This document shows positions 1 through 64,000 of a stretch of 64,000 nucleotides of DNA, in pieces (position 1 is the stretch's first letter; every line of letters begins with the position of its first letter). This DNA comes from a virus: positions 1-64,000 of the IMG/VR virus record IMGVR_UViG_3300023184_000105, one strand, 5' to 3'. The notes under the pieces were generated by a model. It was not told the origin of the DNA, ran no database searches, and saw nothing but the letters and a program-made list of their open reading frames with translations. The position numbers and the translations under genes were made by a program.

Positions 1-697
1 TACCTGTCATCATGCTATCTATACGCATTGACACTAATCCTTCTGCCAATTCGAAAGTTAGATACAATACATTAAGACCTTGTTGTGCCCAGTTCACGCC
101 TAAATTTGCAAGAAACAAACTCTTGCCGCCGCCTGATCCTGCACAGAAAATATTCAGTTCACCTCTGTTGAAGCCACCATACAGTTTATTATCAATGCTA
201 GGCCAACCTGTAGATATTTGTCCATTACCGTCTTTAAGTTTAGTAAGTCGTGCTCTTGGATCTTCAAAGTAATCTGTACCCATATCCTTGTTCAGTGATA
301 TCTGTATAGCGTCTTTGATCAGTTTCTCAACTGGTCCATAGTCACCTGCTTCCAGTAGATCGGCACTCTCAATGATCGCACGTTCAAGTGCTTTATGTCT
401 ACTAAAGTTTTCAAACTCGTCCATTAGCCATTCATAGTTTTCTTTGGGTAATTGTATAGATTGTAGATCAGATCTACAACTTGCATTAACAATTGCCACC
501 TCGGGCATGATCTTATATTCATCAACGTATTTGGTAATGAATGATGCTGTATCTTGGAATCGTTGATCAAAGTTCAGTGGATCGAATATGTTCTGACAAC
601 GTACAAAAGTTTCAGCATCTGACATAAACATTTCCAAATACAGTTTCTGCATGTCAGCAGTATAATTCGGTTTAGGTTGTTTTTCTTTTTTATTCAT
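1..697 (-). CDS. 41: Replicative DNA helicase, T4 gp41 (DnaB-like), C-terminus cut by window edge
   Basis: The reading frame runs from an ATG at 697 leftward off the window, so only the first 232 residues are visible. The N-terminal part is helical and acidic. At about residues 192-199 there is a Walker A P-loop, GSGGGKS, followed by LFLANLGVNWAQQGLNVLYL and TFELAEG, the layout of DnaB/gp41 RecA-fold helicases. The role would be the 5'-3' hexameric helicase of the phage replisome, paired with the gp61 primase encoded just upstream at 1269-2273. A weak AT-rich sequence but no clear Shine-Dalgarno precedes the ATG. The ATPase C-terminal motifs lie outside the window. Confidence 0.87.
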   Translation of the reverse strand, partial: MNKKEKQPKPNYTADMQKLYLEMFMSDAETFVRCQNIFDPLNFDQRFQDTASFITKYVDEYKIMPEVAIVNASCRSDLQSIQLPKENYEWLMDEFENFSRHKALERAIIESADLLEAGDYGPVEKLIKDAIQISLNKDMGTDYFEDPRARLTKLKDGNGQISTGWPSIDNKLYGGFNRGELNIFCAGSGGGKSLFLANLGVNWAQQGLNVLYLTFELAEGLVSMRIDSMMTG

Positions 698-715
698 ATA
701 TAGTATTTTTATCTG

Positions 716-1276
716 TTACCATACCCATGATGCATAAGAGTATCTAACACCGTTGGATATTGTATCCACTCGATGCGGGTATAAAAAGTTTGAAGGAAAC
801 ATTATTATATCTCCTTTGTGTAATTCATAAGTTTCATCTTGAAACAATACAAACTCGCCACCCTGATAATTATCATTCAATGTGCATATGATACTTAAAA
901 TAGGAACACCTTTATGATTGCCGTCAAATAGATCATGTATATGATCGCAATGCTCTTTCATATTAGTGCCAGGGTTATACTTATTATATTTTGGACTTCT
1001 AAATCCTTTCCAACTATTGCACCATGGAAATTCTAATTCGGTCATATACTGTAAAATAGCAGCCCGATTAACATCCATGATCTCGTCATTCTGTGGAGTA
1101 GTCCCATTATATGTATCGGGTTCGGATTCGTTGTATATGTATTCGTTTGAATAATTACTATAAAATTTATGTGTTTTGAATTCACATGATTCTAAATGTT
1201 CCACGGTCGAATCGCAGATATCCGAGGCTAGAAAATTTCTATATATCTTAACATAGTCTCGAATATTCTTATTCAT
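716..1276 (-). CDS. 2-oxoglutarate/Fe(II)-dependent oxygenase (prolyl-4-hydroxylase-like fold)
   Basis: A 186-residue protein with the double-stranded beta-helix signature of 2OG-Fe(II) dioxygenases. The iron triad is readable as H109-x-D111 in KEHCDHIHD and H168 in LYPHRV, with R178 in NGVRYSYASW as the probable 2OG-binding arginine. GGEFVLF and KGDIIMFPSNF are the strands usually found between the two parts of the triad. The start overlaps the end of the primase gene by 8 nt, and helicase gp41 follows 18 nt downstream, so it is co-transcribed with the replisome. The substrate (protein, nucleotide or glycan) cannot be told from sequence. Confidence 0.85.
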   Translation of the reverse strand: MNKNIRDYVKIYRNFLASDICDSTVEHLESCEFKTHKFYSNYSNEYIYNESEPDTYNGTTPQNDEIMDVNRAAILQYMTELEFPWCNSWKGFRSPKYNKYNPGTNMKEHCDHIHDLFDGNHKGVPILSIICTLNDNYQGGEFVLFQDETYELHKGDIIMFPSNFLYPHRVDTISNGVRYSYASWVW

Positions 1277-2273
1277 CGGTCATGCCTTCTAACTTCTTTT
1301 GTAGCAATTGTATTTTTATCTTATTTGTTTCTTGATAATGTAGTATTGTGGTCAGGGTATAAAGTCTGCCATATCGTTTAACAGCATCGGCAACGTCTTT
1401 TACATCATCTTCCCAAGGTGGCAAACTCACATTCCAGCCATTATTTAATGCTGCTTTGATTAACTTAGCGCCTGGGCGATCTCTATCTGGAACCACAATG
1501 ATTTGTTTGCCCAACGCATTAATCCTAGCGCATTGAGTTTCATTTGGTTCATTGGTCATAATCGCAGCACCATCTACTGCTATAGCATCAAACTGTCCTT
1601 CTACTACTATAACATATGCTCTATCATAAGTCTGTCTATCTAGATTAAACACATAACCATTTTGACTATCTGTAAGATATTTAGGTTTACCTTCTGTTAT
1701 CTTACGACCAGTATATCCAACCACCTTGCCATCGTGGTAAAATGGTATGAGTAATCTGTCTTTGTACCCAGGAGTAGGAGTCCACATCCAATCATACCAA
1801 TCTAGATCCATTCCCCTGCTCACCAGGTATTCGAACACTCGAACCATGTCTTCGTCAGCGCCGGGCTTCCAAACTGCTAGTGCCCACTCTTTGAGTAGCA
1901 TGGCACCTTCTGGCAATGGTCGTTCCTCTAGTACAAAATTTAATGCCTTTTTAGTTTGGGGTTGATCTTCTTTAAACTTCAGTGTTATCAAACCCAATCG
2001 GTTTATATCAGAGTCGCCCATACCACACCATTTGAATAATGATTTAGTATTTGAACTTAGTAGTTTACCCGGACTCCACCCTGCTTTGAATCCACAGTTG
2101 AAACAATGATAAGTAAATCCTTCGTCGGTGAATAGAACGCCGCCACGTTTTTTAGTATCTGGGCGATCGCCTCTATTATGACAGCAGACTGCATTAAAAC
2201 TTACCCAACCTCCGGATGTAAGTTTTCTATTAGGTGGTAGTAGAGCCTGTAGTGCTGCCTGAATTTCAGTCAT
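1269..2273 (-). CDS. 61: DNA primase, T4 gp61-like (zinc ribbon plus TOPRIM)
   Basis: 334 residues, close to T4 gp61 (about 340). An N-terminal zinc-binding region has Cys/His at C30-C31-H32 and C57-x2-C60 (TYHCFNCGFKAGW). A TOPRIM domain follows: the glutamate is E225 in VIVVEGQFDAIAV and the acidic pair is D263-x-D265 in VVPDRDRPG. The product would make RNA primers for lagging-strand synthesis together with the gp41 helicase encoded two genes downstream. The 3' end overlaps the 2OG oxygenase gene. The C-terminal tail after residue 305 is helical and charged, possibly for helicase contact (inference). Confidence 0.88.
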   Translation of the reverse strand: MTEIQAALQALLPPNRKLTSGGWVSFNAVCCHNRGDRPDTKKRGGVLFTDEGFTYHCFNCGFKAGWSPGKLLSSNTKSLFKWCGMGDSDINRLGLITLKFKEDQPQTKKALNFVLEERPLPEGAMLLKEWALAVWKPGADEDMVRVFEYLVSRGMDLDWYDWMWTPTPGYKDRLLIPFYHDGKVVGYTGRKITEGKPKYLTDSQNGYVFNLDRQTYDRAYVIVVEGQFDAIAVDGAAIMTNEPNETQCARINALGKQIIVVPDRDRPGAKLIKAALNNGWNVSLPPWEDDVKDVADAVKRYGRLYTLTTILHYQETNKIKIQLLQKKLEGMTDE

Positions 2274-2281
2274 TCACTAGT

Positions 2282-3115
2282 TTAACTTCTATACAGTACC
2301 TTGTCAAATGATCCGAAGAAACTAGGATTATTGTTATTTGGGTCAATAGGTCCTTTAGCAGGGATGTATATAATTCGGATATAACTAAACACCCCATTGA
2401 AGTTCACATGGTCAATTCCGGTAAAACCGGTATATGCTCTATTTTCAATAGTATAATAACTACGGTCATCATTTGGAGTACTGTCCAGCGTTCCCTGTAT
2501 GAGTACTGATCCTTTGTATGCTGTCATATAGAGTGCAACTGTATGTAATGCCGGATTGCTATTGAATTCTGGACTAGCATATATGTTACCACTTTTATAT
2601 TCGTATAGGCCGGTACTACTGTTAAATGTAGGAAGGAAACTGGTAATTGAAGTACTATCTTTTAGCACTGGAAATACATCATTGGCTACATGCAGGGTAC
2701 CGTTTATTCCATAGTAGGTATTAGAATAAGCGGGAGTATAAGTACCGTCGTCCTTTCTTAATCTCACGCTGTATGTATAACTGGATTTATCTAAATCTAG
2801 TGTGTCGCTTTCGTTAAGTGTAAGCACAGCCATACCTTTAGTACTAGTAGTTTCAGGTAGTACATCAAGTATCTTCTCTACTAGCATACGTCGATTTATA
2901 GCATCAAACATAGTGAATATAACTGTTTGTGTAGTTGATACAGACACACGTTTTTGGTCGCTATTTTTAAATTGGATCCTAATTTGATTTTGGATCCCTT
3001 TTTGTATTGTTAGGTCTCGTTGATACATAACCTGATTCACTCCCCTGATTGTAGCGTCCAAATCTAGTGTTACATCGAGTTTGTTTGCGTATAAATAGAC
3101 TGGTAAAATTTGCAT
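2282..3115 (-). CDS. Probable virion structural protein with beta-sandwich N-terminus
   Basis: 277 residues, rich in beta-prone Ser/Thr/Tyr/Asn, no enzyme motif. Residues 35-75 (IQKGIQNQIRIQFKNSDQ and what follows) and a later SYTYSVRLRKDDGTYTPA strand pair look like the Ig-like domain of baseplate-periphery proteins such as BppU; this resemblance is by eye only. It is preceded by a late-type ATAAATA box 4 nt from the ATG. That supports late expression even though its downstream neighbours are replication genes. No Shine-Dalgarno is visible. I do not recognise a named family. Confidence 0.55.
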   Translation of the reverse strand: MQILPVYLYANKLDVTLDLDATIRGVNQVMYQRDLTIQKGIQNQIRIQFKNSDQKRVSVSTTQTVIFTMFDAINRRMLVEKILDVLPETTSTKGMAVLTLNESDTLDLDKSSYTYSVRLRKDDGTYTPAYSNTYYGINGTLHVANDVFPVLKDSTSITSFLPTFNSSTGLYEYKSGNIYASPEFNSNPALHTVALYMTAYKGSVLIQGTLDSTPNDDRSYYTIENRAYTGFTGIDHVNFNGVFSYIRIIYIPAKGPIDPNNNNPSFFGSFDKVLYRS

Positions 3116-3119
3116 AATG

Positions 3120-3126
3120 TATTTAT
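3120..3126 (-). promoter_or_regulatory. T4-type late promoter box ATAAATA
   Basis: The minus strand reads ATAAATA then CATT then ATG of the gene ending at 2282. The spacing of 4 nt would put transcription start at or next to the start codon. Confidence 0.5.
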
Positions 3127-3136
3127 TTAAACCCTA

Positions 3137-3514
3137 ATGAGTAACCAGTTTCAGGAAAATTTTCCCTTTATATCATGCTTAAAGTCTAACGACAAAGAGT
3201 ATGTAGGCATTATCATCAATTGTGATGACTATGTCGCCAGTATGTATGATTTAGCCATGATAGTTAATGAAACTCATCGTAAATCTTTTTTAGAAATGGG
3301 GGAAGTTTGGTGGTGGGAAAGCAACAGAAAAATACCAATTAATATATTTTTAAAAAGAGAGATGCAACTTTTTAGAAGTTACATAAAAACATTCAATAGT
3401 AAAGATGTTGAAATAATGTTTGGACCCGCAGTAAATCTAAGTGAGATTGCTGAAAAAAGGATCAAACGCAAATCTATACAATTAGTTAGGAATCCTAGGA
3501 ATATCCGTAACTAA
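3137..3514 (+). CDS. Small conserved-looking phage protein of unknown function
   Basis: 125 residues on the plus strand, opposite to its neighbours. Notable features are a tryptophan cluster (GEVWWWESNRKIPINIFL, about residues 55-72), a DVEIMFGPAVNLSEI segment, and a basic C-terminus (KRIKRKSIQLVRNPRNIRN). The tail could bind nucleic acid, but this is inference. It diverges from the structural gene at 2282-3115, with only 21 nt between the two start codons. Its last 20 nt overlap the end of the DnaE-like gene on the other strand. No RBS of note is visible. I do not recognise the family. Confidence 0.65.
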   Translation: MSNQFQENFPFISCLKSNDKEYVGIIINCDDYVASMYDLAMIVNETHRKSFLEMGEVWWWESNRKIPINIFLKREMQLFRSYIKTFNSKDVEIMFGPAVNLSEIAEKRIKRKSIQLVRNPRNIRN

Positions 3515-4070
3515 GTTGTTCACATATTAGATTCAACTGTACTACAATAACACTAGCATAGGAAACAGCATGAGCCTTCTTAAAGAAATAGGAATCTTCA
3601 CTTTTAGTCCATATTTCATCATTGATGGCTTGGAAGCCTTGTTCCTTGCATATTGGGATCAAATGTTTCTTGCCCGGTCTAATCATAGCCAAGACCATTG
3701 CTAATTCAATAATAGTTGTAGGCTTTAATTCAGCAAGTAAGTTGTGATATCCGTTGATATGGAATAATTGATCACATATATCTTTTTCATACAATAAATC
3801 CCACAGTGGGTCAGTGTTAAGTAATTGAATTAAATGTTCTTCATCTTTGACACCATTATAAGCATTAACATTTAAGAAGTCGATCTTAAAATATCCCCTA
3901 GCCTCTGCAGATTTATAATCAATACTAGCAGTATCAGTTAACGGATTGTAAGGAATACTATGGCAATAGACTCCTGTATTATGTTTCTTTCCATCTTCAA
4001 GACATGCAGGTATATGCTTGATTATATCAAGCACCTGTTTTCTATCTTGAAAGTCGATATCAATATCCAT
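3495..4070 (-). CDS. Miniature DnaE-like protein (remnant of the Pol III alpha palm/fingers)
   Basis: 191 residues whose motifs occur in the same order as in bacterial Pol III alpha (DnaE). MDIDIDFQDRKQVLDII matches the PD-D-D-F-RD-V-E region that holds two catalytic aspartates. GKKHNTGV sits where DnaE has GKHAGGV. YFKIDFLNVNAY sits where DnaE has KFDFLGL, with D64 as the third catalytic Asp position. LAMIRPG matches the ALFRPGP motif, and KKAHAVSYASV matches NKSHSAAYALV. The PHP domain, much of the fingers, the beta-clamp and the tau-binding regions are all missing. Its start codon shares one base with the stop of the dCMP deaminase gene. Whether it polymerises DNA is unknown; a binding or inhibitory role is equally possible. 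Confidence 0.72.
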   Translation of the reverse strand: MDIDIDFQDRKQVLDIIKHIPACLEDGKKHNTGVYCHSIPYNPLTDTASIDYKSAEARGYFKIDFLNVNAYNGVKDEEHLIQLLNTDPLWDLLYEKDICDQLFHINGYHNLLAELKPTTIIELAMVLAMIRPGKKHLIPICKEQGFQAINDEIWTKSEDSYFFKKAHAVSYASVIVVQLNLICEQLSYGYS

Positions 4071-4597
4071 TATATTTGTTCAACCTTTACGCCCGAAGTT
4101 TCGAGAAACGTGACGCCACTAGTATCCCTATAAGCACTACGATATAGAACGTGCCCAATACCGCTTTGGTATATAAGTTTGGCACACTCCATACATGGAG
4201 CGTGGGTAATGAACATAGTAGCGCCCATACCGCTATTTGTACTTTTGGCCAATTTGGCAATCGCATTTGATTCAGCATGTAATACCTCTGGTTTAGTTTT
4301 TAGTTTATAACGACGAGTAGTTTCAAAACTTTCATTATCGTTCGCGACTACTACAGTTTCTTCAAATGGCCACTGTTCGTAAATCTCTTCGGGACTTAGC
4401 CAACCGCCAGCATCACTGCTCATGTATTCTTTGTTCTCGCAATTGTTATCCCAACCTGCAGGCATACCGTTGTAACCGTAACTGATAACGCTGTCATCTT
4501 TAACAATTACCGCCCCAACTTGTAATCGTTTAGCGTGGCTAAGTTCTGCGGTACGAGCCGCCCATGCCATGTATAAATCGATGAATTTTTGTTTCAA
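4070..4597 (-). CDS. cd: Deoxycytidylate (dCMP) deaminase
   Basis: 175 residues, close to T4 Cd (193). The zinc-dependent deaminase motifs are clear: H107-A-E109 in EVLHAESNAIAKL and P134-C-M-E-C138 in THAPCMECAKLIY. LQVGAVIVKDDSVISYGYNG is the conserved N-terminal core. The enzyme converts dCMP to dUMP and so feeds dTMP synthesis. The start is a TTG that overlaps the TGA of the upstream gene (TTGA). The next in-frame ATG, at residue 10, would truncate the first helix, so I keep the TTG. It is part of a coupled operon with the DNA glycosylase and the DnaE-like gene. Confidence 0.93.
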   Translation of the reverse strand: MKQKFIDLYMAWAARTAELSHAKRLQVGAVIVKDDSVISYGYNGMPAGWDNNCENKEYMSSDAGGWLSPEEIYEQWPFEETVVVANDNESFETTRRYKLKTKPEVLHAESNAIAKLAKSTNSGMGATMFITHAPCMECAKLIYQSGIGHVLYRSAYRDTSGVTFLETSGVKVEQI

Positions 4598-4782
4598 TTG
4601 ACTGTCTCTGTAAATCGTTCTAGAAAACTTTCAACATAACAACTATAGGTATTCTCACCATTGCTATCATTGCAATAGTGTACCCAAGTATGTCCGTCAT
4701 CCATTTCAATAGTATTTAAAACTCGAAATACTTCGTGACTACCGTGTCCTGTCCATTTACTTCCATATTTTGGTATCTTCAT
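4594..4782 (-). CDS. Small protein of unknown function (SH3-like by appearance)
   Basis: 62 residues: IPKYGSKWTGHGSHEVFRVL, then HTWVHYCNDSNGENTYSCYV. The alternating hydrophobic pattern and the W-V-H-Y strand look like the short beta-barrel proteins often found in phage genomes. It overlaps both neighbours by 4 nt (ATGA upstream, TTGA downstream), so it is translated in step with the nucleotidyltransferase and the deaminase. No catalytic residues are apparent. Confidence 0.7.
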   Translation of the reverse strand: MKIPKYGSKWTGHGSHEVFRVLNTIEMDDGHTWVHYCNDSNGENTYSCYVESFLERFTETVN

Positions 4783-5543
4783 TCTGTTCTCCTCTCAATA
4801 TCATCTTCAACGCAATGTTCACCGTACTGCACTTCTACAATACGACACGGTATGTTATATGGGTTAGTTAATTGATGCCAGTAATTCATGTCAACATGAT
4901 ATGATTGGTGTTGAGATAGAGTTAAGGTCATTGGATAACTGTTATCAGGCAGCATTGTATTAACATCACATTTGCCCTCTGTAACCAACCAGTATTCATT
5001 ACGTTTAAAATGTTTCTGCATACTTAAACTTTTACCCGGCTCTACAGTTAATTCTTTAACCTTACATCCTGTTACATCATGTAGTATACGATAATACCCC
5101 CACGGGCGCAATGTCTTTGGCGCCTTCCACTCTTCAAGAATCCAACTACTGCTGTTAACTTTATATTCTCCGCCAACGCCGAATACAAACTCTAGTTTAT
5201 CGTCTACTAGGCCCATCTCCGGTATATTCTCTTTAGTACGATCCCCGCCGTTGGCAAAAATTATTGTTGCATTGGGATACATAGCCCTAACTCCAGTAAT
5301 AGTATTTTTACTACTATTATCTGCATCAGGATAACATACAACTTTATCTACAACTTTTAATGATTCTATAATACGGAGACGTTCGTATTCGTCCATAAAA
5401 GATTTTCTCTTTTTACGGACTAACCACTCGTCCGTGTTAATACCAACGATTAACATATCACCTAGTTTACGGGCCGCTTCAAAGTAAGCAATATGTCCAC
5501 TATGCAAAGGGTCAAAGCCACCAGTGACTAGTACTATTTTCAC
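4779..5543 (-). CDS. Fused nucleotidyltransferase and sugar-phosphate-isomerase-type cupin
   Basis: 254 residues in two domains. Residues 1-130 are a cytidylyltransferase-fold domain: VTGGFDPLHSGHIAYF carries the H14-x-G-H17 nucleotide-binding motif, with INTDEW and a late IIFANGGDRT, as in RfaE2, TagD and related enzymes. Residues 143-254 are a cupin like the C-terminal part of ManC or type II phosphomannose isomerase: LRPWGYYRIL, VKELTVEPGKSLSMQKH, EYWLVTEGK, YWHQLTNP and EVQYGEHCVEDDI. The pair suggests activation of a sugar or polyol phosphate. The start is GTG, overlapping the upstream TGA as GTGA. A glycosyltransferase lies at 33151-33807, but a link is only inferred. Confidence 0.85.
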   Translation of the reverse strand: MKIVLVTGGFDPLHSGHIAYFEAARKLGDMLIVGINTDEWLVRKKRKSFMDEYERLRIIESLKVVDKVVCYPDADNSSKNTITGVRAMYPNATIIFANGGDRTKENIPEMGLVDDKLEFVFGVGGEYKVNSSSWILEEWKAPKTLRPWGYYRILHDVTGCKVKELTVEPGKSLSMQKHFKRNEYWLVTEGKCDVNTMLPDNSYPMTLTLSQHQSYHVDMNYWHQLTNPYNIPCRIVEVQYGEHCVEDDIERRTE

Positions 5544-5929
5544 AGTTCACCACTTTCTGCTAATTTTAACATAAGACTGTAATGTTGATAAGCCTTCTTC
5601 ACTGCCGGATACTTGTCTCGTAGACGTTTTTCTTCTTCCTTCTGTTCCATTAGATGTTCAAACATATTATAATGTCCTCGACCTTTCATGTTGTTGAAAA
5701 CCTCGGCTTCAAAGTCTGCCAATCGTTCTAATGAATCCTCGGTAATTTCTACTGTATAGAGTTTTACAGTTTCGTATCGCATGGCATGCGTTGCTGTTAA
5801 ATCGTTATAGTCAACGGGATTCTGAAAATATTCCACATTCATTCGTGTATGTCTATGGGCACGTTTGTTATCGTCAATGATATTAATTCGATAGTGCTCT
5901 ACAAATGTTTTAAAATTTTCCTGACTCAT
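5540..5929 (-). CDS. Hypothetical charged protein in the nucleotide-metabolism operon
   Basis: 129 residues from an ATG at 5929. This start overlaps the upstream stop as ATGA and has a strong GGAGG about 10 nt ahead; an in-frame ATG 21 nt further upstream exists but lies inside the previous gene. The sequence is helical and charged (HRHTRMNVEYF, LADFEAEVFNNMKGRGHYNM, MEQKEEEKRLRDKY). It overlaps the GTG of the nucleotidyltransferase gene by 4 nt. I do not recognise the family and see no catalytic motif. Confidence 0.75.
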   Translation of the reverse strand: MSQENFKTFVEHYRINIIDDNKRAHRHTRMNVEYFQNPVDYNDLTATHAMRYETVKLYTVEITEDSLERLADFEAEVFNNMKGRGHYNMFEHLMEQKEEEKRLRDKYPAVKKAYQHYSLMLKLAESGEL

Positions 5930-6621
5930 TTTATTCCTGCCTCCATACATATTTCTTGTACTAATGCGACATCCGCAGGGCTTTGTTTAAACTTCTTCAT
6001 CCAAAATGGAACATCAAATACTGGAGCAATCATTGCTAATTGTTCGTCGCTCATATTATTAATCATAGTTTTTCCAGGAGCACTATTAAGTATCATCCAA
6101 AAACTAATCTTGCCGTTAAGTATATCATGTACTGCTTTGTTAAGACTTACATAGTTAAAATAATGTGCATAGTTAGCATTATGTGAATCACCCCATTCCA
6201 TCATAGTTTGCAGACTTCTTTGTACAGCACTTTCAACTGGTTCAACCTTAAGCATATCAAACAGATACTTTTCATATAGTTCGTCTCTGCACCAGTGGTC
6301 CAATTTAATGCCACTTTTGATCACATAGTCTACAAACTTAGTTGGATATAATGGATTAACATTATTAATAAAACTACCAAATTTTACAAAGGCATTATAG
6401 TAACTGCTGTCAGCAAAGTCGTCATATGATTTAGATTTCTTGGCATTTTGTGTCAATTGCCAAAAGCGATTAAATGCCATAAAACCTGCTTGTACACGTT
6501 TTTCATCCTTTTGTAGAGCACGTCTTTTGCGTTCGCACATATGGGCAACTAGGGTTTTATCTTTCATAAAACTCTTACCACAATGTACACAAGTATAAGG
6601 TTGTGCTACTAAATCAATCAT
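5926..6621 (-). CDS. Protein with N-terminal C2H2/C2HC zinc finger
   Basis: 231 residues. The N-terminus is a single zinc finger, YTCVHCGKSFMKDKTLVAHM: C11-x2-C14, then H27 and C29 (C2HC), followed by a basic CERKRRALQKDEKR stretch. The rest is helical, with WGDSHNANYAHYFNYV and APGKTMINNMSDEQ segments and no recognised domain. The finger and basic patch suggest DNA or RNA binding; this is inference. It overlaps the glycosylase gene upstream by 4 nt and the next gene downstream by 4 nt. I have the impression that similar proteins occur in other aquatic T4-like phages. Confidence 0.78.
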   Translation of the reverse strand: MIDLVAQPYTCVHCGKSFMKDKTLVAHMCERKRRALQKDEKRVQAGFMAFNRFWQLTQNAKKSKSYDDFADSSYYNAFVKFGSFINNVNPLYPTKFVDYVIKSGIKLDHWCRDELYEKYLFDMLKVEPVESAVQRSLQTMMEWGDSHNANYAHYFNYVSLNKAVHDILNGKISFWMILNSAPGKTMINNMSDEQLAMIAPVFDVPFWMKKFKQSPADVALVQEICMEAGIK

Positions 6622-7025
6622 TCTATTTCTTCTTCTAAATATCTTTTTAATTCTTTATCTGTTGGCTGGACAGAGTAATTTTGTTTAAAAAATATTTCAT
6701 AACTATCACTTCCATACTTGCCTATACCGTACAGGTCAGTTGCATCAACCCCATTCCATGTCAAGTAGTCACGGCTCATACCCAATAAACGCTTGTATCT
6801 GACATTGGTCATTCCCAGGGGTTTGATAATGCTTTTGACAAATTCCTCATCAGCATTAATCAATGCATGTGGTGTTGGAAACCAATATAGAAATTCGGGC
6901 AGTGTGGTCTTGACTGATTTACGCCCAGTTTGATTAAGCATAATTACACCGACCATATGTTCCCAACTATTACGGATCTGTTGTTGTACCATCAGATCAT
7001 CTCGTAGAGGTTCGAACCAGTTCAT
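6618..7025 (-). CDS. MBD4-like HhH-GPD DNA glycosylase (mismatch thymine/uracil type)
   Basis: 135 residues that follow the catalytic domain of MBD4 closely. MVGVIMLNQTGRKSV matches the LIATIFLNRTSGK segment, and VKSIIKPLGMTNVRYKRL matches its SELLKPLGLYDLRAKTI. Residues 97-112, DLYGIGKYGSDSYEIF, match the helix-hairpin-helix LHGIGKYGNDSYRIF. VQPTDKELKRY matches VHPEDHKLNKY, which places the catalytic Asp at D123. There is no methyl-CpG-binding domain and no 4Fe-4S cluster. The expected reaction is removal of T or U mispaired with G. It sits in a 4-nt-overlap operon with dCMP deaminase. The specificity is inferred from the family. Confidence 0.82.
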   Translation of the reverse strand: MNWFEPLRDDLMVQQQIRNSWEHMVGVIMLNQTGRKSVKTTLPEFLYWFPTPHALINADEEFVKSIIKPLGMTNVRYKRLLGMSRDYLTWNGVDATDLYGIGKYGSDSYEIFFKQNYSVQPTDKELKRYLEEEIE

Positions 7026-7480
7026 TCGTATTCCTTCCGTTGTTTCTTATCAAAACCCATTTTATCAAAAAGTTCGTCTTTATCTTTCTTATTCATCATT
7101 GATGCCATTAGTTTAACATCGGACATTTTCATTGCCGGATATATTTCGCATAATAGTTTTTCAATCTTATTGGCTTTTTCTTTTTTACCTGCCGCCAAAT
7201 AAGGATGGTAGCAATTAACGCCGGTACCAGTTGCGGCGAACAATTTCCATAATAATGCTTTATGATTTTTACTTAGTTCCCAGTGATTTTTATTGACCAG
7301 TTCGTTGGTCATTTCTAAATACCATTCTTGTATATCTCGATCAAGCATATCTATATTAGCAGTATATCGCATTAAGATAAAAGGACTGAATGCTTTCTTT
7401 TCTTCGTCTGTGAGGTTATCATAAAAATCGTAGGTCTTTTGATCCACTGCTCTAAGTTCACGTTTAATATCAAGTGCCAT
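7022..7480 (-). CDS. Possible clamp-loader small subunit (gp62-like), otherwise hypothetical
   Basis: 152 residues, helical and charged. The middle reads SPFILMRYTANI, DIQEWYLEMTNELVNK, HKALLWKLFAATGTG and YHPYLAAGKKEKANKIEKLL. That arrangement (a helix ending in a membrane-free R-x-x-N segment, a WxLL core and a basic K-rich helix) reminds me of gp62 proteins of cyanophages, but identity is low and gp44 and gp45 are not in this window. It begins the run of genes joined by 4-nt overlaps and ends overlapping the glycosylase start. The product could instead be an unrelated accessory protein. Confidence 0.6.
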   Translation of the reverse strand: MALDIKRELRAVDQKTYDFYDNLTDEEKKAFSPFILMRYTANIDMLDRDIQEWYLEMTNELVNKNHWELSKNHKALLWKLFAATGTGVNCYHPYLAAGKKEKANKIEKLLCEIYPAMKMSDVKLMASMMNKKDKDELFDKMGFDKKQRKEYE

Positions 7481-7482
7481 AA

Positions 7483-7767
7483 TTATACCGGATGATGATC
7501 AATATCGTCTTTATCTTTACTTAGATAATATATTATTATAGCACGTTCTAATGCTTTATGTAAAGCGATATTAGTTTTTGCTGATCGCCGAATGTTACCC
7601 CACAGTTGGTTATCCATTATATGATCATGTAGTGGTCTACCATCATCGGTTCTTTTATCCCATCGCCAACCAGTTTCTATCCACTCATCAGAATCCTCTT
7701 CTTGTGCGTAGGTTATACCGTCTACATTTTTGTAAGTATATCTAGCCCCGGGAGTAAGTGTCCCCAT
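7483..7767 (-). CDS. Hypothetical small protein
   Basis: 94 residues. The N-terminal half is beta-like (TPGARYTYKNVDGITYAQEE) and holds a tryptophan-rich WIETGWRWDKRTDDGRPLHD segment. The C-terminal half is helical (ALHKALERAIIIYYLSKDKD). It lies 1 nt downstream of the next gene and 2 nt upstream of the gp62-like gene, so it belongs to the same transcript. No known domain recognised. Confidence 0.7.
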   Translation of the reverse strand: MGTLTPGARYTYKNVDGITYAQEEDSDEWIETGWRWDKRTDDGRPLHDHIMDNQLWGNIRRSAKTNIALHKALERAIIIYYLSKDKDDIDHHPV

Positions 7768-7768
7768 T

Positions 7769-8272
7769 TTACCAGCACCTTGTATAATCCACTAATTCAC
7801 TTTGACGACTAACTTCTTTAACAAAATAAGCACAAGTAGGTTTAGGACCCGCTTCCAATGGTGTGCATAATAGTTGTCCCGGCTTCATCTTTGGAAAATA
7901 CCATTTAACATCTTGATATACATCTATGATATCAATCTCATGAAATTCGGGTCGGAAACTGCTTAGTGGATTAAAGCAAAATGTTTTAAAACCTCGATCA
8001 TTTAGACTAGTAAGTGGTAGTACTTCCATATCAGGGCCTTCAGGATCACCAACGATAGCACACCAATCTAGTGGCATAGTTATTTCATGTTTACCCACTT
8101 TTAGTACCGCAGCAGGTCCAGTAAAACTTTCTAAAAAGATAAGTGGAATAAAGAAATAATCAGGGTTAGAACTATCACTATTATCCAGTACAGCAAATCT
8201 TAAATCGTCATCTACCTCTTCTGGTAATTCGTTGAGATAAAATATCTCATTGTTTAGTGTTAAAATTTGCAT
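7769..8272 (-). CDS. Hypothetical protein
   Basis: 167 residues, acidic, rich in Pro and aromatic residues: PDYFFIPLIFLESFTGPAAV, TMPLDWCAIVGDPEGPDMEV, WYFPKMKPGQLLCTPLE. No catalytic motif or membrane segment. It is followed by a 1-nt gap to the 94-residue gene and preceded by the 235-residue gene with 1 nt between, so it is co-transcribed. An AT-rich leader without Shine-Dalgarno precedes the ATG. The function is unknown. Confidence 0.72.
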   Translation of the reverse strand: MQILTLNNEIFYLNELPEEVDDDLRFAVLDNSDSSNPDYFFIPLIFLESFTGPAAVLKVGKHEITMPLDWCAIVGDPEGPDMEVLPLTSLNDRGFKTFCFNPLSSFRPEFHEIDIIDVYQDVKWYFPKMKPGQLLCTPLEAGPKPTCAYFVKEVSRQSELVDYTRCW

Positions 8273-8273
8273 A

Positions 8274-8981
8274 TTATTTTTTATTTTTATTAATTATATT
8301 TTTTAATTTCATATAACTGGCTTTACCTAGTGAATAATCCCAGGCTACAAATTTTTCATTATATACATCTTGTGTAAGTGTATGTAATGAAATTTCTATA
8401 GGTCTATCGTCAGTTAACGGTATCAATTGGGCAATGGTAGTTCCTGCCTTAAGCATATCTTGTCTAGGAATTCCATTAGTTTTCCATAAGGTGATAATGT
8501 TAATTTGATGTTGATATCTAAATTCAGTAACGCCGGGTACCGTGGTAAATTGTTGTGGATCTTTCTGATTCCAAACAGGTTGTAAAAAAATAAACGGTAT
8601 TGGTTCATCGCACCAGACACGCCATGGACTTTCAAATTTTATATTAACATAGTCAGGCCAAGCACTTGGTGCTTGTTGTTGTAAATTATGTCCACCGGCA
8701 TTTAACAAACCTGATTTTTTTGGCCAAGTAATGTTAGTAATTTTATTGACACCTGTTTCTACATTATAATCTGCCCACAGGGGAATAGATATACCTTTAC
8801 TATATAAGTCCTTAAATCCAGGACAATGTTTAACTGTTTTTCCGGGAGCATCAGCAGGTATATTATCATACCAAGCAGGGATATCATCTTTCATTAATAC
8901 CGGTGGGAACATGTCTATTAACTGCCCAACAGGAGCATACATTTCTAACTTTATTACTTTTTTCTTTTTCTTAAAAAACAT
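8274..8981 (-). CDS. Conserved-looking hypothetical protein
   Basis: 235 residues. It starts with a lysine run (MFFKKKKKVIKLEMYAPV) and contains DIPAWYDNIPADAPGKT, KHCPGFKDLYSKGISIPLWADYNV and IPFIFLQPVWNQKD. This tryptophan/proline-rich pattern looks like proteins I have seen repeatedly in T4-like aquatic phages without an assigned role. A good AAAGGAAA ribosome binding site precedes the ATG. It lies 9 nt downstream of UvsW and so probably shares its transcript. Confidence 0.75.
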   Translation of the reverse strand: MFFKKKKKVIKLEMYAPVGQLIDMFPPVLMKDDIPAWYDNIPADAPGKTVKHCPGFKDLYSKGISIPLWADYNVETGVNKITNITWPKKSGLLNAGGHNLQQQAPSAWPDYVNIKFESPWRVWCDEPIPFIFLQPVWNQKDPQQFTTVPGVTEFRYQHQINIITLWKTNGIPRQDMLKAGTTIAQLIPLTDDRPIEISLHTLTQDVYNEKFVAWDYSLGKASYMKLKNIINKNKK

Positions 8982-8990
8982 ATTTTTCCT

Positions 8991-10445
8991 TTATAGGTAT
9001 TTTACTTTCTCAATATTAAATGGATATTTGGCTTCTTTATAAAACCTCTTTCTTTCTGTCAAGTGACGTTTAGCATATTTGCTAGCGGCTGTTATATCCC
9101 AGATCTGGACGAAGTCCTTGTCGTCTGCTTTTCTAATGCCTCGCCCAATCGACTGTATAACTCGGACAAAGCTCTTTCCGGGCTCCAGAAGAACCAGATT
9201 AAAAATCCTAGGAATATTAATACCCACAGCGGCCACACCAAAAGTCGCCACAATAATCTTGTTATCAGCAGTTCTAATCTCATCGTATTCTTCTTTCCTG
9301 TCTTTAGTTTTGACTTGACCTGATACAAACACCGCCTCTGGTATTTGCTCAATAATAAATTTACCAGAGTCGATTCTATTAACTAAGACTAAGGTATTTC
9401 CCGATGTTGCAATATTACGAATCATGTTACTGATGTAGGTCATTCTTTTATCATCAGTAACAAGATATTTTAATTCTTCTGCATAACTTCCAAACTCTTT
9501 CCATTCGGCTGTTTGAACAACATTAACGTGACAATTACTTAATATACCTGCTTCTTGTAGTTCATGTGCTTTGACTACATTTATCACTTCTCCCAGGCTT
9601 GCACGTAATGCTTGATACTCATGTTCTGCTTTTGGAATGGTTCCTGTAAGTCCCCAACGAATTGGAACATGACTTAGATTCTGTGTCAACAATTTCTTCA
9701 ATACATCGGCTTTTGCCATGTGTACTTCGTCAACCATCACTGTTCTTACGTCTGCTAAAAACTCAGAAATTTGTAAAATATCGTCGTCGTTTTTGCTTTT
9801 TTTGTCCCAAATATTCAAACTTTGCCAAGTACAGATTGTGTGTGTTTTGTTAAGATCTTTTCTGTCTCCATAGTAAACACCCACATCTAAACCGACATTA
9901 ACAAAGTCTTCTTCGGTTTGCTCTACTAAACTTTTATTAGGAACAATGGTTATTGTTCGACCGTATTTTTCACAAATTTTCGCCAAAGTTGCGGTGGTGA
10001 TTGTCTTACCAAAACCAGTGGCAATTTCCTGTAAACATTGTGGATTTTCTAAAAACTTATTAATGACATCAACTTGGTCACTACGTAAACGAATAAGATG
10101 ACCAGCAAAACGATGTCCTAGAGGCCACGTTTTTTCACCCCAAAAATCCTCAAAAATCTCGGAAAATTCCAGACTTGTAGTGGTACGTTGATCTTCAAAT
10201 TCGATGTAGTAGTTCTTGCTTTCAATGTACTCTAACACCGGTCCAAGCATACTGAGATAAGTTGAGCCACCAAGACCAAAGAAACTAATGCTTCCATCCC
10301 ATCGACCTAATTTGTAACTTGGTCTGAAGCGAGCAGTGGGGTCTTCGTACTTGAATTTTTTGACCAAAGCCTTACGAACATCGAGATCTAAATTTTCAAT
10401 CTTAACATTCACTTCATCTTTAATAATAACTTTACATGTACTCAA
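8991..10445 (-). CDS. uvsW: UvsW-type recombination DNA/RNA helicase
   Basis: 484 residues (T4 UvsW about 500). An N-terminal DNA-binding region contains YKLGRWDGSISFFG. The SF2 motor follows: Walker A at 142-149 (ATGFGKTI), DEVH box at 239-242, motif III LTGTIPK near 266-272, and motif VI QSIGRGIRK at 431-439. The enzyme branch-migrates recombination intermediates and unwinds R-loops, driving the switch to recombination-dependent replication. The start is a TTG at 10445, overlapping the upstream gene by 14 nt. No in-frame ATG fits the N-terminal alignment better. Confidence 0.93.
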   Translation of the reverse strand: MSTCKVIIKDEVNVKIENLDLDVRKALVKKFKYEDPTARFRPSYKLGRWDGSISFFGLGGSTYLSMLGPVLEYIESKNYYIEFEDQRTTTSLEFSEIFEDFWGEKTWPLGHRFAGHLIRLRSDQVDVINKFLENPQCLQEIATGFGKTITTATLAKICEKYGRTITIVPNKSLVEQTEEDFVNVGLDVGVYYGDRKDLNKTHTICTWQSLNIWDKKSKNDDDILQISEFLADVRTVMVDEVHMAKADVLKKLLTQNLSHVPIRWGLTGTIPKAEHEYQALRASLGEVINVVKAHELQEAGILSNCHVNVVQTAEWKEFGSYAEELKYLVTDDKRMTYISNMIRNIATSGNTLVLVNRIDSGKFIIEQIPEAVFVSGQVKTKDRKEEYDEIRTADNKIIVATFGVAAVGINIPRIFNLVLLEPGKSFVRVIQSIGRGIRKADDKDFVQIWDITAASKYAKRHLTERKRFYKEAKYPFNIEKVKYL

Positions 10446-11604
10446 TTTGCGGGCTCTTTGTTTTTTTATCTGCTAACACATTAATAACATTATGCTTGTT
10501 TTTCATAAAATTAGCAAGAGTATAATGTATATTATAGAAATTAAAATTCAATACACAATTAAATTTCAGTTTTGATTCAAATAATGGCTTAGGAAGTTTT
10601 CCACTAAGGACCACCACTTTGGTTGTTTCAGACACAGGCGAATTTAGTTTTTCTTCCTTGACAAATTTGTTAAAATCTCCCCCATTTTCATTAGGTAAGC
10701 GGAATAAAACACTAATTTCGTGATTTTCAATACCAATGTCTTTTAGCAATTCTAGTGCCTGTTGCATTTTGGCCAATTCATTGCCGCCGGGAACAGTAAC
10801 AATGCAAGGCAATAAACCTTGAACAATTGGCTTCAACTCTAAAATTGAATTTTCTTCCAAATTTATGGAAAAATTGGTGGCCGGGTCAGTTTTTATGAAT
10901 TCTTTGACTATTTCATCTTCATTGCAGTTATCTAATGCATTATCAACATTATTATCCCATGTGGTAATGCCAGCACGTCTTGCTTCAAGCACCGATTTTA
11001 AAATATCATTACCAGTAAGTGCTGGAACACTACTGTGTACATTGATATATTTGGTATTTTTACCATCATATGTTAGCATAGGGACATAATTTTCAATGTT
11101 TGAAGTTATAGTCTCAATTTGACTGATAAAATTTTTAAATTCTTCATCGGCTGTGAAATTATAACGTTCAATCCAAGATGAAAAGAAATTTATAACTTTA
11201 TCTTCCAACGAAAAAATCCATAATTTGTCATCAGCCTGCCATTCTGCTAACGAGAATTCAGTTTTAACTTTTTTAATCTCATTTACAAGTTTTTCCTCAT
11301 AAGGAAATTTAACTCTAATAGTTTTTTCAGAAATATGTGTGGAAATATGTTTTACCATACTAATAGTTCTGATTTTATATTTGAATAAGGGTGCGTCTAA
11401 CAATGGGGTTATGTCTTTGCCTAGATGGACATTAATTTGATTTTTGTATGCTTTTAACATTTTGAGCATTATAGCAGATTGCTTCTCTGTAAAACCCAAA
11501 TTTTTATAATTTATCTGTTCGTAGAAACTCTGCACCAATGTTAAATCATAACGATTGGTCTTAACAGAATACATTAACTCGGAAAGTAAATCTTCAATAT
11601 ACAT
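10432..11604 (-). CDS. UvsW-linked protein of unknown function
   Basis: 390 residues, Lys/Asn-rich and largely helical early on (FTEKQSAIMLKMLKAYKNQI), with DAPLFKYKIRTISMVKHIST and a later KVVVLSGKLPKPLFESKLKF strand-loop. The second half looks like a helicase-type alpha/beta fold without Walker A or DEAD motifs. It overlaps UvsW by 14 nt, so the two are translated together; a role as a UvsW partner or a degenerate helicase is inference. It is the first gene of its unit: a TATAAT promoter lies just ahead of the ATG. The gene is more AT-rich than UvsW. Confidence 0.75.
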   Translation of the reverse strand: MYIEDLLSELMYSVKTNRYDLTLVQSFYEQINYKNLGFTEKQSAIMLKMLKAYKNQINVHLGKDITPLLDAPLFKYKIRTISMVKHISTHISEKTIRVKFPYEEKLVNEIKKVKTEFSLAEWQADDKLWIFSLEDKVINFFSSWIERYNFTADEEFKNFISQIETITSNIENYVPMLTYDGKNTKYINVHSSVPALTGNDILKSVLEARRAGITTWDNNVDNALDNCNEDEIVKEFIKTDPATNFSINLEENSILELKPIVQGLLPCIVTVPGGNELAKMQQALELLKDIGIENHEISVLFRLPNENGGDFNKFVKEEKLNSPVSETTKVVVLSGKLPKPLFESKLKFNCVLNFNFYNIHYTLANFMKNKHNVINVLADKKTKSPQIEYM

Positions 11605-11610
11605 ACAATT

Positions 11611-11639
11611 ATTATACTACAAAACACAAAAGGACTCAA
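11611..11639 (-). promoter_or_regulatory. Sigma-70-type promoter with perfect -10
   Basis: The minus strand has TTGAGT (-35, 11639-11634), a 17-nt spacer and TATAAT (-10, 11616-11611), followed by 6 nt and the ATG at 11604. The expected start site falls on or beside the A of the ATG. The -35 lies within the loop and inner stem of the terminator hairpin at 11624-11651. Confidence 0.65.
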
Positions 11640-11651
11640 GTCCTTCTGTGT
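11624..11651. terminator. Hairpin between uvsY and the UvsW-linked gene
   Basis: A 13-bp stem with one mismatch (11624-11636 pairing 11639-11651) closes a 2-nt loop; the core is AAGGACT/AGTCCTT. It starts at the uvsY stop codon. On the minus strand it is followed by TTTTG rather than a long U tract, so termination may be partial. Confidence 0.6.
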
Positions 11652-12106
11652 CAAATAACAACGTCTTCCATACCCGCTGTTCGGAGTTTGATAATATTAC
11701 TTAGTTGCCACTGTTTGATATCTAAGCCCTTAATAATACCCAGCCATTGATTGCGTAGTAGTGCAAACTCATTGATGATCTTTTCCATATCAACTACATC
11801 TGCCTCACCTTCTACATACTTTTCAACATCTCTACTGCTAAGAGCACGTTGATAGTTTTCCAAATATTTCTTAAAAGTTTTGGAACGTAGGCGGCGCAGT
11901 TCAATGTTTAGATATTCTAAGATACCTTCAATTTCTTGAAGTTGATTAAATCGATGAGCAACAATACCAGGCAAAGCAGCAGAGGATTTTTCCACGTTGC
12001 CATGGATTTTAACCTCTGCTCTTGCTGAGTCTAATTCGAGATAATAGTAATCAATACAGCCTGGCAAGTGAGCAATATCTTTGCTTACTTTGCTGTACCA
12101 ATTCAC
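11651..12106 (-). CDS. uvsY: UvsY-like recombination mediator
   Basis: 151 residues (T4 UvsY 137), almost wholly helical. The C-terminal half, EGEADVVDMEKIINEFALLR and WLGIIKGLDIKQWQLSNIIK, follows the T4 pattern of a helix ending in W-G-I-L-L-D-F then I-K-S-R-G-F-A-I-K-H-I. Its place between UvsX/gp32 and UvsW supports this. UvsY loads UvsX onto gp32-coated single-stranded DNA. Identity to T4 is low, so the call rests on length, helical pattern and context. It is followed by a hairpin terminator. Confidence 0.72.
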   Translation of the reverse strand: MNWYSKVSKDIAHLPGCIDYYYLELDSARAEVKIHGNVEKSSAALPGIVAHRFNQLQEIEGILEYLNIELRRLRSKTFKKYLENYQRALSSRDVEKYVEGEADVVDMEKIINEFALLRNQWLGIIKGLDIKQWQLSNIIKLRTAGMEDVVI

Positions 12107-12108
12107 AA

Positions 12109-12354
12109 TTAGTCCTCGTCTTCGTCGTAGATATCGTCTTCGTCAATTTGATTTTCATCATTAAATTCATCTACAATAAGTTGTATTGCAGAATCAAGAT
12201 GAGGATCAAATCCCATAACTGATTCAAGTACTGACAACTCAACATCTTGTCCGATTAAAAAATCTACAAAATGCGTTGCTGCTGTTTCACGATTTTTTTC
12301 AGGAACATAGTCCTTAAAAGTGTCCCATACACCGATAATTAGATCTTCTTCCAT
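12109..12354 (-). CDS. Small acidic protein between UvsX and UvsY
   Basis: 81 residues. TFKDYVPEKNRETAATHFVD and LESVMGFDPHLDSAIQLIVD are two helical segments, and the tail is very acidic (NDENQIDEDDIYDEDED). It lies 1 nt downstream of uvsX and 2 nt upstream of uvsY, so it is made with the recombination proteins. The acidic tail could mimic DNA or bind a basic partner such as UvsY; that is inference. Family not recognised. Confidence 0.75.
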   Translation of the reverse strand: MEEDLIIGVWDTFKDYVPEKNRETAATHFVDFLIGQDVELSVLESVMGFDPHLDSAIQLIVDEFNDENQIDEDDIYDEDED

Positions 12355-12355
12355 A

Positions 12356-13411
12356 TTATGCTTCCTCTGTTTCTACTGCCTCTACAGGAACATTAATTTC
12401 TTCCCACTCGGCCATAATTACGGTCAAACCGTCCTTGTCATTACTATTCCATGCTTTGCGGAATTGCTTGATAATTTCGCCATCTTTGGTTGTATAAACA
12501 AGACTGTTGCCTTCTTTCTTCAACTTGCTTTTGGCTTCAAACAAATCAACTAAACCACTAAATGGACTCATACCTGTCGAGTACGGAATCTCAACTTGTA
12601 CTGATTCAAAAGGTTTGGAATAGCGTGTTTTCATAATCTTACAGGCTGAACGAATACCATTTACAGTGGTAGTTTTATTACCATCTTCGTCGGTTTTCAG
12701 TTTCAATTTACGCATAGCAACTACAATAGAACTAGCGTAGATAAATCCTTGACCACCTGAAATTTTATCATCTGGATCAAACATGTCCTGACTTGCGTAT
12801 GTATGATTTGTACAAACCATACCAACATTCCACGAGCCAAACATATTAACACAGTTACGAACTAATGAAGTTAGCGCCTTAGGCTTACGGCCCATGTCAC
12901 CTTTCATTTCACCTGCTTCGAACTGATTTACGTCAGTTGGAGTAAGCAACATACCCAAACTATCAATGACAAACAAAATCTTAGGACGACTTTCTTCGGG
13001 CATTAATTTGTATTCTTTCATGAATTCTGATATGGTTTTTGCCACATCATCAATCATAGCCATATTGAGTTTAAGTAGTTTATCTTCACTGGTATTAACA
13101 CCTAAATCCAACAACCACTTTTCATCAAGAGCGTTTTCACTATCAACTAGGATAACAAAAATGCCTTGTTCTTGTGCGTGACGGATGATGTTTCCAGAGC
13201 AAATATAACTCTTTCCTGCACCACTTTCACCGGCAAATACTGTAACTTTACCAAGGGGGACCCCTTTAAAAAAGTCCCCAGAGATAAGATAGTTAAGAGC
13301 ATAGTTACCAGTTGAGATCCAATCTGTTGGATCGTTAAAGCCAATACCAAGACCGTCAATAGACTTAGTAATCGACTTTCTAAACTTAGAAATATCAAAT
13401 GCTTTTCCCAT
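12356..13411 (-). CDS. uvsX: UvsX RecA-like recombinase
   Basis: 351 residues (T4 UvsX about 390). RecA-fold motifs: Walker A GESGAGKS at 61-68, VILVDSENALD at 87-97, and Walker B ILFVIDSLGML at 145-155. GDMGRKPKALTSLVRN and CTNHTYASQDMFDP are the later RecA-type segments, with SGGQGFIYASSIVV in the L2 region. UvsX catalyses strand exchange in recombination-dependent replication and repair with UvsY and gp32. A TAAGGAG ribosome binding site precedes the ATG, and gp32 ends 10 nt upstream. Confidence 0.95.
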   Translation of the reverse strand: MGKAFDISKFRKSITKSIDGLGIGFNDPTDWISTGNYALNYLISGDFFKGVPLGKVTVFAGESGAGKSYICSGNIIRHAQEQGIFVILVDSENALDEKWLLDLGVNTSEDKLLKLNMAMIDDVAKTISEFMKEYKLMPEESRPKILFVIDSLGMLLTPTDVNQFEAGEMKGDMGRKPKALTSLVRNCVNMFGSWNVGMVCTNHTYASQDMFDPDDKISGGQGFIYASSIVVAMRKLKLKTDEDGNKTTTVNGIRSACKIMKTRYSKPFESVQVEIPYSTGMSPFSGLVDLFEAKSKLKKEGNSLVYTTKDGEIIKQFRKAWNSNDKDGLTVIMAEWEEINVPVEAVETEEA

Positions 13412-13421
13412 TTGTTACTCC

Positions 13422-14417
13422 TTAGTTTGCTGCTGCGTTACGATTACGAATCATTGCAATAATGTCTGCTGCACGTGATCCTGCTTCGTTCTTTGGCTCT
13501 TCTTGTGCAACCGCTTTAGCGGGTGTTGCTGCCGCAGGTTCAAAAGGGACGTCGTCTTCCTCAATTTTTGCTGCTGGTGCTGCCTTTGGTGCTGCTGTAC
13601 TGGCGCTGCCGGTTGCTGAGCCACTACCACCAAAACCTGCTGGCTTAAAGTATTGACCCCAACGATCGCCATCATATGCTTCACCATCAACTGATGCTGC
13701 AAACATTTCTGCGATAACTTTGAGTTCGACTTCACCTGGTTTCTTAGGTAGGAAAGCCTTCAAATCAAACAAACCATATTGCTTAATTGCTGCTTGTTCT
13801 GCTTCAGCAAGAGCACGTTCGCGACGAGCCCAAGTTGATGTTGAATAGTCAGCATATCCACCTTTGCTTGTTTTAGCAATCTTGAAATCCAAGCCACGGA
13901 CATAGTCAGTTGGCAATTCTTCGATCTCAGCATCCATCAACGCATTCTTAACAATGTTAAAAATTTGTGATCCGATAATGAAACGACGGATTGGATTCTC
14001 AGGTAATTTTCCATCTTCTTGTAGTTTGCTGTCACCAACAAACCCTTGGAACAAGTAAGATTTCTTTTTCCAGTACTTACGACCCATATCTTCCAAACTC
14101 TTGTCTTTGAACCATGGACGGACTTCTGTCAATACCGGGCATGTTTCGCCCCACATTTCCATACAAGGAACTTGTACAGTAACGGGTTTAGAATTAGTTT
14201 CACCTTTAATTCCAGCGAAGGGCAATTTGATCATTGCACGTTCAATCCAGAAGAATGTGTTGTTTGGATCAGCGTCTGGAAGGAATCGAACTGTAGTAGT
14301 CGAACCTTCTGGCATATTCCAATGGGGATAAATTGCGTTGTCTCCACCTGCTGAGCCACCGGTGTTTTGTTGAGAACTTGCTTGAAGTTTTGCTCTAATT
14401 TCTGCTAATGTTGCCAT
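13422..14417 (-). CDS. 32: Single-stranded DNA-binding protein gp32
   Basis: 331 residues (T4 gp32 301). The N-terminus MATLAEIRAKLQASSQQ is the basic cooperative-binding segment. The core contains IYPHWNMPEGSTTTVRFLPD, the zinc-region cysteines in PCMEMWGETCPVL, and KKKSYLFQGFVGDS, all typical of gp32. The C-terminus is a low-complexity Gly/Ala/Pro linker with an acidic patch (KIEEDDVPFE), the usual site for partner proteins. It coats single-stranded DNA and organises helicase, UvsY and polymerase. It begins its transcription unit: a sigma-70-like promoter and the 14.5-kb terminator lie just ahead. Confidence 0.95.
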   Translation of the reverse strand: MATLAEIRAKLQASSQQNTGGSAGGDNAIYPHWNMPEGSTTTVRFLPDADPNNTFFWIERAMIKLPFAGIKGETNSKPVTVQVPCMEMWGETCPVLTEVRPWFKDKSLEDMGRKYWKKKSYLFQGFVGDSKLQEDGKLPENPIRRFIIGSQIFNIVKNALMDAEIEELPTDYVRGLDFKIAKTSKGGYADYSTSTWARRERALAEAEQAAIKQYGLFDLKAFLPKKPGEVELKVIAEMFAASVDGEAYDGDRWGQYFKPAGFGGSGSATGSASTAAPKAAPAAKIEEDDVPFEPAAATPAKAVAQEEPKNEAGSRAADIIAMIRNRNAAAN

Positions 14418-14435
14418 AATGTTTTGCCTTTATAA

Positions 14436-14464
14436 AATATATTATGCCGCTTTCTTAAAGCCAA
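14436..14464 (-). promoter_or_regulatory. Sigma-70-like promoter ahead of gp32
   Basis: The minus strand has TTGGCT (14464-14459), a 17-nt spacer and TATATT (14441-14436), about 18 nt before the gp32 ATG. There is a short inverted repeat GCTTT-AAG-AAAGC inside the spacer. Confidence 0.55.
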
Positions 14465-14475
14465 CTGACTAAAAG

Positions 14476-14510
14476 AAAAACTGTGCATAGCGTTAACTAT
14501 ACACAGTTTT
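14476..14510. terminator. Bidirectional intrinsic terminator between late and recombination modules
   Basis: AAAAACTGTGCATAG, a 6-nt loop CGTTAA, then CTATACACAGTTTT. The stem is 10 bp with one G-U pair plus flanking A and T runs, so it works in either direction. It ends the transcript of the 755-residue gene and isolates gp32. Confidence 0.85.
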
Positions 14511-14549
14511 ATTTATCATCGCAACCTTAATGGCTGCTTATTTTGCCAA

Positions 14550-16817
14550 TTATTTTTTTCTAATGCCTGCTAATCTTTGTAATAGTTTTGAGCCTGCGTC
14601 ATGTGCCCTATCTGTTGCTGCTTGAATTGGATCCACCTTCCAATCTAATGGGGGTGGATTACCTTTTGGATTTTCCTTGCTTGGTTTGCTGTCCATACCA
14701 TGTGTTCTAAAATCTTGCTTAGAGCCTTCGTCTTGTGGTTCATCACGTTTAACACCAGCAGCATCTAAATATGCTGCGCGGTCAGCATAACTGTCACGAT
14801 GAACATTTTTATTATGTGGTTCAAGTTCTTTTTGTTTTTGTGGATCTGTTACATGTTTTGATGGATGCCAGTCGTCTTTTTCTTCCATTTCTGGTTGTCC
14901 AATGCCTTCTACTTTTTGTTTGATTCTGCCTAGGATTTCTTTTAAACCATCGACACTTAAACCATCACCCTGATCTACAGGAGTACTCTTTACATGTCCA
15001 TGTTTTTGGTGCCATTCTTGTGTTAGTTTATTAATAAATGCCTCTGCCATTTCATATGCTTGTTCGCCTGCTTTTTCACCAAACTTTTCAGTAACTTGCT
15101 TTTTGCAATCCAATGCAATGTTCTCTGGAGCACGGAATGGTCCAACACTTTCGTTAGATTGATTGTAAAAACTCTTAACAATCTTGGCAACTTCTTGAAC
15201 CATTTTGTTACCTTTTCCTTCTGCTACCGGAACTTCAGGTGCAGGAGGTGCTGCTGGCGCTGCGCCTGCCTCAGGTGCCGGGGGTGCTGCCTCGGATGGA
15301 GGCTCTTCACCAGTACCACTCATGCCCAATGCTACTAGTAATTCTGGATAACTTTCTTGAGCCCATAATTTCATAATTTCAAGGCCGTCGCCGGATGGAT
15401 CTAGTTGAGTTGCTGCTTCAAGTTTTTCTTCAAGATCACCATCGTCTAGTCCTAACTCACTAAAAAATTGTATCGCTGTTTGGCCGTCTGGACCTAGTTC
15501 TAGTTTTTGTCCCGATGCTTGTAAATCACTTAACGCTTGTTTTAATTCTAGTATTTGATCGCCTGTAAGTTTGCCCTGTTCTACTGATTCTGCCCATTCT
15601 TCAAATGCATCAATACTTTCTGCTGCTGATTTTTCTTTTGGAATTGCTTGTCTTGCTAAATGTCTTGCTCTAGAGTGACCGCCGTGTTCTGCACCATCGG
15701 ATCCTGTAGTATTTGTAGGTTCATCTTTATCTTTTTCACGGGCAGCGGCTTCCTCGTCTGATTCCCAAGGTGCTGCCGCTTCTCCAACATATTCTTCAAG
15801 ATCAACAGCATTAGTCTCACTCATAATACTATGTAGTAATGGGAAGTAACCGGTTAGTTCTTCCTGGAAATTTATTTCTGTAAATTTACTTTTATAATCT
15901 TCTAATGTTACTGCATCTAGCACCATTTCTTCTGGTGCACCACCACCTTGGCTTGCCATTTCAAAATCTTCTCTCCATGCTTCGTAGTGGTGTCGTTTTC
16001 CTAATGCTGCTACCTTTGCTTTAAGTTCGTTCATGTGGCCTATGGCTCGTTCCGCAATCCCATGTGCATCGGCGTGCAAGGCACTACGTTGTATGTGTCG
16101 TTGGAATTCGCCTAACTTTGCAATATTCTCACTCATTTTAATAATTGCTTTGCCTGCTGGATCATGTGGAACACCACCATGATCTACGTGTTGTGCCATT
16201 GCAAACGCACCTGCTGTATGTATAAATGGATACTTGAAACGTTCGCCATCGTGGTTTTGTATAAAGATTGCCTTGATGTTTTTGCTTTGGCTACGTGCGC
16301 CTGGATATGTTTCTTCTACTGCTTTTGCGTGACGTACAATAACTTCTGTTTTGCCTTGTACAGCACGGCTGGTTTTGCTGGAACTCTTGTGGTTCCAACG
16401 TGATTCGTTCATAGTATTCATATCTGGTTCTTCCTTAGGGCCTTGAGTTGCGGCCAAATGTTGAAAATCGTTCTTATCTAAATTATTCTTAGCAATGTCT
16501 CTTGTGTCAAATCTCAGCAATCTACGCATAGAAAATAGTCTCATTTCTTTAAGGAAATTAAACCACATTTGGGTAGCACGATCGTCTTGATTTTCTGTAA
16601 TACCTTGGCTGTAATAGATTTTTAAACTGCCAAGATCGTTTAAACTAATGCTAACACGACCAAGATTAACACCTTCATTAACAAAGTCAAAATCAAAGAA
16701 ACGTGCTTCTGCTGGGTCAATAGTAACTGCACCTGTTTCGTCTCCCATTTCTAAATTGGTAAAACGACTGCGTACTTTGTCAAAAAGGTCTTGGGCGATA
16801 ATTTGTATAGGTTTCAT
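14550..16817 (-). CDS. Large probable virion-associated protein of unknown role
   Basis: 755 residues. The N-terminal domain (about 1-130; DPAEARFFDFDFVNEGVNLG, KIYYSQGITENQ, MRRLLRFDTRDIAKNNLDKN) looks like a compact conserved domain. Residues 160-330 are His-rich and helical. The middle is acidic. Residues about 490-520 are a Pro/Ala linker (PPAPEAGAAPAAPPAPEVP), and the C-terminus is charged. No enzyme motif is seen. It lies directly downstream of terminase gp17 with a late box 5 nt ahead of the ATG and no Shine-Dalgarno. Structural or DNA-packaging association is inferred from position only. Confidence 0.7.
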   Translation of the reverse strand: MKPIQIIAQDLFDKVRSRFTNLEMGDETGAVTIDPAEARFFDFDFVNEGVNLGRVSISLNDLGSLKIYYSQGITENQDDRATQMWFNFLKEMRLFSMRRLLRFDTRDIAKNNLDKNDFQHLAATQGPKEEPDMNTMNESRWNHKSSSKTSRAVQGKTEVIVRHAKAVEETYPGARSQSKNIKAIFIQNHDGERFKYPFIHTAGAFAMAQHVDHGGVPHDPAGKAIIKMSENIAKLGEFQRHIQRSALHADAHGIAERAIGHMNELKAKVAALGKRHHYEAWREDFEMASQGGGAPEEMVLDAVTLEDYKSKFTEINFQEELTGYFPLLHSIMSETNAVDLEEYVGEAAAPWESDEEAAAREKDKDEPTNTTGSDGAEHGGHSRARHLARQAIPKEKSAAESIDAFEEWAESVEQGKLTGDQILELKQALSDLQASGQKLELGPDGQTAIQFFSELGLDDGDLEEKLEAATQLDPSGDGLEIMKLWAQESYPELLVALGMSGTGEEPPSEAAPPAPEAGAAPAAPPAPEVPVAEGKGNKMVQEVAKIVKSFYNQSNESVGPFRAPENIALDCKKQVTEKFGEKAGEQAYEMAEAFINKLTQEWHQKHGHVKSTPVDQGDGLSVDGLKEILGRIKQKVEGIGQPEMEEKDDWHPSKHVTDPQKQKELEPHNKNVHRDSYADRAAYLDAAGVKRDEPQDEGSKQDFRTHGMDSKPSKENPKGNPPPLDWKVDPIQAATDRAHDAGSKLLQRLAGIRKK

Positions 16818-16822
16818 ATTGT

Positions 16823-16829
16823 TATTTAT
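16823..16829 (-). promoter_or_regulatory. Late promoter box ATAAATA, 5 nt from ATG
   Basis: ATAAATA-ACAAT-ATG on the minus strand, adjacent to the gp17 stop codon. The T4 late spacing would put the mRNA start on the A of the ATG at 16817. Confidence 0.65.
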
Positions 16830-18416
16830 TTAATGCTGACTAATATATATGGGCATGGGCATGAGAAATTCATCATCTCTTTCTTCACGCATACGGTCAT
16901 ATATAGCAGGATCCCATTCTTGTAGCACTAAAATCATACGTATTGCCAATAACATACTGCTAACAAGGTCATCATGATGTCCTACTTTGGCTTCAAAACT
17001 CATGCCTTTAGCAATGTAAGTTTTTAATTCACTGATAAATGCTTTAGAATGTATGCGTAATCTATCACTTTCTAATAGGTATTTTAACTTGGCACAAGCA
17101 TTAATTTTACTAGAATGTGTGGTGTTAAATCCCTTACGGAATCTGCGTACATGTCCTTTCTTAATAGGCTCACTGAGGAATAATCCCGGGACGCTTTCTT
17201 CGCCTATTTCTTCAAGTGCTACCAGTGCTGCTTCACCTACACTATTATTTTCTATGCTGTAATAGATACTAGATTGCACACCTTTTGCTGCACATTCATC
17301 ATTGATATAGTTACAAATATCTCTAAGAATTCTGACTTGTGATTGTACAATTGTTAAATTATGCTGCCACTCACCTACTTGTTCAAAACTAGGTATTTCA
17401 ACTATCTGAATTGCAGCAGGGTCACCGCCCGTACCTAGACTAGGATCTAATGCTATCATATAGGTACTCATTGGATTTATTTTTTTATACCAACGACATT
17501 GACCCATACGCATACTAGGTTCATCTCCCACCATCTCAGCCATTTTCATACTGCTGACCAGTGTTTCGTCATAGACTAAGAATTCACAATCGTGTTCTCG
17601 TTTAAATCGTTCTTCGCCAATACGACTACGTTCAGTTGCTGCCCATTCTTCGTCACGGTCTGGATGCTCATGCCAAAATGCTCTAAATGGAAAGAATCCG
17701 TTACGTCCTACCCGTTGTTCTTCACCAAACTCGTCAAACTTATAGTTGGCTTCTTTCCATATCTGTGCAAATTGATCTTCGTCTGAGTTAGGTGTTGATG
17801 TAATAATTGCCTTACCACCAGTTGCTAGTGTGGGTGATATTGAAGTCCAGAATTCACTAGCCACGTTAGGCGGAACGAATGCAAACTCATCAGCGTATAG
17901 TAATGATAATGACATACCACGACCTGTTGTTTCAGTAGTTGTCTGTGCAACAATACGTGATCCATTTTCAAATTCAATACTTTGTTTATTATAACTTGTA
18001 GCACCTGCACGAATCATATCAGGACATAATTCATATGCATATCTAATACGATTCATAATTTCTTGAGCACCTGTATATTTGTGTGCTGCAATTAGGATAG
18101 TAGAGTCAGGCACAAACATAGCAAACCAGAGTAGATATCCTGCTGCTGTAGTAGTTTTACCGGTTTGGCGTGGAAGTAGATTTACGTTAAATCTATTTTG
18201 ATGATAACTATCAATTAATCTTTTTTGATATTCAAAAGGTTCGTATAGTAACTTACCTTTAGTAGGATGTTGAATATAGAAAAAATGCTCTAAGAAGTAG
18301 TGTGGTCCGTCGATTGGATCTTGACAAGAGGCAAGGTCTAATAAATCTTGCTCTGTAAATTTTTGTGTTGCGTGGGCTCTTTTTACCAGTTGCCCATCTA
18401 AGTTTTTTGATCCCAT
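16830..18416 (-). CDS. 17: Terminase large subunit gp17
   Basis: 528 residues (T4 gp17 610; this form lacks part of the N-terminus). ATPase motifs: Walker A LPRQTGKTT at 81-89, Walker B LLYADE at 172-177, and coupling motif ITSTPN at 205-210. The C-terminal RNase H-like nuclease is shown by IALDPSLGTGGDPAAIQIVE at 321-340 (D324) and an acidic HHDDLVSSML near residue 488. It packages DNA through the gp20 portal and cuts concatemers. A GTAAATA late box ends 5 nt before the ATG and no Shine-Dalgarno is seen. Confidence 0.95.
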   Translation of the reverse strand: MGSKNLDGQLVKRAHATQKFTEQDLLDLASCQDPIDGPHYFLEHFFYIQHPTKGKLLYEPFEYQKRLIDSYHQNRFNVNLLPRQTGKTTTAAGYLLWFAMFVPDSTILIAAHKYTGAQEIMNRIRYAYELCPDMIRAGATSYNKQSIEFENGSRIVAQTTTETTGRGMSLSLLYADEFAFVPPNVASEFWTSISPTLATGGKAIITSTPNSDEDQFAQIWKEANYKFDEFGEEQRVGRNGFFPFRAFWHEHPDRDEEWAATERSRIGEERFKREHDCEFLVYDETLVSSMKMAEMVGDEPSMRMGQCRWYKKINPMSTYMIALDPSLGTGGDPAAIQIVEIPSFEQVGEWQHNLTIVQSQVRILRDICNYINDECAAKGVQSSIYYSIENNSVGEAALVALEEIGEESVPGLFLSEPIKKGHVRRFRKGFNTTHSSKINACAKLKYLLESDRLRIHSKAFISELKTYIAKGMSFEAKVGHHDDLVSSMLLAIRMILVLQEWDPAIYDRMREERDDEFLMPMPIYISQH

Positions 18417-18421
18417 ATGTT

Positions 18422-18428
18422 TATTTAC
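18422..18428 (-). promoter_or_regulatory. Late promoter box GTAAATA, 5 nt from gp17 ATG
   Basis: GTAAATA-AACAT-ATG on the minus strand. It directly follows the U tract of the terminator at 18435-18458, so termination and re-initiation are packed into about 40 nt. Confidence 0.65.
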
Positions 18429-18434
18429 TGAAAA

Positions 18435-18458
18435 AAATAGCCTCCGTAGAGGCTATTT
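18435..18458 (-). terminator. Intrinsic terminator after the 269-residue gene
   Basis: AAATAGCCTC-CGTA-GAGGCTATTT is a perfect 10-bp stem with a 4-nt loop. On the minus strand a run of seven T overlaps its 3' edge (complement of 18431-18437). Confidence 0.88.
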
Positions 18459-18476
18459 GGATTACATCCTAACGTC

Positions 18477-19286
18477 TTATTTTGCTGCGTTTTTCCACAT
18501 AGCAGCGGCAGCAATCTTCTTACCTTTTTCACCGCCACCAGCAGCCTTGGCTACTTTGTCAAAACTCTTACCTGGCTTACCAATGTCTCCACCTGATTTG
18601 GCTTTCTTAACCAAACTAGATTTTTCGCCTTTGCTCATACCAGCACTCGGTTTGCTTTCTGATACAAAATCTTTGTATGCAGCCATCAATTGTTGTTCCA
18701 TTGTGGCCTTAGGCATATTGCCATCCATTCTATCACCTTGACCAGGTTGATTTTCTTTATTAGCAAACTGGTTAGCACTGAACGGAGGAGGCTTACGTGG
18801 ATCACTAGGACTATTGTCATATTGACCTTCGTCTGTTTCTTCTTCATCTTTTTCTGCTTTGTGATCATCCATGTCATGATCGCCGTCATTATCAATGTCG
18901 CCGTGTGCTGCGCTAACATCATCACCGCCCTGGTCATCGCCGTCCATTGGATTTAATTTATCCATCATCGAACGCATTGCATCTCCACCGGTCATTTCTG
19001 GTTCGGCAGTTAATGCTATTGCTGGTTCAGCACCCATTGGCTCTTCAGCACCTGGTGCTTTTCTTCCTGCTAGTTGCATAATAGTTGCCAGCATGTCGCT
19101 TAGTTCGTCACCACTACCTGCTGTCATATTAATGCTTGCTGGCATTGGAGGACGCTCGGGCATACCGCCCATCATGCCCATCTCGGGCATAATACCACAT
19201 TCTTCTACTTGTTGATTTTCTTTAACAATAGTAGGATTTTTGCTATCCAATTCGGCTAAACGCTTCATTACATCGATCATTTGCAT
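18477..19286 (-). CDS. Acidic Met/Gly/Pro-rich protein with EF-hand-like loop, probably virion-linked
   Basis: 269 residues of low complexity. The N-terminus is Met/Gly/Pro-rich (MPEMGMMGGMPERPPMPASI). Near residues 129-140 lies HGDIDNDGDHDMDD, with the D-x-D-x-D-G spacing of a calcium-binding EF-hand or dockerin loop. The C-terminal 60 residues are basic (KSSLVKKAKSGGDIGKPGKS, GKKIAAAAMWKNAAK), the opposite charge of the middle. It ends at a terminator and lies 2 nt downstream of the 196-residue gene. Function unknown; a DNA- or scaffold-binding internal head protein is one possibility. Confidence 0.65.
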   Translation of the reverse strand: MQMIDVMKRLAELDSKNPTIVKENQQVEECGIMPEMGMMGGMPERPPMPASINMTAGSGDELSDMLATIMQLAGRKAPGAEEPMGAEPAIALTAEPEMTGGDAMRSMMDKLNPMDGDDQGGDDVSAAHGDIDNDGDHDMDDHKAEKDEEETDEGQYDNSPSDPRKPPPFSANQFANKENQPGQGDRMDGNMPKATMEQQLMAAYKDFVSESKPSAGMSKGEKSSLVKKAKSGGDIGKPGKSFDKVAKAAGGGEKGKKIAAAAMWKNAAK

Positions 19287-19288
19287 AA

Positions 19289-19879
19289 TTATTTCCTTAG
19301 GTCTTGAGCCTGAAATTTTAATAGGCTCTGTTGCGTGTCATCGGTGTCAGTATTGAATTTAGCTGCACCTTCAGTGGGAATTTCTTCTCCACGGGCTTTG
19401 CGTTGAAGTTTAAGAATATCATTTAATTCTTTAACAAAACCGCTATTGTACTTATCGCCGTAGAAGTCTTCAAATTGAGGACTACCTGCTTCTTTATAAT
19501 CTGGATCATTTAATAATGCTCCTTCACGCTTAGGATCATTATGTTGATATTCTTCAGTATGTTCAAATGGGCTACGTACTACAAGATGACTCTTGTTTAC
19601 ACCCAATGATGAACTCAGGTATTCTGTTAGTTCTTGTTGTGTTGTAGGGTAATCTAACACCACTTCATAGATATTCACTTCACAGTTTTTAACTTGAGGA
19701 AAGTCTAATGGTAATGTTTGAATGGGAGTAGTACCGGTCTTTTTAAAGCCGCTAACTGCAAACTTACTCAACAATGATTTCATTGAAGATTCTTGCTCAG
19801 TTGTAAACTCCCCGGCAACTTTCACACGGAAGTCATACTTTTTAGTTGACTCGGATAGGTATTGAGTAAATGTTTTCAT
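19289..19879 (-). CDS. Putative internal head protein with T4-style capsid-targeting N-terminus
   Basis: 196 residues. The first residues, MKTFTQYLSES, resemble the T4 internal-protein targeting peptide MKTYQEFIAEA. They contain L8-S9-E10 before S11, which fits the (L/I)-x-E cleavage rule of the gp21 protease. The same LSES string occurs at the expected cleavage site of gp23 here. The rest is mixed alpha/beta (YDFRVKVAGEFTTEQE, CEVNIYEVVLDYPTTQQELT) with no enzyme motif. It lies between gp16 and the 269-residue gene, with a late box 5 nt from the ATG. The internal-protein role is inference. Confidence 0.6.
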   Translation of the reverse strand: MKTFTQYLSESTKKYDFRVKVAGEFTTEQESSMKSLLSKFAVSGFKKTGTTPIQTLPLDFPQVKNCEVNIYEVVLDYPTTQQELTEYLSSSLGVNKSHLVVRSPFEHTEEYQHNDPKREGALLNDPDYKEAGSPQFEDFYGDKYNSGFVKELNDILKLQRKARGEEIPTEGAAKFNTDTDDTQQSLLKFQAQDLRK

Positions 19880-19883
19880 AGTA

Positions 19884-20366
19884 TTATTTATTCATATTCT
19901 TAAGTTTTTCCAGGATACTATTACGGTCTGTAACAATATAGCCTTCGCCTTCTATGGTGTCACCGTTCTTATCACCATTCTTTTTATCAATTGCTAGTTT
20001 CTTAATCTGTAGATCAATCATCTTGAGTTTTTTGTCTATTTTATTAGACTTAGCGGTAATTGCCGCATTAAGCATATTAGCAGCAACTTCAAACATTTTA
20101 GCACCGTGACGTGCTTCTACGTTCATACCTAAGTCCATTAGATCATCATATGCTGCTTCTGCTTTTGCTGCAAGTGCATCAAACTCTGAATCACTAATAT
20201 CGCCAAGACCTTTTACTTGCGGTAATGCGGCTGCAATTTTGTCAAATTCTTCTAATTTATCTTGTAAATTAATAGCAGTTACCGGTTCAGCATCTACGCT
20301 AGTTGGAACTATTATAGGTTCTTCAGCGGAATCAATGTTAAGAAGATCTTCGAGTTTTTTAGTCAT
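19884..20366 (-). CDS. 16: Terminase small subunit gp16
   Basis: 160 residues (T4 gp16 164). The central coiled-coil core EARHGAKMFEVAANMLNAAI followed by KIDKKLKMIDLQIKKLAIDK matches the gp16 pattern in which a G-x-K-x-F-E-V helix is followed by a long K/Q-rich helix. gp16 forms rings that recognise concatemer DNA and stimulate the gp17 ATPase. The order gp4, gp16, two small genes, gp17 on one strand supports it. A degenerate late box (ATAAGTA) ends 5 nt before the ATG. Confidence 0.78.
   Translation of the reverse strand: MTKKLEDLLNIDSAEEPIIVPTSVDAEPVTAINLQDKLEEFDKIAAALPQVKGLGDISDSEFDALAAKAEAAYDDLMDLGMNVEARHGAKMFEVAANMLNAAITAKSNKIDKKLKMIDLQIKKLAIDKKNGDKNGDTIEGEGYIVTDRNSILEKLKNMNK
19885..19891 (-). 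promoter_or_regulatory. Late promoter box ATAAATA, 5 nt from ATG
   Basis: ATAAATA-ATACT-ATG on the minus strand, overlapping the TAA stop of the gp16 gene. Confidence 0.65.
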
Positions 20367-20371
20367 AACAT

Positions 20372-20378
20372 TACTTAT
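20372..20378 (-). promoter_or_regulatory. Late promoter-like box ATAAGTA, 5 nt from gp16 ATG
   Basis: ATAAGTA-ATGTT-ATG on the minus strand, overlapping the TAA stop of gene 4. One mismatch to the motif, but the spacing is the same as in the perfect sites. Confidence 0.45.
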
Positions 20379-20818
20379 TTCATTTTTTTAGTGTTGGAAA
20401 AAATATCGTGTTCGTTGATAACTCTAAACTTTAATCCCTGCTGTTGAGCCCATTTATTTGCTGCTGCCCATTTAGCCATATTCTTTACGTACTGTGCTTG
20501 ATTGTAAGGGTTTTTTCCTACTTTTTCTATCAGCATTTGATTAGCAGGTTTAATCTCTATAAGTTCAGCATGTTTTTTCATATTCTTATCAATGTAATGA
20601 ATTAAAAAATCAGGAACATACACTGTTGGCTTGCCTGTTAGTGGATCCCTGTAGGGTATTTTTACAGGTTCACTTGCCCAATTTTGTATACTAGGGTTGT
20701 TATCGCAAAACATACAAAAAGTTGTTTCCCAACTACTACGACAATAGGGAGGTTTAGTTCCAACATATTTTTCAGGATTTTTTACCTGATAGATACTTTG
20801 GGCAAATTTTAAACTCAT
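20375..20818 (-). CDS. 4: Head-completion protein gp4 (PD-(D/E)xK nuclease fold)
   Basis: 147 residues from an ATG at 20818 that overlaps the peptidase stop as ATGA; T4 gp4 is about 150. An in-frame ATG 21 nt further upstream is possible but lies inside the peptidase gene. KNPEKYVGTKPPYCRSSWET, then WASEPVKIPYRDPLTGKPTV, VPDFLI and LIEIKPANQ give the PD-(D/E)xK arrangement of gp4-type head-completion proteins. It seals or trims packaged heads before tail joining. It is immediately upstream of the terminase small subunit gene, as expected for a packaging block. Confidence 0.85.
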   Translation of the reverse strand: MSLKFAQSIYQVKNPEKYVGTKPPYCRSSWETTFCMFCDNNPSIQNWASEPVKIPYRDPLTGKPTVYVPDFLIHYIDKNMKKHAELIEIKPANQMLIEKVGKNPYNQAQYVKNMAKWAAANKWAQQQGLKFRVINEHDIFSNTKKMK

Positions 20819-22089
20819 AGTGTTTTTGTTCGCGGCCAAACTTGTCCAGAGACAGGTCTTTTATCAAATTTATGATTAGGGAATACACTTCCGGATGTTA
20901 GACGTAATCCGTTTTTCATATATTGAAAAACTTTGTTACCCACTGGGGGTCCTAATCCAGTAACCGCATCCCAATTTGTAGTACCAGCATATCCATCAGT
21001 TATTAGTGTGTTGTTGGTACCAACAATAATATCGTAAAATGAACCTTTGTGATTGTAAAATAATGCATTGTATTCAGCAGACGATCGTTGCTTTCCTGTT
21101 ATTGCTTGTATCCTTGCGATCATACCGGCCATAACTGGTGCTGATGCACTTGTTCCTGTCATGGAATACCAAGTGCTATCCATGCGTACTAAATAACCAT
21201 TCATAGGAGCAGATATATCAGGAACCCCTCTCATAGTTAATGCTGTTGGACTACCTGTCACATTATTAATAATTGGTGTATAATATAAACCAGATTGCCA
21301 ACTAGGTGCAGAAAAATGACCACTCACGCCACCACCTCCACCCCAGGTAGAATTATTATCTCTATTATCATCAGTTTCAGATGATCGTGTTAATTGATCA
21401 ACATTTAAAATAAGTTTTGTTCCACCTACTGAAATAACTTGAGGACTACCTCCAGGATATGCTACTCGTGCAACTGTTTCACTTCCAAATGTTGAACCAG
21501 AGTCACCGGATGATATACAGACTGCCATCTTAGCATTAGTTGCTGGTGTTAATAATAAAGATTCAAAATAATCTAAGTTGGCGCCGCTAAGAGTTGCTTC
21601 GCCCGACGGATATCCATAACTTATACTGATAATATGACAGCCATCAGATGTTGCTCGTTGAATGGTGCTTACAAAATTAGCCCCAAAATATATGGTAATA
21701 TTTGCGGCCGGCACCATTGTGGCAATACAATATATATCAAGTATATTTTCACCATTAGCATTATTAGGATCATCTGAAAATAATCCACTTTTGCCATCTA
21801 ATAAAACTGTGTTAATTGTAGGTGAAGTAGTGCCTACAGGAAGCAGTCCGTTTGACACCATGTCATTAATCATAAAATCAAGATCGCCTTGTAAAAAGCC
21901 GCCGCCTAAAGGAGCAATAATTCCAATTTTAACTCCGGCTCCGTCATGGTAAGGCAAATTATAAGCCGATGCAACCTGTGGCGGAGTGAGGTATCCGGAA
22001 CTTGGATATGCTAATGCTGTGATGTCGTCGGATAATTTTAATATTTCTAAATTAGCGGAAACGACAGGAGTATCATGTATTTCAGACAT
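20815..22089 (-). CDS. S53 family (sedolisin/kumamolisin) serine-carboxyl peptidase
   Basis: 424 residues with the complete sedolisin signature. E114-x3-D118 is in NGENILDIY, the oxyanion Asp is D196 in CISSGDSGS, and the nucleophile is S314 in MTGTSASAPVMAG. A calcium-site region is seen in YAGTTNWDAVTGLGPP (370s). The protein begins at the mature-enzyme start (LTPPQVASAYNLP) and has no room for the roughly 180-residue activation prodomain. No signal peptide is visible. The C-terminal 35 residues (LRLTSGSVF, then SGQVWPR) are an extension. It lies 1 nt after a collagen-like fibre gene and overlaps gp4, so it is made with virion proteins. Substrate unknown. Confidence 0.9.
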   Translation of the reverse strand: MSEIHDTPVVSANLEILKLSDDITALAYPSSGYLTPPQVASAYNLPYHDGAGVKIGIIAPLGGGFLQGDLDFMINDMVSNGLLPVGTTSPTINTVLLDGKSGLFSDDPNNANGENILDIYCIATMVPAANITIYFGANFVSTIQRATSDGCHIISISYGYPSGEATLSGANLDYFESLLLTPATNAKMAVCISSGDSGSTFGSETVARVAYPGGSPQVISVGGTKLILNVDQLTRSSETDDNRDNNSTWGGGGGVSGHFSAPSWQSGLYYTPIINNVTGSPTALTMRGVPDISAPMNGYLVRMDSTWYSMTGTSASAPVMAGMIARIQAITGKQRSSAEYNALFYNHKGSFYDIIVGTNNTLITDGYAGTTNWDAVTGLGPPVGNKVFQYMKNGLRLTSGSVFPNHKFDKRPVSGQVWPRTKTL

Positions 22090-22090
22090 G

Positions 22091-22861
22091 TTATGCTTCT
22101 AATTGTAAAAGTGTTAGCGTAACTGTTACAGCCTGTTGTCCTGCAGATAAATTAGTTACTGCGGCATATATTGTTGAAGTTGTAGTTGTATCATCATTAA
22201 ATCCAATTACCCCCGGGGTCATTAATACCGTTTGCGCCCCTGATGTGATTACTTCGGCTATGACACCTGAACCCGGAGTAGGATCGGTAGTTTGTGCTCT
22301 TGAACTATCGCTAGTTCTTGCTGCACTAGTTGTATATAATCTGACCCAGGCGTCGATGCTTGTAGATATTTTTAACAATGCATAAGATTTAAATCCTGTA
22401 AAATAAGTAGTTCCAGTAGTTCCGGGATAAAGAGATCCGGTCATAGCAACATGAGTTGTTCTTGAATACCCACCACCTGCGCTTGCACTGATGGTACCAT
22501 CGCCGGTGATTGACACACCACTACCAATTTTAACTCCGCCTAATACTGAGGCCGTTGCTGTGGTTAGTGTGTAAGTACCTCCAGTACTAGTGCCAGCACT
22601 ACCTGTATAACCTACAGTACCAGTTGATCCTGTATAACCTACAGTACCAGTTGATCCTGTATAACCTGTATAACCTTGGGTACCAGTTGACCCCGTATAA
22701 CCAACACTTGCACTGCCTGTATATCCAACTGCGCCATCTGATGTTAGTTTACTACGTAAATCCTGATACGAATATCTTCGTGTAGCACCGTTATTAATTA
22801 CAACAAATGTTGTAGTAGATATAATTGATGATGTAGTAGTTAATTGTGTAATATTTGGCAT
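22091..22861 (-). CDS. Short fibre protein with collagen-like GYTGS repeats
   Basis: 256 residues. Residues about 46-94 consist of GYTGS/GTQ/GTV triplets in G-x-y register, the pattern of phage collagen-like trimerising stalks. Residues 1-40 are Ser/Thr-rich and may dock to the virion. The C-terminal domain (TYFTGFKSYALLKISTSIDA, RLYTTSAARTSDSSR, AVTVTLTLLQLEA) is beta-rich and probably the tip. It lies 5 nt downstream of the 160-residue gene and 1 nt upstream of the S53 peptidase. That makes a fibre-plus-protease pair plausible, though this is inferred from adjacency only. Confidence 0.8.
   Translation of the reverse strand: MPNITQLTTTSSIISTTTFVVINNGATRRYSYQDLRSKLTSDGAVGYTGSASVGYTGSTGTQGYTGYTGSTGTVGYTGSTGTVGYTGSAGTSTGGTYTLTTATASVLGGVKIGSGVSITGDGTISASAGGGYSRTTHVAMTGSLYPGTTGTTYFTGFKSYALLKISTSIDAWVRLYTTSAARTSDSSRAQTTDPTPGSGVIAEVITSGAQTVLMTPGVIGFNDDTTTTSTIYAAVTNLSAGQQAVTVTLTLLQLEA
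22585..22725. repeat. Collagen-like coding repeat
   Basis: Near-identical units reading GTACCAGTTGATCCTG then TATAACCTACA on the plus strand recur with 27-nt spacing. They encode the GYTGSTGTV units of the fibre stalk and are likely to vary in number. Confidence 0.8.
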
Positions 22862-22866
22862 GTTAA

Positions 22867-23349
22867 TTATCCCGTTGTTAAAATTTCTCCAAACTCATCT
22901 GTTATTGTTTCCGAATTTTCATCATACAAAATAATTGGATTAATAGGGGGAGGAGTAGGAGTAGTTATGGCAAAGCCATCTATGATATTTCTTTGTACTT
23001 GAGGATTAGGTTTAAATGTTTGAGCATAACCTAATGAACTTGTTTTAAATCTATTATAATTTAGTATTTCAGATACAAGACCCGATAATTCAACATTAGT
23101 CAATCCTTTTAATGTGTCTAAAATTTGCATGGGATTATACCCATCTTGCTTAGACTGTGTGATAATGGTTATAGCAATTGACTCTGCTGCAACATCTCCA
23201 AAACCTCTGTTAACAAAATAGCCTTTCATAGCGGCCAATACTGTTGAACTAATTTCTATTGGAGATGTTTGATAATTATCAAATGCTTGTACTGTTGCAT
23301 TAGTTTCTGCTTTTTCGGCAGGCGGTACGTTAGAAAAAGTTTGAGACAT
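22867..23349 (-). CDS. Conserved virion structural protein, unknown position
   Basis: 160 residues. The helical core AAMKGYFVNRGFGDVAAESI, ITQSKQDGYNPMQILDTLKG and SGLVSEILNYNRFKTSSLGY looks like a protein I have met next to tail genes in other aquatic T4-like phages. The C-terminus is Pro/Ile-rich (TTPTPPPINPIILYDEN), as in many virion linker tails. It lies 2 nt downstream of the tube-fold gene and 5 nt upstream of the collagen-like fibre. No catalytic motif seen. Confidence 0.72.
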   Translation of the reverse strand: MSQTFSNVPPAEKAETNATVQAFDNYQTSPIEISSTVLAAMKGYFVNRGFGDVAAESIAITIITQSKQDGYNPMQILDTLKGLTNVELSGLVSEILNYNRFKTSSLGYAQTFKPNPQVQRNIIDGFAITTPTPPPINPIILYDENSETITDEFGEILTTG

Positions 23350-23351
23350 TT

Positions 23352-24536
23352 TTAACCTTTAGGTGGAAATAATATCGCGGCAGGATTTGCTCTAATTTTA
23401 CCGTCAACTGTTGTATTAAATCCTTTGAATATATTAATACCAACACCGCCGGGTAATGTAAACACACCCGGTTGGTCTTCTGTATTTGGCGGACTTGCGT
23501 ATTTTCCTGGCCCACTTCCAATTTGCCCCATTACGCTACCTGCTATGTTGTATACGGTGGCTTTTTGTCTAGTTAATCCGCTTTCGTTTATGTAATTTTT
23601 AGCAAGGATAGTTGCAAGTTGTTGAATTAATCCCGGAGTCTGTGGTCTAATTACTCCATATGCTCTAGCATTACCTCTTTTATCAAATCCCGGATTACCT
23701 TGTCTAGGAGGTGTCCCAAATACTGAATTTTTACCCTGTTGGTCAAATGCTGATACTCCCCTAGGATCATATGTAACATCATTTGGTCCTATGCCTGCAA
23801 CATTATAAGGGCTTGGCTCTTTGTCATAGTATTGCGCTGCAAACCCTGGTGGATTTTGAGTAGGTGTAATTATTCCACCATCATACATAACACTTTCATA
23901 TGCAAGTGTCATTTTATTCTTTAAAATTTTAGTACCTTCCTGATCAACAGCATCATGTTCCCAGTTAACAATCTTAGGATTGATTAAAGTATATCTGGTA
24001 AATTGATGTTGATGCAATACATATAAACGTATTTGATTAAAAAACGGAACTAATATTCCATTATCATACAATCCATAACTATAATCTTTGATTGAGTATT
24101 TTGTATCACGAAATGCTTGTGTATCTAAATTACTATCATTAACATAATTTTTATAATAATTTACCCACATATTATGTGTAATATCACTATTGTCGTCATG
24201 AAATTCTATGCTAACATTGTTATAGGTAAGTTTAGTAGCAATTTGAGTTTTTCTATTATATTGATTTAATGTTTCATTATTGATAGTAAATTTAGGAAGG
24301 TCTGCTTTTTTAGCAAGTAATCCCACATCTAACCAATCATTATTGGCCCACCAATCATATTCTGGCATTATACCTGCCCGATTAATATCTAATTCTACAA
24401 AATACAAAAACCCCATTTTGGGGGCTCTAGCATATGTACTATCAATATACAAGCCGCTGGCATGTTGATAGTCCCTCATTATGGGACCATATCCTTTGCC
24501 AGTTAAAAAATTAGTAAATGCGTTTCCGTCGCTCAT
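23352..24536 (-). CDS. Tail-tube-fold protein (gp54/gp19-like), probable baseplate or tube initiator
   Basis: 394 residues. The N-terminal half reads KMGFLYFVELDINRAGI, LLAKKADLPKFTINNETLNQ, TKLTYNNVSIEFHDDNSDIT and NMWVNYYKNYV. That is the order of strands seen in tail-tube proteins such as gp19 and gp54. The C-terminal half is Gly/Pro/Asn-rich with GQIGSGPGKYASPP. The tube gene gp19 is next upstream. T4 gp54 is 320 residues and starts tube assembly on the baseplate; I consider gp54 the best match but not certain. A CTAAATA late box ends 5 nt before the ATG. Confidence 0.6.
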   Translation of the reverse strand: MSDGNAFTNFLTGKGYGPIMRDYQHASGLYIDSTYARAPKMGFLYFVELDINRAGIMPEYDWWANNDWLDVGLLAKKADLPKFTINNETLNQYNRKTQIATKLTYNNVSIEFHDDNSDITHNMWVNYYKNYVNDSNLDTQAFRDTKYSIKDYSYGLYDNGILVPFFNQIRLYVLHQHQFTRYTLINPKIVNWEHDAVDQEGTKILKNKMTLAYESVMYDGGIITPTQNPPGFAAQYYDKEPSPYNVAGIGPNDVTYDPRGVSAFDQQGKNSVFGTPPRQGNPGFDKRGNARAYGVIRPQTPGLIQQLATILAKNYINESGLTRQKATVYNIAGSVMGQIGSGPGKYASPPNTEDQPGVFTLPGGVGINIFKGFNTTVDGKIRANPAAILFPPKG

Positions 24537-24541
24537 AATAA

Positions 24542-24548
24542 TATTTAG
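24542..24548 (-). promoter_or_regulatory. Late promoter box CTAAATA, 5 nt from ATG
   Basis: CTAAATA-TTATT-ATG on the minus strand, directly downstream of the gp19 terminator. Confidence 0.65.
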
Positions 24549-24557
24549 CCAAAGAAA

Positions 24558-24579
24558 AACCTGGCTATTAAACCAGGTT
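24558..24579 (-). terminator. Intrinsic terminator after gp19
   Basis: AACCTGG, 8-nt loop, CCAGGTT; on the minus strand the stem runs into TTTTTC. It ends the gp18-gp19 unit. Confidence 0.85.
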
Positions 24580-24600
24580 CTTCTAATTTAGTTAATTTGA

Positions 24601-25248
24601 TTAACCTGTTGTTAATCCTTGTGCTGTTGGTGGTCTTACAACACGACCAACATCTAAGCCAACACCGCTGGATGTTCCACCAGGCGCTTCTAATTGAATT
24701 GCGTTATCAATGGAGATTGTCATCTCAATTTCTAACGGATCGTTCTTAGCATAATCTCCACCTGAATATGTTACCTGTTTAACAAAACAACCTAGATATT
24801 CAAAACTTTCTAATGTTACAGGCTCGTAAGCACCGTTACCACCGTCGAGAATTTCAACACGCATTCTAAACTTATAATCAATACCTGCTGCTGCTCCTGC
24901 TTGCTCAAAAAAGTCAAACTGTTTCTGTAACTGTTCGCCGACTTTCTTACTAACTACTCCGCTTGCGTCATCGCGTATTTTTAGTTTTGGATCGCCCCAC
25001 TTGTGTTTACCAAGCATTTTAACTCTGCTGTTATAAACGTCAAGGGTGAAATCGTCAAAAGTAAGTTCAGGACGACTTACAGTCATAACTTGTTTAGTCA
25101 TTTCTGTAGTTGGTGTGCCTGCTACTCCAAATTGATCTAACGTAACGCGAAAGCGATACGCTAGTTTTGGCATTAACAGTCCCTGTGTGGCCGCTGATTG
25201 TGACCCTGCTAATGGTACTGTAAATCTATTCAAACTTCCTATTGGCAT
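24601..25248 (-). CDS. 19: Tail tube protein gp19
   Basis: 215 residues (T4 gp19 163). LAYRFRVTLDQFG, VMTVSRPELTFDDFTLDVYN, KLKIRDDASG, FRMRVEILDGGNGAYEPVTL and DPLEIEMTISIDNAIQ follow the beta-barrel order of T4-type tube proteins. The tube forms the inner channel of the tail. It lies directly downstream of the sheath gene with its own late box (GTAAATA) and an AGGAG ribosome binding site, which would allow the high expression a tube subunit needs. It ends in a strong terminator. Confidence 0.9.
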   Translation of the reverse strand: MPIGSLNRFTVPLAGSQSAATQGLLMPKLAYRFRVTLDQFGVAGTPTTEMTKQVMTVSRPELTFDDFTLDVYNSRVKMLGKHKWGDPKLKIRDDASGVVSKKVGEQLQKQFDFFEQAGAAAGIDYKFRMRVEILDGGNGAYEPVTLESFEYLGCFVKQVTYSGGDYAKNDPLEIEMTISIDNAIQLEAPGGTSSGVGLDVGRVVRPPTAQGLTTG

Positions 25249-25270
25249 ATAAATGCTCCTTAATCTATGT

Positions 25271-25277
25271 TATTTAC
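25271..25277 (-). promoter_or_regulatory. Late promoter box GTAAATA for gp19, with normal leader
   Basis: The box is 22 nt from the ATG with AGGAG between. This gives a conventional short leader, unlike the leaderless sites. Confidence 0.6.
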
Positions 25278-25280
25278 CTA

Positions 25281-28229
25281 TTATAAACCGGCTTTGATAT
25301 CACCAGTATTTTTCAGTCTTAGAGGAATGTAAATAAACTCAACTGCTTTTACGGGTTCGATAGCGATATCCATGTATAATTCGCTGCGATCAATTCTCGC
25401 AGGTGTATTGTTAGTTTCATCACAGACTACAACAAAGTCATACAATGCACGTGATCCTACTAATTCAAGCATTAGGCTTTCTGCTGCTGCTTTAATTTCA
25501 CGACGAGTCTGTGCATCATTAGGTTCAAACAAGAATGGTCTTGCAAGAATATCTAATTGACGACGTAGATAGCAAACTAAACGAGCAACATTAATTCTAT
25601 CTAGGCTACTAGCATTTTTAGCACGAGTACGTTGACCGTATGCTACTAAACCTACACCTGTTAATGATGCGATAGGGTTAATTTTAACTTCGCTCAATAC
25701 ATCTCTCAAACTTTGATATAATGCTACTGATTTAAATTCACCTTCACCGGTAATGTAACCCACTGATGTAGCATTATCAACTCCGCCACGACGTGTTCCT
25801 GCTGGAGCAAACCATTGGAAACTCTTGGCATCACTGTTGATAATAGTACGTAACATCATGTGGCTCGGTGGAACAACAATATAGTTGCCAGTATTATCGT
25901 TAGTGTAGCCACTTGGATAATACATAGCCATATATTCATCATATGTTACCGCACCGTCATCATTGTTATCAAGTGCTAGATTTGTGTTTAGACCATATGC
26001 ATGTAATGCAGTACCATTTGGCTCTAAACGGAACGGTGTATCACCAACAACAAATGCTGTGATACCTCGGTCAGTATTAAATCCAACCATATTAGCAATT
26101 GCTTCAGGATAACCAGGAGTTGCAATCAAGTTAAACACAACTGTATCTGTATCTCTAATTCCAGAGTTTGTATCAAGAGTTGATTTAAATGCTGCCACAA
26201 TTTGTGCTCTTTGGGCATGACGACCAAATACACCAGAACCGTCTTCGGCTACATTGTGTTGTGAAACCCAACGATCTGTTTTGTATGCAGCCATAGATTC
26301 TCCGCCAGATTTCGGATAACGAGCATTTATTCCACTGTTAGCATATATATCAATATATCCTTGCATGTATTTTTTAACATTAAAGCCACTACGACGAGTA
26401 TTGACTAAACGCATACCTGCTGGATAGATAGAAGGATCAGGTGCATCAGGATCGAGATAGTTGCTAGTCAATAAGGTCTTGATTGAAGTAGGAGTTAATG
26501 TAGCACCTGATGATGCCCAACGTGCATCGGCAAACAACCAACCATTTGGTGTTGATTGATCAGTAACATCTTGTTTAACCCAACCGTTTGCTGTACTATA
26601 AACATATATGTTTTTGCCATACATATCCATATCTGAAGTATCAATCCAGATATCGTTTGCAACTACGGCGCCGCCTTGACTGTTTCCAGTTTGCGTATCA
26701 GGCATTGTAGCAGATACTATAGGTCCATTTGGATCAGTACTACCATATTTGTTTTTATACCCAACCCAACCATTTACTCCATCATGAACCATAATGTCTA
26801 CTTCATCATGTATAGAACTGTACCATAATTGTCCATCTGCAGGAACATTATATGGAGCGTATGTATGTGATTGATACGTTGCGGGTCTCCAGTTGGTTAA
26901 TAAGAATTCGTAACCAGTATCTCCACCGGGTGCAGTGTATACCCCAGGAATAGTATTAAAAAATCCAGAAGATAAAATTGGGGTGCCTGCTCCATCATTA
27001 ATTTCAATATCGCCGCCTAGTCTATGAGTAAACGTTAGTTTAAAACTTGCAGGATCATATGTTGCTGAAACATTTTTTAATCCTGATGCGGCTATTAATG
27101 CCGGAATATAAGATGCAATGGTTGCCCCAGGGTCGCCAGGACTCCATGAAATAGTTTTTTCTGTATCCCAAGCACCAGAACCTGCGATAGTTTCTCTAAT
27201 GACAAATGCATATGTACCCAATACTGCTTGACTTGATGAAGCATCACTAGAAATAACAGTAGGACCAGTTTTACCACGGGTCCATATTTTAAAATCAGCC
27301 ATTGAATCGGTACCATTTTCAATATTAGATTCTATAAACACTGTTCCAGCAGGAATAACTGATCCGCCAGTTGAATCAAATGCTTTTGTTGCGGCTGGTA
27401 AAATACTATAAATTGGTGCTGTTACAGCACTCCAACTCTTTGTTGCACTACTATAGCGTTTTACTTTCCAATCTGCTCCGTTGGTAGGAGTTGTTGTTGT
27501 AATCCAAACACTTTTATCTACGGTAAATGTAGGATAGTTATAGTGTTCACTTATTTGAAATTGTTTATTTGTACTGTCAAATAAATTTTTAACTGCTATC
27601 CATGTAAAACCACTACCCTTGTAGTATAGTTTGATCCCTTTGCTAACTGATAAAACCATGCAATAATCGCCAGGTTGACCAACAGTGTTACTGGGGGCGT
27701 TACCGGAGAATTTGCTAGTATCAATATCATCATCATTTAAAACTATAGGAGTTTTAACTGTAAAAGTTTGTTTAGTATTATCCCATTCTTTAATACCAAA
27801 TACAGTAGATGCAGTGTCAACCCAAAGTTGTCCATTGGTTGGACTTCCAAGAGGAATACTTGATTTTGGTAATAATTGTGCTGTATCAATATCTGCTCTT
27901 ACAACATAAGCACGACTACTAACTCCTAGTAAACTATATGCTGCTTGTAAGCCATATTCATTTAGTTCATCACCGTGTAACGGATTACTACTAGCATCGG
28001 TATAAAACTGTGGAACGCCAAACGTGTCAGTTAGATCACGTTGTCCGGTCATTAACCATATTTTACCAGCATTAGCCGCTGTGGTGCCTAAAGCAGTTGT
28101 ACCGCTTGGATTTTTTTTGTCTTGTGCAGACGCTACAAATATCATAGGCACGGTGCCTGGTGCTGATGGAGTATAAAAACTCTCGTCAATTACTTGTACA
28201 CTTACGCCTGGTGAATTCAATGTTGCCAT
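25281..28229 (-). CDS. 18: Contractile tail sheath gp18 with large inserted domain
   Basis: 982 residues against 659 in T4. The N-terminus (ATLNSPGVSVQVIDESFYTP, then VPMIFVASAQDKKNP) and the C-terminal polymerisation domain are clear sheath hallmarks; the latter includes RPFLFEPNDAQTRREIKAAA and VEFIYIPLRLKNTG near residues 895-975. Residues about 130-570 form an insertion built of short beta modules with recurring G-Q-L-W-x-D/S and W-x-x-x-K motifs (NGQLWVDTAST, DGQLWYSSIHD, NDIWIDTSDM). The sheath contracts to drive the tube. Late box CTAAATA and an AGGAG site precede the ATG. Confidence 0.95.
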   Translation of the reverse strand: MATLNSPGVSVQVIDESFYTPSAPGTVPMIFVASAQDKKNPSGTTALGTTAANAGKIWLMTGQRDLTDTFGVPQFYTDASSNPLHGDELNEYGLQAAYSLLGVSSRAYVVRADIDTAQLLPKSSIPLGSPTNGQLWVDTASTVFGIKEWDNTKQTFTVKTPIVLNDDDIDTSKFSGNAPSNTVGQPGDYCMVLSVSKGIKLYYKGSGFTWIAVKNLFDSTNKQFQISEHYNYPTFTVDKSVWITTTTPTNGADWKVKRYSSATKSWSAVTAPIYSILPAATKAFDSTGGSVIPAGTVFIESNIENGTDSMADFKIWTRGKTGPTVISSDASSSQAVLGTYAFVIRETIAGSGAWDTEKTISWSPGDPGATIASYIPALIAASGLKNVSATYDPASFKLTFTHRLGGDIEINDGAGTPILSSGFFNTIPGVYTAPGGDTGYEFLLTNWRPATYQSHTYAPYNVPADGQLWYSSIHDEVDIMVHDGVNGWVGYKNKYGSTDPNGPIVSATMPDTQTGNSQGGAVVANDIWIDTSDMDMYGKNIYVYSTANGWVKQDVTDQSTPNGWLFADARWASSGATLTPTSIKTLLTSNYLDPDAPDPSIYPAGMRLVNTRRSGFNVKKYMQGYIDIYANSGINARYPKSGGESMAAYKTDRWVSQHNVAEDGSGVFGRHAQRAQIVAAFKSTLDTNSGIRDTDTVVFNLIATPGYPEAIANMVGFNTDRGITAFVVGDTPFRLEPNGTALHAYGLNTNLALDNNDDGAVTYDEYMAMYYPSGYTNDNTGNYIVVPPSHMMLRTIINSDAKSFQWFAPAGTRRGGVDNATSVGYITGEGEFKSVALYQSLRDVLSEVKINPIASLTGVGLVAYGQRTRAKNASSLDRINVARLVCYLRRQLDILARPFLFEPNDAQTRREIKAAAESLMLELVGSRALYDFVVVCDETNNTPARIDRSELYMDIAIEPVKAVEFIYIPLRLKNTGDIKAGL

Positions 28230-28260
28230 ATATACTATCTCCTAATTGGATTGCTTCATT

Positions 28261-28267
28261 TATTTAG
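28261..28267 (-). promoter_or_regulatory. Late promoter box CTAAATA for gp18
   Basis: Located 31 nt ahead of the gp18 ATG, with AGGAG in the leader. It drives the sheath-tube pair. Confidence 0.6.
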
Positions 28268-28300
28268 CAGGTATATGGAAAAATGCGGGGTTAAATACAA

Positions 28301-28666
28301 ATGAAAAGGGCAGTAAAAAGGGCGCAAATGAGAAATCTTTGTAAAGAATGTGGTCAAAGGCCAGTTGCTATTAACTATTATAAGGAAGGTAAAGCATTTT
28401 ATAGATCAAAATGTGATCATTGTGCTGGCCAACGCAAAGAAGGAATTCCTTTGTGGAAAAAAGCAGGCTATAAAAAGAAAACCACATGCGATAAATGCGG
28501 TTTTCTTTCTAAATATACAGAACAGTTTAATGTATTTTATATTGATGGAAATCCGTCAAATTGTAAATATAGTAATCTTAAAACCGTATGTGCTAACTGT
28601 CAGAGAATTTTACATAAACTTAAACTACCTTGGCGACAAGGGGATCTTGTTCCTGATCAATTATGA
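28301..28666 (+). CDS. Zinc-ribbon protein resembling a degenerate HNH nuclease
   Basis: 121 residues on the plus strand, basic. Two CxxC pairs precede the core: NLCKECGQRP and KCDHCAGQ, then TTCDKCGFLS. The HNH-like segment FNVFYIDGNPSNCKYSNLKT then VCANCQRIL keeps the asparagines and the last CxxC, but the two catalytic histidines are replaced (Y and Q). It is probably a zinc-binding DNA protein rather than an active nuclease. It faces away from gp18, and its last 47 nt overlap gene 1 on the other strand. A TTAAATA sequence lies 3 nt before the ATG. Confidence 0.7.
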   Translation: MKRAVKRAQMRNLCKECGQRPVAINYYKEGKAFYRSKCDHCAGQRKEGIPLWKKAGYKKKTTCDKCGFLSKYTEQFNVFYIDGNPSNCKYSNLKTVCANCQRILHKLKLPWRQGDLVPDQL

Positions 28667-29285
28667 TTGATTGTATTTGTTCAAATAATGAATCAATAGT
28701 GGTATCATTAATAACCGTGTGGTCAATCTTGCCGCCTGCCCAAGAATATTCACTTGCGTGAATTTTCATTCTTTCTAATTTTAGTTTGCTAAGTGCCCAA
28801 TTAGCGTTTCCGTTAGGACCCTGATTTAACGAAATAGCAGCATCAAACCATTCAGGCTCTGCTCCACGTTTAATACGGATAACCTTTCCCCCTGCATTAT
28901 GAATTGCTTTGATTTCATTAGGAAATCTAACATCACTAATAACAATGTGGTCTCCAGTCTTACGCATTTTATTTTCTAAACTGGCAATCCATATATCGTC
29001 ATGAAATCCATGACGGCACACCTCAGTTCCCCAGTATTGTAGTACCCATCGTGGAGTAATAGTTTTACCTAATCGTTGACTCCACCATTCATCGGGCTGT
29101 TCGCGCCACTCCCGGGCTTCTTTTGTGCGACCTTCGAGTAATGTCCGATCCCATCCAAATACTGCTGCAACTGCATCTTTGAGTGTATTAGCAAAACTAT
29201 CTCGCCTAAACCCATGTGTATTAACCAAATAATCTGCGGCAGTATCTTTACCTGCGCCAATTAACCCTACAAAACCTATGATCAT
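28620..29285 (-). CDS. 1: Deoxynucleoside monophosphate kinase, T4 gene 1
   Basis: 221 residues (T4 gp1 241). The P-loop is GLIGAGKD at 7-14, preceded by MIIGFV. DSFANTLKDAVAAVFGWDRT, WVLQYWGTEVCRHGF and IVISDVRFPNEIKAIHNAGG match the gene 1 kinase family. The enzyme phosphorylates dNMPs, supplying dNTP synthesis. It is an early-type gene inside the tail module and has its own perfect TTGACA -35 upstream, not a late box. It overlaps the zinc-ribbon gene tail to tail. Confidence 0.88.
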   Translation of the reverse strand: MIIGFVGLIGAGKDTAADYLVNTHGFRRDSFANTLKDAVAAVFGWDRTLLEGRTKEAREWREQPDEWWSQRLGKTITPRWVLQYWGTEVCRHGFHDDIWIASLENKMRKTGDHIVISDVRFPNEIKAIHNAGGKVIRIKRGAEPEWFDAAISLNQGPNGNANWALSKLKLERMKIHASEYSWAGGKIDHTVINDTTIDSLFEQIQSIIIDQEQDPLVAKVV

Positions 29286-29306
29286 AGCATCCCCAAGTGA
29301 TACTAT

Positions 29307-29335
29307 AATTTATTACATTTAGACTACACTGTCAA
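29307..29335 (-). promoter_or_regulatory. Sigma-70-type promoter ahead of gene 1
   Basis: A perfect TTGACA (29335-29330) with TAAATT 17 nt downstream (29312-29307), about 22 nt before the ATG. It fits early or middle expression of a nucleotide kinase within a late region. Confidence 0.5.
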
Positions 29336-29343
29336 GATTTTTG

Positions 29344-30102
29344 TTAACCGATTACAAATGTTAATGGTGTTCCACCATCTTTGTAATTTATTAGGTCAAG
29401 TTCGAGAGTTTCAATTTCGGCTTTACCTTCACCTTTAAGTGAAGCGCCATTTAATTGTGTTGTTCCAGAAGGTGCAGCAATGCTGGCAAACTTTTCACGA
29501 GCCTCACCTAACATAAGTTTAGCGGTTGCTAATGAATAATCCTTTAACCATTGTCCCGCAAACTGATCTTGCATTAAATTAAAGTCCGGGCGATAGTTAT
29601 ATAACCACAGCATAACTTCTTCTTCGGCTCTAGGACGTTGCATAATTGTAAGTTTTTTAGTAGTTTTATTAAATGTAAAGTTAATTTCGCTACCAAACAT
29701 CTTACCTACTAACTTTTGATAACTGGCAAAAGCATAATATGTTGCTAATCCGCCCATATTACTTGAAGTTAGCAAATATGTATTAGAATATGCTAGATTA
29801 AATGGTTCATATAATGTACCACCTTGGCCGCCGCCACTTCTACTACCAATGCTACGACGAAAAATCTGACGCACATTAGTTACTTCTTGAGGAAGAGTGT
29901 ATTCATTTTGATCTAATTCTAATGTTAAAAACCCAAAACTTTCTTCTGCTGCATTGCTACTGCGTTGGCGGAATTTAGCCAATGCTCTATCAATAGCAGT
30001 ATTATAATGTATAGGATCAAGTTCAACGTCAACCATGCCAGAACCTAGCATTGCTTTAACATATTCTACTATTTTTTGGCGTTCGTTTTCGTTTTCAGTC
30101 AT
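29344..30102 (-). CDS. 13: Neck protein gp13
   Basis: 252 residues from the ATG at 30102; an in-frame ATG 15 nt upstream exists. I prefer 30102 because a CTAAATA late box ends 5 nt before it. VEYVKAMLGSGMVDVELDPI matches T4 gp13 RRLGAPIINVELTPDQ. The end of the protein, QWLKDYSLATAKLMLGEARE and TPLTFVIG, matches its RWVKDYATALAKELNGQ and PPFGILVG. gp13 forms the neck ring joining head and tail. It is transcribed divergently from gp14, its partner in T4. Confidence 0.8.
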   Translation of the reverse strand: MTENENERQKIVEYVKAMLGSGMVDVELDPIHYNTAIDRALAKFRQRSSNAAEESFGFLTLELDQNEYTLPQEVTNVRQIFRRSIGSRSGGGQGGTLYEPFNLAYSNTYLLTSSNMGGLATYYAFASYQKLVGKMFGSEINFTFNKTTKKLTIMQRPRAEEEVMLWLYNYRPDFNLMQDQFAGQWLKDYSLATAKLMLGEAREKFASIAAPSGTTQLNGASLKGEGKAEIETLELDLINYKDGGTPLTFVIG

Positions 30103-30107
30103 GCAAA

Positions 30108-30114
30108 TATTTAG
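30108..30114 (-). promoter_or_regulatory. Late promoter box CTAAATA for gp13, 5 nt from ATG
   Basis: CTAAATA-TTTGC-ATG (ATG at 30102). It abuts the plus-strand box at 30116-30122 with a 1-nt gap. Confidence 0.6.
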
Positions 30115-30115
30115 C

Positions 30116-30122
30116 ATAAATA
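30116..30122 (+). promoter_or_regulatory. Late promoter box ATAAATA for gp14
   Basis: ATAAATA-CCTGACT-ATG: 7 nt from the gp14 ATG at 30130. The expected mRNA leader is 2 nt or less. It drives the gp14-gp15-Nudix plus-strand unit. Confidence 0.6.
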
Positions 30123-30129
30123 CCTGACT

Positions 30130-31323
30130 ATGCCAAGACTATCAATGTACCGCCCTGAAAAGGGCAATGATTATAGATTTATAGATCGTATAATTAACGA
30201 AGAATTCCAAGTGGGCGGGACAGATGTGTTTATACACAAATATCTAGGGCCAATGAATCCAGAAGAAGGCGCCAGCACACCTGCTGTTCCTAATAATTCC
30301 AATGCTATTCCTGAACTAGGGATACAAGACTTATTGTTCATGGAAAACAGAGATCGTCACTATGCCCAAGATGTATATGTTATTCGTGGAATTTATACTA
30401 TGCAAGATCTTGACTTCAATTTAAGTCAGTTTGGATTATTTTTAAACAATGATAACATTATGATTAACTTTCATCTTAAAGGTAATGTTGATGCATTGGG
30501 AAGAAAGATAATGGCAGGTGATGTTATAGAATTACCCCACTTAAAAGATGAATATGCCCTTGATGATAGTCTTGTAGCATTAAGAAGATTTTATGTGGTA
30601 TCAGAAGTAACACGCCCTGCCAGTGGTTACAGTCAAACTTGGTATCCTCATTTAATTAGAGCAAAATGTTCTCCACTTGTTGATAGTCAAGAATTTAAAG
30701 AAATACTGGATGCTGATAGCGGAGCAGAAGATGGTAGTACATTGCGTGATTTGTTATCAACCTACAAGAAAAATTTAGAAATTAATAATCAAATTATTCA
30801 ACAGGCACAAGCAGATGTTGAAAAAAGTGGATACAAAACTGAACAATTTTATGTAGTTCCTGTTAGCACTGCTACTAACGGACTTGCAACACCAGAAGAT
30901 ACATCTATAGAAAACATAGATGCTAGTTCTGAATTACTTGATGCTAGTGCAATGTTAGCAACACCTAATAAAAATTACTATATAGGATATCTAACAGGTG
31001 ACGGTATACCTCCAGATGGAATCCCTTATGGATTTGGTATTACATTCCCTAGTACTGCAATTGAGGGACAATTCTTTTTAAGAACAGATTACTTACCTAA
31101 TAGATTATTTAGGTACGATGGACTACATTGGATTAAGTATGAAGATAATGTGAGAATGACCACTAGCACATTAGGCGAAACACAAACTGATAACCCATTA
31201 TTAGTAAGAAGAAAACTTAAATCTAGTTTTATTAATAATACAAATACAGCAACTATTGCAGGTGAAGTTGTTGTAGAAAAACAAGCACTAAGCAAAGTAT
31301 TAAAACCAAGAGCAGACAATTAA
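30130..31323 (+). CDS. 14: Neck protein gp14 with extended C-terminus
   Basis: 397 residues (T4 gp14 256). Residues 20-200 carry the gp14 pattern: TDVFIHKYLGP, DVYVIRGIYTMQDLDFNLSQ, FGLFLNNDNIMINFHLKG, MAGDVIELPHLKDEYALDD and RRFYVVSEVTRPASGYSQTW. The extra C-terminal region ends in a short beta module (EGQFFLRTDYLPNRLFRYDG, then LHWIKYEDN), a type also found in the sheath insertion. gp14 builds the neck with gp13. It heads the only long plus-strand unit here and is followed 1 nt later by gp15. Confidence 0.8.
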   Translation: MPRLSMYRPEKGNDYRFIDRIINEEFQVGGTDVFIHKYLGPMNPEEGASTPAVPNNSNAIPELGIQDLLFMENRDRHYAQDVYVIRGIYTMQDLDFNLSQFGLFLNNDNIMINFHLKGNVDALGRKIMAGDVIELPHLKDEYALDDSLVALRRFYVVSEVTRPASGYSQTWYPHLIRAKCSPLVDSQEFKEILDADSGAEDGSTLRDLLSTYKKNLEINNQIIQQAQADVEKSGYKTEQFYVVPVSTATNGLATPEDTSIENIDASSELLDASAMLATPNKNYYIGYLTGDGIPPDGIPYGFGITFPSTAIEGQFFLRTDYLPNRLFRYDGLHWIKYEDNVRMTTSTLGETQTDNPLLVRRKLKSSFINNTNTATIAGEVVVEKQALSKVLKPRADN

Positions 31324-31324
31324 T

Positions 31325-32737
31325 ATGGACTATTTTTATGACGGACAGGTACGCCGATACCTAGCACAATTTATTCAAATAATGAGTAACTTTGGATACA
31401 AAGATTCTAAAGGTAACATTGTTCAAGTTCCTGTTAGATATGGAGACATGACTAGGCAAGTTGGTCAAATACTTAAGAAGAATAGTGAGAATACTATCCC
31501 TAGTGCGCCATTCATTGCCTGCTATATAAAAGAGTTAAATTTTGATCGAGATCGAATGCAAGATCCTACATTTATTAGTAAAATAAACATAAAAGAACGT
31601 GCATTTGACGAAAATAATAATGAATATTTACACACCCAAGGCAGTAACTATACCATTGAACGTATAATGCCAAGCCCATTTAAATTAACATTATCAGCGG
31701 ATATATGGTCATCAAATACTGATCAAAAATTACAAATATGGGAACAATTGATAGTCTTTTTTAATCCAAGTTTTGAAATACAAACTACAGATAACTATGT
31801 AGATTGGACAAGTCTTAGTGTGGTTACATTGGATAGTATTACCTGGACTAGTCGTCAAATTCCACAAGGTGTAACTGAAGATGTCGATATTATGAACTTA
31901 ACATTTCATACGCCTATATGGATTACTCCTCCTGCTAAAGTTAAAAAATTAGGTGTTATTACTAAAATTATATCTAATATATTTTCTGAAACTGCACAAG
32001 GTGCAATTGCTTCTAAATATGATATCGAAGGTGCATCGAGTGTATTTGCAAATACATCTCCTGATACTACTTTAACTGTTACACCGGGTAATTTTAGTTT
32101 ATTGGTATTAAACAATACTGCAAGATTAATAAATCCAAACGGGCAAGGCGATAATATAGATGTAACATCTCCCAAAAATATTGCTTCTTGGTTAAAAATA
32201 TTAGATTTATATCCTGGAAAATTTAGAGCAGGATTAAGTCAATTAAGATTTGCTCAAGCAGATAATAATGAAGTTGTAGCCTATATTAGTCTTGATCCGA
32301 GTGATGACTTCGGCATGCGATTAAACATAGACCCAGATACTATACCTAGTAATACCACAATTTCTAGTACATACAATCCTGTAGGTAGGGGAAGCGTAGA
32401 TGCTGTAATAAACCCAGATACATATAATCCTACAGGTGTTGCTGCGGGTACACGCTATTTAATTTTAGAAGATATTAATCCTCAATTTGGTCAGTCAGAA
32501 TTTTTTGGTTCTATTGTATGGCAAAATGCGGATCAATCAGATTGGCAGGCATTTGCTAATGATATCATAGAGTGGAATGGGGTTGCTTGGAATGTTATTT
32601 TCAGTTCAGCAACACACTCTGGGGTAATTTACATAACTAACTCATATACTAACACTCAATACAAATGGGAAAACGGTGCCTGGAGTAAGAGTTATGAAGG
32701 TGTATATGATCCGCAATTATGGCGTCTAATACTTTAA
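31325..32737 (+). CDS. 15: Tail sheath stabiliser gp15 with extended C-terminus
   Basis: 470 residues (T4 gp15 272). MDYFYDGQVRRYLAQFIQIM matches the T4 start FGYFYNSSFRRYATLMGDLF. IVQVPVRYGDMTRQVGQIL, NYTIERIMPSPFKLTLSADI, WEQLIVFFNPSFEIQTTDNY and MNLTFHTPIWITPPAKV match the rest of the family in order. gp15 caps the tail and stabilises the contracted sheath. The last 200 residues are added beta modules (EWNGVAWNVIFSSA, YKWENGAWSKSYEG). The start has no clear Shine-Dalgarno, so it is probably coupled to gp14. Confidence 0.87.
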   Translation: MDYFYDGQVRRYLAQFIQIMSNFGYKDSKGNIVQVPVRYGDMTRQVGQILKKNSENTIPSAPFIACYIKELNFDRDRMQDPTFISKINIKERAFDENNNEYLHTQGSNYTIERIMPSPFKLTLSADIWSSNTDQKLQIWEQLIVFFNPSFEIQTTDNYVDWTSLSVVTLDSITWTSRQIPQGVTEDVDIMNLTFHTPIWITPPAKVKKLGVITKIISNIFSETAQGAIASKYDIEGASSVFANTSPDTTLTVTPGNFSLLVLNNTARLINPNGQGDNIDVTSPKNIASWLKILDLYPGKFRAGLSQLRFAQADNNEVVAYISLDPSDDFGMRLNIDPDTIPSNTTISSTYNPVGRGSVDAVINPDTYNPTGVAAGTRYLILEDINPQFGQSEFFGSIVWQNADQSDWQAFANDIIEWNGVAWNVIFSSATHSGVIYITNSYTNTQYKWENGAWSKSYEGVYDPQLWRLIL

Positions 32738-33159
32738 ATCAAATAATTTGTAGTGGTGGTTTATTTCTAGCAAAAGATACCAAACGCTTTTTATTACTAT
32801 CAAGAACACAGGCTAAAACAGCAGGTACTTGGGGATTTGTTGGCGGCAAAAAAGAACCCAACGATAGTACACCATTTGACGCACTTAAAAGAGAAATTGA
32901 AGAAGAAGTAGGAAAAACTCCTACCATTAGAAAAGTAATTCCTTTAGAATTATTTGTAAGCAATGATCAAAATTTTCAATATAACACATATGTATTACTT
33001 GTTGATCGAGAATTTATTCCTACGTTAAATGACGAACATGCAGGATATGCGTGGTCAAGTTATGATCAATGGCCTAAACCTTTACATAGGGGTGTAAAGA
33101 ATTCTTTTAGCAATAAAATTATTCAGGCTAAACTTGAATTATTATTAGATTTACTCTAA
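32719..33159 (+). CDS. Nudix hydrolase
   Basis: 146 residues. The Nudix box is GGKKEPNDSTPFDALKREIE then EEVG, with the REIEEEVG end intact. Compared with the usual pattern it has one extra residue and D49 in place of the first Glu. IICSGGLFLAKDTKRFLLLS is the preceding strand pair. The enzyme would hydrolyse a nucleoside diphosphate linked to some group; T4 nudE is a precedent, but the substrate is unknown here. It overlaps gp15 by 19 nt and the glycosyltransferase gene (other strand) by 9 nt. Confidence 0.87.
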   Translation: MASNTLNQIICSGGLFLAKDTKRFLLLSRTQAKTAGTWGFVGGKKEPNDSTPFDALKREIEEEVGKTPTIRKVIPLELFVSNDQNFQYNTYVLLVDREFIPTLNDEHAGYAWSSYDQWPKPLHRGVKNSFSNKIIQAKLELLLDLL

Positions 33160-33807
33160 TAAATCTGGTCCAAATGCCCATAAACCTAAATGGCGCATTT
33201 CCTGACTTAATACAGTATCAATTTTAATAGTACGTCCTGTACTTGAGATTTTTTGACATAGAACCATGTCCTCACCTAAAAAGTCGTTTGACTGTGGACT
33301 CCACTGAAAGTCAAACCAGGGTTTAGATAGTTCAGAAAATATTTCAGTTTTCATCAACATGCATCCCATGCCAACTCCTTCAACAGGAACTAGTCCGTCA
33401 TATACATCAAAGTCTAGAGGGTTTTCCCAATCGCCAATTGTTTCGTATGCTACGCCTTTTACAGGAAGTTGACGTCGAAGATAATTTGCTGCAACTACAT
33501 CCTCGTCGTGTTCTAATAATCGAACGGCGGTAGTTGCAGGAAATACCATATCACTATCTAACCATAAGGTATATTCTGCACCCGATTCAAGTGCCATGGT
33601 GGCTAATCGTTCTCGTTGTGTAAGTAAAATAGTACTAGCATCCATAAACACATGTGTGTCTATATCATTCATTGTATTGAATTTAACTAGTTCAATTAAA
33701 CTCATAGCATGGGCAGAATGTAATGTATCTCTGCATGGGATACATACTGCTAATTTACCTTTTTTACTGGACCATTTACTTGTTGAAAATACTGATTTCT
33801 TTTTCAT
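33151..33807 (-). CDS. GT-A family glycosyltransferase
   Basis: 218 residues. GKLAVCIPCRDTLHSAHAMS is the nucleotide-sugar-binding start, LTQRERLATMALESGAEYTL precedes the metal-binding DxD in LWLDSDMVFP (84-86), and AANYLRRQLP and GEDMVLCQKI are later GT-A elements. It would transfer a sugar from a nucleotide sugar to DNA, a virion protein or a host glycan; the acceptor is unknown. Its ATG overlaps the upstream TGA (ATGA). A nucleotidyltransferase-cupin at 4779-5543 could supply an activated sugar (inference). Confidence 0.82.
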   Translation of the reverse strand: MKKKSVFSTSKWSSKKGKLAVCIPCRDTLHSAHAMSLIELVKFNTMNDIDTHVFMDASTILLTQRERLATMALESGAEYTLWLDSDMVFPATTAVRLLEHDEDVVAANYLRRQLPVKGVAYETIGDWENPLDFDVYDGLVPVEGVGMGCMLMKTEIFSELSKPWFDFQWSPQSNDFLGEDMVLCQKISSTGRTIKIDTVLSQEMRHLGLWAFGPDLLE

Positions 33808-34274
33808 GCGCCTGCAACATCTTTACTAAGTGTTTCACCTTTGATTACTAATCCTTGAATAGAATTTAATAAATCTTGAGTACGTTTAGCACATAGTATA
33901 AAGTCACTTGGGGCAAGTTTGCAAGCGGTATTCATCGTTTCGTAACTTAATTTGCCATTAGTTATTACTTCAATGGCACTTATTTTTGCCAAATCTTCAA
34001 TAAAAGCATTTTTAGCATCATCGTCTGTACGATTGATTATATCTTCAATATCGCCTTCTTCCATTTCATCTAACAACTCTACAAGAGAATCTAATTCTTG
34101 TTGTTCGTCAGTTGATAAAGATTTTAGTAATGATAGATGATGCGTACGAGTTAGGAACTGCACCAATACCTCTGGGTTAGATAATCGATCTGCCCAGATA
34201 ATATTATCTAATTCCCACTTGCTGGGGGCCAATTTGATGCTGGATAAGACATCTTTAATTTGTTCTAGTTTCAT
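33804..34274 (-). CDS. Hypothetical helical protein
   Basis: 156 residues, acidic, all-helical: LVELLDEMEEGDIEDIINRT, NAFIEDLAKISAIEVITNGK and ETMNTACKLAPSDFILCAKR. No catalytic motif. It lies between the short fibre protein at 34280 and the glycosyltransferase, overlapping the latter by 4 nt. Size, helicity and position near fibre genes would suit an assembly factor, but nothing in the sequence proves that. Confidence 0.72.
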   Translation of the reverse strand: MKLEQIKDVLSSIKLAPSKWELDNIIWADRLSNPEVLVQFLTRTHHLSLLKSLSTDEQQELDSLVELLDEMEEGDIEDIINRTDDDAKNAFIEDLAKISAIEVITNGKLSYETMNTACKLAPSDFILCAKRTQDLLNSIQGLVIKGETLSKDVAGA

Positions 34275-34279
34275 AATTT

Positions 34280-34504
34280 TTATGTATAAGGAGTTGTTTT
34301 GCCGCCAAAGGTTTGTGAAAATTTAATTGCTGTTCCTGCAGCCTGATTAATACCATAGGTAGCACTATTACCTAATACAGAACTAAGTTTAATATTTGAT
34401 CCGCCAGATGGGGCATTTCCCACTGCTCCCGGGGTTTGATTTGTAAATGCCCTATTGACTTGTCCAAATGATATTGCACTGCCTGATGCTGGTAATATTG
34501 CCAT
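34280..34504 (-). CDS. Short fibre-associated structural protein
   Basis: 74 residues: LPASGSAISFGQVNRAFTNQ, GSNIKLSSVLGNSATYGIN and KFSQTFGGKT. The opening L-P-x-S-G-x-I-S-F and the I-K-L-S-S-V-L-G segment are common in aquatic phage fibre proteins, where they form short beta elements at fibre ends. It has a good GAGGAAA ribosome binding site and a late box at 34525-34531, inside the end of the S74 fibre gene. Confidence 0.65.
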   Translation of the reverse strand: MAILPASGSAISFGQVNRAFTNQTPGAVGNAPSGGSNIKLSSVLGNSATYGINQAAGTAIKFSQTFGGKTTPYT

Positions 34505-34523
34505 AATTTCCTCTTTCGGCCTC

Positions 34524-36911
34524 CTATTTATTGATCAGATTATTTAACATAGACTGAATCTGATCAATTTGCCTTTGCTGTGTTTTTATAGCCTCAATCA
34601 GCAAAGGAATTATCTTCTCGTATTTAACCGCTTTGAAGCCAGTATCTCTGGTTGCTACAATTTCTGGTAAAATTGCTTCAATTTCTTGTGCTATTACACC
34701 AATGTCATGTTTGCGTACAAAATAACCATCTTCGCCGCCTCGACTTTTTATATATTCGTCTGTCCAATCAAAATATACACCACGAATTTGATCTATCATT
34801 GTGATAGGATCTTCAATTACTTGTACATTTTCTTTTAATCTAGCATCAGAGGTATAGTAGGCAGTGATTTCGTTAGTTGCACGTATCTCGCCAGCAGTAG
34901 CAGAAGAAGTAGTAATACCAACAGTTAACGAACCAGTTGCTGTAAAATTGCCTGTTACTCTTGCATTACCAGTCACATCAAGTGGGAATGACGGGGACGC
35001 ATTATTAATACCAACATTGCCAGTACTACTAATACGCATACGCTCTGTAGATCCCGTTGCAAAAATCATGTTACTTGTAGTGTTTACATAGAGCCATCCT
35101 TTTTCAATAGTATTTGCATTGTTAACCCATTGAATAAATGCTCCTTCAGTATCTGATGCTGATTGACGGAGAACAATTGCACCCGAAGTGGCAGCAACAT
35201 TTTGTAAGAAGCGGCCTCGACCAGCAACATCTAAACTAAGAGCAGGGGTAGTTGTTCCAATACCAACATTGCCAGTGTTAGGATTAATTACAAAACTACT
35301 TGTAGTGTAGTGTAGCATAAATGCCGCAGTTGTATTATTAGCACTTACAAATGTAGGATAATAAGATGCATTTGTTGAAGTACCTGTAGTTAGTACAAAA
35401 ATTGCATTGGTAGAATTACCGGCAACAACTGACCCAGTTGATACCCAAGTTGGAGAACTGGTACCGTTACTTTGTAAAATCTGTCCTGCTGACCCAGTTG
35501 CACCATTAAATCCTAAACCACCAGTGTCTAAGAATGTGAATAAATCAGTACTTACAGATGCATTACGTTTAGTAATTCTAAAATCCCAACCTGTACCATC
35601 ACCTATATACATTCTGGTTGTTGGATAAAAATAATCTAAAACTGCTCCACTAGTTCCTAATGTTGCACCAGTAGTTGCGCTGCTTGTAACTTTAATTCCA
35701 CCGTACACTTCTAATTTTTGCGTGCCAGGGCTTTGGCCAATGCCTACATTACTAGTACTTGGATTAATTGAAAAACTACCAGTAGTATACACATTCATAG
35801 CAGTTGGAGTGCTATTATTTGCGTTTACAAATGCTGGATAGAATGTGATGTTAGTTGTGGTTCCTACTGTATTAATTTGTGTTGAAGACGTAACTGCACT
35901 TAATGCGCCTACATTAACCCAAGTAGGAGCAGCATCGCCATTACTTTGTAAAACATATCCCGATGTACCGTAATTAGCAGCACCATTAAATGCAATACCA
36001 CCATTATTAGTGATACGCATCTTTTCTGAATTGTTTGTACCAAAAATCATTGCCGTATTTGAACGGTTATATAGATATGCAACTGAACTACCATCATGCG
36101 AAATTAAAAATTCGCCGGTGCCTACAGCAGTATTATTCCCGGCTAACAATAATTGAGCAGATCCGCCACTAAATGCGGAACGAACTGCGGCTGAAACGGT
36201 TCCTGCATTTGAATATACATCTAATTTTTGACTCGGTGTGATTGTTCCTATACCCATGAGTCCTGTTTGAGCATTAAATCCAACTTGAGCATTAACAGTT
36301 GTAGCAATAATTGCTGCTTGTGATGAGCCTGCTGACGGAACGCCAATAATATATTCAAATGCAGTTCCTGTACTAACTGTTAAATTTGATGGAGCAACCG
36401 CTGTAACAGGATTGACCCACGCAGGTGCAACACCTGTGCCATTAGTTGTTAATATCCATCCTGCGGTATTTGCTGCTGCTAAGTATGCCGTACTTCCAGT
36501 AGTTGATTGATACGGAATAGACATAATGGTGCCACCACCGAGATTATTAGCCTTATCTGAATATCCAACAAATATAGCAGATGTATTAACGTACAAAGGC
36601 GCACTGGTGCCCGAACTCATCAACAATTGACCGATTGTGCCGGTTCCTACAAAACTGGTTACACCGGGACTTTGTTGATAAACTAGTTGACCTCTTAGAC
36701 CGCCAGCAATATTAGTAGCAGTAGTAATAGTACCGACAACACTTCCATATATATTACCACCAATCCATAAATCTTTTCCAATACCTACACCACCTACAAC
36801 TTGTAAGGCACCTGTTATAGTACTGGTTGCAGCAACGGTTCCGTTGATAAGCACCTGCGTATCAATAGTTGCTGTGCCGTATATTCGTGTTCCTGATAAT
36901 AGTTGTGCCAT
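34524..36911 (-). CDS. Tail fibre with C-terminal S74 intramolecular chaperone
   Basis: 795 residues. Most of the protein is beta-helix-like repeat (NVGIGTTTPALSLDVAGR, NGTSSPTWVSTGSV, SAPLYVNTSAIFVGY). The last 110 residues are a peptidase S74 chaperone: YYTSDARLKENVQ with catalytic S688, GVYFDWTDEY, HDIGVIAQEIEAILPEIV and VKYEKIIPLLIEAIK. After trimerisation S74 domains cut themselves off. It is the only gene of the fibre group with such a domain. A GTAAATA box ends 7 nt before the ATG. Confidence 0.88.
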   Translation of the reverse strand: MAQLLSGTRIYGTATIDTQVLINGTVAATSTITGALQVVGGVGIGKDLWIGGNIYGSVVGTITTATNIAGGLRGQLVYQQSPGVTSFVGTGTIGQLLMSSGTSAPLYVNTSAIFVGYSDKANNLGGGTIMSIPYQSTTGSTAYLAAANTAGWILTTNGTGVAPAWVNPVTAVAPSNLTVSTGTAFEYIIGVPSAGSSQAAIIATTVNAQVGFNAQTGLMGIGTITPSQKLDVYSNAGTVSAAVRSAFSGGSAQLLLAGNNTAVGTGEFLISHDGSSVAYLYNRSNTAMIFGTNNSEKMRITNNGGIAFNGAANYGTSGYVLQSNGDAAPTWVNVGALSAVTSSTQINTVGTTTNITFYPAFVNANNSTPTAMNVYTTGSFSINPSTSNVGIGQSPGTQKLEVYGGIKVTSSATTGATLGTSGAVLDYFYPTTRMYIGDGTGWDFRITKRNASVSTDLFTFLDTGGLGFNGATGSAGQILQSNGTSSPTWVSTGSVVAGNSTNAIFVLTTGTSTNASYYPTFVSANNTTAAFMLHYTTSSFVINPNTGNVGIGTTTPALSLDVAGRGRFLQNVAATSGAIVLRQSASDTEGAFIQWVNNANTIEKGWLYVNTTSNMIFATGSTERMRISSTGNVGINNASPSFPLDVTGNARVTGNFTATGSLTVGITTSSATAGEIRATNEITAYYTSDARLKENVQVIEDPITMIDQIRGVYFDWTDEYIKSRGGEDGYFVRKHDIGVIAQEIEAILPEIVATRDTGFKAVKYEKIIPLLIEAIKTQQRQIDQIQSMLNNLINK
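34525..34531 (-). promoter_or_regulatory. Late promoter box ATAAATA overlapping the end of the S74 fibre gene
   Basis: ATAAATAGGAGGCC on the minus strand, 20 nt ahead of the ATG at 34504; the box overlaps the TAG stop of the upstream gene. Confidence 0.5.
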
Positions 36912-36918
36912 AGTATAA

Positions 36919-36925
36919 TATTTAC
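36919..36925 (-). promoter_or_regulatory. Late promoter box GTAAATA, 7 nt from ATG
   Basis: GTAAATA-TTATACT-ATG ahead of the S74 fibre. The expected start site is within 2 nt of the ATG. Confidence 0.55.
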
Positions 36926-36932
36926 CTAAATG

Positions 36933-37157
36933 TTAGACAGGCTTATTGACCTCATCAAACCCGTTTGCTACCATTAATGTTCCTGTATTTGTTTCTCTTT
37001 TTGCTACACTATTTCCATACATAGAAACTTCATCAAATAATTGAGCATATTGATTTCCAGACAAATCAAGTTTTGTATATCCTACAGATATTTCGTTAAA
37101 TTCTCCACTAATAAACAGTGTACCTGTTGATGTTAGTCTAGATGCTACTGTTGGCAT
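36933..37157 (-). CDS. Small fibre-locus protein
   Basis: 74 residues: RLTSTGTLFISGEFNEISVG and KRETNTGTLMVANGFDEVNK. The two halves repeat the R-x-T-x-T-G-T-L-x-V/I-x-G-x-F-x-E motif, so the protein is an internal duplication. Its ATG shares a base with the stop of the 1105-residue fibre gene upstream. A minor tail-fibre component is likely from position; it has no catalytic motif. Confidence 0.68.
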   Translation of the reverse strand: MPTVASRLTSTGTLFISGEFNEISVGYTKLDLSGNQYAQLFDEVSMYGNSVAKRETNTGTLMVANGFDEVNKPV

Positions 37158-40100
37158 TATCCAAACACCGTGTCTAAACTGTTTGTAAGACTATTATAGT
37201 ATTGATATACTACGCTGGCCCGGGTTGTTCCAACAAATCCTACTCTGTTACCAACATAGACACTACCCCCGACTCCTATCCCGCCTACAACTTGTAACGC
37301 ACCTGTTATGGTACTTGTTGAGGCTATATTACTTGCTAATGTTAATGTGCTATTATACGTAGGAGCATTTGTACCATTACTTACTAGTACATTACCAGAG
37401 GTACCTGGGCCTGCAAATGCAGTTACACCCGGAGCACTTTGATAATGTAATTGCCCAGCAGTACCAAGAGCAAGATTAGTAGCAGTGATAGCAAGATTGG
37501 ATCTATCTGAATATCCGACAAATATACTACTGGTTGTTGTAAATACTGGCCCAGTACTCGAAGCGCCAGCACTAACTAATAGTTGTCCAGTAGAACCAGG
37601 CCCTGCAAATTGTGTTATACCGGGCGAATTTTGATAGGGTATTTGTCCAGTAGTACCAAGAGCAAGATTAGTAGCAGTGGTAATAGAACCAACAACACTT
37701 CCATATATATTACCACCAATATATAAATCTTTTCCAATACCCATTCCACCTACTACTTGCAATGCACCAGTAGCAGTAGATGTTGAATTTGTTGTTCCTG
37801 CTAAGGTTAATGTATTTTGAAATGCTGGGCCTGTTGATGTATTGCCCGAACTAACTAATACTTGTCCAGCAAATCCTGCACCTACAAAATTAGTTACACC
37901 TGGAGCACTTTGATAATGTAATTGACCAACATTTCCTAACGCAATATTAGTAGCAGTAACAGCAGTAATGGCCTTATCTGCATATCCAACAAATATAGCA
38001 GATGTGTTAACATACAACGGCGCACTAGTACCTGAACTCATCAGCAATTGACCAATAGAGCCGGGGCCAGCAAAACTAGTTACACCGGGGCTACTTTGAT
38101 AGGGTATTTGTCCAGAAGTACCGGCAGCAATATTATTAGCGGTAACAGCAGTAATAGCCTTATCTGCATATCCAACAAATATAGCAGATGTGTTAACATA
38201 TAACGGCGCACTAGTACCTGAACTCATTAATAGTTGACCAATTGTACCAGTTCCTACAAAACTAGTTACACCAGGGCTTTGTTGATAGAGTAATTGTCCA
38301 AAAGTACCAGCAGTAATATTAGTAGCAGTAACAGCAGTAATGGCCTTATCTGCATATCCAACAAATATAGCAGATGTGTTAACATACAACGGCGCACTAG
38401 TACCTGAACTCATCAGCAATTGACCAATTGTACCAGTTCCTACAAAACTAGTTACACCAGGGCTTTGTTGATACAATATTTGACCTCTTAGTCCGCCTGC
38501 AATATTAGTAGCGGTAGTAATAGAACCATTAACAATTCCATAAATAGTTCCACCTATATACATGTCACCACGAATGCCAACGCCGCCTGCTACTACTAAT
38601 GCACCAGTAGTAGTCGAAGTTGATGATACTGTACTTGCAACACTTGAATTTCCGCCTACATATAAATTTCCGCCTATACCTGCACCCCCTACTACTTGGA
38701 AAGCACCGGTAGTAGTAGATGTTGCATTAGTTGTTCCTGACAGTGTTAATGTATTTGCCCAAGTTGGTGCAGAGCCAGTTCCGTTTGTTTGTAATATATT
38801 CCCAGCGGTTCCTGCTGCTAAGAAAGCGGTAACATTTGGTCCACTTTGATATACCAACGCCTGTGATGTACCCCCAGCAAGATTTACATCTACTGCTCCT
38901 TTGCTGCCACTTACTATTTCATTTGTTATAGTTGCATCTGGAACAAATGTAAAAAATCCTGTGCTATCATCAAACCCAAAGAATCCTGTTTTTGCGCTGC
39001 CTGAAAAATATTTAAATGCAATACCTTTATCTTTATTGTCATTAACAGTCAATGGTTGATTACTTGATAAACCGCCTAAAGTTAGTATAGGGTCTGTAAT
39101 ATTTGTTACTGTGCTATCAACAACTGTTGATGTTCCTTGTACTGTTAAATTACCTAATATTGTTAAATTATTTTTAACTGTAGTTACACCTGATGTACCA
39201 CCAATATTAACCGAAGTAGCAGACCCTGCAAAATTTACAGTAGTGGCCGATGTATTAAGTAAATTAAAAGTAGAATTAGTGGTTCCTATGTCACCACCTA
39301 TATATAAATTGCCTCCAATACCAACACCACCAATTACCTGTAATGCACCTGTATTAGTATTTGTCGATATTAAACTGCTTGAAAGTGTTAGGGTACTTGA
39401 AAAAACTGGACCGCCCGTTGAGGTTCCTGCGCTTACTAGTACCTGCCCTATAGTTCCAGGGCCAAAAAATCCAGTAACTCCCGGAGTTGATTGATATGGA
39501 ATTTGATTAATCAAACCATTTGCTAGATTAGTTGCAGTGTTTATAAAAATACTTCGTGGATCTTGCCAGAATGGAGAAGAGGTTCCTGCAAGTAAAAAAT
39601 ATCCAGCGGTACTTAATGGCAACATTGTAGTTGTTCCTGTACCATTTTGATAAGGTATACTACCTACTGCGCCTCCAATTATATTAGTAGATGTAAATGC
39701 ATTAACAGAATATCCTATTAGTATACTAGATGTGTTAACATACAACGGCGCACTAGTACCCGAACTCATCAGCAATTGACCAATTGTACCAGTTCCTACA
39801 AAACTAGTTACACCGGGGCTTTGTTGATAAAGTATTTGACCAGAAGTACCAGCAGCAATATTAGTAGCAGTGGTAATAAGTCCTGTTAGAGAACCATTAC
39901 CATATATAGTGCCTCCAACATATAAATTACCACCGATGCCTGCACCACCAATTACCCGGAATGCTCCGGTAATCGTAGAGGTTGCGTTAGCCGAACCTGA
40001 TAGTGTTAATGTATTTTGAAAAGTGGGGGTTCCTGCACCATAACTTACAAGTACAGTTCCGGGAGTACCTGTTGTGATAAAATCAGTTTTGCCGGTATAT

Positions 40101-40474
40101 TGCTGATAAGGTATTTGGCCAGCATCGCCATTGTTTATATTGGTAGCAGTTGTAATAATACCCACAATTGAAGCATTAATTATACCCGCTACACTAACAT
40201 TACCGCCAACATATAAATTGCCGCCTACACCTGCACCGCCTGCTACTACTAATGCACCTGTAGCAGTTGAGACAGAATTTGTAATATTAGTAAATGTGCT
40301 AACACCTGCAATGTTAGAATAACCACCCACATACAAGTTTTTAGCAATGCCAGCACCGCCAAATACTTGTAATGCACCTGAATTTGTTGATAATGACTGT
40401 GTTGAACTTTCAACGGTGGCCGTAGTAGAAACCGCAAGGCCATTCTTGACTCTAAAATCTATATTGACTGCCAT
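37157..40474 (-). CDS. Large repetitive tail fibre or adhesin
   Basis: 1105 residues, nearly all made of two alternating repeat types. One is a TGALxVxGGxGIGGNLYVGG unit; the other is the GQILYQQSPGVTSFVGTGTI and GQLLMSSGTSAPLYVNTSAI unit. The latter is present as a 62-residue tandem in the middle. No signal peptide, chaperone or enzyme motif is seen. The C-terminus, VYQYYNSLTNSLDTVFG, is short. A late box lies 40 nt upstream, with GGAAAGGGAAA before the ATG. It probably forms a long beta-structured fibre. Confidence 0.8.
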   Translation of the reverse strand: MAVNIDFRVKNGLAVSTTATVESSTQSLSTNSGALQVFGGAGIAKNLYVGGYSNIAGVSTFTNITNSVSTATGALVVAGGAGVGGNLYVGGNVSVAGIINASIVGIITTATNINNGDAGQIPYQQYTGKTDFITTGTPGTVLVSYGAGTPTFQNTLTLSGSANATSTITGAFRVIGGAGIGGNLYVGGTIYGNGSLTGLITTATNIAAGTSGQILYQQSPGVTSFVGTGTIGQLLMSSGTSAPLYVNTSSILIGYSVNAFTSTNIIGGAVGSIPYQNGTGTTTMLPLSTAGYFLLAGTSSPFWQDPRSIFINTATNLANGLINQIPYQSTPGVTGFFGPGTIGQVLVSAGTSTGGPVFSSTLTLSSSLISTNTNTGALQVIGGVGIGGNLYIGGDIGTTNSTFNLLNTSATTVNFAGSATSVNIGGTSGVTTVKNNLTILGNLTVQGTSTVVDSTVTNITDPILTLGGLSSNQPLTVNDNKDKGIAFKYFSGSAKTGFFGFDDSTGFFTFVPDATITNEIVSGSKGAVDVNLAGGTSQALVYQSGPNVTAFLAAGTAGNILQTNGTGSAPTWANTLTLSGTTNATSTTTGAFQVVGGAGIGGNLYVGGNSSVASTVSSTSTTTGALVVAGGVGIRGDMYIGGTIYGIVNGSITTATNIAGGLRGQILYQQSPGVTSFVGTGTIGQLLMSSGTSAPLYVNTSAIFVGYADKAITAVTATNITAGTFGQLLYQQSPGVTSFVGTGTIGQLLMSSGTSAPLYVNTSAIFVGYADKAITAVTANNIAAGTSGQIPYQSSPGVTSFAGPGSIGQLLMSSGTSAPLYVNTSAIFVGYADKAITAVTATNIALGNVGQLHYQSAPGVTNFVGAGFAGQVLVSSGNTSTGPAFQNTLTLAGTTNSTSTATGALQVVGGMGIGKDLYIGGNIYGSVVGSITTATNLALGTTGQIPYQNSPGITQFAGPGSTGQLLVSAGASSTGPVFTTTSSIFVGYSDRSNLAITATNLALGTAGQLHYQSAPGVTAFAGPGTSGNVLVSNGTNAPTYNSTLTLASNIASTSTITGALQVVGGIGVGGSVYVGNRVGFVGTTRASVVYQYYNSLTNSLDTVFG
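37916..38500. repeat. Tandem 186-bp repeats in the fibre gene
   Basis: Three near-identical copies of a 186-bp unit: the string GATGTGTTAACATA occurs at 38001, 38187 and 38373. Related single copies occur near 39728 and, more diverged, near 36570 in the neighbouring fibre gene. Confidence 0.9.
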
Positions 40475-40513
40475 TTAGTTTCCCTTTCCACGCAACGGCT
40501 TGTTACATTATGT

Positions 40514-40520
40514 TATTTAT
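40514..40520 (-). promoter_or_regulatory. Late promoter box ATAAATA for the 1105-residue fibre
   Basis: ATAAATAACATAATG on the minus strand, 40 nt ahead of the ATG at 40474. It sits just downstream of the terminator at 40534-40549. Confidence 0.55.
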
Positions 40521-40533
40521 TAGTAAAAAAGAA

Positions 40534-40549
40534 AAGGGCAATAGCCCTT
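40534..40549 (-). terminator. Intrinsic terminator after the 1007-residue fibre
   Basis: AAGGGC-AATA-GCCCTT, a 6-bp stem, followed on the minus strand by TTCTTTTTTAC. Confidence 0.75.
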
Positions 40550-40570
40550 ACTTTAATATGCATAGAATTA

Positions 40571-43500
40571 TTATAACGTTACTGTGGTTCTAACCATTTT
40601 AATGGTCATAGTTGTTGCATTAGTTGGCTTAAATTTTACAGTTACAAGTGTAGAACTCCATGTAGCGTCAAATACACCCAATTGACCGTTATTTGTAGAA
40701 ATTCCATATTCATTTATATATGCATTTGCTCCGTCATGGAATACTGAAATTTCAGAAATATGGATATTTGACCCGTCAACTATTTGTATAAAATATTTTG
40801 CAGAACGGAAAACAGTAGAACTAAATGTATCTAAATTAACTTGAGTATTTCCTGAAATATACCCACTAGTAAAACTTGCCTGTAAATTATTATTAGAATA
40901 TAATGAAGATACGCTTGTTCCTGAGGAAGCCGCCTGCGTATGTCCTGCTGTAATCTGTCCACCAACCACTAAATCTCTAGTAAGACCTATACCACCTGTG
41001 ACATTCACTGATCCATTGTAAGGTGCAGTAGCATTAGAGCCTTCTGTAAATGTTGCAACTCCGGATATAGCAGAAGAGCCATTTACTGTTAAATTAGTTA
41101 AAGTTGTAATTGTTGCACTCAACGGTGCTAAAACTGTTGATCCACCCACATAAAAGTTTTTTCCAATTGCGGCGCCGCCGTAAATTTGTAGGGCGCCTGT
41201 ACTTGTACTAAATGAATTTGTAGAATTTGTAACTGTTGTTAAATTTTTAATTTCAACATAACCATTATTATTACCAATAGTAATAGCAGTAGCAGACCCA
41301 GCAAAGTTTATTGTGGTAGCAGTGGAGTTTATTAAATTAAAAGTCGTTTGATCTGTAGTCAGATTACCGCCATTAATTTTAAGATTTCCTAATAAAAATT
41401 CATTGCCGCCTACCCAGACATCGGAACCAATACCAACACCACCTACTACTTGCAATGCACCTGAAGAAGTACCGGTGCTGTTAGTAGACGTTGTTAATAT
41501 TGCTGCGCCAGCATTTATTACAGTAGAACCGAGTGTGCTAGTGAATATTAATGTTGATCCAGAACCCGATGCTTTAATGGTATCAATGTTTAAACTGTTA
41601 GCACCTAAATATAAATCTGAGAATGGGTTTGCTACCGTACCTAAACTAACAGTATTGTTAAGAGGTATTAATGTATTAGTAAAATATGTATTGCCACCAA
41701 TATAAACATCGCTTTGTAGTCCAACCCCACCAGAGACATTTAATGCCCCTGTGACGGTGTTAGTAGCAGACGTAGTATTTGTAATACTAACACTAGTTTT
41801 TATTACTGTAGTCCCTGTACTTGCTCCAATATTAATAGAAGTAGCAGATCCTGCAAAATGTACAGTAGTTGCAGATGTATTAAGTAAACTAAAAGCAGTT
41901 GCATTAGTAGTAATATCTCCACCATTTACATTTAAATTACCTTCTAGCCATGTTGAACCATTTACATTTAGATTTTTTCCAATGCCAACACCGCCTGCAA
42001 TTTGCAATGCACCGGTGCTAGTATTAAATGAGTTTGAAGAATTTGTTATTGTGGTTAAATTCTTAATAGAAATATAACCATTACTATTACCAATAGTAAT
42101 AGCAGTAGCAGATCCTGCAAAGTTTACAGTGGTAGCAGTGGAGTTTATTAAATTAAATGACAAACTTTTAGTAGTTATATCTCCACCATTAATCTGTAAA
42201 TCGCCTGTTAAAAATTCGTCGCCACCAACATATAAGTTTCCACCAAATCCAACGCCGCCTACAACAGTTAATGCTCCTGTATTAGTGCTGGCTGAATTTG
42301 TAGTTCCAGTAAATATCGCATTAACGGTACTAAATCTAAATTGATTGTATTCGTATCTAAGTCCATAATCAAATACTGTTGATCCTATTCCATTTTGAAA
42401 CGGGATCCATCCATCAAAACCATTAGCAATATTTGATGCGGTAGTTGCTGATCCTGCGGATAATCCTGTAGGAGTGGACCAAGTTGGAATACCATTTTGA
42501 GATAATAATATTAGTCCAGCATTTCCGATTGTTAAAAAAGTAGTTTCACCTGGTGTAGATTGATAAGGAATTGATCCTCTTAGCCCGCCTGCTATATTAG
42601 TTGAAGTAGTTGATTGTTCTACTACTCCTGATATTAAGTTAGTTAACGTATTATACGTTAATTTAATATCATCAGATAATCTACCATCAGCAGCAACTAT
42701 AACTATTCTACCTTGTGTTAGTCCTCTTGCAGTTAAATTTTGTCCATTTATATCTTCGCCAACATATAAACTACCACCAATGCCGACACCGCCAATAACA
42801 GATAATGCTCCAGTGTCAGTTGACAATGAGGTTTCAGTTCCAACTAATTTTATATTTGCTGTTTTAAATGTTCCGTAGGTAGCCGTACTAAAGGTTCCCG
42901 ATAACTCGTCGGCATTGGCGTCATACCATTCTAAATATTTAGAAGAATTATTTAAAATTAATGCAGCATTTGTATCTGTTCCATTAAAGTAATGAAATCG
43001 TATTCCAATACTTTTGCCATCATCTGCTTTCCATGTTCCTGTAGTATTTCCAGGAACATGCATTTCTATTATATTATCTGTATAAACTGTGTCGGTACTA
43101 AACACATATGTAGTACCTCCTGTAAATATAACATCATTTTGAAATAGTGCCTGGCCGTAAACTACTAATGATTTTTTAATTGCTACGCCACCGGCAACAT
43201 ATAATGCATTATTAAATAATGTACTAGTGCTTGCTGTTGTACTTGATACTATTAAATTCTGTCCAAGATACATACCACCTTGTACAATTAACGCTCCTGT
43301 ACCAGTTGAGGCAACTGTAGTAGTAGTAATTGAAACAATACCTGTTGCGGTTACTGCTTTAACTGGTCCTAAGTTTCCAGTGTAATAAAAATTACCGTCT
43401 ACAGTTAAATTATTACTTACTGTTAGTGCTCCACCAATAGACGCAGTGGTTCCTACAATTAAATTAGCGGCAATTGCGGCACCGCCGTTAACTTGTAATG

Positions 43501-43594
43501 CATTAGATTGATAAGTTGAACTTGTAACAACACTGGTGCCTTGTATTACAATACCATTTCTTGTTACAAAATCTTCGGTTATTAGTGTTGCCAT
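40571..43594 (-). CDS. Large repetitive tail fibre or adhesin, paralogue
   Basis: 1007 residues with many copies of STNTGALTVVGGVGFGGNLY-type units and an NSTATTVNFAGSATAITIGN unit (at least four). The last 85 residues (SAKYFIQIVDGSNIHISEIS, FHDGANAYINEYGISTNNGQ, IKMVRTTVTL) form a distinct domain that recurs at the end of the next protein upstream. It could be the receptor-facing tip. Residues 180-215 include a beta segment, DGKSIGIRFHYFNGTDTNAA. No chaperone or enzyme motif. It ends in a terminator and lies 4 nt downstream of the 292-residue gene. Confidence 0.8.
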   Translation of the reverse strand: MATLITEDFVTRNGIVIQGTSVVTSSTYQSNALQVNGGAAIAANLIVGTTASIGGALTVSNNLTVDGNFYYTGNLGPVKAVTATGIVSITTTTVASTGTGALIVQGGMYLGQNLIVSSTTASTSTLFNNALYVAGGVAIKKSLVVYGQALFQNDVIFTGGTTYVFSTDTVYTDNIIEMHVPGNTTGTWKADDGKSIGIRFHYFNGTDTNAALILNNSSKYLEWYDANADELSGTFSTATYGTFKTANIKLVGTETSLSTDTGALSVIGGVGIGGSLYVGEDINGQNLTARGLTQGRIVIVAADGRLSDDIKLTYNTLTNLISGVVEQSTTSTNIAGGLRGSIPYQSTPGETTFLTIGNAGLILLSQNGIPTWSTPTGLSAGSATTASNIANGFDGWIPFQNGIGSTVFDYGLRYEYNQFRFSTVNAIFTGTTNSASTNTGALTVVGGVGFGGNLYVGGDEFLTGDLQINGGDITTKSLSFNLINSTATTVNFAGSATAITIGNSNGYISIKNLTTITNSSNSFNTSTGALQIAGGVGIGKNLNVNGSTWLEGNLNVNGGDITTNATAFSLLNTSATTVHFAGSATSINIGASTGTTVIKTSVSITNTTSATNTVTGALNVSGGVGLQSDVYIGGNTYFTNTLIPLNNTVSLGTVANPFSDLYLGANSLNIDTIKASGSGSTLIFTSTLGSTVINAGAAILTTSTNSTGTSSGALQVVGGVGIGSDVWVGGNEFLLGNLKINGGNLTTDQTTFNLINSTATTINFAGSATAITIGNNNGYVEIKNLTTVTNSTNSFSTSTGALQIYGGAAIGKNFYVGGSTVLAPLSATITTLTNLTVNGSSAISGVATFTEGSNATAPYNGSVNVTGGIGLTRDLVVGGQITAGHTQAASSGTSVSSLYSNNNLQASFTSGYISGNTQVNLDTFSSTVFRSAKYFIQIVDGSNIHISEISVFHDGANAYINEYGISTNNGQLGVFDATWSSTLVTVKFKPTNATTMTIKMVRTTVTL

Positions 43595-43598
43595 TTTA

Positions 43599-44477
43599 TT
43601 AAACAGTCATTGCTGTTCTTAATACTTTAATTGTTTTTGGTACTGTATCGTTTGGGGTAAAGTATAGATTTACTACCCAATCTCCTCCTACGTTAGTAAC
43701 GTCTTTGGAAAATGATCCCAAAGTTCCATTTGATGAAATTATTCCATATTCTGTAGCAAACGCGGTGCCTGTGTTAGATGCTACTAACATTATCTCCATA
43801 CATTGAAAACGTGCAGTGGAAGTGGTTCCCTCATCAATCTGTATAAAATATTTTGAAGATCTGTAATTATTTAAACTATATGAATCAATCAAATATTGTG
43901 CTACAGTATCTACTGTAGTTTTTGTAGAGTCAAAAACAGTATCTGCAATTTGTAAACTTTCTGAATTTATTCGTTTACCAACTCCTAATCCACCCAAGAC
44001 AGTAACAGCACCCGAATCAGTTGATATAGATTCAGCATCATTTAAAAAACTAATATAGTTAGTAGTACTATTTCCTCTACCTGTGACTGAGTGTAGTGTA
44101 GAAATATTGTTGAATATCAATGCTCCAGTATTTGTCATACTTACAATAATATCAATATCCACGCCCTCGTTTGCTTGTCCACTAAAACTTGCTGTAGTAA
44201 TAACGGGGCTTGCATTAAGGTATAAGAATCCACCTACTACTAAATCTTGTTGAATATATGCTCCACCATCTACAATTAACGTTCCCACTGTAGGATCTTG
44301 AGGAAGTACATTTGTACTAGAAGTAAGGCGTAGTGTATTAGCAACAATACCCGTTGAGGTATTAGATGAATTAATAACTAACCAAGCGGAGCCGCTCCAA
44401 CCGTATACTTTTGAACTACCTATAGGTGCGTATGTATCTCCTATATTAGGATTTTGAGGAAAATTTAATATTGCCAT
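43599..44477 (-). CDS. Short tail fibre sharing its tip with the 1007-residue fibre
   Basis: 292 residues. The N-terminus ILNFPQNPNIGDTYAPIGSS followed by KVYGWSGSAWLVI is a short beta module that may attach it to the tail. The middle has one or two GGLGVGKR-type units. The C-terminal 90 residues (SSKYFIQIDEGTTSTARFQC, EYGIISSNGTLGSFSKDV, IKVLRTAMTV) are a paralogue of the tip of the gene at 40571-43594. The two genes lie 4 nt apart. This looks like a short version of the same fibre. Confidence 0.75.
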   Translation of the reverse strand: MAILNFPQNPNIGDTYAPIGSSKVYGWSGSAWLVINSSNTSTGIVANTLRLTSSTNVLPQDPTVGTLIVDGGAYIQQDLVVGGFLYLNASPVITTASFSGQANEGVDIDIIVSMTNTGALIFNNISTLHSVTGRGNSTTNYISFLNDAESISTDSGAVTVLGGLGVGKRINSESLQIADTVFDSTKTTVDTVAQYLIDSYSLNNYRSSKYFIQIDEGTTSTARFQCMEIMLVASNTGTAFATEYGIISSNGTLGSFSKDVTNVGGDWVVNLYFTPNDTVPKTIKVLRTAMTV

Positions 44478-44496
44478 GTTTTTACTCTTTTATTCA

Positions 44497-46230
44497 TTAA
44501 ACTGCGCCAACTTGTATCCAAAATGTACTAGTGCCGTCTTTGATATATTGTAGGTATGCAAGATTAGTTGCATCGATCCATACATCTCCCAATCTTGGAG
44601 CCGCAGGGGTTGAAGTTGTTACAAATACTCGGGGAGTATATAATAGATAATTTTCGTCTTCTATTCCTGTATTGCTATATACATCACCTCCTATGCCAAC
44701 TCCACCTACAACAGTTAATGCACCGGTTGTTGTAGATGTTGCTGCTAAAGAATTAACAATTGATGCTGTAGTAAATGATGCAGCAGCAGATGTATTCAAT
44801 CCTATTGATGCATTATCTATGCTACCTAATCCTGATGGATTTATAGTAACTTTTCCACCTGATGTTGGCTCTAAATATACATTAAATCCTACAGGACTTA
44901 ATTCTACTTTTCCACTTCCAATAGCATTAAGTTGTTTTTCTACGTTTATACTACCATTTACACCTAACCCGCCTGCAACAACTAATGCTCCGGTAGTGGG
45001 ATTTGTAGAAGTTGTTAAACCACCAATATGTACATCGTCACTGATACCAGCGCCACCTATTACAGTTAACGCACCCGTCGACGGACTTACTGATTGCTCT
45101 CCTATACCTATTTCGGTATTAGCATTTAAAGTAGCAGATCCTTGACCATTATAATAAAACACAGTTCCGAAATTTATTTGATTATCGACACCGTCAACTA
45201 TAAGAGCACCGTTAATTGATATTATGTTATTACCTTGCGTTAAATTAACACCGCCTGTTCCTGCAAAGAAATTATAAGAGCCTGTTGTTAAATTTTTTGC
45301 AATTTCATAACCAAACAAAAAGTTATTTTTACCATCAACTAATTTTCTTCCTGCATTAGTACCAATAACAATATTATTATCTTTTAGTAAAATTCTACTT
45401 ACAGTTCCTCCATTGATATACGTAGAATAACCTGTACTATCCGACGGTGTACCTAATATATTGTCTGTGTATAGGGCGATTGTTAACGTGTTTAACACTC
45501 GAACATAAAATGCCTGGGTGTTTAGTTCGGTCATTCCGTTAACATCATTAATTCTTACATATGCTCCATTTGATAAATTATGAAATGGTACTGATAAGAC
45601 TGTTGGATAAGCCTGTGTAGCAGTTATTATAGAACCTATAACAACGTCAGGTACTACTCCTAATTGTTTAAGTGCGCCATCTCCTATAGCAATAGTATTT
45701 AAAATATGAGTACCGGTGCTTAATGCGTCTCTACCAATGGCAATACTTCTATAAGAAGTATCTAGGCCTCCAAACACATTGTAACCAATTGCAATATTTT
45801 CTTGACCGTTATCATATTCATAATCTACTACAGTAGCAGTACCACGAAATACAATATTGTTATACCCTTCAAAACCTCTACCTATAGTAAGATCATTTAC
45901 ATGTATATCTTCTTTTACCCATAAGTTTCTACCAATACCAACTCCGCCAGTTACTACTAATGAACCTGATCCAGTGCCAGTAGAGATTGTGGTAGTTCCA
46001 GTTGCTAAAATTGTAATTGTACCAGTTGACAAACTACTATACATACGTGAGTTGTCAAACTCAATGTTACCTAAACTAGAAGCATATCTAGTTTGATATA
46101 ACTCATTGGTAATTAAGGTAAATCCAGTGGTACTTGTTGTTGGAGGTAACTGGGGCATTGCTCCTGCGGTTGCTAGGAACTCTCCACTTCCTCCTTTTCT
46201 TAATCTTTTTCCACTTATTAAATTTGGCAT
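44497..46230 (-). CDS. Tail fibre protein with beta-roll head-repeat region
   Basis: 577 residues. It shares the GALTVIGGAGISDDVHIGG repeat with its neighbours. Residues 135-200 have NIAIGYNVFGGLDTSYRSIA and IGRDALSTGTHILNTIAIGD, YadA-like head repeats typical of trimeric adhesins. The last 35 residues, PRLGDVWIDATNLAYLQYIK and TFWIQVGAV, are a short module also present in the sheath and neck. The N-terminus begins LISGKRLRKGGSGEF. It lies 12 nt downstream of the 139-residue gene. Confidence 0.78.
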   Translation of the reverse strand: MPNLISGKRLRKGGSGEFLATAGAMPQLPPTTSTTGFTLITNELYQTRYASSLGNIEFDNSRMYSSLSTGTITILATGTTTISTGTGSGSLVVTGGVGIGRNLWVKEDIHVNDLTIGRGFEGYNNIVFRGTATVVDYEYDNGQENIAIGYNVFGGLDTSYRSIAIGRDALSTGTHILNTIAIGDGALKQLGVVPDVVIGSIITATQAYPTVLSVPFHNLSNGAYVRINDVNGMTELNTQAFYVRVLNTLTIALYTDNILGTPSDSTGYSTYINGGTVSRILLKDNNIVIGTNAGRKLVDGKNNFLFGYEIAKNLTTGSYNFFAGTGGVNLTQGNNIISINGALIVDGVDNQINFGTVFYYNGQGSATLNANTEIGIGEQSVSPSTGALTVIGGAGISDDVHIGGLTTSTNPTTGALVVAGGLGVNGSINVEKQLNAIGSGKVELSPVGFNVYLEPTSGGKVTINPSGLGSIDNASIGLNTSAAASFTTASIVNSLAATSTTTGALTVVGGVGIGGDVYSNTGIEDENYLLYTPRVFVTTSTPAAPRLGDVWIDATNLAYLQYIKDGTSTFWIQVGAV

Positions 46231-46242
46231 ACTGATCTCTTT

Positions 46243-46662
46243 TTAATTATTTGCTGTTTCTAATACGCTTAATACTAGTTGAAGTGCATTAGTGCTACTG
46301 CTAAGATTGTAAGCACGAACACTATCTAATTGCTCTAAAATAAGTTTGCCTGTTAATACACTAGCAGCATCTCCGCCTGGAATTTCATAATCTTTAACAA
46401 GATAACTATCAGTATTTCCATCTTGACCGCCATTACCTTGTGCATCTCGTAGCACCGGTCTATTTCTATGATGTAGAAAACTGCAAGTTTGTGTTACTGT
46501 AGATATATTAGAAATTTGTGCCATTAATATAATTGCAGTAACACCAATAGGTGCAGTATATACCGTAGATGTTTGCATACCCGCTGTATAACTTATATAC
46601 GCAGTTGCTGACGTTAGTTTAGTCGTCTTTGTTTTAAATGTGTTTAATGGAATTAACGCCAT
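46243..46662 (-). CDS. Small fibre-locus structural protein
   Basis: 139 residues, beta-rich: LIPLNTFKTKTTKLTSATAY, TVYTAPIGVTAIILMAQISN and CSFLHHRNRPVLRDAQGNGG, with a stretch AYNLSSSTNALQLVLSVLET at the end. It lies 10 nt downstream of the giant gene at 46673-53215, with AAAGGA before the ATG. A jelly-roll-like tail accessory protein is plausible. No enzyme motif seen. Confidence 0.7.
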   Translation of the reverse strand: MALIPLNTFKTKTTKLTSATAYISYTAGMQTSTVYTAPIGVTAIILMAQISNISTVTQTCSFLHHRNRPVLRDAQGNGGQDGNTDSYLVKDYEIPGGDAASVLTGKLILEQLDSVRAYNLSSSTNALQLVLSVLETANN

Positions 46663-46672
46663 AATTTATCCT

Positions 46673-49600
46673 TTATAATGCTCCGCCTTCAATTGCTAGT
46701 ATAAACGGTGTCATATTAGCAAATAATGATTTAGTAAATGTTCTACCACTTAGAACACCTGTTGCCTGACTAATAACTAATCCCGGACCAATACGGAAAT
46801 CACCGTTTTGATCTGTACTTGTAAAGAATACTTTACCGTTATCAAGTTGTACAACTTCTTTACTTTGAACAGGATCAGCAATACCTCTTTGTGGTAGTGC
46901 TCCATAATTAGTACCTGCTCCTACATATTCAAATACATATCCACTAGCACTAATGTAACTACGTTGATAGAAGTTTACATTTGAGCCGTCTGGGAATAGA
47001 TCAGTTCTTGTAACATTTTCACCTAATTGAACAATTCGATGCGTACCATGACGAGACCAATAACTTAAACCGTTGAATACAGAATTATATCGTCCTCCGG
47101 ATTCTATATCATAGATTATTCTAGTCATTATTAGTCCAACATCTCGACGACATTTTGCATCGTCGTATCGTAAACCAGTAAATTGTTGTTTTACAAATGC
47201 GCTTACTTCATCTGCCATAAAAGTAAGATTTTCTTTTATTAATGTTATAGCACTTCCCGCACCTGTTACAGTTGGTCCAGATTTAGTTCTTTGTGCAGGT
47301 TTTACAACTAACTCAGCGGCTGCTAATGTTGGTGCATTAAGAATACTAATTATTTCACCAAATCTTAAATTAATAAATGATGCAGCACCGCCACCACCTT
47401 GTACCAATGGTAATTTTTTTTGCACAGAAGCAGTAGGAGGATAGTTTGTATCTACAAATGCTGTGATTTCTGCCTGTAAGAAACTTCTGTTGGCTTCCAA
47501 TAATGTTGCAGCATTAATGATATTTGTATCAGTACTTCTTGTTAAATCTATTGGTGCTTTAGTCACACTAGAAATCGGAGTAGTTCCGTCAATTATGTTT
47601 GTAATCCTATCAACTAAACTTTCAGCCGTCGAAACTTCTGAGCCAGTTCCCACACTTCCCGATAATGCTTGGATTTGACTAGTTTGGTAAGGTGCTGTAA
47701 TTTGTGTACTAGTAATAATATCTGTTAGTAATGATTTTAGATAATTATATGCCGCAACTGATTGTGTTATTTCACCCGGTAGTGCTGTAGAAGTATCGTT
47801 ATATCCCCAATAATATGCACCGCTTTGTATTGCTTGACGATTTCCACCATATAATAAATCAAAACTTACACTGTCAATAATATATCCTATGTCTGTAGCA
47901 CAACGTCCTGAATCATAACTAAATGTTGGATATACTGCTGTAATATAAGCAATTGCTTCATTTTGTAGGTATGATTTATTAGCCTGCAATAGAGCATATG
48001 CTTTCTGTATGTTTGTATCAACGCTGGCTGTTAGTCTATTTGGTACGACTCTATCAGTTATACTAGTAACGCCGTTTGTTAGTATGTCAGTAATTAAACT
48101 AAAATCAGTATTAACAATGCCTGCTTCGGTTAAAGTTGCAGGATTAGTAGTAACAGGTTGTGTTCCTGCATATCTTGTTCCAGATGTATCACCAGTTACA
48201 ATTTTCATTGCTATGTCTCTAACATGATTTATAGCATTTGTAGTTGTTGTTAGTTCTTGATTGATTGTTCCAACACGACCACCATGATTCCAATATTGTA
48301 TACCTGAAAAATCAACTTGGGTAGTACCATTAAACAATAAATCTTGTGCTACCGCATCAACTAGTAATCCTACATCACGAGAACATTTTGTTTTATTGTA
48401 AATAAATCCAGTTGGTGTAGGTTGTAATCTAGTAACAGTTTGATTACTAATAATTTGATTAGTAATAGTATTTAAATGTTGTAATACTGCGGTATGTGCT
48501 GCTATTTGATCAGTTCCGTCTACAGTTAATCCAGCAGTTAAAATATTACTACCAAGTGGTTTAGGATCCTCACCTACTTCGCTGCTTAATACAGTATAGT
48601 AAGAATTTCCGCAGAAATACAAATCAAAGTAATTATTATTAACATAACCTAATGCGTAATTATTTGTAGGATCAGTTCCACCGCTAGTTAGTGCATTACT
48701 CAATGTAATACTTTGATATCCTACATCAGTTACGACAGTACCTGTTGCAATATAAAGTACACCATTACCGTTATGCTGTAAACCATATTGGTCTCTAGCA
48801 TATACCGTATTTCCAACAGCGATGCCGTCAGTAACAATTCCAGATATAGTAATACTACCGGTATTTAATGTAGAAGTTGTTGGGCTTGCATTTAAGAAAC
48901 CTGCAAAACTTTGTTCATTTGTATGACCATCTGGTGGAATTATTTCCATAATTAAAGAAATATGTGGACGGTCATCTACATCTGGAACAAATACTCTTAC
49001 CTGACCACCGTTTGGCCAAAAACCATTTGGATAGTAAGGATTAAAATCTGGGTCATCGGGATATGCTTTATATGGTGGATTATAAATTGTTCCACTAAAT
49101 GCTCGTTTACCGTGCCCTTTAGACAATAAACAAATATCACCAAAGTTAGCATTACTATTAACAATACTTGCAATACCACCATTGTCTGTTTGTACACCAA
49201 TTGAACAGAAAATTGTAAACACAGAAACTAACTGTGCATACCCATCATTGGTAACATGTACTCCAACTCCACCTTGATTTAATTGTGTAAATGCATCATA
49301 AACAAACGATTGGATAGGACTGCGGGCACTTATAACACCACCGTCAACTAAACTTCCTCCCATTGCACCAATAGGATCTAATTTTCTACTATCCCATGTA
49401 GTCGGTAACAGGCCTAGTCCACCCAATTCAACGGAAGTTGAAACATAAGCGTCAACTTGTTTATCTTGTTTTGGAAGTGTTGAAACATCTCCAAAATATA
49501 ATGTTGCATTATTTCCAAATCCAACAGTTGGCTGGCTTAACCCTATTAAGAATGAACCATCCATTAAATCATCAACTGATGCCACAGTTGGTGGAAGTTT

Positions 49601-52600
49601 AACATCAGAACCATTTAGACCTGTTAATGCAAATAGACCGCCTCCTGCATACAATGCTGGTGCATATAACGGTCCTCTTTCTATGATATTAGTAATAATA
49701 TTAAAGTTTCGTGTTACTGCTTCCTGTGGCATATAATCGCCACCGTATTTAAAGAACGGATTAATTACTTGAGTCGAAACTGTTCCTGTTTGTACTGTAG
49801 CAGTTGTATTAGCAATTATTTGTAATGCTAAATCTCTAGCATAATTAATTGCCATAGTTGTTGTAGTTTCTTGGCCGCCGACCTGATTATATCCAAGACT
49901 CCAATACGCTAATCCTGCTTCAACAGATTTAAAATTGCCGCCTAATAGTATATCTTGGCTTACAGCATCGACAATTAATCCAGTATCTCTATAGCATTGA
50001 TCTTGATCGTACTCAAATGCTCCTGGATTATATGTTCGATTAATATATGCAATAGTTTCTGCAATTAAAAAGTCTCTGTTATTGGTAATATTATTATATG
50101 CAATAACAACATTAGGGTTGGTACTGGCAATTAATGATATTGGTTTTGCTTCATTTGCTACACCGGGTCCGTTATTAATTATATTATTAATAATAAATGT
50201 TCCAGTATTAAGTATAGTAGCCTCAGCACTAGTTGCAGAGTCTAATGAGAATTTTTGTTTTACCTTAGATTGTAACGCATTTACACCAAGGTTTTGTATT
50301 ACTTGTCCTGCAATTAAAGATAAATGCGAAAATGCATTTGTAGTTTGAACAATTTCAGTTCTAATATTAGAATTAGTATCACTAAATCCAAAATAGTAAA
50401 CCGCAGATTGTACTACTTGTCTATTTCCGCCATGCAACAAATCAAAACATACAGAATCTATTATATAACCTACGTCGCGTTTACATGTTGCAGTATTATA
50501 CGCATAGAATCCTAATCCACCTGCCGAAGTACTTGCTGTAATGTAGGCATTAACTTCTTCTGCCAGATAATTTTTATTTTCTTGTAGTTTTGATACAGCA
50601 TTTTGCACACCTGACGAATTACTTGGTATCCCATTTGGAATAATAGTATCAGTCCATTTTGTATTATTACCACTTAAAATATCTGTTAATGTATTAAACA
50701 ATCTATTAATAACAATAACTTCATTTACAGTTCCGCCTTGCGTACTAGTATTTTGATATATGCTTACTGTCGGAGTAAAGAAACGATCTATTAAGTCATC
50801 AGTAGGTGTAATATTTTGTATAATTTTTACTGATAAGTCTTTTAAATATTTAATAGAATTTGTTGTAGTTGTTATTTCGGTATCAATAATTCCAGTATAC
50901 CCATCTCTACTCCAGTATTGTAATCCACTAAATGTACTTTGACTATATTCTGGAGTAAAATATAATAAATCATTTGCGATTGAATCAACTATAAGTCCTG
51001 TATCTCTTCTACATTTAATTTCGTTATACGGAAATGTTTTATGAGATAAAAATCTGTTAACATAATTTATTGTATTTTCTTGAATAAATTGTCTATTAGC
51101 CTGCATTAATATTTCAGCACTAACAAATGCGGCATCGGGTCCTGCACTTTTGTATACTGCTGGTGCAACATTAGGTCCATTATTAATAATATTAGTAATA
51201 ATTCCAAACAAACTTCTTACTGAAGATGTTGAAATATTTCCATCAAGTAACGCATAGTTAATAACTTGATTAAATTTCTTAGATGATCCAACTACATCTG
51301 ATACTGGTTGATTAACAATAACTTTTTCCACCATATCATTTAAATAATTGATAGCAGCAGTAGTTTGTAATTCTTGTCCCGCAATTTTACTCACAACTCC
51401 GTTAAAATATGCTAATCCACTTTCGACTGCTTTTTCGTTTCCACCAAATGTTGCATCATATGCAACATTTTCAACCAATATGCCTACATCACGGAAACAA
51501 AATTCTTGATTATATGTAAAAGAAGAAGTAGTTGCAGTATCCCACCAAATACTCCCATTAACACCAATATTAGATACAATTTGATTATTAATATAACCTA
51601 CTACTTGCTCTTGTAAGAATGGTTTGTTTGCTAATAATAAAGTTCTAGCATTAAAGAATCCCTTATTTTGTTGCCCTGTATTAATTGTATCACCTTGTTT
51701 AATAATATTTCCAGATGAAGGAGTTACTATAATAGTAGTAGTATTTGCAGGCCATGTTCCTATACCCACGGCTCTTGGTATTTGTACCGTTTGATTTGGT
51801 ATAAACATAGTACCATCTTTTAACCATGGACCACTTTGATTTGTACAATTTTGAATATACGGGCTATGGAATAAATCAATTTTATCATCGCCTGTTAAAG
51901 GAGGAAATGCAGTTGCATACGCACCTCTATTAAATCCCGGATCAAAAGGACCTTCTAGTAATCCACTGCGACCATTTAAGAAAGTCATATAGTTAAGATA
52001 GCATCCGCTATCTACATGAAATAAATCTTGTGTTTTGTTAATTGGTTCAATAAAAGTTGTACGGATGTCACTGCCTCTGATACTAGTATAAGGTTTTAAT
52101 CTTAAAGGATTATCTTCCAAATAGTATCCAGCACTGACTAAAATTTGTGTACCTGATTGATAATAAGGACTTGCCAATGCGCCGCCAATTGTACGACATG
52201 CACGACTAGAATCCATAGCACGACCATCATTTGTATCATCACCGTCTACGGTTACATATAATGTATTGGTAACTACAGGTGCAGTACCAATTGGATTTGC
52301 GCCTCTTACTCTGATATCGCCATATATATCTGTTACACCTGCATAAGGTTTAAGTTCAATAGTACCTGTAGTAGATGCAATTATTCTTGTGTATATATCG
52401 TGAACATATGCTTCTGCCCATTGGGTTGATGTATCTCCAATATGGCCTGTATTATCGTCTCTAGGTTGTACATTTTTAGCAGTAATTTTTTCATCTACAT
52501 AGATGTCTTTTTTAATACCAACACCACCTTTTACCTGTAACGCTCCTGTGTCACTATCTGTTGCATTTTCATTTGAAACAACTCTGATCTTATCTGTAGT

Positions 52601-53215
52601 AATTCTACCTAAACTTGGATTATATGTTAGTCCATCTACTTCGCCAACTTCATCAATGTATACTAAACTTTCTTGTGAACTTCCACCAAAACTATCTTTA
52701 TCAATAAAAGAAAGATTTAATTCTCTTTCTACATTGGTTGCTGTAAAAAGAATGTAGGTAGTAGTATTTGCAAATTCAATCCTACCATAAATATGACCGC
52801 CAACGTTTAAATCTTTTTCAATGCCAACACCACCGGCAACATATACAGATGCTTTTTGACGATTTGCAGCAGTATCATATCTTCCGTCCCATAACCAAGC
52901 ATCACCAGCATATGGATGCGAAGGGTTACCAACGTTTTCAATATTAGTAAAACTATTTAAATACGTTGGTCCTTGTCCCCATTGTATTAATTGACCTATG
53001 TGTGCTGTTCTCCAACGAGAATTGTCGGTTCCAAGATCATATTGTTTGTCGTCTTTGGGAACTAAATCACTAATAAATTTTGCTTTAACGTTAACTTCAT
53101 TAGATGAATAATTAAGACCTAATACAACATCACTAGATAATTTAGTCTTGCCGCCACCGTCATTTGCTATTATTTCAAAATTATTTGGATAGGTTGTTAC
53201 ATTATTAGTTGGCAT
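46673..53215 (-). CDS. Giant virion adhesin, 2180 residues, with seven helical CxRD repeats and beta-helix parts
   Basis: The N-terminal 330 residues carry the same GGVGIEKDLNVGG-type units as the fibres, ending in VTVDGDDTNDGRAMDSSRAC then RTIGGALASPYYQ, the start of a pectate-lyase-like beta-helix. From about residue 570 a 100-170-residue module recurs seven times. Each contains a C-x-R-D-x-G-x-I/L signature (C-x-T-D in the sixth), as in KCRRDTGLIVDSIANDLLY, at about 570, 732, 908, 1072, 1607, 1767 and 2020. Most are preceded by an LxxANRxFxQxExxxY helix. Residues 1150-1590 are beta-rich. No catalytic triad is obvious. It has a late box and a GAAGGA site. Confidence 0.82.
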   Translation of the reverse strand: MPTNNVTTYPNNFEIIANDGGGKTKLSSDVVLGLNYSSNEVNVKAKFISDLVPKDDKQYDLGTDNSRWRTAHIGQLIQWGQGPTYLNSFTNIENVGNPSHPYAGDAWLWDGRYDTAANRQKASVYVAGGVGIEKDLNVGGHIYGRIEFANTTTYILFTATNVERELNLSFIDKDSFGGSSQESLVYIDEVGEVDGLTYNPSLGRITTDKIRVVSNENATDSDTGALQVKGGVGIKKDIYVDEKITAKNVQPRDDNTGHIGDTSTQWAEAYVHDIYTRIIASTTGTIELKPYAGVTDIYGDIRVRGANPIGTAPVVTNTLYVTVDGDDTNDGRAMDSSRACRTIGGALASPYYQSGTQILVSAGYYLEDNPLRLKPYTSIRGSDIRTTFIEPINKTQDLFHVDSGCYLNYMTFLNGRSGLLEGPFDPGFNRGAYATAFPPLTGDDKIDLFHSPYIQNCTNQSGPWLKDGTMFIPNQTVQIPRAVGIGTWPANTTTIIVTPSSGNIIKQGDTINTGQQNKGFFNARTLLLANKPFLQEQVVGYINNQIVSNIGVNGSIWWDTATTSSFTYNQEFCFRDVGILVENVAYDATFGGNEKAVESGLAYFNGVVSKIAGQELQTTAAINYLNDMVEKVIVNQPVSDVVGSSKKFNQVINYALLDGNISTSSVRSLFGIITNIINNGPNVAPAVYKSAGPDAAFVSAEILMQANRQFIQENTINYVNRFLSHKTFPYNEIKCRRDTGLIVDSIANDLLYFTPEYSQSTFSGLQYWSRDGYTGIIDTEITTTTNSIKYLKDLSVKIIQNITPTDDLIDRFFTPTVSIYQNTSTQGGTVNEVIVINRLFNTLTDILSGNNTKWTDTIIPNGIPSNSSGVQNAVSKLQENKNYLAEEVNAYITASTSAGGLGFYAYNTATCKRDVGYIIDSVCFDLLHGGNRQVVQSAVYYFGFSDTNSNIRTEIVQTTNAFSHLSLIAGQVIQNLGVNALQSKVKQKFSLDSATSAEATILNTGTFIINNIINNGPGVANEAKPISLIASTNPNVVIAYNNITNNRDFLIAETIAYINRTYNPGAFEYDQDQCYRDTGLIVDAVSQDILLGGNFKSVEAGLAYWSLGYNQVGGQETTTTMAINYARDLALQIIANTTATVQTGTVSTQVINPFFKYGGDYMPQEAVTRNFNIITNIIERGPLYAPALYAGGGLFALTGLNGSDVKLPPTVASVDDLMDGSFLIGLSQPTVGFGNNATLYFGDVSTLPKQDKQVDAYVSTSVELGGLGLLPTTWDSRKLDPIGAMGGSLVDGGVISARSPIQSFVYDAFTQLNQGGVGVHVTNDGYAQLVSVFTIFCSIGVQTDNGGIASIVNSNANFGDICLLSKGHGKRAFSGTIYNPPYKAYPDDPDFNPYYPNGFWPNGGQVRVFVPDVDDRPHISLIMEIIPPDGHTNEQSFAGFLNASPTTSTLNTGSITISGIVTDGIAVGNTVYARDQYGLQHNGNGVLYIATGTVVTDVGYQSITLSNALTSGGTDPTNNYALGYVNNNYFDLYFCGNSYYTVLSSEVGEDPKPLGSNILTAGLTVDGTDQIAAHTAVLQHLNTITNQIISNQTVTRLQPTPTGFIYNKTKCSRDVGLLVDAVAQDLLFNGTTQVDFSGIQYWNHGGRVGTINQELTTTTNAINHVRDIAMKIVTGDTSGTRYAGTQPVTTNPATLTEAGIVNTDFSLITDILTNGVTSITDRVVPNRLTASVDTNIQKAYALLQANKSYLQNEAIAYITAVYPTFSYDSGRCATDIGYIIDSVSFDLLYGGNRQAIQSGAYYWGYNDTSTALPGEITQSVAAYNYLKSLLTDIITSTQITAPYQTSQIQALSGSVGTGSEVSTAESLVDRITNIIDGTTPISSVTKAPIDLTRSTDTNIINAATLLEANRSFLQAEITAFVDTNYPPTASVQKKLPLVQGGGGAASFINLRFGEIISILNAPTLAAAELVVKPAQRTKSGPTVTGAGSAITLIKENLTFMADEVSAFVKQQFTGLRYDDAKCRRDVGLIMTRIIYDIESGGRYNSVFNGLSYWSRHGTHRIVQLGENVTRTDLFPDGSNVNFYQRSYISASGYVFEYVGAGTNYGALPQRGIADPVQSKEVVQLDNGKVFFTSTDQNGDFRIGPGLVISQATGVLSGRTFTKSLFANMTPFILAIEGGAL

Positions 53216-53233
53216 TTTTTAATCCTTCAGATG

Positions 53234-53240
53234 TATTTAT
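53234..53240 (-). promoter_or_regulatory. Late promoter box ATAAATA for the giant adhesin
   Basis: The box ends 18 nt before the ATG at 53215, with GAAGGATT between. Probably the main promoter of the fibre operon. Confidence 0.6.
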
Positions 53241-53243
53241 TTG

Positions 53244-53768
53244 TTAATGCATTCTTAGTTCCACTGCATTTATCAATGCAGAGGTTTTGTGCGGCCAATT
53301 TGGGTGACTTCTGAATCGTAATATTATTCCAAAATTTGAAGTCTGTACATCTAACATAGTTAACTTTGTGTTCCATAAATTTGTTTCATTACCGTATATT
53401 GTTGTAGGATCTAAACGCATTGATGCTAAATTATCTCCTATAATATCATTATCTAAACATAACTGAATAGTTTCGTCTGATATCCTTCCATGTCGTTGCA
53501 TCGTTAATCTTACTTCAATTCCAGATAATGTTTCAGGAAGATTAACAAAGTTAAATCCTGTTGCCTTTAAAAAGTAAGTTTTCTCAACTAAATCATGATT
53601 TGGTTGTTTAGCAATATGCAATAAGTCTCTTGATGTCTTAATTGAACCACTTTCTAAATTCTTAAGTGAATAAAAATTATTAGTTTCAATCCACGGTACA
53701 TGATGTTCTTCAGCATCTGCTTCGGAATATTGTATCACGGTTGTAGGTAGGGCCCAATTGGAATTCAT
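53244..53768 (-). CDS. Virion structural protein, unknown
   Basis: 174 residues, mixed beta: WALPTTVIQYSEADAEEHHV, KATGFNFVNLPETLSGIEVR, LTMQRHGRISDETIQLCLDN, FGIILRFRSHPNWPHKTSAL. The jelly-roll-like strand spacing, with G-I-E-V-R-L and R-I-S-D-E-T-I-Q-L near residues 83-105, resembles phage proteins annotated as virion structural. It lies 28 nt ahead of the giant adhesin gene. A GTAAATA box sits 4 nt before the ATG. No enzyme motif. Confidence 0.7.
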   Translation of the reverse strand: MNSNWALPTTVIQYSEADAEEHHVPWIETNNFYSLKNLESGSIKTSRDLLHIAKQPNHDLVEKTYFLKATGFNFVNLPETLSGIEVRLTMQRHGRISDETIQLCLDNDIIGDNLASMRLDPTTIYGNETNLWNTKLTMLDVQTSNFGIILRFRSHPNWPHKTSALINAVELRMH

Positions 53769-53772
53769 ACCG

Positions 53773-53779
53773 TATTTAC
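53773..53779 (-). promoter_or_regulatory. Late promoter box GTAAATA, 4 nt from ATG
   Basis: GTAAATA-CGGT-ATG on the minus strand, just after the terminator at 53807-53832. Confidence 0.5.
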
Positions 53780-53806
53780 CTTATTGCAAATTGTACGCAC
53801 TAAATG

Positions 53807-53832
53807 AAAAAAGGCTCTTACGAGCCTTTTTT
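53807..53832. terminator. Bidirectional intrinsic terminator
   Basis: AAAAAAGGCTC-TTAC-GAGCCTTTTTT: a 5-bp GC stem extended by A/T pairs, with runs of A and T on both sides. Confidence 0.88.
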
Positions 53833-53847
53833 ATATAAACTAATTGA

Positions 53848-54786
53848 TTAGATTGTATGTGCAATACTAACAATTGTACCGGTTGCGGCGGCTAGTGTCC
53901 ACCCTGTAGAAGCACCATTTGTTACCAAATAGCCGGCACCACTAGATGTCGAACGAATAACAACAGCCCGACGAGCAGTTAATTTCTTAACAAAATATGT
54001 GCTGCCGTTAAAGTCACTAGCAACAATATTCATTGAACCAGGAACAAGGGTAGAAGTTGCTGTTAATATACACTGGCCTTGACCTTGTGCATTTTGAACT
54101 AGATAACGCTTGCTAGATTCTTGTTTCATAATATCGCCAGCATTAACAATACCTGTACCAGTAGTTAGGTATGAATTAAAGTTAATAGCATTTTGAGTGT
54201 TTGATGTTACACTAACAGTTTTAGCAAAGCCTGCACCTAAATCAACAAATGATATACTAGCGTTAACAGTTCCTGCATTTGGCCATGATAAGTTAACAGC
54301 ATTACCAGATACACCTGTAACATATGTAGCACTTGAAGCAATATTAGCACCTATTACTTTCATACCTGTATAAATTCCAGTTGTAGATGATGGATAAATT
54401 GCATATGCGCCGGTTGTACCAGTTGATGTATAACTTCTAGCAGTTGCGGTAGTAAGTGTTAGTGTAGGAGCACTTGTATATCCTGTTCCTGAATTTGTTA
54501 TATTGATTGCTGTAATTTTACCTTGAGCATTTACTGGTTGACCTACACCACCATAAGCAACACCTGTTGCACCTACACTTGCAGTACCAGTTGCACGAAT
54601 ACCGCCGGCGATATTTGGAGCACTGAATGTAACAGTTACACCTTGTGAATATGCAACTGTACCACTATTGCTAATAGCAATTGGGGCAACACTTTCAGCA
54701 CCTACGCCTGTGCGGCCACCGGTAGCAAAATTTCGATACGGAGTATTTAAACTACCGAAAAACTTTTTCTTAATTGGACGTCCCAT
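53848..54786 (-). CDS. Ig-like/glycine-rich virion protein next to the capsid gene
   Basis: 312 residues. MGRPIKKKFFGSLNTPYRNF is a basic start seen in aquatic phage virion proteins. The following 100 residues contain VTVTFSAPNIAGGIRATGTA and INITNSGTGYTSAPTLTLTT, a beta-sandwich repeat found in phage surface proteins. C-terminal VKKLTARRAVVIRSTSSGAG is also beta-like. A capsid-decoration or outer fibre role is inferred from its place right after gp23. It has its own late box and a hairpin-rich leader, with TTAAGGAG before the ATG, and ends in a terminator. Confidence 0.7.
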   Translation of the reverse strand: MGRPIKKKFFGSLNTPYRNFATGGRTGVGAESVAPIAISNSGTVAYSQGVTVTFSAPNIAGGIRATGTASVGATGVAYGGVGQPVNAQGKITAINITNSGTGYTSAPTLTLTTATARSYTSTGTTGAYAIYPSSTTGIYTGMKVIGANIASSATYVTGVSGNAVNLSWPNAGTVNASISFVDLGAGFAKTVSVTSNTQNAINFNSYLTTGTGIVNAGDIMKQESSKRYLVQNAQGQGQCILTATSTLVPGSMNIVASDFNGSTYFVKKLTARRAVVIRSTSSGAGYLVTNGASTGWTLAAATGTIVSIAHTI

Positions 54787-54809
54787 TTTGTTTTCTCCTT
54801 AAAATAAAC

Positions 54810-54865
54810 TAGTAGATTCTATCTACTACGCGGTGGGGTACCGCATAAATTCTCAGTATGAGAAT
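54810..54865 (-). other. Structured 5' leader: three perfect hairpins in a row
   Basis: In mRNA order: ATTCTCA-TAC-TGAGAAT (54865-54849), a 5-bp GCGGT/ACCGC stem with 5-nt loop (54844-54830), and a 7-bp TAGTAGA/TCTACTA stem with 5-nt loop (54828-54810). The late box at 54875-54881 would start the mRNA a few bases before the first hairpin. All three lie in the leader of the gene at 53848-54786. Confidence 0.7.
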
Positions 54866-54874
54866 GAACAATAC

Positions 54875-54881
54875 TATTTAT
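54875..54881 (-). promoter_or_regulatory. Late promoter box ATAAATA with long leader
   Basis: ACATAAATAG on the minus strand, about 90 nt before the ATG at 54786. It lies between the gp23 terminator and the three-hairpin leader. Confidence 0.6.
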
Positions 54882-54896
54882 GTAATGGTCAACAAA

Positions 54897-54916
54897 AAAC
54901 CTGCCAAAGCAGGTTT
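54897..54916 (-). terminator. Intrinsic terminator after gp23
   Basis: AAACCTGC-CAAA-GCAGGTTT; the minus strand continues into TTTTTTG. It ends the gp22-gp23 unit. Confidence 0.88.
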
Positions 54917-54937
54917 CTTGTTTGTATAAAATACGGA

Positions 54938-56119
54938 TTACTTGAAACTTACGTTTGCAGAAGTAATACGAACTTTTCCTAAGTAATCAGCAGCGTTACC
55001 TAGAGAAGAAGCAGTGTTGCTCAACTCAACGTAACCGTAACGTGTTAGGAAGCCAACTACTGGCTCAAATGTTGCTGGATCTAAAACAACACCAGAACTC
55101 ATTAGAGGAATATATGGGCAGTAGAACGCAGCAGCATCTGCTTCGCTTGTACCTTTGTATCCAACTAGGACCTGATTGTCATCATCGCTATCGCTCTTAT
55201 AAGCGTCAACATAAACACGCATAGCGCCATTTAATGTACCAACAAACTTGGTGTTTGTAGGTGCTTCAAATGTACCTTCTGTTGTACGAGCAAATGCGCT
55301 TGTAGTAGCAGATTGTAGAATTGTCAATGCTTGGTTAGAAATAACAGCCCAGTTTGCGCTACCACGACGTGTGCGTTGAGCAATTAAGTTGCTTACGCGG
55401 TTAATCTGGATAGCCAAAGCGGCGTGTTCGTCACCAACGAATGTTGCTGTACCGGAAACTAGAGCCTGGTCATAAGTTTCTTCAATAGAAGCCAATGAAC
55501 GTAGACTTGCTAGAATCTCTTGATCGATTTCAGCAGTGATTTCTTGTGCTAGAGCAGCCATGATTTCTGCTTCGATGTCAATACCTTGTTGGGCTTGTGC
55601 ATCTTGAGCAGCCTCGAATGTCCAGCGAGCGCTTAGTTTACGAGACTTAGCTTCAACTGGTGTTTTCAAGATTTGGATGCTCATACGCTTGCCTGGTGTA
55701 CCTTCTAATTTAGAAGTTACATCAGCACCTGCTGTAGAACTGTTGTTACCAGAGTAAGCAGCAGCAATCTTGAATGGGCTTAGAGCCTCTTCACCTGCTG
55801 TAACTACATCACCGGAAGCAACGCCATCAGCGTAGCGAACACGTAGAGTGTGGATTTGACCAACAGGGCCAGTCATAGGTTGAACACCGATGATTTCATT
55901 GGCAATAACTGTAGGCATTACACGGCGGATAACTGGTAGAATAACACGATTAAGTGTTGCAATGTTACCAGCGCTGGTAGAACCAGCGGTTGCGCTTTCA
56001 GACAAACTGCGACGTGTATTCTCTAGGCAAACGCCCATGGATGCACGACGGTTACCAGTTAGGCCTTCAAGCAGAGCGTCTTTGGTCTCTGACCATCTTT
56101 CATTTAATAATTGTGACAT
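54938..56119 (-). CDS. 23: Major capsid protein gp23
   Basis: 393 residues (T4 gp23 521). The N-terminal propeptide ends at L39-S40-E41 before SATAGSTSAG, which fits the gp21 (L/I)-x-E cleavage rule. RVILPVIRRVMPTVIANEII, GVQPMTGPVGQIHTLRVRYA and EAALAQEITAEIDQEILASL are gp23 hallmarks, with an HK97-type fold expected. FVGTLNGAMRVYVDAYKSD and GYKGTSEADAAAFYCPYIPL are conserved late segments. The shorter length implies a smaller insertion domain than T4. AAGGAGAC precedes the ATG, and a terminator follows. Confidence 0.95.
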   Translation of the reverse strand: MSQLLNERWSETKDALLEGLTGNRRASMGVCLENTRRSLSESATAGSTSAGNIATLNRVILPVIRRVMPTVIANEIIGVQPMTGPVGQIHTLRVRYADGVASGDVVTAGEEALSPFKIAAAYSGNNSSTAGADVTSKLEGTPGKRMSIQILKTPVEAKSRKLSARWTFEAAQDAQAQQGIDIEAEIMAALAQEITAEIDQEILASLRSLASIEETYDQALVSGTATFVGDEHAALAIQINRVSNLIAQRTRRGSANWAVISNQALTILQSATTSAFARTTEGTFEAPTNTKFVGTLNGAMRVYVDAYKSDSDDDNQVLVGYKGTSEADAAAFYCPYIPLMSSGVVLDPATFEPVVGFLTRYGYVELSNTASSLGNAADYLGKVRITSANVSFK

Positions 56120-56142
56120 TTTATTTGTCTCCTTGAATATAA

Positions 56143-57225
56143 TTATTTTAGACCCGCTAATTTGCGGATATCTAAGATGTTATCTAAGCCTACCTGTGGC
56201 TTGCTTTCTCGATTTCCAGTTACTTCAGAACTTTCAGTTAATTTTGCTTTCGCTGTTTTAACTGTTGAACCTTCCATAACAGTGGGTAGGTACTTCTCAA
56301 ATGCTACTGATAATTTTTTGGTCTCTACAGACTCAAGCAATTGTTTCATTAGCGCTCTTTTATCACCTGCGATTGGTGACAGCAATTCAGCCATAACTTG
56401 CTTGCGTTCCATTAAATCTTTAGTAACGCGGATTTCACGTTGTGTGGATTCAACTAGATTTGCTTTTTCTGCAATGGCTTGTGTTGCTTCGGCAAGTTCT
56501 TGATCTTTCTTCTTAATAATCTTTAACAATTTACTTGTTTCAGATTTTTCATTTAGGAACGATGCAGAATACTCTTGTGCAAATGCTTCATATAACTTAC
56601 GTCCAAATGAGTTGTTACGAGCACTATCGATATCTTCTTTCAATTGCTTGATTTCAGATGTCAACTTTTTAGTGACTGTGGCTTCAACTACCTGTGCGCT
56701 GCGTTGGATGAAACTTTGTTTAATTTCTTCAAACTTGCTCTTTGCTTCGCGAACTAACTTAACTTTCGTTTCTGCTAAATCACGTTTATCTACTGCAAAC
56801 TCTCTAATTTCTTTTGCTAAAGCGTGTACAATAAATTGTTCTAACTTGCTAAAGTTTTCAGCAACTTTCTTACGATCATGCTGGAACTCAACAACTTCTT
56901 TGCCTAATTGTTTAATAACAAAACCTTCTAGTTTCTTAGCATCAGCAGCAATACTTTGTTGGTATGCTACTTTTGCTTCGGCTAGTGCTCTTTTGTCGTT
57001 ATACAATTCGGCCATTTCTACGGCCAATCTGTCGCTTAACATTCTGTCGATTGCTTCAACCATAACAGTCTTATCATGACTGTATTTTTGTGCAAATTCT
57101 TCACGAAGTTCTGCGGTAACTTGGTCGCGATTCTCTTGAATTTTTGTAGCAAAGGCAGATTCAATAACAGATCTTGTTTCTTCTGTCATCACTCCTGACT
57201 CTACTAATTGTTTGAATGCGTCCAT
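56143..57225 (-). CDS. 22: Prohead scaffold protein gp22
   Basis: 360 residues, almost entirely helical and rich in Lys, Glu and Ala, as expected for the core scaffold (T4 gp22 about 270, so longer here). It starts MDAFKQLVESGVMTEETRSV and has repeated ALAEAKVAYQQS, DLAETKVKLVREAKS and KKDQELAEATQAIAEKANLV helices. The end holds NRESKPQVGLDNILDIRKLA. It forms the core on which gp23 assembles and is degraded by gp21. It lies directly between gp21 and gp23, as in T4, and has a GAGGAG site. Confidence 0.88.
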   Translation of the reverse strand: MDAFKQLVESGVMTEETRSVIESAFATKIQENRDQVTAELREEFAQKYSHDKTVMVEAIDRMLSDRLAVEMAELYNDKRALAEAKVAYQQSIAADAKKLEGFVIKQLGKEVVEFQHDRKKVAENFSKLEQFIVHALAKEIREFAVDKRDLAETKVKLVREAKSKFEEIKQSFIQRSAQVVEATVTKKLTSEIKQLKEDIDSARNNSFGRKLYEAFAQEYSASFLNEKSETSKLLKIIKKKDQELAEATQAIAEKANLVESTQREIRVTKDLMERKQVMAELLSPIAGDKRALMKQLLESVETKKLSVAFEKYLPTVMEGSTVKTAKAKLTESSEVTGNRESKPQVGLDNILDIRKLAGLK

Positions 57226-57242
57226 CTTTTTCTCCTCGGGCT

Positions 57243-57872
57243 TTATTTTAGACCTTTAATAATATTCAAGAGAGACTCTTGAAGATATTTCTGGGCCTTT
57301 GGATCTTCTTTTACTTCTCTAGCAACATTGAATGCACGATTTCCGCCTCGGCTGTTCATGAGATGCTCATAAACAGGAGTAGGATATGCACCAGGTGCGC
57401 TAGGTTGTGCAACTACATCTACTGTGATTATCTCAAAATCGGATACTTTGCCAGACATTTCATCAACGTTGCCGCTGCCTCTACTACTGACACCTAGTTT
57501 CACTCCGCTTTCAAGCATAGTACGAATTAAGTTGCCCATTGGTGTTGGCAAAATTTTCATCTTGCCATAACCATTAGGACCTTCCATCCACATTTGAGTA
57601 ATCATATGGGATACACGGTCCAAATTTACTTTTAGATCATCCGGATGATCAACTTCACCTAATACAGAATAACCACTTTGTAGTTGATCATTTAGTGTTT
57701 TCACAGCACGTTCAATTTCGTCTACTGGATAGACACGTTGATTAGCATTGCGAATTCCACCTTGGATAGCAATACCTTTTAGATAAAGGCTTTTGCCATC
57801 CTTGTCATCCGACTCCATTACGATGCCGGATTGATCAAAACTTAGGTGTTCTCTTAGATAAGATACTTTCAT
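57243..57872 (-). CDS. 21: Prohead core protease gp21
   Basis: 209 residues (T4 gp21 212). The serine-protease fold of herpesvirus-assemblin type is shown by GIAIQGGIRNANQRVYPVDE, VLGEVDHPDDLKVNLDRVSH with H76, and LGVSSRGSGNV with the nucleophile at S129 or S130. VSDFEIITVDVVAQPSAPGA is the following strand. The enzyme cleaves gp22, gp23 and internal proteins after (L/I)-x-E and then itself. Gene order gp20-core-gp21-gp22-gp23 is that of T4. There is no strong ribosome binding site; it is probably coupled to the core gene 13 nt upstream. Confidence 0.92.
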   Translation of the reverse strand: MKVSYLREHLSFDQSGIVMESDDKDGKSLYLKGIAIQGGIRNANQRVYPVDEIERAVKTLNDQLQSGYSVLGEVDHPDDLKVNLDRVSHMITQMWMEGPNGYGKMKILPTPMGNLIRTMLESGVKLGVSSRGSGNVDEMSGKVSDFEIITVDVVAQPSAPGAYPTPVYEHLMNSRGGNRAFNVAREVKEDPKAQKYLQESLLNIIKGLK

Positions 57873-57885
57873 CCTAGTGCTCTAA

Positions 57886-58911
57886 TTATGCGTTACGATT
57901 AGGTGCGCCGTTAATTGGGCTCTTTGCTTGGCCAACGCTTGTTTGACCAGCCTTATCACCTGTACCAGAACCCACTGGGCCTGGACCAGAACCTTTCTTC
58001 TCAGCACCGTGTCCACCTTTAACAGCGGATAAGTTTTTTACACCCATCTTGCCGCCGGGAACGTTACCATTACCTGTGCCCATATCTTTAGCAGCACTTA
58101 GAAAACCACCTGCTTTACCAGCCGGGCTTGTTCCTGTTGGTGTACCGCCTTCGTGTGATACTTTAAGAATGTTAGCAGCAGTAGCGCCTGTTGAAGGCTT
58201 ACCTTTGCCGGAACCAATTGGGCTACGACCTTCTACTGGAGCACTTTCTTTGTCACCTGTACCAGCACCTACGTACTGACCTTGGCTTTTCATGCTACCA
58301 GATTTGTCCCAGTCGTTTCCAACTTTCTCTGTATATTCGCGTGTAATACGACGACCTTCAAATGCTGGCTTTCCCATCATCATACCTTCATCTTCGTCAT
58401 CAGCACCCATTCCTGAATCTTCTTCGTCGCCAAATCCCATTTCGGATTCTTCACCGCCTTGGGCTTTTTCTAATTCTGCAAATGCTGCTTCTAGTTCTTG
58501 GATAGCATTCTTGATATCAAAAATTGCTTGGTCTTCTTGACCTTCGCCACCTTCTTCGCCACCCATTTCGTCACCACCGATTTCACTACCAAAATCATCA
58601 GTAGCGTCACCAGATGCGCTCATTGGGTCTTCGTCATCTGCTTCCATGCTATAAGAATCTTCTAAGTCAACCGACTCATCCATTTCTTCTTCATCATCAG
58701 CGGATTCGTCCATTTCTTCATCATCAGCGGATTCGTCCATTTCTTCATCATCAGCGGATTCGTCCATTTCTTCTTCTTCGGCTTCTTCAGCGATTAAATT
58801 TTCATAAATTTCTCTAGACTTTTCAACAACGATTTGATGAAAAAGTTCGTTGGCTTTTTCACTTTCTTCATTGACGATCAAATCCATCAATTGTGTAAAC
58901 TTTGTAGACAT
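57886..58911 (-). CDS. Acidic prohead core protein (gp67/gp68 position)
   Basis: 341 residues. Residues 1-45 form a conserved-looking helix, KFTQLMDLIVNEESEKANEL. Residues about 45-80 are four tandem copies of a nine-residue EEMDESADD unit. This is followed by an acidic Gly/Glu stretch, EIGGDEMGGEEGGEGQEDQA, and a Gly/Ser/Pro/Lys-rich C-terminus (GKGKPSTGATAANI and similar). Position between the portal and gp21 is that of T4 gp67/gp68 core proteins. Low complexity prevents a sequence-level match. It has an AAGGAG site and an upstream late-type box. Confidence 0.72.
   Translation of the reverse strand: MSTKFTQLMDLIVNEESEKANELFHQIVVEKSREIYENLIAEEAEEEEMDESADDEEMDESADDEEMDESADDEEEMDESVDLEDSYSMEADDEDPMSASGDATDDFGSEIGGDEMGGEEGGEGQEDQAIFDIKNAIQELEAAFAELEKAQGGEESEMGFGDEEDSGMGADDEDEGMMMGKPAFEGRRITREYTEKVGNDWDKSGSMKSQGQYVGAGTGDKESAPVEGRSPIGSGKGKPSTGATAANILKVSHEGGTPTGTSPAGKAGGFLSAAKDMGTGNGNVPGGKMGVKNLSAVKGGHGAEKKGSGPGPVGSGTGDKAGQTSVGQAKSPINGAPNRNA
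58681..58764. repeat. 27-bp tandem repeat coding EEMDESADD
   Basis: Two identical 27-bp units (58711-58737 and 58738-58764) follow a 30-bp variant at 58681-58710 that carries three extra bases. A diverged unit follows at 58765. The array is in frame. Confidence 0.9.
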
Positions 58912-58961
58912 TGCGTGTATTCTCCTTAATTAGATTGCGCGGCAAGGCTGTATTGTGTGTA

Positions 58962-58968
58962 TATTTAA
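58962..58968 (-). promoter_or_regulatory. Late-type box TTAAATA upstream of the core protein
   Basis: TTAAATA 50 nt ahead of the ATG at 58911, with AAGGAG in the leader. The 153-nt gap 58912-59064 holds this box and a T-rich stretch; no RNA gene or hairpin terminator seen in it. Confidence 0.4.
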
Positions 58969-59064
58969 ACACATTTGTATAAAGGCATACGAAACAGGCC
59001 AAAAACGAACCATTTTAGGTCGTAATGGACATTTTTTTGACAGAAATCATTAAATTTTATAAAA

Positions 59065-59313
59065 TTATGCAGCAGGTGCTGCCTCGGGAGGAGGAGCCGC
59101 ATACATTTTTCTTACTAAACCCAATTCTTCTTTTTTTTCTTGTTCTCTAGCATCACCTGCTTTACGTAGATCATTTAACATACGCAATGTTAATCTAGTT
59201 TTTCTAAGATCTTTTGACTTTAATATGCTAGTATCATTGTCAGAGTTATATCTTAGATCATCAACTTGATCCGATTGTGTGCTGTCAAAATAAATGAACT
59301 CGTTAAGTAACAT
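59065..59313 (-). CDS. Small head-core protein between portal and core genes
   Basis: 82 residues: LNEFIYFDSTQSDQVDDLRY, DLRKTRLTLRMLNDLRKAGD, EELGLVRKMYAAPPPEAAPA. I recall similar short proteins after the portal gene in aquatic T4-like phages; gp67 is the T4 equivalent by position, though similarity is not evident. The end is Ala/Pro-rich, as is the end of the portal protein. A late box ends 5 nt before the ATG, overlapping the portal stop, and no Shine-Dalgarno is seen. Confidence 0.7.
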   Translation of the reverse strand: MLLNEFIYFDSTQSDQVDDLRYNSDNDTSILKSKDLRKTRLTLRMLNDLRKAGDAREQEKKEELGLVRKMYAAPPPEAAPAA

Positions 59314-59318
59314 AATGA

Positions 59319-59325
59319 TATTTAT
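59319..59325 (-). promoter_or_regulatory. Late promoter box ATAAATA, 5 nt from ATG
   Basis: ATAAATA-TCATT-ATG on the minus strand; it includes the TAA stop of the portal gene. Confidence 0.65.
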
Positions 59326-61040
59326 GCTGCGGGAGGTGCTTCTGGGGGTGCAGCCCCAGCACCTTCAGCACCTGGTTCTGCGGGAGGGGTTGCTGTAGCA
59401 CCGGCTAGTCCCGACACATCAGCACCCATTTGATTAGCAGTAATGCCGACACTTCGAAGTTCTGCACTGGCTGGCAACGATGCATCATCGTCAACATTTT
59501 CTTCACGCCAAAGTTTTTCGTTTTCTGCAACTTCTTCTTGGGTAAGTCCTAAGAAACGCTTGAGCGCAAAACGTTTACTAATCTGCGGAATAGCAATCAT
59601 AGTTCCAAATGTTGTAACTCTAGCAGTATCCATTTCTGCTTGACGATATGCAGCAAAATTCTGTGGCGGATTAAATTGAACTTCAAAAATATTACTATCT
59701 ACGTTGATACCTTTAGTGTGTAGATACATTTTAAATTCTGTATCAAACTGCTCATTCATTAGGGATTGTAGTCGTTCGCAGTATTTGTTGAATCGTAACT
59801 CTTGTATATAGGCTGTCCCAACTCGTCCGTCATTGAAACTGCTTCCTCCATCATCAGCCCCAGTAGGTAGATAACTACTTGGAATCCGCAAAGCACGAAA
59901 CAACTTGTTAGTAAAGTACCTAAGGTCATCGATCTCTCCTAAGTTAGTTCCGCCCGGTAATACCTCAACTTTACTACCTCTTCCTTCGGCGGTTTGTGGG
60001 AAAAAGTAATCTTCATTGATGCTTAATGGATTATATCCAGCATCTACTACACTTGAACCGCCACCTGTTGCACTAGGAATACGGCGTTGATTAACTTCAT
60101 TTTTAACACGCTCAACAAATCCCATGGCCAAATGACTTGGCATATTTCCTACATCAATGTAAAATACGCGACGTTCTGGGGCACGTTGTATACGATAAAT
60201 TAAAATTGCATCTTCTAATAATTCTTTTTGTTTATATACCTTAAACACGCTTTCTAACAAACTTGTACCAAATGGAAAGTTGTTATCAAGTCCTTCACTC
60301 ATGCTAATATGTATTACATGTTTAGAATCGATTGCATATTGATTTTCGTTTCTTGTAAATCTGCTACCTGCAACATTGCTAGGATAAGACCCAGTCATTC
60401 CCCTGCTGCCGCCGGCACCGCTTTGTCCTGAACTATATCCACCACCAGCATATTGACTACCGCCGCCGGTAATATTACTAGGGTTAATTGCAGTAGTTGC
60501 AAGTGTTTCTAAATTAGGATTAAAATCACGAATCATGTATTGTTCAGGCTTTTTACCATCACTTTCGTTGACAATAATTTTATCTACTTTGTTGGGATCT
60601 ATGTACATCCATGACTGTGTTTCAGGATCCCTAACAAAGAAAGTATCGCCGTATTTGAAACTGTTACGTACAATTTTAAAGATTCTAGTTTGAAATTTGT
60701 TTAGTTTAGACCACTGCTGCATGTACTTACGGATGATTTTAATCTCAGTACTTGTGGCCTGATCTTTAAAAAATACTCTAAATGGAGTTCCATTTTCTTC
60801 GTTAGATTGTGTGCAAAATTCTGCTAAAATATCTAAAGCAGCATTAATTTCACTATCACTATCCATAGTATCATACTGTCCATAACGCTCTAAACGATTT
60901 GGATGTCCAGAATAAACATCTGGAAGATAACTAGAATAATTGCGGTGTGTGGGGTTAACACGGTCACCTCCTGTATTTCCGCTGATAGGACTTAACGTTC
61001 CTGATGCGTTAACTGGAGTAAAATATTTCTTCCATGCCAT
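59322..61040 (-). CDS. 20: Portal protein gp20
   Basis: 572 residues (T4 gp20 524). RYGQYDTMDSDSEINAALDI, KIVRNSFKYGDTFFVRDPET, LEDAILIYRIQRAPERRVFY, YIDVGNMPSHLAMGFVERVK and FRALRIPSSYLPTGADDGGS are classic gp20 blocks, and FNKYCERLQSLMNEQFDTEF follows. Residues 190-230 hold a Gly/Ser-rich loop (GGGSQYAGGGYSSGQSGAGG) and the last 40 are Ala/Pro-rich. It makes the packaging ring for gp17 and nucleates head assembly. AAGGAT precedes the ATG. Confidence 0.95.
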   Translation of the reverse strand: MAWKKYFTPVNASGTLSPISGNTGGDRVNPTHRNYSSYLPDVYSGHPNRLERYGQYDTMDSDSEINAALDILAEFCTQSNEENGTPFRVFFKDQATSTEIKIIRKYMQQWSKLNKFQTRIFKIVRNSFKYGDTFFVRDPETQSWMYIDPNKVDKIIVNESDGKKPEQYMIRDFNPNLETLATTAINPSNITGGGSQYAGGGYSSGQSGAGGSRGMTGSYPSNVAGSRFTRNENQYAIDSKHVIHISMSEGLDNNFPFGTSLLESVFKVYKQKELLEDAILIYRIQRAPERRVFYIDVGNMPSHLAMGFVERVKNEVNQRRIPSATGGGSSVVDAGYNPLSINEDYFFPQTAEGRGSKVEVLPGGTNLGEIDDLRYFTNKLFRALRIPSSYLPTGADDGGSSFNDGRVGTAYIQELRFNKYCERLQSLMNEQFDTEFKMYLHTKGINVDSNIFEVQFNPPQNFAAYRQAEMDTARVTTFGTMIAIPQISKRFALKRFLGLTQEEVAENEKLWREENVDDDASLPASAELRSVGITANQMGADVSGLAGATATPPAEPGAEGAGAAPPEAPPAA

Positions 61041-61054
61041 TATTGTCTATATCC

Positions 61055-63562
61055 TTAGAATTTAAAAAGATCACCGCTTAAAGATTTAGTAGCACTTACA
61101 CCTTGTTTAGTATGATCTGCAATATCTTTTAGTTGTTTTAACATTTCCATAGTGTTCTTATTTAACGTTTCTATCTCTTTACTCAAAGTTTCTGTACCCT
61201 TGCTGCCAGTGAGTCCACCTAACATAGATGACATTGCGCCACCTGCCTGTTGTGCTGCTCCTACCAAAGGAATGTTTGAACTCATTGATCCTAACATGTC
61301 TTTAAGTTTGCTCAATGGTAAAATAGCCTCGGGTTCTTTACCTTCTCCAATCATTCCTATACTAGGTTTAGTAGCAATTCCACCTTCGGCATGTTTTGGA
61401 ACTTCAGCAGGTCCCATTAACTTTTCCCCGCCTAATTTACCCAATACACCACCTCCAAAACCTCCAATTGCTCCGCCTATTAATCCGCCAACAACTGTTC
61501 CTAACACCGGAACAATACTACCTATTGCTGCACCTGCTGCTGCGCCCGCTGCGGCACCTGCTAGACCACCACCTGCTTCTCCTACTATACCACCTTTTTG
61601 TTTATCTGCTTCTGCTTTTGATATTTCACCTGTTTTCTCTTTATTAGAAACATCCATGAAGTCGCTAGCGGCCATACCTAAGCCTGCAAGAACACCTGCT
61701 ACTCCAGCGGCCTTACCTGCAAATTTTAAGGCACCTTTACCTACGCCAGCAGCACCTTCGGCTAATGCACCTGCACCTGCAGGTACTTTTAAACCTTTTG
61801 GAGTTTTAACTTTTTTGCCTTTTTTACCTTTTTCTAGTAAATCGCCAACACCGCCACCACCAGACATTTCTACAAAGAATGCTGTGCCTGCGCTTTGGCC
61901 GTCACGTTTTGTTAATCCACCTAGCACAGATTTGCTAGCATTTAAGAATCCGCCAACACCACCAACACCACCTTTTCCTCCGGCAACCTGCGACGCTCTT
62001 GCAACTTCTAAAATGTTTTGTAGTTTTTGTGCTGCCCAATACGCAGCCAATGCTGCAACAATACCCACTGTAACAATTTTAAATTGTACCAACGTTTCAA
62101 TGATTGCGCCAAACCCTCTCACTATACCTTGTATCATAGGAGTTAACAGTTTTATAGCAGGCATTAGTGCTGACATCACTGTCTGTCCAAGTTCCTGTAC
62201 AGCCTTTTGCGTTTGTACAGCATTAGCAACTTCTGCTGTTGCTAATTTTTCTTTTTTTGCTTTTTGATCTAATGCCGCATAGTATTCTTCATCAGATATT
62301 CTTGACGATCGAGTTGCTAACGCTTGACTTGTGTTTAATTGTTTTCCTGCTTCGGCATTTGAAGCACCTAATGCAAATTGTAATTCTAAAGGAAACTTTT
62401 TCATGTCCTGTTGATTTGCACGTACACCTTTTACATATTCTTTATTTTGATCGTCTAAAGTTTTACTACCATCTGTAACGTTCTTTGCTGAACGCATAAC
62501 TGATTCATTAGTTTTACCCATAGTAGCAGTAAACATTTGTGCTTCTTTGGTAATAGGTGGTACACCCATAACTTTAGATTGAAATGCATCTGCTGCGCCT
62601 TTACCCCCAAGTGCTAGTGCATTAGCCATTCCACGTATTGCTTTGTCTTTTTCTTCTGGACTCATTTGTGCTAACTTTGCTTCCCAAGAAGCATTCTTAG
62701 CACGTTCTTTCATTTCTTTATCTAATTCTTCTCTGTTTTGTCCTGTAAGATCTGCAAGACTTTGCAGTTGACCCATATATTCAGTAGCACCTTTGACCAG
62801 TGCTTCTGTATTTTGCATCTCTTTCTTATTTCTACCACCTGTTGCTGTAAGATAAGATCCTAATCCTTGATTAACTTGTTCTGTAGTATAACCTAAATTT
62901 CTTAAATAATCGCCTGCTTCACTTTTTAATAATGAATTGCTTAATTTACTAAATGCCATAGCACCACTATTAGCAGTGCCACCTAAATTAGCAAATAATC
63001 CGCTATTTGCCTTCATTACTCTTGCAAACTCATCTAGAGTCATATAAGAGTTTTGAGCAGCCATACGCATATCAGTTAGGCTTCCATTGAAGTTGACACC
63101 AGTTTGACTTAGTTGTTGATATGTCTGTAAATTTTGTTCTTGAAATTTAGCCAATCTTCCAAATAGGTCTGCTACTAGCCCAACTGGACCACCTATTTGT
63201 TTTGATAATTCTCCAAATATACCACTAGCCCTGCCAGTACCATCTATTAGTTGACTAATGAACGGACTTAATGCACTATCGAGATTTCTAAAGCCTTGTT
63301 CAACTACAGCGGTGCCTGCACCCAATGCATACATTGATTCGTAAGTATATCGACTACTTTTACCTACTTGTTGTAAATTGGTATTAGCAGCGGCAACTGC
63401 GGCAGGATCTAACCCTGCTTTGGTTGCAATTTTACTAACACTTTCTATTGTTTGCTTATTTGCAGATAGTGTAGCATTTAATAAAAGTCGTAAGGTTGCT
63501 TCTGTAGCCGCATTATTCAGTGCTACTTGTTCATTGCCTATGGTACCGGTGACTTCAGCCAT
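61055..63562 (-). CDS. Tape-measure-like tail protein
   Basis: 835 residues (T4 gp29 590, but tape measures vary with tail length). The N-terminal 400 residues are helical. Around 500-530 there is a hydrophobic stretch, IVTVGIVAALAAYWAAQ. Residues 630-730 are Gly/Ala-rich with AGAAAGAAIGSIVPVLGTVV. The tail segment HAEGGIATKPSIGMIGEGKE then PEAILPLSKL is the C-terminal signature often seen in tape measures. The protein would set tail length and be ejected with DNA. It lies next to the portal, not in a tail block. Late box at 63616. Confidence 0.77.
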   Translation of the reverse strand: MAEVTGTIGNEQVALNNAATEATLRLLLNATLSANKQTIESVSKIATKAGLDPAAVAAANTNLQQVGKSSRYTYESMYALGAGTAVVEQGFRNLDSALSPFISQLIDGTGRASGIFGELSKQIGGPVGLVADLFGRLAKFQEQNLQTYQQLSQTGVNFNGSLTDMRMAAQNSYMTLDEFARVMKANSGLFANLGGTANSGAMAFSKLSNSLLKSEAGDYLRNLGYTTEQVNQGLGSYLTATGGRNKKEMQNTEALVKGATEYMGQLQSLADLTGQNREELDKEMKERAKNASWEAKLAQMSPEEKDKAIRGMANALALGGKGAADAFQSKVMGVPPITKEAQMFTATMGKTNESVMRSAKNVTDGSKTLDDQNKEYVKGVRANQQDMKKFPLELQFALGASNAEAGKQLNTSQALATRSSRISDEEYYAALDQKAKKEKLATAEVANAVQTQKAVQELGQTVMSALMPAIKLLTPMIQGIVRGFGAIIETLVQFKIVTVGIVAALAAYWAAQKLQNILEVARASQVAGGKGGVGGVGGFLNASKSVLGGLTKRDGQSAGTAFFVEMSGGGGVGDLLEKGKKGKKVKTPKGLKVPAGAGALAEGAAGVGKGALKFAGKAAGVAGVLAGLGMAASDFMDVSNKEKTGEISKAEADKQKGGIVGEAGGGLAGAAAGAAAGAAIGSIVPVLGTVVGGLIGGAIGGFGGGVLGKLGGEKLMGPAEVPKHAEGGIATKPSIGMIGEGKEPEAILPLSKLKDMLGSMSSNIPLVGAAQQAGGAMSSMLGGLTGSKGTETLSKEIETLNKNTMEMLKQLKDIADHTKQGVSATKSLSGDLFKF

Positions 63563-63587
63563 TCTTTTTTAGTGATAATCTACGTAC

Positions 63588-63594
63588 ATAAATA
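63588..63594 (+). promoter_or_regulatory. Late promoter box ATAAATA for the gp26-like gene
   Basis: ACATAAATAATAG on the plus strand; expected start near 63600, giving a leader of about 37 nt with GGAG 8 nt from the ATG. Confidence 0.6.
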
Positions 63595-63615
63595 ATAGTT
63601 ACATATCGTATTGTT

Positions 63616-63622
63616 TATTTAT
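63616..63622 (-). promoter_or_regulatory. Late promoter box ATAAATA for the tape-measure gene
   Basis: GAATAAATAAAC on the minus strand; expected start near 63610 and a leader of about 48 nt. The two boxes face each other, so each transcript crosses the other's promoter. Confidence 0.6.
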
Positions 63623-63636
63623 TCGGAGACAAATCC

Positions 63637-64000
63637 ATGGTAGCACACGTCAACAAACATAACCCGCTTGTATCATTTATGAGACAACCAAAAATCTATA
63701 TTAGATTGCCCAGTAATGGAGATTATTGGCCAGCAGGTAGTTTAGATATTAGCGAAACAGGAGAGTATCCAGTTTATTCAATGACTGCAAAAGATGAACT
63801 TATGCTAAAAGTTCCCGATGCTGTTATGAATGGACAGGCAGTAGTTGAAGTATTACAGCATTGTATACCAAACATTAAAAATGCATGGATGACTCCGAGT
63901 ATTGATCTTGATATCATTCTAATTGCTATTAGATTAGCCACATATGGTGAAAAAATGAATACTCCGATTACAATTGGTAATGACGAAGAATTAGAATATG
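63637..64000 (+). CDS. 26: Baseplate hub subunit, gp26-like (3' end beyond window)
   Basis: The frame runs from the ATG at 63637 off the right edge; 121 residues are visible. NPLVSFMRQPKIYIRLPSNG, YPVYSMTAKDELMLKVPDAV, MNGQAVVEVLQHCIPNIKNA and SIDLDIILIAIRLATYGEKM look like the T4 baseplate family (Pfam T4_baseplate, gp26) as I know it from aquatic T4-like phages. The product would sit in the central hub. A GGAG ribosome binding site and a late box precede it. Likely the first gene of a plus-strand baseplate unit. Confidence 0.77.
   Translation, partial: MVAHVNKHNPLVSFMRQPKIYIRLPSNGDYWPAGSLDISETGEYPVYSMTAKDELMLKVPDAVMNGQAVVEVLQHCIPNIKNAWMTPSIDLDIILIAIRLATYGEKMNTPITIGNDEELEY

Follow-up and report, generated by a model that had tools for sequence, protein, structure and literature searches.

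Why would a T4-like phage keep a gene for a sedolisin-type peptidase among its structural genes, and what might the enzyme do there? The gene lies on the minus strand (20815..22089, 424 aa, ATG start) of the 64,000-nt stretch of viral DNA analysed here, called the window, which belongs to the 67.9-kb virus record of a T4-like freshwater phage. Genes of T4 type in that record encode TerL, gp4, tail tubes, portal gp20, gp21 (S77) and gp23, and others we take to be UvsX, gp32-like and sheath genes from their sequences and from their counterparts in relatives. TerL is nearest to that of the Arenbergviridae, namely the Pseudomonas phages PA5oct and MIJ3 (52%), in which the tail and packaging genes stand in a similar order but the fibre/protease insertion before gp4 is missing. 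No tRNA gene that might hint at the host was found in the window.

The peptidase gene is embedded in a compact run of minus-strand genes. Upstream, a 256-aa collagen-like fibre protein (22091..22861) combines a variable Gly-X-Y stem (22589..22732, residues 44-91, a sub-threshold match to Pfam PF01391) with a conserved tip domain of predicted beta-jelly-roll fold (22097..22495, residues ~123-255, phrog_15343), and is itself preceded by a 160-aa protein of the tail/neck module (22867..23349). Downstream, a gp4-like head-closure/completion gene (20375..20818, phrog_218, 2.7e-37) forms the right border of the insertion site with its ATG at 20818. The sequence-only reading had described a 1-nt gap to a collagen-like fibre gene, an ATGA overlap with gp4 and translation from a virion-module mRNA; the sequence confirms the 1-nt gap between the end of the fibre gene (22091) and the S53 ATG (...GAAGCATAACATGTCTG...) as well as the overlap of the S53 stop with the gp4 start (...ACACTATGAGTTTA...), and the shared mRNA is supported. 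A T4 late promoter (TATAAATA) at the S53 gene was considered and rejected, the one match in the window, fewer than expected by chance, lying at 3090. A second contig of the same phage encodes a 100% identical S53 protein and a fibre of 248 aa compared with 256 aa, a gap that is probably a difference in the number of collagen-like repeats. Between the genes for the sheath and for dNMP kinase, a small Cys-rich HNH-like ORF reads in the opposite direction (28301-28666, plus); it is kept at 85-87% in four other contigs (L083, L084, L090 and L091).

Homology of the peptidase unit and the catalytic residues assign the protein to peptidase family S53, the sedolisin/kumamolisin type. Residues 34-390 match kumamolisin with E=3.6e-38 (phmmer), identity to kumamolisin and kumamolisin-As being 30-37%, and the AlphaFold model (pLDDT 87.8, pTM 0.88) fits pro-kumamolisin at Z 46.6, with 361 residues aligned, and the mature kumamolisins at Z ~45 (334-361 residues aligned and Z 45-47 over all comparisons); this kinship is not chance. 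The likeness to these MEROPS S53 enzymes comprises the fold (Z ~46), the Glu-Asp-Asp-Ser set and the calcium-site Asp residues. Within the catalytic domain (20911..21990, minus strand, residues 34-393), E114 (codon 21748-21750), D118 (21736-21738), D196 (21502-21504) and S314 (21148-21150) align with kumamolisin E78, D82, D164 and S278, D196 being the oxyanion Asp, and Asp is present at the equivalents of both D316 and D338, a calcium site recognised by sequence only. The complete S53 peptidase and calcium-site-like end claimed beforehand were thereby borne out, as was the superposition on kumamolisin proposed as a check, whereas the Pfam profile search proposed alongside it gave a divided answer: the protein matched the subtilase-fold family PF00082 (E 8.6e-13), and no separate Pfam S53 model matched it. 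In NCBIfam all matches were below cut-off. Two residues of the kumamolisin network, Glu32 and Trp129, are Ala and Tyr here, so that the protein lacks this mark of the kumamolisin subgroup; because both are changed, the pH optimum is not to be taken from kumamolisin, and the suggested acid optimum cannot be claimed.

The enzyme further differs from kumamolisin in lacking the ~180-aa prodomain and a signal peptide, in carrying a C-terminal phage tail, and in being phage-encoded beside a fibre. Both absences had been noted from the sequence and hold up: the prodomain family PF09286, a usual companion that lies outside the family-defining peptidase unit, gave no match in Pfam, and no hydrophobic N-terminal segment was found (best 15-mer Kyte-Doolittle mean 0.74). 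The claim that the protein begins at the mature N-terminus has to be corrected. About 33 residues come first (21991..22089, minus strand, pLDDT 65-85), and residues 1-33 of the model superpose on pro-kumamolisin 157-188, the C-terminal linker of the prodomain, so that the protein extends somewhat beyond the mature N-terminus. Prodomain loss is real, and a linker remnant of ~33 aa is kept. At least 160 aa precede the catalytic domain in all 80 bacterial S53 relatives, which were picked by sequence pattern and are not a census. In a tree with these, the window protein groups with other phage sequences in a clade of 16 (support 1.0); no member has the prodomain, and each carries Ala, Ser or Gly where kumamolisin has Glu32. 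Some phage relatives have the prodomain (Pro-kumamolisin, PF09286; among them L086, L087, L118 and L143), and of the fibre-linked phage S53 proteins that have it, only L086 (Gln) lacks Glu32. In the prodomain-less clade the linker segment may occupy the cleft until it is removed; with Glu32 lost as well, this clade is a natural experiment on sedolisin folding and activation without a prodomain.

By its sequence, the window protein is apparently an intact protease. No viral relative whose sequence spans the catalytic E, D, D and S deviates at any of them (invariant in 50 sequences), and the S53 gene is under purifying selection (dN/dS 0.22-0.33), its rate lying above those of gp4 (0.07) and the tail tube (0.14) and being similar to or below that of the fibre (0.28-0.46). 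It could nevertheless be argued that the S53 fold merely forms a receptor-binding head whose proteolytic activity goes unused, in line with its adhesin-like position at the fibre, the missing prodomain and the replacement of Glu32 and Trp129. We consider such a pseudo-enzyme adhesin very unlikely, as the four catalytic residues stay invariant across 30-60% identity, many phage relatives keep the prodomain, and the S8 alleles found at the same site, described below, have active-site motifs of their own.

To place the protein among viruses, its family was followed through deposited and environmental genomes. None of the 50,697 deposited phage genomes in INPHARED yielded an S53 protein even at E 10, with weak subtilase matches only, and PHROGs offered just a weak S8-type protease match for the window protein; the gene is thus not already assigned in known phages, which would have counted against the sequence-only reading. 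Scans of IMG/VR gave 57 S53 loci, which form 38 clusters at 90% identity. In all 23 clusters of the fibre-linked type the upstream gene ends in the tip domain of ~132 aa, 1-2 aa before the stop (in the window fibre 1 aa, iE 5.3e-54), with a usual spacing of 1 nt from this stop to the S53 start; upstream of the 15 other clusters the tip is absent. The fibre part ahead of the tip ranges from about 60 to >1000 aa across the 23 clusters, and the surrounding genes vary. The fibre-linked S53 proteins in turn end in RPxSGxx[WYF]PR, usually after a second, weaker copy. In the window this tail comprises residues 394-424 (20818..20910, minus strand), a double RPxSGxxxP motif ending RPVSGQVWPRTKTL that forms a low-confidence, unstructured part of the AlphaFold model. 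Tip and tail are both present in 20 of the 38 clusters and both absent in 15, while the three with a tip and no detected tail comprise one at a contig end with the motif visible (L085) and two with interrupted frames (L084 and L121). When this set is taken together with the second set of tip-bearing genes below, 78 of the 83 intact genes that immediately follow a tip have the tail, compared with 3 of 1366 other ORFs, all three of them antisense and probably spurious. The tip fold has no clear solved relative, the best comparison (Z 7.7) reflecting a common jelly-roll arrangement. This pattern of sequences argues that the window S53 belongs to a two-gene module, consisting of a tip-bearing fibre and a tail-bearing protease, that moves between genome positions.

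The same pairing bears on whether the enzyme might instead act unattached in the infected cell, at lysis or against host defence proteins. T4-type phages make intracellular effectors, and the missing signal peptide would suit a protease of this sort. The tail, however, is conserved and paired with the fibre tip, the gene sits within a structural gene run, and no linkage to lysis or defence genes was seen for the fibre-linked S53 genes, so that we give very little credence to a free protease; the lysis-stage role suggested by the sequence-only reading is without support.

A subtilisin counterpart of the module exists in cyanophages. The window fibre protein matches 40 deposited records, nearly all from Synechococcus phages, where tip-bearing genes are often annotated as tail-fibre-like; in S-CREM1, S-CAM1, S-RSM4 and S-WAM2 the gene after the tip encodes an S8 subtilase with a like tail. 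The subtilisin-like serine proteases of S-CREM1, S-WAM2, S-RSM4 and S-H38 hence resemble the window S53 in standing behind a same-tip fibre gene and in having the same kind of tail, but they belong to family S8 and have an I9-like N-terminal segment that is sub-threshold in Pfam. In the second set, which came from a scan with the tip domain, 82 of the 83 downstream genes examined encode subtilisin-fold proteases (80 S8 and 2 S53), the exception being ACG-2014i, where a non-protease follows the tip gene; this set contains six S8 duplicates scored under another name and 21 genes cut by a contig end. When deposited phage proteins were searched with the tail, all significant matches were S8 proteases, and Enterococcus matches at E ~2 or more were noise. 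An HMM made from 47 S8 tails only recovered 22 S53 C-termini among 1067 (E 1e-11 to 0.015), the window tail at 1.3e-11, with no non-S53 match below 0.4 among the 1067; judged by this profile, the S8 and S53 tails are homologous. The pairing of tip and tail could be simple linkage of neighbouring genes, a reading that is disfavoured because two different protease families share the tails. P-SSM2 provides a contrast: there the S8 gene stands behind a collagen-like fibre that ends differently and has no tip, and the S8 protein lacks the tail.

Whether the two families also alternate at one place was addressed with relatives fetched by the border genes, the 160-aa gene (22867-23349) and gp4. Among 103 distinct contigs with both, the site is empty in 92, where the two border genes abut, and holds fibre plus S53 in seven (one being the other contig of the window phage), fibre plus S8 in two, and another fibre in two. 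The S8 proteins of L317 and L241 have the tail and active-site motifs, with ~300 aa more beyond the tail in L241, and an I9 prodomain is sub-threshold in Pfam. As far as these sequences indicate, S53 and S8 are exchanged at a single genome site while tip and tail are kept. The gene in place of the 160-aa protein in the Arenbergviridae (MIJ3_00040) has no detectable similarity to it, and the empty-site argument therefore rests on IMG/VR contigs and not on MIJ3. The other-fibre contigs, L237 and L238 (both 3553-4995), encode a 480-aa fibre that shares its N-terminus with the others at this site but has an unrelated C-terminus, and no protease accompanies it.

These alleles also speak to a role in the capsid pathway. 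The position of the S53 gene among head-completion genes might suggest a second prohead or tail maturation protease; such a role is extremely improbable in our view, given the 92 empty sites and a gp21 prohead protease (S77) gene already present in the window (57243..57872, minus strand; PF03420, 2.1e-25; phrog_207). With gp21 accounted for, the identity of the S53 protein as the prohead protease was rejected, and no PF03420 homology was found in it by Pfam.

The border protein itself changes with the occupancy of the site. Wherever the site is occupied (11 contigs), its homologues measure 153-190 aa; at empty sites they measure 119-130 aa, except in five contigs (L257, L299, L325, L361 and L250) in which the ORF is 402-720 aa long; in some relatives the long ORFs are apparently joined to the upstream tail-tube-like gene. 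The difference lies in a C-terminal extension of ~37 aa (22870-22980, minus strand, DENSETITDEFGEILTTG; pattern DENGExITDExGExLTTE) that was seen only in contigs where the next gene encodes a fibre; the 190-aa homologue of L241 has it twice. The fibre N-terminus at this site is conserved as well (MPxITQL...TFVVxNNG...), and the extension possibly anchors it.

Taken together, we consider it rather probable that the S53 protein is a virion protease tethered to the fibre tip, with an exchangeable protease domain. The 1-nt gap speaks for translational coupling of the S53 gene to the adjacent fibre gene; the S53 tail would bind the tip domain during assembly, and the fibre would be attached to the tail or neck through its own N-terminus and the extension of the 160-aa protein. 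The displayed protease, probably virion-borne by these sequence features, might then cut a host surface protein, for example an S-layer, outer-membrane or pilus protein, and so help the phage adsorb or reach its receptor, much as tailspike depolymerases do by acting on polysaccharides; a swapped protease domain would mean a different substrate. For the wider proposal, that T4-like phages use a jelly-roll tip to capture any protease with an RPxSGxxYPR tail, and that S8 and S53 domains, with or without prodomain, are cassette-swapped at one locus to change the host surface protein that is cut, we see about even chances. Against the virion reading counts the text of the S-CREM1 virion paper, which gives 14 proteins and names no peptidase.

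The enzyme could alternatively serve the fibre itself, as a maturation protease or chaperone that binds the tip through its tail, trims or folds the fibre and need not remain on the virion. Its place directly downstream, at 1-nt spacing, recalls fibre-assembly helper genes such as T4 gp38 and gp57A, and the kumamolisin family includes a collagen cleaver, kumamolisin-As, while the window fibre is collagen-like. Yet many partner fibres have no collagen stretch (e.g. L086, L090, L093 and L096), for which reason cleavage of the phage's own collagen was ruled out as the general function; it is the tip that is conserved, and this invariably forms the extreme C-terminal end of the fibre gene; and a fixed cleavage site is hard to square with a swap between families of differing specificity. 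We therefore regard fibre maturation as unlikely, though worth keeping in mind.

The enzymes known from tailed-phage virions mostly cleave sugars and peptidoglycan. With tailspike depolymerases and the T4-type gp38 adhesin, too, an enzyme or adhesin sits at the tail-fibre tip, acting on or binding glycans or receptors, whereas the cargo proposed here would be a protease that forms its own polypeptide and bears the shared tail motif. The S53-like subtilases of Barrevirus and Homavirus share the viral S53 fold (TM 0.77 and 0.71) but are larger proteins of eukaryotic giant viruses with no fibre-tip link shown. Besides these giant-virus proteins, what is already known are single S8 members annotated as subtilisin-like proteases in GenBank. 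Full-text literature searches turned up nothing published on a phage S53 or a cyanophage fibre/subtilisin pair, nor a description in the papers searched of what the cyanophage proteases do, and Sullivan 2010 (PMC3037559) mentions only clusters of S8 peptidases along with peptidase genes that are syntenic and diverged. The sources searched thus appear to contain no description of a tailed-phage S53, of the tip/tail pairing or of the exchange.

With at least 596 IMG/VR stretches encoding the tip domain, fibre-linked proteases that carry a short, portable tail for attachment seem to form a widespread class, which would give a testable reason for the cyanophage subtilisins near fibre genes. The appearance of S53 and S8 as alternatives in one slot suggests that the proteases which such viruses carry on a fibre tip are interchangeable, and the tail/tip pair could serve as a natural docking tag.

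Other viral S53 proteins are built differently. Another group of prodomain-less phage S53 proteins (L102-L106, L114 and L130) end in a W-rich repeat (..VWTKVNSTTWKQTF) in place of the PR tail, with no tip gene upstream, and this repeat is perhaps another docking tail. In further phage or virus contigs (L088, L128 and L132-L139) the S53 proteins combine Glu32 with an N-terminal part that is only short; several of them carry PT-rich tails, and in L088 an Amidase_2 gene follows. A 1430-aa phage protein in L118 (9545-13837) joins a prodomain and an S53 domain to several Ig-like domains.
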